Origin: a virus
Strand: one strand, 5' to 3'
Length of the DNA: 20,909 nt
IMG/VR virus record: IMGVR_UViG_3300025652_000692
Coordinates: 1-20,909 of that record
Shown: in pieces, positions 1-20,909 of the stretch
How the letters are laid out: the number at the start of each line of letters is the position of its first letter
Numbering within the stretch: position 1 is the stretch's first letter
Position numbers and translations under genes: made by a program
The notes under the pieces: generated by a model
Told to the model about the DNA's origin: nothing
The model's input: the letters and a program-made list of their open reading frames with translations, nothing else
The model's database searches: none

Positions 1-269
1 TCAATGAGTTAAAAACAAAAGGATTAAACATTGTGCCTACAATAAAAAAGAAAGGTAGCATCTTGTCAGGAATTGCATTAATGCAAGATTATCAAATTGT
101 AATTGATGGCAATTCAATAAATCTAATTCGTGAATTTAATAATTATTCTTGGAAGCTTACAGGTTCTATTCCTCAAGATAATTTCAATCACGGAATAGAC
201 TCTTGTCGTTATCTTTGTCAGTACCTACTTACTAGGTCTGTACCTCATGGCAATTACTTTATTAGGTAA
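1..269 (+). CDS. terL: Terminase large subunit, C-terminal fragment (5' end outside window)
   Basis: The reading frame is open from the window edge (codons in phase with position 3) to TAA at 267-269. It gives about 88 residues, so the GTG at 33 is an internal codon and not the start. The visible part matches the end of the RNase H-like nuclease domain of PBSX-type large terminases: a 'vdgNSINLIREFNNYSWK' type helix, then a 'DNFNHGIDSCRY' segment whose late Asp is the usual last metal ligand of the nuclease site. This enzyme is the ATP-driven motor and nuclease that packages DNA through the portal. The ATPase half must lie to the left of the window. It is normally followed by portal, but here small early-type genes follow instead. 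Confidence 0.85.
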   Translation, partial: NELKTKGLNIVPTIKKKGSILSGIALMQDYQIVIDGNSINLIREFNNYSWKLTGSIPQDNFNHGIDSCRYLCQYLLTRSVPHGNYFIR

Positions 270-270
270 A

Positions 271-288
271 TTGTTACATTTGTAACAA
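271..288. promoter_or_regulatory. 18-bp palindrome, candidate operator (copy 1)
   Basis: TTGTTAC-ATTT-GTAACAA is a perfect 7-bp inverted repeat with a 4-nt spacer. It starts one base after the terminase stop codon and about 32 bp upstream of the first promoter. A near-identical palindrome sits at 4694-4711. It is followed by A residues rather than T, so it does not look like a terminator of the + strand transcript. A binding site for a dimeric regulator is inferred. Confidence 0.5.
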
Positions 289-320
289 AAAATATTTAAT
301 TTGTTATATTTCTACATTTA

Positions 321-352
321 TTTGTCAGTTGGAGAATTAATTACTATATTGA
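321..352 (+). promoter_or_regulatory. Bacteroidota-type promoter P1
   Basis: TTTG at 321-324 is followed after 20 nt by TATATTGA at 345-352, a partial match to the Bacteroidota -7 element TAnnTTTG. Between them lies TCAGTTGG at 325-332, shared with three other sites in the window (695, 2653 and 5433). It stands 44 nt upstream of the first small gene. The motif match is seen directly; activity is inferred. Confidence 0.7.
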
Positions 353-395
353 ACACAGTTCATTGAAATATTGTTTAACCCATAAAATTGAAAAC

Positions 396-650
396 ATGGA
401 AAAATTAAAACTAGAGAAAGTTAACTCTAAAAAACAACTAGAAGCTCAAGGTTATTTTAAAATAGATTTAAACAAAGGAGTTTGGGATTTTTGTTGGGGG
501 AAGTATGTTATAACTAGCACCAGACAAAACGAAAGTTCAGTTCTTTATTTTGGTGGTGACATTTTATCACAAACACCTGTTGAGTCAATAAAAGAAGCTT
601 TGTACCTGTACAATACTTATCATTACAGTTGTCCAGAACACTACTTATAA
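396..650 (+). CDS. Small hypothetical protein, 84 aa
   Basis: I do not recognise this protein. The ATG at 396 was preferred to an in-frame TTG at 363 because it follows an A-rich leader like those of the neighbouring genes. The product is soluble, with a lysine-rich N-terminal helix, a Trp-rich centre (VWDFCWGKY) and a C-terminal helix rich in Tyr (LYLYNTYHYSCPEHYL). It is the only gene between P1 and the terminator at 658-680, so it is probably transcribed as a single-gene unit. Position suggests an early or host-takeover role, which is inference only. Confidence 0.75.
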   Translation: MEKLKLEKVNSKKQLEAQGYFKIDLNKGVWDFCWGKYVITSTRQNESSVLYFGGDILSQTPVESIKEALYLYNTYHYSCPEHYL

Positions 651-657
651 GGAGTAG

Positions 658-680
658 GGGAGGGTAAAACCTCCCTTTTT
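658..680 (+). terminator. Rho-independent terminator
   Basis: GGGAGG (658-663) pairs with CCTCCC (670-675) across a 6-nt loop and is followed by five T (676-680). It closes the single-gene unit and lies 9 bp before the next promoter. Confidence 0.85.
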
Positions 681-689
681 AAAAAAAGA

Positions 690-721
690 TTTGGTCAGTT
701 GGAAATAATTAACTAAGTTTG
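690..721 (+). promoter_or_regulatory. Bacteroidota-type promoter P2
   Basis: TTTG at 690-693, a 20-nt gap, and a perfect TAnnTTTG (TAAGTTTG) at 714-721, with TCAGTTGG at 695-702. The start codon of the next gene follows 22 nt after the -7 box, exactly the distance seen at P3. It drives the ten-gene run 744-2473. Confidence 0.85.
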
Positions 722-743
722 TGTATAACTAATAAAGAAAACA

Positions 744-863
744 ATGAAAGAAAACAAAAAGATTATCCCAAAACATTTTAAGCTTAACAACGATTGGATT
801 CAGAAATCTAATCAGAATCTAGTAATGGATTTATTAAGAAAACAATTTAAAACAAATAAATAA
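744..863 (+). CDS. Small hypothetical protein, 39 aa
   Basis: First gene after P2. The ATG lies behind AAAGAAAACA. The product is basic, starts MKENKKIIPKHFKLNND and ends with TNK. The stop at 861-863 is two bases before the next ATG. Function unknown. It is called a gene because of its place directly behind a promoter and the continuous packing downstream. Confidence 0.6.
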   Translation: MKENKKIIPKHFKLNNDWIQKSNQNLVMDLLRKQFKTNK

Positions 864-865
864 TT

Positions 866-1018
866 ATGAGTAAAGTAAACGCATTCGAGAACGAGATATT
901 TGACCACTACAGAAAAAGAGTAAATCAAATAGAAAAATCAATTAACCTATTAAGAAGTCATGGCTACACTGTTGTAGATTTAGAAGGCAAAATAATAGAA
1001 GAAGAAGTTAAACAATAA
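866..1018 (+). CDS. Small hypothetical protein, 50 aa
   Basis: ATG at 866 in the recurring TAATTATG junction. The product is mostly helical (NEIFDHYRKRVNQIEKSINLLRSHGY), followed by a short hydrophobic strand and an acidic tail (VVDLEGKIIEEEVKQ). The TAA overlaps the next ATG (TAATG), which indicates translational coupling. Function unknown. Confidence 0.65.
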   Translation: MSKVNAFENEIFDHYRKRVNQIEKSINLLRSHGYTVVDLEGKIIEEEVKQ

Positions 1019-1182
1019 TGGAAGACATAATAATCGATTTAGAAAAAGAAATAAAAGAGATGCAATACGACATTCAGTGGCAAAACCATTACATGAGGTT
1101 CTTAGAAGACAAGAACGATGAATTGCATAACCAAGCTACTGTTTATGCTAACTACATTATGAATTCAAACAAAACTTATTAG
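1018..1182 (+). CDS. Small hypothetical protein, 54 aa, helical
   Basis: ATG shares its A with the preceding TAA. The sequence suggests one long amphipathic helix (MEDIIIDLEKEIKEMQYDIQ), probably coiled-coil, then a polar segment ending MNSNKTY. It is followed after two bases by the next gene. Function unknown; a small adaptor or inhibitor is possible but unsupported. Confidence 0.65.
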   Translation: MEDIIIDLEKEIKEMQYDIQWQNHYMRFLEDKNDELHNQATVYANYIMNSNKTY

Positions 1183-1184
1183 AT

Positions 1185-1532
1185 ATGGAAAAAGCATTAA
1201 TAAATAATAGATATTGGAAAAAACAAATAAACAATATCATAAATAAAATTAAAGAATATAACAAGTTTTTAATTTCTACACCACAAAGCCAAAGAGAAAG
1301 AGAAATAGATTCTGATGTAAAAATTGAAATTAGCTCTAATTACAGAATAGAAGTAAATGGAGACAAGGAAGCCCATAATGATATGTTAGCGAGCTTAGAA
1401 ATATATTCATGGACAATCACACCAGAAGAACTAGAAGTGCTCGTAGAAGCTCTTAAATGCGTTTATTCAAATCATCCTGATGGAGAGATTAAAATGTCTG
1501 TTACACATAATCACGATTGTTTAAATTGTTAG
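1185..1532 (+). CDS. Hypothetical protein, 115 aa, with C-terminal Cys/His motif
   Basis: Largest gene of the P2 unit. A basic helical N-terminus (residues 1-30) is followed by a polar middle and a C-terminal part with the helix ITPEELEVLVEALKCVY. It ends in VTHNHDCLNC, a His/Cys cluster that could bind metal. No family recognised. It lies between two genes at spacings of 2 bases on each side, so it is part of the same transcript. Confidence 0.75.
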   Translation: MEKALINNRYWKKQINNIINKIKEYNKFLISTPQSQREREIDSDVKIEISSNYRIEVNGDKEAHNDMLASLEIYSWTITPEELEVLVEALKCVYSNHPDGEIKMSVTHNHDCLNC

Positions 1533-1534
1533 TT

Positions 1535-1681
1535 ATGAGAACAATAAAATGTGAAATGTGTGGTCATGAAAATCATGAATACAATTTTAAATGTGAAGGT
1601 TATGATTGTGGAATTCCTTTAGATTTAACAATAGAAATTAATTCATTTGGTTTGCCAGATATAATACAAAAACAATTATGA
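1535..1681 (+). CDS. Small Cys-rich (zinc-ribbon-like) protein, 48 aa
   Basis: The N-terminal half carries CEMC (residues 6-9) and CEGYDC (residues 20-25): a CxxC pair followed by a CxxxxC pair, with two His between. This pattern is consistent with a small zinc ribbon or knuckle. The stop TGA overlaps the next start (ATGA), so the two Cys-rich genes are translationally coupled. Zinc binding is inferred from spacing only. Partner and function are unknown. Confidence 0.65.
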   Translation: MRTIKCEMCGHENHEYNFKCEGYDCGIPLDLTIEINSFGLPDIIQKQL

Positions 1682-1815
1682 GAAAGTGTAATAAATGTGC
1701 AACTATAATACAAGAGAAAGCAAAGCAACTCTTTTGTTATAATTGCAAAGGGTACAAACTACCTTACGAAACTTATAAATTTTATTCTATATCAAATCAA
1801 TTTAATAATAAATAA
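1678..1815 (+). CDS. Small Cys-rich (zinc-ribbon-like) protein, 45 aa
   Basis: Starts within the stop of the previous gene (ATGA). CNKC at residues 4-7 and CYNC at 20-23 form two CxxC knuckles 12 residues apart, the spacing of a compact treble-clef or zinc ribbon. The C-terminal half is aromatic and polar and ends NNK, followed by the TAATTATG junction. Function unknown. Confidence 0.65.
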   Translation: MRKCNKCATIIQEKAKQLFCYNCKGYKLPYETYKFYSISNQFNNK

Positions 1816-1817
1816 TT

Positions 1818-1916
1818 ATGGAACATACAGATAAAGAAATAGTTGACATTTTATTTAATGACTTTCCGAAAGTCGGAGAGCAAATATTAGAATATTTAGA
1901 TAATCAAAATAAATAA
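1818..1916 (+). CDS. Small acidic hypothetical protein, 32 aa
   Basis: Very short, acidic, helical (MEHTDKEIVDILFNDF; EQILEYLDNQNK). It is supported by a start in the same TAATTATG context, by a C-terminus ending in NK like its neighbours, and by an intact frame in a packed operon. Function unknown. Confidence 0.5.
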   Translation: MEHTDKEIVDILFNDFPKVGEQILEYLDNQNK

Positions 1917-1918
1917 TT

Positions 1919-2128
1919 ATGAAAGTAAACAGAGTATATAAAATAGTACGCCCAATGAGAAGATTTGGCAATTTAATAAAGGACATTATAAATCCAAGAG
2001 AGTCAAAATATGCTTGGTGTAGGTATCCTCTTTATGCCAAGACAAAGAAAGAAAAAGAAATCTATATGGCTACAATAATAGAACATTTAGATAATAGAAT
2101 AATTATAAACCCAGAAATAGAAATTTAA
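1919..2128 (+). CDS. Small basic hypothetical protein, 69 aa
   Basis: ATG at 1919 two bases after the previous stop. The N-terminal 40 residues are strongly basic (KVNRVYKIVRPMRRFGNLIK), followed by an aromatic segment (YAWCRYPLYAK) and a hydrophobic C-terminus (NRIIINPEIEI). Nucleic-acid binding is conceivable from charge alone. No family recognised. Confidence 0.65.
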   Translation: MKVNRVYKIVRPMRRFGNLIKDIINPRESKYAWCRYPLYAKTKKEKEIYMATIIEHLDNRIIINPEIEI

Positions 2129-2132
2129 TACT

Positions 2133-2324
2133 ATGACACATTTAGAAGATTTAAACAGAATTGAAATCAAACACCTTAGAGATACTGTTAATATGTTTGA
2201 AAACCAAATCACACACCTTACAAAACTACTCAAGACAATAAGAGAAGAGAACGAAACTCTTAAAGCAAAGAATGAATTGCATAGGCAAAAACTAGAAACA
2301 GAATACAGAAAGAGTAAAGTATGA
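2133..2324 (+). CDS. Small coiled-coil protein, 63 aa
   Basis: Almost the whole protein (residues 5-60) reads as a continuous coiled coil with heptad-spaced Leu, Ile and Val (LRDTVNMFENQITHLTKLL, REENETLKAKNELHRQKLE). The TGA overlaps the next ATG. Oligomerisation is likely; function unknown. Confidence 0.7.
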   Translation: MTHLEDLNRIEIKHLRDTVNMFENQITHLTKLLKTIREENETLKAKNELHRQKLETEYRKSKV

Positions 2325-2473
2325 AACTACTTACCTTTGAAATAAAAGAAGTAGGACAAGAAGTTTATACTAAACAATTCAATACGGACAGGTCAATTCA
2401 ATACACCATTGAACAATACTCAAGGCATCGCCAAATTCAATACATGAATTTAATACCTATGAATTCAATATAA
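2321..2473 (+). CDS. Small hypothetical protein, 50 aa, 3' part built of repeats
   Basis: ATGA overlap with the coiled-coil gene. After an ordinary N-terminus (MKLLTFEIKEVGQEVYTKQF) the coding sequence runs into copies of an AATTCAATAC-type repeat that continue past the stop codon. Residues 27-28, 40-41 and 49-50 are encoded by repeat copies (SIQY, QIQYMNLIPMNSI). Either the gene has absorbed a regulatory repeat array or its end is not under protein-level selection. Confidence 0.5.
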   Translation: MKLLTFEIKEVGQEVYTKQFNTDRSIQYTIEQYSRHRQIQYMNLIPMNSI

Positions 2474-2508
2474 ATTCAATACATAAATTTAATACATAAA
2501 TTTAATAG
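2375..2508 (+). repeat. Array of RAATTYAATAN repeats
   Basis: Six 11-mers start at 2433, 2446, 2461, 2472, 2485 and 2498 (spacings 13, 15, 11, 13, 13), with two upstream copies of CAATTCAATAC at 2375 and 2394. They span the end of the preceding gene and the start of the non-coding tail before the terminator. Two more copies lie at 5000-5010 and 5017-5027, just before the gene at 5031. Confidence 0.7.
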
Positions 2509-2520
2509 TTTGTTTGTTTG

Positions 2521-2549
2521 CCCTCTGTAAATTTTACAGGGGGTTTTTT
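2521..2549 (+). terminator. Strong rho-independent terminator
   Basis: CCCTCTGTAAA (2521-2531) pairs over 11 bp, with one G-T wobble, with TTTACAGGGGG (2533-2543). Six T follow (2544-2549). It ends the ten-gene P2 unit. Confidence 0.9.
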
Positions 2550-2648
2550 GTTCGATAACCTGCAAAGCTAAAAACAAATAAAGCAGTAAAGCAAATTAAT
2601 ATTGTTATTTAGAATTAATATAAATTATTAACTTTGTTCGTTAATTGT

Positions 2649-2680
2649 TTTGTCAGTTGGAATATTTATTTATATATTTG
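2649..2680 (+). promoter_or_regulatory. Bacteroidota-type promoter P3
   Basis: TTTG at 2649-2652, 20 nt, then a perfect TAnnTTTG (TATATTTG) at 2673-2680, with TCAGTTGG at 2653-2660. The ATG of the next gene follows 22 nt after the -7 box. It drives the nine-gene run 2703-4620. Confidence 0.85.
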
Positions 2681-2702
2681 TCTAAACATTAAAACAAAAA
2701 AC

Positions 2703-2870
2703 ATGAAAAAAACCTATTCAGTAGATTTTGACATTTTAACACAACTTTATGAGGTTGTTGACGTTACCAAAATACACCCTCAACCATTAATTAAAACCTT
2801 TAAATATCATTCAAACGCTTATAAATTTGCTAAAACTTTAGGAGGTTTTGTAACATCACAAAACTCTTAA
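2703..2870 (+). CDS. Small hypothetical protein, 55 aa
   Basis: ATG at 2703 was chosen rather than an in-frame upstream codon at 2634, because the upstream extension would run through promoter P3. Sequence: MKKTYSVDFDILTQLYEVVDV, then a Phe/Tyr/Lys-rich C-terminus (FKYHSNAYKFAKTLGGFVTSQNS). No signal peptide or metal motif. Function unknown. First gene of the P3 unit. Confidence 0.7.
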   Translation: MKKTYSVDFDILTQLYEVVDVTKIHPQPLIKTFKYHSNAYKFAKTLGGFVTSQNS

Positions 2871-2872
2871 TC

Positions 2873-2974
2873 ATGAAAAAACTATTTAAAATATTATCCG
2901 AAATTTTCGCATTCTCTCTGTTCACTTTTGTTGTAGGGGTTTGCCTTATCTTATTAATTAACCTATTTATATAA
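2873..2974 (+). CDS. Tiny single-pass membrane protein, 33 aa
   Basis: Short basic N-terminus (MKKLFK) followed by about 24 hydrophobic residues ending in the stop (FAFSLFTFVVGVCLILLINL). It can span the inner membrane once with almost nothing outside. The start is two bases after the preceding stop. Possible roles such as superinfection exclusion or lysis control are speculation from size and topology. Confidence 0.6.
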   Translation: MKKLFKILSEIFAFSLFTFVVGVCLILLINLFI

Positions 2975-2976
2975 CT

Positions 2977-3093
2977 ATGAAAACAAGAATTAAAAACCTG
3001 TTCGCTAAAATCATTTTAAGCGACTTATTTATAAAAGCATTTGTTTATATAAGTGCTTTTATTTTAACCTTATTATTAACCTTAGAAATATAA
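2977..3093 (+). CDS. Tiny single-pass membrane protein, 38 aa
   Basis: Directly follows the other tiny membrane protein. A basic amphipathic N-terminal half (MKTRIKNLFAKIILSD) precedes a C-terminal hydrophobic segment (FVYISAFILTLLLTLEI). Same design as the upstream gene, so the two may form a pair or be remote duplicates. Function unknown. Confidence 0.6.
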   Translation: MKTRIKNLFAKIILSDLFIKAFVYISAFILTLLLTLEI

Positions 3094-3097
3094 AACA

Positions 3098-3310
3098 ATG
3101 AAAACAAAACAAACAAATTGGAATGACAAAGACATACAATTAAAAGACAATTCATTAAGTTTATTAAAATATACCTTACATTGTTTTGATTATGGAAAAA
3201 TTCATGAAATACCAAGAGATGAAATAGAAATCTTAATATCTAAATTAGAACTAGATTTATATGGTTGGGGGTATTATACAAATAAATTAAAAAAAGAAAA
3301 TAAAATATAA
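3098..3310 (+). CDS. Small hypothetical protein, 70 aa
   Basis: ATG behind AAAACA, with the start context AACAATGAAAACAAA that recurs in the next genes. The product begins MKTKQTNW, has an acidic helical core (IPRDEIEILISKLELDLYGW) and a basic tail. No recognised family. Confidence 0.7.
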   Translation: MKTKQTNWNDKDIQLKDNSLSLLKYTLHCFDYGKIHEIPRDEIEILISKLELDLYGWGYYTNKLKKENKI

Positions 3311-3314
3311 AACA

Positions 3315-3647
3315 ATGAAAACAAAAACAATAGACATAAACGCTAAAGAATGGTTTGACAAAATTAACGGTAATTCCTATTTTTGCGGTACAATAACCCT
3401 TAATTATTTAATGCATAATGAGGAAACTTTTTTAATTCCGTTTCAATATGGTTACGGTTCACAATACGAAGACGAAGCGAAAGCAATATTAACAGAATTT
3501 AATAAAATAAGTTGTAACGGTTTTCAAGGTTTATACACTTATTGTAAAGACAATAATATTATTTATAGGCATAGTATAAAAAGAAACTCATTAAAAAGAG
3601 AATTAAAACAAATTGAAAAAGATTATAATAATAATTTAAATAAATAA
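3315..3647 (+). CDS. Hypothetical protein, 110 aa ('AKEWFDKINGNSYF' type)
   Basis: The N-terminal segment DINAKEWFDKINGNSYFCGTITLNY resembles, from memory, a group of small proteins common in Bacteroidota phages and mobile elements with a conserved W-F-D-K-x-N-G-N-S-Y-F core. No function is established for them that I can name. A central aromatic and Gly-rich strand region (IPFQYGYGSQY) is followed by a basic C-terminal helix. It shares its start context with the genes on both sides. Confidence 0.75.
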   Translation: MKTKTIDINAKEWFDKINGNSYFCGTITLNYLMHNEETFLIPFQYGYGSQYEDEAKAILTEFNKISCNGFQGLYTYCKDNNIIYRHSIKRNSLKRELKQIEKDYNNNLNK

Positions 3648-3651
3648 ACAA

Positions 3652-4158
3652 ATGAAAACAAACAAAGAAACAATTAAAACGTATTTAGAACAAGAGAAAA
3701 CACACGGACAAAGTGCCAACGTATTTTTTGAATATTCCCGTATTTATTCATACGGTTATCATTATTTATTAGGCAAATTTATTAATGATGATTTATTAAT
3801 CATAAATGACACGGGATACAGTGCCACTACATCAAAGCATATACACTTATTAAGAAACACGGCAAACGAAATGAATATAACTAATTTTAGTACATCAAAC
3901 GTTGATTTAATAAGCGTACAAAACGAAATTAAATACTTAGAGGATAAATTGCATAAGGCAAGAAAGCCAAAGATTTGGTATAATAAAATAAATTCTCTTT
4001 ATAATAATTGGTATGATTTCACTAAAAAATATGGTGCCTTAAATATGCAAGGTGCATCTATTAATTTAGGTTTTCATAATAAATCAAATGACATTCAAAA
4101 AATAATGCTTAGAGTTGAGCAATATTACACGGCATTAACTTTAAATATGAGCTTATGA
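3652..4158 (+). CDS. Hypothetical protein, 168 aa ('SYGYHY...YSATTSKH' type)
   Basis: Largest product of the early region. Residues about 28-65 carry YSYGYHYLLGKF and, after a short hydrophobic strand, NDTGYSATTSKHIHLL. This resembles a small phage domain with the pattern sYGyH...N...YS.TTSkH; the recollection is tentative and no function is known to me. The middle is a coiled coil (VQNEIKYLEDKLHKARK) and the C-terminus is mixed. The stop overlaps the next start as ATGA. Confidence 0.75.
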   Translation: MKTNKETIKTYLEQEKTHGQSANVFFEYSRIYSYGYHYLLGKFINDDLLIINDTGYSATTSKHIHLLRNTANEMNITNFSTSNVDLISVQNEIKYLEDKLHKARKPKIWYNKINSLYNNWYDFTKKYGALNMQGASINLGFHNKSNDIQKIMLRVEQYYTALTLNMSL

Positions 4159-4319
4159 AAACAACAGAACAAAGAAAGTATTTTATTAATGACGTTATTA
4201 AGGCAGGTTATAACATAGAGCCGTTAACCTGCTTAAATTGTAATAGTCAAGAAGTTACATTTAATCAACATTTAAACGATGCTTATTGTTCAGAGTGTGG
4301 AACATGGCAAGACGAATAA
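4155..4319 (+). CDS. Small zinc-ribbon-like protein, 54 aa
   Basis: Starts inside the stop of the upstream gene. CLNC at residues 26-29 and CSEC at 45-48 form two CxxC knuckles with 15 residues between, a classic zinc-ribbon spacing. Only six residues follow. It is the third paired-Cys mini-protein in the early region. Zinc binding is inferred; target unknown. Confidence 0.7.
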   Translation: MKTTEQRKYFINDVIKAGYNIEPLTCLNCNSQEVTFNQHLNDAYCSECGTWQDE

Positions 4320-4335
4320 ATTAAATTATATAATT

Positions 4336-4461
4336 ATGAATAAAAAACAATTAATAAGACAAATAAAATTTATTATTGATGGCGTTGAATTAAGTGAAAA
4401 CCCTTTTTTTATAATAAACAAAATTAAAAATATAATAGAACAAGAAACGCAAACCGAATAA
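4336..4461 (+). CDS. Small hypothetical protein, 41 aa
   Basis: ATG at 4336 was chosen in the ATAATTATG context. The frame is open further upstream, but that extension overlaps the zinc-ribbon gene. Product: MNKKQLIRQIKFIIDGVELS then a helix ending EQETQTE. Function unknown. Confidence 0.6.
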   Translation: MNKKQLIRQIKFIIDGVELSENPFFIINKIKNIIEQETQTE

Positions 4462-4470
4462 ATTAATATC

Positions 4471-4620
4471 ATGCACAGATTAGAATCAAACATAATGCAC
4501 CATGTAAAGAAACAGAGAGAGCAAAGAAAACTAAAGCTATTAATATTAGGACAATTAAAAACAAATATAAGTTCATATAAAGTAAATAAATTATTAAGAA
4601 TATATAATACTTTAAATTAA
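4471..4620 (+). CDS. Small very basic hypothetical protein, 49 aa
   Basis: Last gene of the P3 unit. The product is strongly basic and helical (HHVKKQREQRKLKLLILGQLK), ends LRIYNTLN, and has few acidic residues. Nucleic-acid or membrane-surface binding is possible from charge. The terminator follows after about 40 bp. Confidence 0.6.
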   Translation: MHRLESNIMHHVKKQREQRKLKLLILGQLKTNISSYKVNKLLRIYNTLN

Positions 4621-4658
4621 ATTATATTAATCTTTTACCATCTTTTATTGATAATACA

Positions 4659-4680
4659 CCCCTTTAATTAGGGGTTTTTT
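4659..4680 (+). terminator. Rho-independent terminator
   Basis: CCCCT (4659-4663), loop TTAATT, AGGGG (4670-4674), then six T (4675-4680). Ends the P3 unit. Confidence 0.85.
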
Positions 4681-5030
4681 TATATCCAACATTTTGTTAG
4701 ATTCCTAACAATTAGTTAGTTAAGATTAATTAAATTGTAAATATGTATATTTCTTTATCTTAATCAGCTACAAACAAGCCATATAAAGCAATTTAAACAC
4801 CTTTTTAGCTAGTTTCACACCCTTTCTGGTGGTTACCCCTCAATTTAATTTAATAAGCTCTTAAAACGTCTTAAAATCAATATTTAGTTGTATATAAGTT
4901 GTAGATATACCACTCTCACGGAATAAATTTGCTATACAGGATATTACTCCACTCTCTCTACACTTCATACTTTCCATCTGACACTTGTATATCCCTTATG
5001 AATTCAATACCTTTATGAATCTAATAGGTT
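4681..5030. other. Non-coding region, about 350 bp
   Basis: No open frame of useful length on either strand. It holds the palindrome at 4694-4711, a less AT-rich patch around 4815-4850, a pyrimidine-rich stretch near 4945-4990, and two copies of the AATTCAATAC-type repeat at 5000-5027 just before the next ATG. No convincing TTTG/TAnnTTTG promoter was found. Possible uses are a control region, a replication start or an untranslated leader; none is proven. Confidence 0.6.
4694..4711. promoter_or_regulatory. 18-bp palindrome, candidate operator (copy 2)
   Basis: TTGTTAG-ATTC-CTAACAA has the same architecture as 271-288, with the TTGTTA half-sites identical and only the innermost arm base and one spacer base changed. 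The change at the arm is compensated on the other arm, so symmetry is kept. It lies 13 bp after the terminator T run. Confidence 0.5.
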
Positions 5031-5264
5031 ATGGCTAGAAAAAAAATGTATGATGAAAATTATCTAAAGGCAATTTCCTATTGCATGGATAATGGCATAA
5101 AGATATATCCTGTGCCTAAGAGCCGTAAAGAATATTATCTTGAAGTTAATGACAATGGTCAAATAATACGTTCACCAGAGGCATATAATCTAAAACAATG
5201 GAGTAATAAAATAGTTGAACTCTATGTATTCTACTATTACAAACATAACCCAACCGACAAATAG
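5031..5264 (+). CDS. Small hypothetical protein, 77 aa
   Basis: Starts MARKKMYDENYLKAISYCMDNGIKIYPVPKSRKEYYLEV and ends in a Trp/Tyr-rich helix (QWSNKIVELYVFYYYK). I recall similar short proteins next to structural genes in flavobacterial phages but can give no function. It stands alone: non-coding DNA upstream, and downstream a repeat array before promoter P4. A small regulator or decoration role is guesswork. Confidence 0.7.
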   Translation: MARKKMYDENYLKAISYCMDNGIKIYPVPKSRKEYYLEVNDNGQIIRSPEAYNLKQWSNKIVELYVFYYYKHNPTDK

Positions 5265-5426
5265 TCAGATTATATATGTTATATATATATACATAGTGTA
5301 TATATAGCATAGTGTAATATATAACATAGTGTATATATACATAGTGTAATATATAACATAAAGTATTATATTGCATAGTGTATATCATGTATAACATATA
5401 CATACATAATATCATATATAACTGAC
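5264..5426. repeat. AT-rich tandem repeat array enclosed by an inverted repeat
   Basis: CATAGTGTA occurs at 5292, 5308, 5325, 5340 and 5374, with a degenerate CATAAAGTA at 5357, giving a 15-17 bp period filled with ATATATA. The array is flanked by GTCAGATTATATATG (5264-5278) and CATATATAACTGAC (5413-5426), which are inverse complements except for one missing base. The block lies between the gene at 5031 and promoter P4. Confidence 0.8.
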
Positions 5427-5428
5427 AT

Positions 5429-5460
5429 ATATTCAGTTGGAATAAAGTAAAGTACAAAAA
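5429..5460 (+). promoter_or_regulatory. Variant promoter P4 before the structural genes
   Basis: TCAGTTGG at 5433-5440 is followed after 12 nt by TA at 5453, the same spacing as P1 and P3. The upstream TTTG is replaced by ATAT and the -7 box reads TACAAAAA instead of TAnnTTTG. The structural operon begins 23 nt after the box. This may be a promoter read with help from a phage factor that recognises the TCAGTTGG box; that is inference. Confidence 0.55.
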
Positions 5461-5483
5461 CCAATAAAACTATTAATTATAAT

Positions 5484-6200
5484 ATGGCACTAAAACAAAT
5501 CGAATTAGAAGTACCAACGACTCTATCTGACATTAAACTTTGGCAATACCAAAAGTATATGAAAGTGATAGAGCAGAACAAAACAGAGGATGCTGAAGAC
5601 ACAGAAAAAATAAATGATTTCTTAAATATGAAACTTGTAGAAATATTCTGTAATGTTTCACTAAGAGATGTAAGTAAGATACCTCTAAAAGAATATGAGA
5701 AGGTTTTAACAATATTAAACAAGGCATTTGAAGAGAAACCTAAACTTATACAGAGATTTGATTTGTTAGATGTAGATATGGGATTTGTGCCTAAACTAGA
5801 TGATATTACACTTGGTGAATATGTAGATATAGAAACTAATATTTCTGATTGGCAAAAAATGCACAAAGCTATGGCTGTATTGTACAGACCAGTGAATTTT
5901 AAGGCAAAAGACAAATATGGAATAGCACCTTACAAAGTAAACGAAGAAGTGCAAGAGTTAATGAAAGAGATGCCATTAGATGTGGCGATTAGTTCAATGG
6001 TTTTTTTTTACACTTTAGGGAAGGAGTTACTGGGAGCTATACCGAAATATTTGGAGCAACATCTGAAGAAAGAGGATATGCAACAGCTAGAGACGCATTT
6101 GGAAAAAAATGGGGTTGGTATCAATCAATTTATGCACTCGCTAAAGGAGATGTCAGGAACTTTAATACAGTTACCGAACTTCCACTCTACCAGTGTTTAA
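5484..6200 (+). CDS. Tail assembly chaperone, short form (gpG-like), 238 aa
   Basis: First gene of the virion block. A mostly helical soluble protein starting MALKQIELEVPTTLSDIKLWQYQKY, with a C-terminal part HSLKEMSGTLIQLPNFHSTSV. It matches in position and character the gpG-type chaperones that coat the tape measure during tail assembly and are absent from the virion; I recall homologues in flavobacterial phages. In the last 30 codons a second frame is also clearly coding (see the 5484-6271 entry). The first stop leaves 67 bp before the next ATG, all used by that second frame. Confidence 0.75.
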   Translation: MALKQIELEVPTTLSDIKLWQYQKYMKVIEQNKTEDAEDTEKINDFLNMKLVEIFCNVSLRDVSKIPLKEYEKVLTILNKAFEEKPKLIQRFDLLDVDMGFVPKLDDITLGEYVDIETNISDWQKMHKAMAVLYRPVNFKAKDKYGIAPYKVNEEVQELMKEMPLDVAISSMVFFYTLGKELLGAIPKYLEQHLKKEDMQQLETHLEKNGVGINQFMHSLKEMSGTLIQLPNFHSTSV

Positions 6201-6271
6201 ATTATTTAGCATTTGAAAAAGAAAAAACAGATATAGAACAACAAGAATTAAAAAAAGCATATAAGAGATGA
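5484..6271 (+). CDS. Tail assembly chaperone, -1 frameshift fusion (gpGT-like), 262 aa
   Basis: The -1 frame is open from 5993 to TGA at 6269-6271. It contains no ATG, GTG or TTG between the preceding stop (5990-5992) and 6110, so it cannot easily start by itself. From 6110 it reads WGWYQSIYALAKGD, then a 'VTELPLYQCLNYLAFEKEK' stretch, a sequence type typical of the T part of tail chaperones. Slippage at AAAAAAT (6104-6110) or at nine T (6001-6009) would give the same length, 262 residues. The TGA overlaps the next ATG. The fusion normally links the chaperone to the tail tube and tape measure. Confidence 0.75.
6104..6110 (+). other. Candidate -1 slippery heptamer A AAA AAT
   Basis: In the zero frame the bases are grouped A-AAA-AAT, which fits the X-XXY-YYZ rule, and the sequence after it becomes protein-like in the -1 frame. 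A second candidate, T-TTT-TTT within 6001-6009, lies 102 nt upstream. The downstream site is preferred because the zero frame still looks like real protein between the two sites. Confidence 0.6.
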
Positions 6272-6759
6272 CAAGTTTTTACGACATACTAGATAAACTT
6301 AAAACATACCTTCAAGGTAATACAAATGTTAATTCAGTTACTTTTGGAGATATATTTGAAGTGGACTTAGCTAAACAAACTATATTTCCATTATCACACA
6401 TAATTGTAAACGGATGTACGTTTCAAGACCATGTAGTTCAATTTAATCTACAGGTTATCTGTATGGATATTGTAAATGAGACAAAAGAAGATAAGAAAGA
6501 TTTAAATAACTATTTTCACGACATAAATAACAAACAAGATGTATTAAATACTCAGTTTGCTGTAGTCAATGGTTTACAATCAGCACTAAGAAGAGGAGAG
6601 TTGTTTTCTGATTTATTTCAAATAGATACAGATTATACTGCTAATATGTTTGAAGATAGGTTTGAAAATTTACTTGCTGGTTGGAGTTTAGATTTATCAA
6701 TCACAGTGGCAAATAATCAAATATCAGATATTAATGCTAATGGTCAATCTCCTTGCTAA
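6268..6759 (+). CDS. Tail terminator / tail completion-like protein, 163 aa
   Basis: ATG overlaps the TGA of the chaperone fusion. Sequence features are NSVTFGDIFEVDLAKQTIFPLSHIIVN in the N-terminal third, a central QVICMDIVNETKE, then NTQFAVVNGLQSALRRGEL and a C-terminal strand region FENLLAGWSLDLSITVANN. This is the layout I associate with tail-terminator or minor tail proteins of Bacteroidota phages: an alpha/beta fold that caps the tube at the head-proximal end. Assignment rests on position and recall, so it could be another neck protein. Confidence 0.55.
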   Translation: MTSFYDILDKLKTYLQGNTNVNSVTFGDIFEVDLAKQTIFPLSHIIVNGCTFQDHVVQFNLQVICMDIVNETKEDKKDLNNYFHDINNKQDVLNTQFAVVNGLQSALRRGELFSDLFQIDTDYTANMFEDRFENLLAGWSLDLSITVANNQISDINANGQSPC

Positions 6760-7346
6760 TGAGTTTTAGATTAAAAAATACAGAAGCTTTTTTAACTAGC
6801 TATGCTAATAAACTTATACGTTTGTCACGACTTGAAATAGAAAAACCTAGACAAAGAACATATAATAGTATAAAATTTGGAAGCAGAACATTAAACAAAC
6901 CTTTAGATTCATCAGGCAAATTAAAAGACAGTTTAAAGTTAGAAAAGAAAGTTGTGAGAAAAGGAGATTTCTTTCAGTTTAACGTAAAAGGTAATGCTTA
7001 CGGAGAAAAAGTTGATGAAGGAACTAAATCAGGAACAAGCCCATCTGTTTCTCAATTAGTTGCTTGGATAGACACAAAACCAGTAACGCTTCAAGATAGT
7101 AAAGGAAATAGTTTATCTAGTATTAGTCCTAAAGGAAAAAACAGAATAGCTAATCAAATAGCACAAAAAATAAAAAGAGAAGGAATAAAACCAACTAACT
7201 TTTTAACTGATTTAATAAATAAAGAAATAGATAACGTATTAGGCGTTGCTCCAGAAATTATAAAAGATATAAATATGGATTTAGATGGATTCATGAAAAA
7301 ACTAGGTTATAAAAAACAAGGAGACACCTTTAAATTACAAAAATAG
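6759..7346 (+). CDS. HK97-gp10-like neck / tail-completion protein, 195 aa
   Basis: ATG at 6759 in a TAATG overlap was chosen over an in-frame TTG two codons earlier. The central part, with SSGKLKDSLKLEKKV, strands ending in VKGNAYGEKVDEGTKSG, and then SQLVAWIDTKPV, matches the usual gp10 pattern (a strand pair, 'YG..VDeGT', then a W-containing helix). Such proteins join the head connector to the tail tube. The C-terminal third is helical and basic. Moderate confidence in the family, low confidence in the exact place in the virion. Confidence 0.6.
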   Translation: MSFRLKNTEAFLTSYANKLIRLSRLEIEKPRQRTYNSIKFGSRTLNKPLDSSGKLKDSLKLEKKVVRKGDFFQFNVKGNAYGEKVDEGTKSGTSPSVSQLVAWIDTKPVTLQDSKGNSLSSISPKGKNRIANQIAQKIKREGIKPTNFLTDLINKEIDNVLGVAPEIIKDINMDLDGFMKKLGYKKQGDTFKLQK

Positions 7347-7348
7347 AT

Positions 7349-8494
7349 ATGTCAACAATAATTAACACAAGAAGTCCATTTTATAAAAAAATAAGTAATG
7401 CATCTTTGTTTTCTGCCAAACTAGAGCTTTCTATTTGGACTGGAGAAATTGGAGATAAAACCAGTTCTGACAAAAAATATACATTAAAAAAACAAGCTAT
7501 AGGAAGCAATACTTATGTTTCTTTTGAATTAAGTAAGCTTATAAGAGATTATATGACTACTGAATACAACAATTATGCAACTGACACTTTATGGATAGAA
7601 ACTGTTTCTGTAATATACAATTCATCAGGAGGCACTGTATCTACAACTACGGAGAATTATTTAGCTATTGATGGTTATGGTTATTTTGAAAACGGTATAA
7701 ATCCTAGAACCGTAGAGTATTCTACACCTATGGTTTTACAAGACAATATTAATGTATATTATAATGATGGTTCTGATATTAAGATTCCTATATATGCTGA
7801 AGCTGCAACGGTAACAGCAGTTTTAGATACAGATGCTGGAGCTAACGTAAATTGGAATGAGGCAAATGATTTTTGGGACACTTATGATGTTAACTGGGGA
7901 GATGGGGATGAAGACCAAGAAATAACAGACAACGGAGACACTAATCAAAAAATACAATACTTAATACTTACTGATACTGAATATTTATCAGATGGAGATA
8001 CTGTAACAATATCTAGTACTAATGGTTCTTATTCAGATGTTGTTATAACTCTAAAAAAAGTGTGTGAACCTAAATATACTCCATTAAATATAATATTTTA
8101 TAATAAGTACGGAGCTTTACAAAACCTATGGTTCTTTAAGAAATCAGTAACAAACATAAACATAACCTCAGAGCAATTTAAAAATAATATTATTGATTTT
8201 GACAATAGTGGAGGCTCACCAACATATTCTTTATCTAAGCATCAAGAAAAGAAATTTATGGCTAACGGAAAAGAATCTATTACGATAAACACAGGATTCT
8301 ATGAAGAGTCGTTTAATGAAATAATAAGACAAATGATATTGTCTGAACAAGTATGGGTTTATGACGGTAATAATACTTTACCTATAAATCTTAAATCTAA
8401 CAGCTTGCAATTTAAGAAATCAGTAAATGATAAGTTAATATCATATACAGTTCAGTTTGATTATGCGTTTGATAAAATAAATAATATACAATAG
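7349..8494 (+). CDS. Probable distal tail / baseplate protein, 381 aa
   Basis: Beta-rich, without signal peptide. The N-terminal 150 residues read as a strand domain, then an unusually acidic stretch at residues about 160-198 (DTDAGANVNWNEANDFWDT..., GDGDEDQE) that might bind calcium. Then comes a C-terminal domain with NIIFYNKYGALQNLWFFKK, GKESITINTGFYEE and KLISYTVQFDYAFDK. I recall similar proteins before the large tail-tip gene in flavobacterial phages, without an experimental role. The stop overlaps the next start (TAGTG), so the two are coupled and probably act together. Confidence 0.55.
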   Translation: MSTIINTRSPFYKKISNASLFSAKLELSIWTGEIGDKTSSDKKYTLKKQAIGSNTYVSFELSKLIRDYMTTEYNNYATDTLWIETVSVIYNSSGGTVSTTTENYLAIDGYGYFENGINPRTVEYSTPMVLQDNINVYYNDGSDIKIPIYAEAATVTAVLDTDAGANVNWNEANDFWDTYDVNWGDGDEDQEITDNGDTNQKIQYLILTDTEYLSDGDTVTISSTNGSYSDVVITLKKVCEPKYTPLNIIFYNKYGALQNLWFFKKSVTNINITSEQFKNNIIDFDNSGGSPTYSLSKHQEKKFMANGKESITINTGFYEESFNEIIRQMILSEQVWVYDGNNTLPINLKSNSLQFKKSVNDKLISYTVQFDYAFDKINNIQ

Positions 8495-11229
8495 TGGAAC
8501 AACCAGTATTATACATAAAAGATAAAGACAATAATTATCAGCAGGCAGAAATGTTTAGTAATGAAACTATCAACATTACTTCTAAAATACAAGATGTAAA
8601 AGAACCAGAAAAAATATTTACTAACTTTACACAAGCTTTTAATATTCCTGCCTCTAAAGAAAATAACAAAATACTACAACACTGGTATAATAGCAGTATA
8701 GAAGATGGGTTTGACTATAGAATAAAAAAAGACGCAATACTTGAGGTTAATTATAGTCCGTTTAGAAGAGGCAAAATACAACTAAAAAAAGTTGTACTTA
8801 AAGATAATGTGCCTTTTTCTTATAACATTATATTTTATGGGAATACCATAAACCTTAAAGATTTAATGAAAGATGATGAGTTGCAACAACTAGATTATTT
8901 AGATAACTATAATCATGATTATAATGCTGGAAACGTATATTTAGGATTTCAAACTGGATTAACTTTAAATTCAGTTAACCACTCTGTTATATATCCTTTG
9001 ATTACGCATACTAAAAGATTATATTTTGATTCCTCAAGTTATATAAAATCAGGAACAGCAACAACAAACAGTGACAGTAAACTTGTTGATTCAACTGCTA
9101 ATTTTACAAGTGTTAATATAGGGGATTACGTTGTAAATACATCTAATAATACTACTGCATTAGTTACATTTGTATCATCATCAACTACAATAGCTCTAAG
9201 CGAGCATATTTTTGAAAATAATGATAATTATGAAATATATGAAAAAATACAATATAGTGGTAATTTATATTATGATAACACGCAATCTAAAAGAGGACTA
9301 TCTTATGTTGATATAAAACCAGCTATAAAATGTACTGAATTAATTACAGCAATAGAACAAAAATATAATATAGATTTTATAGGGAATTTTCTTACTAGTG
9401 ATGCGTTCAGTAATTTATATATGTGGCTACATAGAAATAAAGGAGGGTTAACTACAGAAGGAACACAAAGTAAAATAATTAGTGATTTAACAAGGTCTTC
9501 TGGCAGCACAAGCTTTGATGTAACAGATACTAATTGGACTTTTGACATTGTAGGACGAGGAAGAGAAGAATATAATTTTACTTTAGTTTTAGACATAAAA
9601 ACTGGTTATACAGATGTTAAATATAGTATAAAAGCTTATGATTCTATATCTAATGTTGTTATTGCAGAAATTAAAGATGTGACTAATGACAACAGTTTAA
9701 GTTGGGGAATAAGTTTTGATGAAGACATACCTTTAACTAATTATAATATAAAATGGACTGTAGAAGCAGAATCTACCGTATTCTTTACACCTACTTTAAC
9801 TTTAAATTATAAAGAGTATGATGATGGTCCTTCACAACCTGCAACTAATGATTTAACTGCTATATATGTAACTAGTCCTGCTGAAATAAACACTCTTAAT
9901 CAAATTATAGTTAAGGACCATCTGCCTAAAATAAAAGTTATTGATTTTCTAACTGGCATATTTAAGATGTTTAATTTAACTGCATATTATGAAGACAACT
10001 ATGCAAGTGCAAACTTTGGTAAAATAATTGTAGAAACTTTAGATGATTTCTATGCAAATGCTGTAAACAATCCATCTTCTGGTAGTTATGATATATCAAA
10101 ATATGTTAATATAGAAAAATCTACTATAGAAGCTCCTATAACCTATAAGACTATAAATTTTAAGTATAAAGAACCCAAAACGCTTATAGCAAAAGAACAT
10201 AAAGAAGAATTTAATGAAGTGTTTGGTGATGAAAGTTTTACGTTGTCTGGTTTGGATTCTGGAAAAACACACAAAGTTGAATTGCCTTTTGAACACATGA
10301 AATACGAAAGATTGTTTGATGAGAACAATGGAGATATTACAGAGATATTATGGGGATATGCAGCAGACGGTAAGTTTGATAGTGATATAGATGTTTATCC
10401 AGCAACAGGTGATTACGACCCTGTTTTAACTAATCCATTATTATTTTATGGCATTAGAGAAACTATGGTAGGAACAACTCAATATATAAACTGGATAGAT
10501 GTAGATAATATATCAAACAATCCTCCAAATAACATAACTAGATATTGGAGACCTAGTAATACTAATACTTCAGGACAAAGCATAGTTTTGTACAACTATA
10601 ATTCATCTTATAGTTCAAATGTAAATATTTATCCAGAATATACAATAAACTTTGACAATGAAATTGATGAATGGACTTTAACAGATTATAACGGTAACAC
10701 TAATTCATTATTTAGAAATTTCTATGGAAATTACATAAGAGATTTGTTTGACAAAAGAAAAAGAATATTAAAAATAGATAGCCACCTGTCTGAAGAGGTA
10801 TTAATTAATTATAACTTAAATGATAAGTTTATAATAAATAATAATGAATATACTATAAATCAAACAAGAACTAATTTTAATTCAGAAATAACAAACTTAG
10901 AACTTCTTAATGTATTGCCTCCAACATATTATGAAATACAATTATATTTTGGGTTTGGAAACAATCTTTGCGATACTGGAACTTTAGTTACTGTATATTC
11001 AGATGTAGCTTCAATATCTTTTGGTTCTGTAACTACAGGTAAAATTTATGCTAACAAATCTTTAACTGTATTTGCTCCTAATGGAAAATATGGCAACTCA
11101 AATAATTACGATAATTGGTATGCAGATGGTATGACCATGACAACTCCTTCTTATAGAAAACAAGGTTTTTGGCAATCTGAATTTGATGTAACCGTTTCAT
11201 ATCCTTTAACTTGTAGTGGAGGAGGATAA
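8494..11229 (+). CDS. Large tail-tip / baseplate hub protein, 911 aa
   Basis: Starts with GTG overlapping the previous TAG. The N-terminal domain (residues 1-130) contains NETINITSKIQDVKEPEKIF, FTQAFNIPASKENNKIL and YNIIFYGNTINLKDL, which I recall from large tail proteins of Bacteroidota phages. Residues about 186-249 form a compact inserted strand module (SGTATTNSDSKLVDSTANF ... DYVVNTSNN ... IFENNDNYEIY) seen in various phage tail proteins. The remaining 600 residues are beta-rich, and the C-terminus ends TCSGGG. Inferred role: baseplate hub or receptor-facing tail tip. It is the largest complete gene here and lies upstream, not downstream, of the tape measure. Confidence 0.6.
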   Translation: MEQPVLYIKDKDNNYQQAEMFSNETINITSKIQDVKEPEKIFTNFTQAFNIPASKENNKILQHWYNSSIEDGFDYRIKKDAILEVNYSPFRRGKIQLKKVVLKDNVPFSYNIIFYGNTINLKDLMKDDELQQLDYLDNYNHDYNAGNVYLGFQTGLTLNSVNHSVIYPLITHTKRLYFDSSSYIKSGTATTNSDSKLVDSTANFTSVNIGDYVVNTSNNTTALVTFVSSSTTIALSEHIFENNDNYEIYEKIQYSGNLYYDNTQSKRGLSYVDIKPAIKCTELITAIEQKYNIDFIGNFLTSDAFSNLYMWLHRNKGGLTTEGTQSKIISDLTRSSGSTSFDVTDTNWTFDIVGRGREEYNFTLVLDIKTGYTDVKYSIKAYDSISNVVIAEIKDVTNDNSLSWGISFDEDIPLTNYNIKWTVEAESTVFFTPTLTLNYKEYDDGPSQPATNDLTAIYVTSPAEINTLNQIIVKDHLPKIKVIDFLTGIFKMFNLTAYYEDNYASANFGKIIVETLDDFYANAVNNPSSGSYDISKYVNIEKSTIEAPITYKTINFKYKEPKTLIAKEHKEEFNEVFGDESFTLSGLDSGKTHKVELPFEHMKYERLFDENNGDITEILWGYAADGKFDSDIDVYPATGDYDPVLTNPLLFYGIRETMVGTTQYINWIDVDNISNNPPNNITRYWRPSNTNTSGQSIVLYNYNSSYSSNVNIYPEYTINFDNEIDEWTLTDYNGNTNSLFRNFYGNYIRDLFDKRKRILKIDSHLSEEVLINYNLNDKFIINNNEYTINQTRTNFNSEITNLELLNVLPPTYYEIQLYFGFGNNLCDTGTLVTVYSDVASISFGSVTTGKIYANKSLTVFAPNGKYGNSNNYDNWYADGMTMTTPSYRKQGFWQSEFDVTVSYPLTCSGGG

Positions 11230-11240
11230 AATAAAATATT

Positions 11241-11387
11241 ATGATAAAAAATATACTTGATTTATTAAATGCAGACGACTGGTACGGTGTAAGCGAAAAT
11301 GTAGAGATTGCAAAAGGTAAATATGCAGGAGTAAAAGACTTTGAACAAATGAAAGAACAACTAAAAAGATTAAGACATGGCAAGTAA
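11241..11387 (+). CDS. Small hypothetical protein, 48 aa
   Basis: ATG at 11241, 11 bp after the hub gene. The product MIKNILDLLNADDWYGVSEN continues KGKYAGVKDFEQMKEQLKR. Its end overlaps the tape-measure start by 11 bp, which suggests coupling. Function unknown. It could be a small tail-assembly factor. Confidence 0.6.
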   Translation: MIKNILDLLNADDWYGVSENVEIAKGKYAGVKDFEQMKEQLKRLRHGK

Positions 11388-13242
11388 AAAAATACTTATA
11401 CAAATACAAGTAGGTGCTAAAGATGCTAATATTGCCGTAGCTAATGTAGAAAAAGCTATGCAAGGTTTGAGTGATGCTCAAATTAAAGTTAATAAAAACA
11501 CAAAAAATAACACAGCATCAGCAGGTTTACATAACGCTATATTAATGGAATCAGGTCGTTTAGCATCTGACCTTAATTATGGTTTTACTGCTATAGCAAA
11601 CAACTTAGGTCAATTATTTAGTTTATTTCAAGCTAGTGCAAATAGTGCTGAAGGATTAGGTGCTGCGTTTAAAAAATTATTATCTGTACAAGCTTTATTT
11701 TTAATAGGAGGACAAATATTAATACAAAACTTAGATAAAGTTACAACTTTCTTTAAAGATGTAGTTTTTGGAATAGAAGATTTTGACAAAATATTTAATA
11801 AAGCATCTGATACAGTAAAAGAAGTTAATGGTAATTTTGAATTATATATAGCAACTTTAGAAGATGTTACAAAAAGTGAAGAAGAAAAAAAAATAGCTAT
11901 AGAAGAATTAAATGATGAATATCCTGATTATATAGATAGCTTGCAAAAAGCAAATGTTACATTAGAAGATGTTAAAAACAAAACTAAAGCTGCAAGTATT
12001 CAAAACGATTTATATAGAGATTCTATAATGGAACTTGCAATAGCCAGAGCAGCAGAAAATGAAATAGAAAAAATATCATCAGAAATACTACAAGCTGAAA
12101 TAGATTTAAAGAATGACCAGCTTGAACTAGGATTTAAAACTGAAAGTCAAGTAAAAGAAAGAATAAAACTATTAGATGAGCTTATAGCTGCTGAAAAATT
12201 AGAGAAAAAACAAGTAAGTGATGCCACTGATGCTTATGGTGGATTGGGTGCTGCTGGAGCAAACTTAACTAAATCAATGACAAGCACTTTGGCTGGGTAT
12301 GAAGCAGAAAAAGCTGCTTTAGAAGGAACAGCTAAAGCTTATGGTGGATTAAGTGAAAGTATAACTGAAAGAATTGATAGATTAAAAGAAGAAAGGGAAA
12401 GATATTTAGATTTTGTAAATTTGAGAAAAACACAAGTAAAAGAAGATGTTGCTGTTGAAGATGAATATACTAAAACTAAAATAGGAAATGTAGATAAAGA
12501 AATAGCTGCAATTAAAGCTTTAGGTAATATTAGAAGTAAGTTCTTTAAGAAAAACCAACAACAAGACGTTAAAGATAAAGAAACTGCTTTAGAAAAATCT
12601 GAATTACAAAGAATACAAGCATTAGCTGAAGTAGATGCTATAGAAGGCAATGAAATAGCTAAAAGACAAGCAAGGTTAGAAATAAATGCTTTTTATGATA
12701 AAAAAGATATAGAAGCGGCTAAAGAAACACAAGAAGCAAAAGAAGAAATTGATAAGCTTGAAGCAGAATCTAAACTTGAAGCATTAGATAACATTGGTAA
12801 AGGATTAATGTCGGCAGCAAAAATAGCTGGTGAATCTACTGGTGCAGGAAAGGCATTAGCTGTTGCAGGAACTTTATTTTCAACTTATTCAGCAGCACAA
12901 AAAGCTTATGAAAGTCAATTAGTACCTCTTGACCCAACCTCACAAGGTAGAGCAATTATAGCGGCAGCTGCTGCCACACTTGCTGGGTTGGCAAATGTAA
13001 AAGCAATTTTGTCTGTAAAAGCAAAGGGAATGAAAGAAACTTCTGTAACAGGAGGTGCGGCAAGACCAGTTTCAGTACAGGCACCTGACTTTAATGTGGT
13101 AGGACAAGGAAGTGCTAATCAACTAGGTCAAGTTATAAGCGGACAATTTGGACAACCATTGAGAGCTTATGTAGTAAGTGGAGACATAACATCAGCTCAA
13201 GAATTAGATAGAAGTATAACAACAGGAGCAACAATAGGTTAA
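11377..13242 (+). CDS. Tail tape measure protein, 621 aa
   Basis: Long and mostly helical, with a hydrophobic segment at about residues 95-120 (LLSVQALFLIGGQILIQ), extended Lys/Glu coiled coils in the middle, and a C-terminal Ala/Gly-rich membrane-like region (GKALAVAGTLFSTYSAAQ; AAAAATLAGLANVKAIL). These are hallmarks of siphovirus tape measures. The N-terminal 'AILMESGRLASDLNYGFTAI' also fits. It sets tail length and passes into the host envelope at DNA entry. At about 0.15 nm per residue it predicts a tail near 90 nm. A head protease gene, not tail-tip genes, follows it. Confidence 0.85.
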   Translation: MASKKILIQIQVGAKDANIAVANVEKAMQGLSDAQIKVNKNTKNNTASAGLHNAILMESGRLASDLNYGFTAIANNLGQLFSLFQASANSAEGLGAAFKKLLSVQALFLIGGQILIQNLDKVTTFFKDVVFGIEDFDKIFNKASDTVKEVNGNFELYIATLEDVTKSEEEKKIAIEELNDEYPDYIDSLQKANVTLEDVKNKTKAASIQNDLYRDSIMELAIARAAENEIEKISSEILQAEIDLKNDQLELGFKTESQVKERIKLLDELIAAEKLEKKQVSDATDAYGGLGAAGANLTKSMTSTLAGYEAEKAALEGTAKAYGGLSESITERIDRLKEERERYLDFVNLRKTQVKEDVAVEDEYTKTKIGNVDKEIAAIKALGNIRSKFFKKNQQQDVKDKETALEKSELQRIQALAEVDAIEGNEIAKRQARLEINAFYDKKDIEAAKETQEAKEEIDKLEAESKLEALDNIGKGLMSAAKIAGESTGAGKALAVAGTLFSTYSAAQKAYESQLVPLDPTSQGRAIIAAAAATLAGLANVKAILSVKAKGMKETSVTGGAARPVSVQAPDFNVVGQGSANQLGQVISGQFGQPLRAYVVSGDITSAQELDRSITTGATIG

Positions 13243-13261
13243 TTATTAAAACAAATTCAAT

Positions 13262-14263
13262 ATGAAAATAGTAGAACTACTTATAGACGAAGAACAAGAA
13301 TTATCTGGAATAGAAGCTATATCTATTGTAGATGAGCCAGCAATAGAAGAAAACTTTATTGCATTATCTAAACAGCACGAAATAAAACTTGCTGAAGTAA
13401 ATAAAGAAAAGAAAATATTAATGGGTGCTGCCTTAGTTCCTAATAAAAACATCTATAGAAAAAGTGGTGAAGATGAGTATTATATATTCTTTAGTGAAGA
13501 TACAGTAAGACAAGCATCTCAATTATTCTTAATGAGAGGTAATCAAAACAAATCTACTTTAGAACATCAAGCTGAACTGCATGGTTTATCCGTTGTTGAA
13601 TCTTGGATTATAGAAGATGATGTGCATGACAAGTCAAGAAAGTATGATATGGATTTACCTATAGGTACTTGGATGGTTTCTATGAAAGTAAACAATGATG
13701 ATGTTTGGAATGATTATGTTAAAACAGGTAAAGTAAAAGGATTCTCTATAGAAGGTTATTTTACTGATAAAATAGCTATGAGTAAAATAAATGAAATAAA
13801 CAATGAAGAAGAAGCTAGAGAGATATTATTAGAGATTGCCAATTCAATACTAGATAACAAGTATGAATTAAAAACTTATAGTGATTATGGAAGTGGTGTA
13901 AGAAACAATGCTAAAAGAGGTATTGATTTAAATGAAAAAGTAAACAATAAATGTGCAACTAGCGTAGGTAAAGTAAGAGCTCAACAATTAGCTAGAGGAG
14001 AAAAATTATCTGTATCTACAATTAAAAGAATGTACTCATATTTAAGTCGAGCAGAAACATATTATGATGAATCTGATAGTAAAGCTTGTGGAACTATATC
14101 TTATTTATTATGGGGAGGTAAAGCAGGATTGAATTGGTCAAGAGGCAAACTTAAAGAGCTTGGTGAAATAGAACTTAACGACCCTTGTCAAGAAGGATAT
14201 GAGCAAATTGGAATGAAAGATAAAAACGGAGTATTAGTGCCTAATTGTGTGCCTAAACAATAA
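13262..14263 (+). CDS. Prohead protease (XkdF-like) fused to a C-terminal helical domain, 333 aa
   Basis: Residues about 1-170 match XkdF-type phage serine proteases: EAISIVDEPAIEENF near the start, then ALVPNKNIYR, the EHQ motif (His102), ESWIIEDD, 'PIGTWMVSMKVN' and GFSIEGYF with the likely nucleophile Ser162. A second domain at about 205-300 (GVRNNAKRGIDLNEKVNN; KVRAQQLARGEKLS; RMYSYLSRAE; ACGTISYLLWGGKAG) is known to me from protease-associated phage proteins, without a clear function. The tail CQEGYEQIGMKDKNG with VPNCVPKQ is a short Cys motif seen at the ends of other phage proteins. It cleaves scaffold and capsid during head maturation. Confidence 0.75.
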   Translation: MKIVELLIDEEQELSGIEAISIVDEPAIEENFIALSKQHEIKLAEVNKEKKILMGAALVPNKNIYRKSGEDEYYIFFSEDTVRQASQLFLMRGNQNKSTLEHQAELHGLSVVESWIIEDDVHDKSRKYDMDLPIGTWMVSMKVNNDDVWNDYVKTGKVKGFSIEGYFTDKIAMSKINEINNEEEAREILLEIANSILDNKYELKTYSDYGSGVRNNAKRGIDLNEKVNNKCATSVGKVRAQQLARGEKLSVSTIKRMYSYLSRAETYYDESDSKACGTISYLLWGGKAGLNWSRGKLKELGEIELNDPCQEGYEQIGMKDKNGVLVPNCVPKQ

Positions 14264-14265
14264 CT

Positions 14266-14634
14266 ATGAAAAAAACAAATGAAACTGTAGGAAACGCTGT
14301 TCCAAGTGGCAGTAGAAGAGGTTGCATGTGTAAAGACGGCACATACTCAAGAAAGTGTTGTGATGGAACTTTAAGAAGTCAGGGTATTGGAAAAACAAGA
14401 GCTGAAGCACCAAAATCTAATATGTATAGAGTTGAGTTTTGTACAGGTGGTCATAAACATAATGTTTGGTCAGACACAATATCTTTAGTTGTTGGAAATA
14501 TTTATCATTTAACATTAAAAAATAGTCATCACACAGGATGTTATACTGTTCTTAGAACAACTACAGAAGTTGGACTAGAAATTGAATCTGTTAATGTATA
14601 TGATAATTGTTCAGCTTGTCTTGCTGCAAACTAA
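14266..14634 (+). CDS. Cys/His-rich hypothetical protein, 122 aa
   Basis: Starts two bases after the protease. An N-terminal motif RRGCMCKDGTYSRKCCDG (residues 17-34) followed by QGIGKTRAE resembles a short Cys module I recall in Bacteroidota phage proteins. The rest looks like a small strand domain with many His and Thr (GGHKHNVWSD; TLKNSHHTGCYTVLR) and a final CSAC. Possible metal binding, or a head decoration or scaffold-associated role, is inferred from its place between protease and scaffold. No signal peptide. Confidence 0.7.
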   Translation: MKKTNETVGNAVPSGSRRGCMCKDGTYSRKCCDGTLRSQGIGKTRAEAPKSNMYRVEFCTGGHKHNVWSDTISLVVGNIYHLTLKNSHHTGCYTVLRTTTEVGLEIESVNVYDNCSACLAAN

Positions 14635-14636
14635 AA

Positions 14637-14656
14637 ATGTAACAACCTTTTTACAT
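14637..14656. repeat. Inverted repeat in the gap before the scaffold gene
   Basis: ATGTAA (14637-14642) and TTACAT (14651-14656) form a 6-bp stem with an 8-nt loop, three bases after the previous stop. There is no T run after it, so it is not a standard terminator. It could be an RNA end-protecting or processing structure. Confidence 0.35.
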
Positions 14657-14699
14657 ACAGTTATTTAAGTAAGATAAATTAATTTAATAATCGAAATTT

Positions 14700-15230
14700 A
14701 TGGAAAACACTAAAGCTACATCAATTTTGAACGACATCATGGAAAAACTATCACTAGTTAAGAAAGATGAAGTAAAAGAAGTTGAAGTGAATCAAGAAGT
14801 AAATCTTTCGGAACAAATTAAAGAAGAAGAAAAATTATCTCAAGAATTAACAGAACTTGCCTGCCAAGAAGAAGTTAAAGAGGAATTATCTACTGAAGAA
14901 GTTGTTTCTGAAGAATTACAAGAAGAAGTTCCAGTTATAAAGGAAGCTTCTCAAGAAATTGAAATGGATGAAACTAAATACGTTGGGAGAGACGAGTTTG
15001 ATTCTAAAATCTCTGAATTAAAAGGATTGATTGAGGAAATGAAATTAGGTTACGGTGAAGAAAAACTATCTATGCAAAACAAAATAGAGAAGTTATCTGC
15101 TGAACCAGCTTCAGAACCAATCGCACACAACCCTGAAGGGGAAGTAAAACAAAACTTTAAATCTTATGGTCAAAACAAAGTAATGAGCACTAGAGATAGA
15201 GTAATGAACAGAATTGCTAATTTAAAATAA
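14700..15230 (+). CDS. Capsid scaffolding protein, 176 aa
   Basis: Extremely Glu/Lys-rich and helical throughout (KKDEVKEVEVNQEVNLSEQ; EEVKEELSTEEVVSEELQEE), with a central coiled coil (FDSKISELKGLIEEMKLGYG) and a basic C-terminal end (SYGQNKVMSTRDRVMNRIA). This composition and the place directly before the major capsid gene are typical of phage scaffolds, which use a basic C-terminus to hold the capsid subunits and are later removed by the protease. A 65-bp non-coding gap upstream may hold its own promoter, but no clear motif is visible. Confidence 0.8.
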   Translation: MENTKATSILNDIMEKLSLVKKDEVKEVEVNQEVNLSEQIKEEEKLSQELTELACQEEVKEELSTEEVVSEELQEEVPVIKEASQEIEMDETKYVGRDEFDSKISELKGLIEEMKLGYGEEKLSMQNKIEKLSAEPASEPIAHNPEGEVKQNFKSYGQNKVMSTRDRVMNRIANLK

Positions 15231-15253
15231 ACTAAAACAAAAACAATTAAAAA

Positions 15254-16213
15254 ATGGCTACTACTACATCAATTACAAGTACTTATGCTGGCGAATTTGC
15301 AGGCAAGTACATTTCTGCTGCTTTATTATCAGGTGTTACACTTGATAGAGGTGGTATTGAAATCAAACCAAATGTAAAGTTCAAAGAGGTAATCAAAAAG
15401 ATTGCTACTGATTCTAACGTAATCAAAGACGCAACTTGTGACTTTACTGATACTGCAACTATTACATTAACTGAAAGAATCCTACAACCAGAAGAATTCC
15501 AAGTAAACCTAGAGCTTTGTAAGAAAGACTTTAGAAGTGACTGGGAAGCTGTATCTATGGGATACTCTGCTTTTGACAACTTACCTCCTAAATTCAGTGA
15601 CTACTTAATTGGTCATGTTTCTGGATTAGTTGCTGAAAAAACAGAAAACAACATCTGGTCTGGTGTTAACGCTAACGCTGGTGAATTTGATGGGTTCTCT
15701 ACTTTAATGGCTGCTGACGGAGATATTATTGACGTTGCTGCTGGAACTGTAACTTCTGCTAACGTAATTGCAGAGCTAGGAAAAATAGTTGACGCTATTC
15801 CTTCTGCTTTATACGGAAAAGAAGATTTATACATCTATGTGTCTCAAAATATTGCTAGAGCTTACGTAAGAGCACTAGGAGGATTTGGAATCTTAGAAAA
15901 CGCTGCTGGAAGTGAAAATGTATCTAGCATTGGAGCTAACGGTGTATCTAATCAAGGTACTATGTGGTGGCAAAATGGAGCATTATCTTTTGATGGTGTA
16001 AAATTATTTGTTGCTAATGGACTTGGTGACAATAAAGCAGTTGCTGCTGAAAAATCTAACTTATTCTTTGGAACAGGTCTTTTATCTGACCACAACGAAG
16101 TTAAGTTGATAGATATGGCTGACCTAGACGGTTCTCAAAACGTAAGAGTTGTTATGAGATTTACTGCTGGAGTACAGTACGGAATAGGTTCTGATATAGT
16201 TCTTTATTCTTAA
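15254..16213 (+). CDS. Major capsid protein, HK97-like fold, 319 aa
   Basis: Position after scaffold, size, and the mixed alpha/beta pattern fit a major capsid protein. Landmarks are an N-terminal Thr/Ser-rich arm, TERILQPEEFQVNLELCKKD, LIGHVSGLVAEKTENNIWSG, a 'KEDLYIYVSQNIARAYVRAL' spine-helix region, and the C-terminal 'VRVVMRFTAGVQYGIGSDIV' strand. Codon use differs by eye from the rest: AAC, GAC, ATC and GCT are more frequent than in neighbours, as expected for a very highly expressed gene. A terminator follows closely. No obvious N-terminal delta domain, so a separate scaffold makes sense. Confidence 0.85.
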   Translation: MATTTSITSTYAGEFAGKYISAALLSGVTLDRGGIEIKPNVKFKEVIKKIATDSNVIKDATCDFTDTATITLTERILQPEEFQVNLELCKKDFRSDWEAVSMGYSAFDNLPPKFSDYLIGHVSGLVAEKTENNIWSGVNANAGEFDGFSTLMAADGDIIDVAAGTVTSANVIAELGKIVDAIPSALYGKEDLYIYVSQNIARAYVRALGGFGILENAAGSENVSSIGANGVSNQGTMWWQNGALSFDGVKLFVANGLGDNKAVAAEKSNLFFGTGLLSDHNEVKLIDMADLDGSQNVRVVMRFTAGVQYGIGSDIVLYS

Positions 16214-16235
16214 TAAATTAAATTAACCAAAAATT

Positions 16236-16271
16236 AGGGTAGGTAGGTAAATATCTGCTTACCCTTTTTTT
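16236..16271 (+). terminator. Rho-independent terminator after the capsid gene
   Basis: AGGGTA (16236-16241) can pair with TACCCT (16260-16265). Alternatively GGTAA (16246-16250) pairs with TTACC (16259-16263) as a tighter hairpin. A run of T to 16271 follows. It is probably leaky, because the tail tube gene starts 19 bp later with no clear promoter. Confidence 0.75.
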
Positions 16272-16289
16272 ATAATAAATAATAAAACT

Positions 16290-16862
16290 ATGGCTTGTGG
16301 ATTAAATATAGGTAGAAAAGAACCTTGTAAAGATGTCGTTGGTGGTATTAAAAATGTTTATTTTGTTGACTTTGGAGACTTAGGTACGGTTACTAAAACC
16401 GATGATGAAATAACAGATATGACAGGAGATTCTAGTAACAATTTAACAGCTTTTAAATATGAAGTTAAAGGAAATTCATCTTTTGAGCAAAATATTACCG
16501 CATCAAGAGAAAACGGAACTACATTCTTTGAACAAACATTGAATCTTACACTACACAAATTATCTAAAGAAGATAATAAAGAATTAAAATTATTAGCTTA
16601 CGGAAGACCTCACGTTGCTGTTGAAGATTATAACGGTAATGTGTTTTTAATGGGTTTAGAGCATGGTGCTGATGTATCAGGAGGAACTATTGTAACTGGA
16701 GCTGCTATGGGAGATTTAAGTGGTTACACACTTACTTTGTCTGCTATGGAAAGAGAACCATCTAACTTTATGGAAGTTCTTTCTACTGCTGCTACTTTTC
16801 CATTCAGTGAATTTGCTGGATTATCAGGAACTGTAACTATTACAGAAGGTAGTAATGATTAA
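16290..16862 (+). CDS. Major tail tube protein, 190 aa
   Basis: Beta-rich protein with the landmarks GGIKNVYFVDFGDLGTVT, ITDMTGDSSNNLTAFKYEVK, SSFEQNITASRENGTTFFEQ and the C-terminal AMGDLSGYTLTLSAMEREP. This fits tail tube proteins of Bacteroidota siphophages (recalled, not searched). It polymerises around the tape measure to form the DNA channel. It is cut off from neighbours by a terminator on each side, which suggests a separate abundant transcript for this high-copy subunit. Its place after the capsid gene, away from the chaperones, is unusual. Confidence 0.75.
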   Translation: MACGLNIGRKEPCKDVVGGIKNVYFVDFGDLGTVTKTDDEITDMTGDSSNNLTAFKYEVKGNSSFEQNITASRENGTTFFEQTLNLTLHKLSKEDNKELKLLAYGRPHVAVEDYNGNVFLMGLEHGADVSGGTIVTGAAMGDLSGYTLTLSAMEREPSNFMEVLSTAATFPFSEFAGLSGTVTITEGSND

Positions 16863-16890
16863 TAATTAAATTTAATTAGGTGAAATTAAA

Positions 16891-16915
16891 GGGATACTTC
16901 GGTGTCCCTTTTTTT
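16891..16915 (+). terminator. Rho-independent terminator with TTCG tetraloop
   Basis: GGGATAC (16891-16897), loop TTCG (16898-16901), GTGTCCC (16902-16908) with one T-G wobble, and seven T (16909-16915). The stable tetraloop and long T run make it the cleanest terminator in the window. Confidence 0.92.
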
Positions 16916-16951
16916 ATGAAAACAAATTAAGTATTATTTGTTACTTATAAT

Positions 16952-17287
16952 ATGGTTATATTAACAACATCAACAGATGCTCAGAGTTTTAAGGTAATTC
17001 CTAGAAGTACACCAAGCTCGGTTACATTTCAATTAACTGACAAGTCTAAAAGAACCACAAGTGCTGTTTCTGTTACTGTAGCTAATTCTAACGGCTATAT
17101 GACGCTTACAGGGAGCTTTTCTTTAGTTGAGGACAGGTTTTATTCATTTGTAATTAAAAGTGGCTCTACGATAATATATAGAGGTTCTATTTTCTGTACA
17201 AATCAAACTAATTTTAATACCTTTGATGTACACTCTGGAGAATACACTACAGAAAACACATACGATAACGATTTTGTAATAATATGA
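16952..17287 (+). CDS. Small conserved phage protein, 111 aa, beta-rich
   Basis: Reads as a small all-strand domain: QSFKVIPRSTPSSVTFQLTD, then a hydrophobic and aromatic core (DRFYSFVIKSGSTIIYRGSIFCTNQ) and the C-terminal signature YTTENTYDNDFVII. I recall short proteins with this YRGkIFCTNQ...TYDNdFVII pattern in many Bacteroidota phages and prophages, often beside structural genes, but with no proven function. The stop overlaps the portal start (ATGA), implying coupling with portal. Confidence 0.7.
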   Translation: MVILTTSTDAQSFKVIPRSTPSSVTFQLTDKSKRTTSAVSVTVANSNGYMTLTGSFSLVEDRFYSFVIKSGSTIIYRGSIFCTNQTNFNTFDVHSGEYTTENTYDNDFVII

Positions 17288-18531
17288 GAAAAGTAAATAA
17301 AATGGCAAAAAAAAGATACAATAACTCTTTGCCTAAAGTAGAAAAAGGAAAGATACACATAGTCAACATGTCATCTTATACAAGACCTGAAATAAAAGAA
17401 CAATACAACAGAGATTGGGTAGAATATGGAGATGACAATAATTATTTTAGTTATTTAATAGATAGATATAACGGAAGCCCCACAAACAATGCCGCTATAA
17501 ATGGTATTGCTGAAATGATATATGGTAAAGGGCTTGATGCTGTAGAAGAAGATACAAAGAGTAAAGATTACATAGAGATGAAAGAACTCTTTACTAAATC
17601 TTGTATGAAAAAAGTATGCTACGACTATAAAATGATGGGTCAGGCTGCAATTCAAATAATCTATTCTAAGGACAGGAAAAAGATTGTGCAAGTAGAACAT
17701 ATACCTGTAGAGACGTTAAGGGCAGAGAAAGCAAATAACAAGGGTGAAATACAAGGTTATTACTATGCTAAAGATTGGTCAGAGGTTAACTACAAGATGA
17801 ACCCTAAAAGAATACCTGCATTTGGAACAAGCAACTCAGGATTAGAAATATTATATATTAAACCTTATAGAGCTGGATTTTATTACTATTCACCAGTAGA
17901 TTATCAAGGAGGTTTACAATACGCAGAACTAGAAGAAGAGATAGCGAATTATCATATAAATAATATACAAAATGGACTTGCCCCAAGTATGCTTATTAAT
18001 TTTAATAATGGTGTTCCTACAGAAGAACAAAGGTCTCTTATAGAACAAAACATACAAGAAAAATTTAGTGGTTCTTCTAATGCTGGTAGATTTATATTGG
18101 CATTTAATGATAGCAAAGAGCTTTCTGCAAGTATTGAGCCAGTGATATTAAGTGACGCACATGAGCAGTATAAGTTTCTTAGTGATGAATCTATGAGAAA
18201 GGTAATGGTATCGCATAGAATTGTATCTCCTATGCTTGTAGGTATAAAAGATAATACAGGTTTAGGAAACAATGCTGAAGAACTACAAACAGCATCTTTA
18301 CTTATGGATAATACAGTTATAAGACCGATGCAAGTTACTATACTAGATGAACTAGAAAAAGTATTAATGTATAACGGAATTGAATTAGACATATACTTTA
18401 AAACACTACAACCTTTAGAATTTACTGATTTAACTAATGCTGTTACAGATGCAGAAATAGAAAAAGAAACAGGAATAAAAAAAGATGATAGTGCAAAAAT
18501 AGAAGAAGAACAAATAAATATAGAAGAATAA
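17284..18531 (+). CDS. Portal protein, 415 aa
   Basis: Size and sequence fit PBSX/SPP1-type portals: an N-terminal 'WVEYGDDNNYFSYLIDRYNGS' with NNAAINGIAEMIYGKGLD, a wing domain with HIPVETLRAEK, and the C-terminal 'FLSDESMRKVMVSHRIVSPMLVG', 'GNNAEELQTASLLMDNTVI' and 'ILDELEKVLMYNGIE' clip/crown helices. It forms the dodecameric ring through which terminase pumps DNA. ATG 17284 overlaps the previous stop; an in-frame ATG at 17302 is an alternative start. It is placed after the capsid and tail tube genes, about 17 kb from terminase, which is not the usual arrangement. Confidence 0.85.
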   Translation: MRKVNKMAKKRYNNSLPKVEKGKIHIVNMSSYTRPEIKEQYNRDWVEYGDDNNYFSYLIDRYNGSPTNNAAINGIAEMIYGKGLDAVEEDTKSKDYIEMKELFTKSCMKKVCYDYKMMGQAAIQIIYSKDRKKIVQVEHIPVETLRAEKANNKGEIQGYYYAKDWSEVNYKMNPKRIPAFGTSNSGLEILYIKPYRAGFYYYSPVDYQGGLQYAELEEEIANYHINNIQNGLAPSMLINFNNGVPTEEQRSLIEQNIQEKFSGSSNAGRFILAFNDSKELSASIEPVILSDAHEQYKFLSDESMRKVMVSHRIVSPMLVGIKDNTGLGNNAEELQTASLLMDNTVIRPMQVTILDELEKVLMYNGIELDIYFKTLQPLEFTDLTNAVTDAEIEKETGIKKDDSAKIEEEQINIEE

Positions 18532-19034
18532 TGGCAACAGCACTATTTATAAAAAGGTCAGATTTAGTTAAGAATACTGCATTAAATTCAAATGTAGATA
18601 CAGATAAATTTATACAGTTTATTAGTTTGGCTCAAGAAATTCATGTACAAAACTATTTAGGCACAGATTTATATGACAAGATAAGTGCTGATATAATAGC
18701 AGGAAATTTAACTGGTGATTACTTAGATTTAGTTAACGACTATATACAACCCATGTTAATTCACTTTGCTATGGTTGAATACTTGCCGTTTGCAGCTTAT
18801 TCTATATCAAATGGAGGTGTATATAAACATAACTCTGAAAACAGTCAGATAGCTAATAAAGAAGAGATAGATTTCTTAATTCAAAAGGAGAGAGATTTTG
18901 CTGAGTATTATGCACAAAGATTTATTGACTATATGACTTATAATGCACCATCTAAATTTGATGAGTATTATAGTAATTCTAACCAAGATATTTATCCAGA
19001 TAAAGACACAGGATTTCACGGATGGGTATTATAA
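18531..19034 (+). CDS. Head-tail connector / head completion protein, 167 aa
   Basis: ATG in a TAATG overlap with portal. Helical protein: 'LFIKRSDLVKNTALNSNVDTD', then FIQFISLAQEIHVQNYLGTDL (a helix and loop typical of gp6-like connectors), a Met/Leu helix 'PMLIHFAMVEYLPFAAYSIS', and a C-terminal Tyr-rich helix. Such proteins add a ring below the portal. The next small frame overlaps its last 13 bases. Confidence 0.65.
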   Translation: MATALFIKRSDLVKNTALNSNVDTDKFIQFISLAQEIHVQNYLGTDLYDKISADIIAGNLTGDYLDLVNDYIQPMLIHFAMVEYLPFAAYSISNGGVYKHNSENSQIANKEEIDFLIQKERDFAEYYAQRFIDYMTYNAPSKFDEYYSNSNQDIYPDKDTGFHGWVL

Positions 19035-19123
19035 AGAAGAATTACAAACCTAAAGAGGTTAATGTAAAAAAATTACTAACTTATTTAAAAAAGAAGGATA
19101 ATGGCTACACTTTCAGGAAATAA
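19022..19123 (+). CDS. Possible tiny basic protein, 33 aa
   Basis: Frame from ATG 19022 to TAA 19121-19123. It bridges the gap between the connector and fibre genes and overlaps both (13 bp and 23 bp). Product MGIIKKNYKPKEVNVKKLLT followed by a basic end with DNGYTFRK. The perfect bridging of the gap and the overlaps argue for a gene; its length and low complexity argue against. Confidence 0.45.
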   Translation: MGIIKKNYKPKEVNVKKLLTYLKKKDNGYTFRK

Positions 19124-20909
19124 AATAAAAAATACCTATCAGTCACTTGTAAAGTTTTCTGATAATGGAAATATAACTACTTCAGCCAAACAACTAACTG
19201 ATGGTTTTGGTAACAATTCTCCTGTGTTTGTATCTACTACTCAAGTAGGTATAGGTGTTACTCCAGAATCAGGATTAAATCTTCACATCTTTGGAGATGC
19301 TAAAATAGGTAGCAATTTAACAGTCATTGGAAACTTAGTAGTTGAAGGAAGCACTACAACAGTAGGAACAGATACATTAACGGTAAAAGACCCTTTAATT
19401 GTATTAGCAAATAACAACACTTCTACAGATGCAGTTGACATAGGTTTTTATGGCAAATATACTCCTTCTGGTACTACACTATACTCAGGACTGTTTAGAG
19501 AAGCTCTAACAGGTAAATACAGGTTATTTAAAGGACTAGAAGCTGAACCTACTACAACAGTAAACACTAGTGGAACAGGATATGCAGTAGCTACTTTAAT
19601 TGCTAATTTAGAGGGTAATTTTATAGGAGGTACTATATCTAGTACAGGTGCAAATTTTTCAGGAAATGTTGTTATTCAAAATTCTGGAGTTCCAACGTTG
19701 TCTATTCAAAACACAACAAATAATGTACAGGGTATATTCTATGCTAGTAGTTCTGAAGTTGTAATTGGTAGTAACACAAACAATACATTAAAGTTTCTAC
19801 AAAACGGAGGTACTGCATTAACAATAGACACTTCACAAGATGCAACTTTTGTTGGAGGTATAAGTGCTACAACAGCAGATTTTAGTGGTGATGTAGATAT
19901 TGACGGAACATTAGATGTAGATGATGTAATTAGTGTTGAAGGCTCTGCTTTTGGTAGAATAGAAATAGGAGGAGCTTCAGGTGGCTATATAGATTTAAAA
20001 GCACCTAACTCTGATGACTATGATTTAAGAATAATTACAAGTTCTGGTGGTAATGAAGTAACTACAGCTACAGGTGACTTAATATTTAATACAGCAGAAA
20101 CATTAGCTTTAACAATAGACACTTCACAAGACGCTACATTTGAAGGAGATATAATACTTTCAGGAACAGTTGATGGTAGAGATGTTGCTACAGATGGAGC
20201 TAAGCTAGATGGAATAGAATCTGGTGCAACTGCTGACCAAACTGCTGCTGAAATTAAAACTGCTTATGAAAGTAATGCAAATACTAATGCTTTTACAGAT
20301 GCTGATGAAACTAAGTTAAATGGTATTGAAGCGAGTGCTGATGTAACTGATGCTACTAATGTATTGGCAGCAGGAGCAGTAATGACTACTGGTAATCAAT
20401 CTATTGGTGGAGTAAAAACATTTAGTGACCAAGTTACAATACCTGCTACTCCAAGTGCAAGTACAGATGCAGCTTCTAAAGGATATGTAGATGCAGCAGT
20501 AGAAGGTCAAGATACTTTAGCAGAAATACTTGCAATAGGTAATACTACAGGAGGAACTGATATAGCTATAACATCAGGAGATAAGATAACTAACTTTACA
20601 TCAACAGGTATTGATGATAACGCAACTTCAGAAGCAATATATATAACATCTGGGGGTAAAATAGGAATAGATGAAGATACTCCATTAGCTAAATTAACAG
20701 TAAATCAAGATAGTTTAGTAGATACTGAAGGAATAATGGTACAATCAGGGAATGATGCTGGTAATGGTGGTGTGGCTATATTTAAATCAGCGAATCTAGT
20801 TGGTTCTATAAGTGCCTTAGGTAGTAGCTCAAGTTTAACTTTTATGACCAGTGGTGGAACAACTGCTTTAACTTTAGATAGTTCACAAAACGCAACTTTT
20901 GCAGGAGAT
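19101..20909 (+). CDS. Tail fibre protein, N-terminal 603 residues (3' end outside window)
   Basis: Open from ATG 19101 to the window edge, 603 codons without a stop. The sequence is rich in Gly, Thr, Ser, Ala and Asp and made of short strand repeats, as in trimeric tail fibres. A motif 'ALTIDTSQDATF' plus Gly/Asp recurs at 19812-19859, 20106-20150 and, as ALTLDSSQNATFAGD, 20862-20909. Residues about 359-385 (GRDVATDGAKLDGIESGATA) with a related partner 'ETKLNGIEASADVTDAT', and residues 436-465 (GGVKTFSD...STDAASKGYVDAA), are common phage-fibre modules. It probably binds host surface glycan or protein. A C-terminal chaperone domain may lie beyond the edge. Confidence 0.8.
   Translation, partial: MATLSGNKIKNTYQSLVKFSDNGNITTSAKQLTDGFGNNSPVFVSTTQVGIGVTPESGLNLHIFGDAKIGSNLTVIGNLVVEGSTTTVGTDTLTVKDPLIVLANNNTSTDAVDIGFYGKYTPSGTTLYSGLFREALTGKYRLFKGLEAEPTTTVNTSGTGYAVATLIANLEGNFIGGTISSTGANFSGNVVIQNSGVPTLSIQNTTNNVQGIFYASSSEVVIGSNTNNTLKFLQNGGTALTIDTSQDATFVGGISATTADFSGDVDIDGTLDVDDVISVEGSAFGRIEIGGASGGYIDLKAPNSDDYDLRIITSSGGNEVTTATGDLIFNTAETLALTIDTSQDATFEGDIILSGTVDGRDVATDGAKLDGIESGATADQTAAEIKTAYESNANTNAFTDADETKLNGIEASADVTDATNVLAAGAVMTTGNQSIGGVKTFSDQVTIPATPSASTDAASKGYVDAAVEGQDTLAEILAIGNTTGGTDIAITSGDKITNFTSTGIDDNATSEAIYITSGGKIGIDEDTPLAKLTVNQDSLVDTEGIMVQSGNDAGNGGVAIFKSANLVGSISALGSSSSLTFMTSGGTTALTLDSSQNATFAGD

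Follow-up and report, generated by a model that had tools for sequence, protein, structure and literature searches.

A conserved box in the promoter spacers of an uncultured Bacteroidota phage clade, a candidate operator for a phage-encoded regulator

Promoter modules and gene cassettes of the window

The window is the whole 20,909-base stretch that was analyzed, a linear viral record from a tailed phage whose nearest cultured relatives are the Nonlabens phages P12024S/L (portal 42% identical). The phage clade is uncultured and its hosts are marine Bacteroidota-type bacteria. The 8-base word TCAGTTGG, here called the box, occurs at 325, 695, 2653, and 5433, in each case on the plus strand and between genes. 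Four copies compare with an expectation of 0.25, and no shuffled sequence reached this count. The first three copies lie in promoter modules P1, P2, and P3, and the fourth lies in element P4 ahead of the structural genes (Table 1). An earlier sequence-only reading of the window described the three modules, all of which exist, and overlooked the copy at 5433. Its expectation that the box would be missing from the interior of genes holds, with 0 genic copies in the window.

Table 1. Features of the window from P1 to the first structural gene
Feature	Position	Strand	Details
Promoter module P1	321..352	+	TTTG 321-324, TCAGTTGG 325-332, 12 nt, -7-like box TATATTGA 345-352
P1 cassette, one gene	396..650	+	84 aa, no Pfam family
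Terminator-like hairpin with T run, closing the P1 cassette	656..677	+	-14.2 kcal/mol, z -1.94
Promoter module P2	690..721	+	TTTG 690-693, G, TCAGTTGG 695-702, 11 nt, -7 box TAAGTTTG 714-721
Small-gene run after P2	744..2473	+	
Intrinsic terminator, end of P2 run	2520..2544	+	-15.4 kcal/mol, z -4.35
Promoter module P3	2649..2680	+	TTTG 2649-2652, TCAGTTGG 2653-2660, 12 nt, -7 box TATATTTG 2673-2680
Small-gene run after P3	2703..4620	+	
Terminator-like hairpin, end of P3 run	4658..4675	+	-10.1 kcal/mol, z -1.96
Element P4	5422..5455	+	dyad CTGACATATATTCAG 5422-5436, start of TCAGTTGG (5433-5440) inside; then TAAAGTAC 5448-5455
First structural-run gene	5484..6200	+	ATG 5484

The primary sigma consensus defined for B. 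fragilis and B. thetaiotaomicron consists of TTTG near -33 and TAnnTTTG near -7 (PMC7366714). P1, P2, and P3 all carry a -33 TTTG, with 20 nt separating it from the TA of the -7 element. TAnnTTTG itself is present in P2 (TAAGTTTG) and P3 (TATATTTG), which thus match Bacteroidota primary sigma promoters in both elements and in spacing, and is replaced in P1 by TATATTGA. All three modules differ from these promoters by the additional TCAGTTGG in the spacer. No -33 motif was identifiable in F. johnsoniae (PMC7366714), and the -7 box of F. psychrophilum is given in PMC9723704. The P1 element is similar to the TAnnTTGY of the F. psychrophilum SM5 promoters (PMC9723704), as TAnnTTG with shortened spacing, but its final base is A rather than C or T. 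The sequence-only reading assigned TTTG, 20 nt, and a TAnnTTTG-type box to all three sites and put TCAGTTGG immediately after TTTG. The first two components stand at every site and the third fails at P1; the abutting position is correct for P1 and P3, and one G intervenes in P2. It also gave P2 and P3 the same distance to the start codon, and this is 22 nt from the -7 box to both ATG 744 and ATG 2703. A composite search of the window returned these three sites on the plus strand, none on the minus strand, and none in 200 Markov-simulated windows. The retention of TAnnTTTG argues that the host primary sigma would read P2 and P3, and P1 is probably read by it as well.

Each of the three gene runs is closed by its own hairpin and T run, as had been proposed. 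P1 is kept in nine relatives (L002, L008, L009, L012, L023, L026, L027, L037, and L039). P1 and P2 stand about 370 nt apart in the window, L002, L008, L012, and L023. In L009, L026, and L027 they are separated by 537 nt, and in L407, a near-complete relative on the contig that also gave L027, the interval holds a different gene, of 140 aa. L006, L016, L017, L021, and L033 have P2, and a P1 copy of the box was not found in them. Because the cassette gene differs and the P1 box comes and goes among relatives, the modules bound exchangeable cassettes, in agreement with the proposal that a repeated module divides the region. The region from P1 to P3 is predicted to be early. The gene at 5031-5264 falls outside the three cassettes; it is small and is kept just before P4 in many relatives. 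The word CATCTGACA lies upstream of it at 4975-4983, and the same word precedes the gene for an Erf-like recombination protein in a relative (L414:13287).

Conserved sequences also follow two of the modules. The leader GTTCATTGAAATATTG is conserved after P1 (window 359-378; L037 and L039) and GTTCTTTGACATA follows P3 of L037; both are reminiscent of boxA antitermination elements. An exact search with GTTCTTTGACATATTG, the boxA-like part of the P1 leader, gave one match in 13 flavobacterial genomes, with no 16S start beside it. Downstream of P3, L002, L120, L153, and L180 have a stretch that looks non-coding and includes conserved pieces, tagtcagtaaaggtcagaacagcgt among them; it is a possible small RNA.

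P4 has a different organization. In the window it is a CTGA-N7-TCAG dyad followed by AAGTACA, without a TTTG/TAnnTTTG promoter; TCAGTTGG forms the right arm of AACTGA-CATATAT-TCAGTT and TAAAGTAC stands where TAnnTTTG would be. The dyad and (A/G)TACAAA are conserved upstream of the first structural gene in L002-L046, and relatives alter TCAGTTGG to TCAGGTGG or TCAGATGA. The copy at 5433 was considered as a fourth identical promoter and rejected because relatives vary the rest of TCAGTTGG and AAGTACA/GATACA replace TAnnTTTG. An RNA hairpin was rejected as well, since the predicted fold is weak (z -0.86) and the variable arm position pairs in just 29 of 44 sequences, eight of them with C-G. P4 is unique in the genomes searched, apart from weak matches, and is probably a separate, late promoter that shares the TCAG half-site. 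AT-rich tandem repeats (about 5265-5420) lie upstream of the dyad, and the distant relatives L047-L064 have another dyad-like element, GTGCC...GGCAGGTGC, ahead of AAGTACA.

Distribution of the box in phages and bacteria

Viral loci were retrieved up to and including the first structural gene, 80 in all, and the 44 relatives used share 69% identity or more there. In the window and these relatives (671 kb total), all 69 intergenic copies of the box, in 57.5 kb, lie on the gene strand. The 614 kb called as coding, a split that rests on simple ORF calls, has seven plus and six minus copies, and five of the seven are P3/P4 sites under over-called ORFs.

Genes for Erf-like recombination proteins were collected by protein, so their promoters were not selected by the box. 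Of the 28 unique promoters of the TTTG-n-TAnnTTTG type located near Erf, 22 have CAGTTG, and the remaining spacer has diverged. The box takes two registers about 5 bp apart, either 0-1 nt after TTTG and 9-12 nt from TAnnTTTG or 5-6 nt after TTTG and 6 nt from TAnnTTTG, while the TTTG-to-TA distance stays at about 19-21 nt in relatives. Two registers at constant spacing indicate that the box is uncoupled from the sigma elements, as an operator would be. In the closest relatives of the window, the Erf promoter lacks a forward box and carries CATCTGACA or CACATGACA, perhaps an inverted half-site judging from a short similarity.

The box is present in 6/6 records of the phage family and in 0/14 records of cultured flavobacterial phages. 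A bacterial genome scan found 116 stretches, mostly in Bacteroidota and often ahead of stable RNA genes. The composite occurs in one of 301 Flavobacteriaceae genomes (the seed genome; box-reversed control 0), in one of 119 Bacteroidales genomes (again the seed; the reversed box also scores 1/119), and in none of 150 Flavobacteriales genomes. Across these sets, about 570 sampled Bacteroidota genomes that may overlap, the box is not enriched over the reversed box in host promoters. The many matches before Bacteroidales tRNA, RNase P, and tmRNA genes raised the prospect of a host stable-RNA promoter element, which was rejected because the reversed box is equally frequent and bacterial matches have an almost random base directly following the box. 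This base is A in 63/73 viral sites and in 38/115 bacterial sites. TTTG-20-TAnnTTTG is so common in the phylum that the 8-mer falls in some bacterial promoters by chance. Absence from the cultured phages together with chance-level occurrence in bacteria indicates that the box belongs to the phage clade. Judged by the genomes sampled, it is a phage-clade element and no general host element. The box had been called phage-specific, and the family records and the following A bear this out. Preference of one host sigma factor, offered alongside, finds no support, because the composite is at chance level in the sampled Flavobacteriaceae, Flavobacteriales, and Bacteroidales.

A different word was seen in host RNase P promoters. 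TTAT[CT]AACA, which is DnaA box-like, occurs in 15/30 Flavobacteriaceae RNase P upstream regions (L347-L376), mostly 7-8 nt before TAnnTTTG, and in 0/29 from Bacteroidales. CAGTTGG was found in 0/59 RNase P upstream regions.

A candidate operator in host-sigma promoters

One general class of phage operator, serving repressors or activators, lies between the -35 and -10 elements of promoters. The box has the properties of such a site: it recurs in several promoters, is intergenic and oriented, is confined to one phage clade, and is conserved in promoters of different genes while the flanks diverge. The known spacer operators of phages likewise use one short word at several promoters, overlap polymerase contacts, and occur in more than one register. 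The P1-P3 word differs from them in being no clear palindrome, with a dyad only in P4, and its cognate protein is a predicted one. The retained TAnnTTTG favors an operator over a phage sigma element as the identity of the box. In the proposed mechanism, P1-P3 would be Bacteroidota primary-sigma promoters with a phage operator, (T/G)GTCAGTTGGA, built into the -33/-7 spacer. One phage-encoded DNA-binding protein would occupy the box of all cassette promoters together and switch them jointly, and it would more likely block or modulate the host-sigma RNA polymerase than replace sigma. We infer that a protein binds the box and that the phage supplies it, and likewise the sign of its effect and the timing. 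Against this reading, the candidate proteins are not tied to the box, the presence of the box follows phylogeny, and the closest relatives lack a forward copy at Erf. On balance, an operator for a phage-encoded protein is given an even chance of being the correct account.

A possible explanation of lower standing is that host primary-sigma RNA polymerase reads the box directly as an extension of the -33 element, which makes the promoters strong with no added factor. At most sites the box abuts TTTG, at the very place expected for docking of sigma region 4; the -7 box is of the host type; and the abundance of the box in one clade could reflect that clade's preferred -33 extension. Spacer elements do exist in these hosts, as the TTAT[CT]AACA word of half the Flavobacteriaceae RNase P promoters attests. 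A box placed 5-6 nt downstream, as in the second register, is at odds with an extension of TTTG, however. The RNase P upstream regions and the cultured flavobacterial phages lack the box, and the composite is at chance level in the sampled genomes.

A less likely reading is that the phage clade exploits a host-encoded regulator, perhaps one particular to the true host, which would bind the box. Phages commonly borrow host regulators, and the regulon could lie outside the TTTG-adjacent positions, which are the positions covered by the searches. The composite does not exceed chance in the sampled Flavobacteriales and Bacteroidales, however, and the A found next to the phage box is not favored in bacterial matches.

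Candidate regulators and significance

Three candidates for the regulator of the operator reading were taken from near-complete relatives, all in the gene run that starts with Erf, and the link of each to the box is co-occurrence. The first is an HTH_36 protein encoded by the clade. The second is a 189-residue protein (L407:4089-4655, plus strand) with a Sigma70_r4_2 match in 8/19 relatives; its model resembles ECF sigma factors (pTM 0.40; Foldseek E 5e-3, probability 1.00). The third is a 157-residue protein (L407:6354-6824, plus strand) of the DnaA domain IV family, with Bac_DnaA_C in 15/19 relatives, a 1j1v match at 1.3e-10, and a TM of 0.78 to the solved domain IV. These orphan domain IV proteins (alignment A2) have NHAT in place of the DHTT contact motif of cellular DnaA. 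The specific proposal that the orphan DnaA domain IV protein binds the box, and would thereby control P1-P3 and, via the TCAG dyad, the structural operon, is doubtful. If true, a DNA-binding domain of the replication-initiator type would be tied to the coordinated control of host-sigma promoters.

The ECF-like protein is conserved across the clade (alignment A1). It had 0 matches in 50,697 records of isolated phages at E 0.01, and direct comparison revealed a 30% identical relative in P12024S. Three points favor the box as the -35 element of this sigma: among groups with the box and with the locus inside their fetched DNA, most encode the protein at about 45% identity or more; its model is that of an ECF sigma factor; and box-less P12024S has just the 30% identical relative. 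The host-type TAnnTTTG is nevertheless kept at two distances from the box, inspection of the listed sites revealed no second conserved -10 at 16-17 nt past the box in P1-P3, and late element P4 suits a phage sigma better, which makes this role quite improbable. That the modules are recent duplicates or recombination boundaries and the box has no regulatory meaning is hardly credible: cassettes are indeed gained and lost, as the missing P1 copies and the two P1-P2 spacings show, but the box, in both registers and ahead of different genes, stays conserved amid diverging flanks and spacers, and the Erf promoters gathered regardless of the box largely refute it.

The promoter layout is already known for Bacteroidota (PMC7366714, PMC9723704), and the box is undescribed as far as could be found. 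A search for a published description returned none, the phage-transcriptome and DnaA literature gave nothing relevant, and no reports were found that describe sites of this kind for phages infecting marine Bacteroidota. Flavobacterial promoters are poorly defined on their -33 side, and a short word present at most cassette promoters of an uncultured clade offers a direct handle on its regulator. The box would also help to predict transcription units from sequence and to test phage control over the unusual Bacteroidota polymerase.
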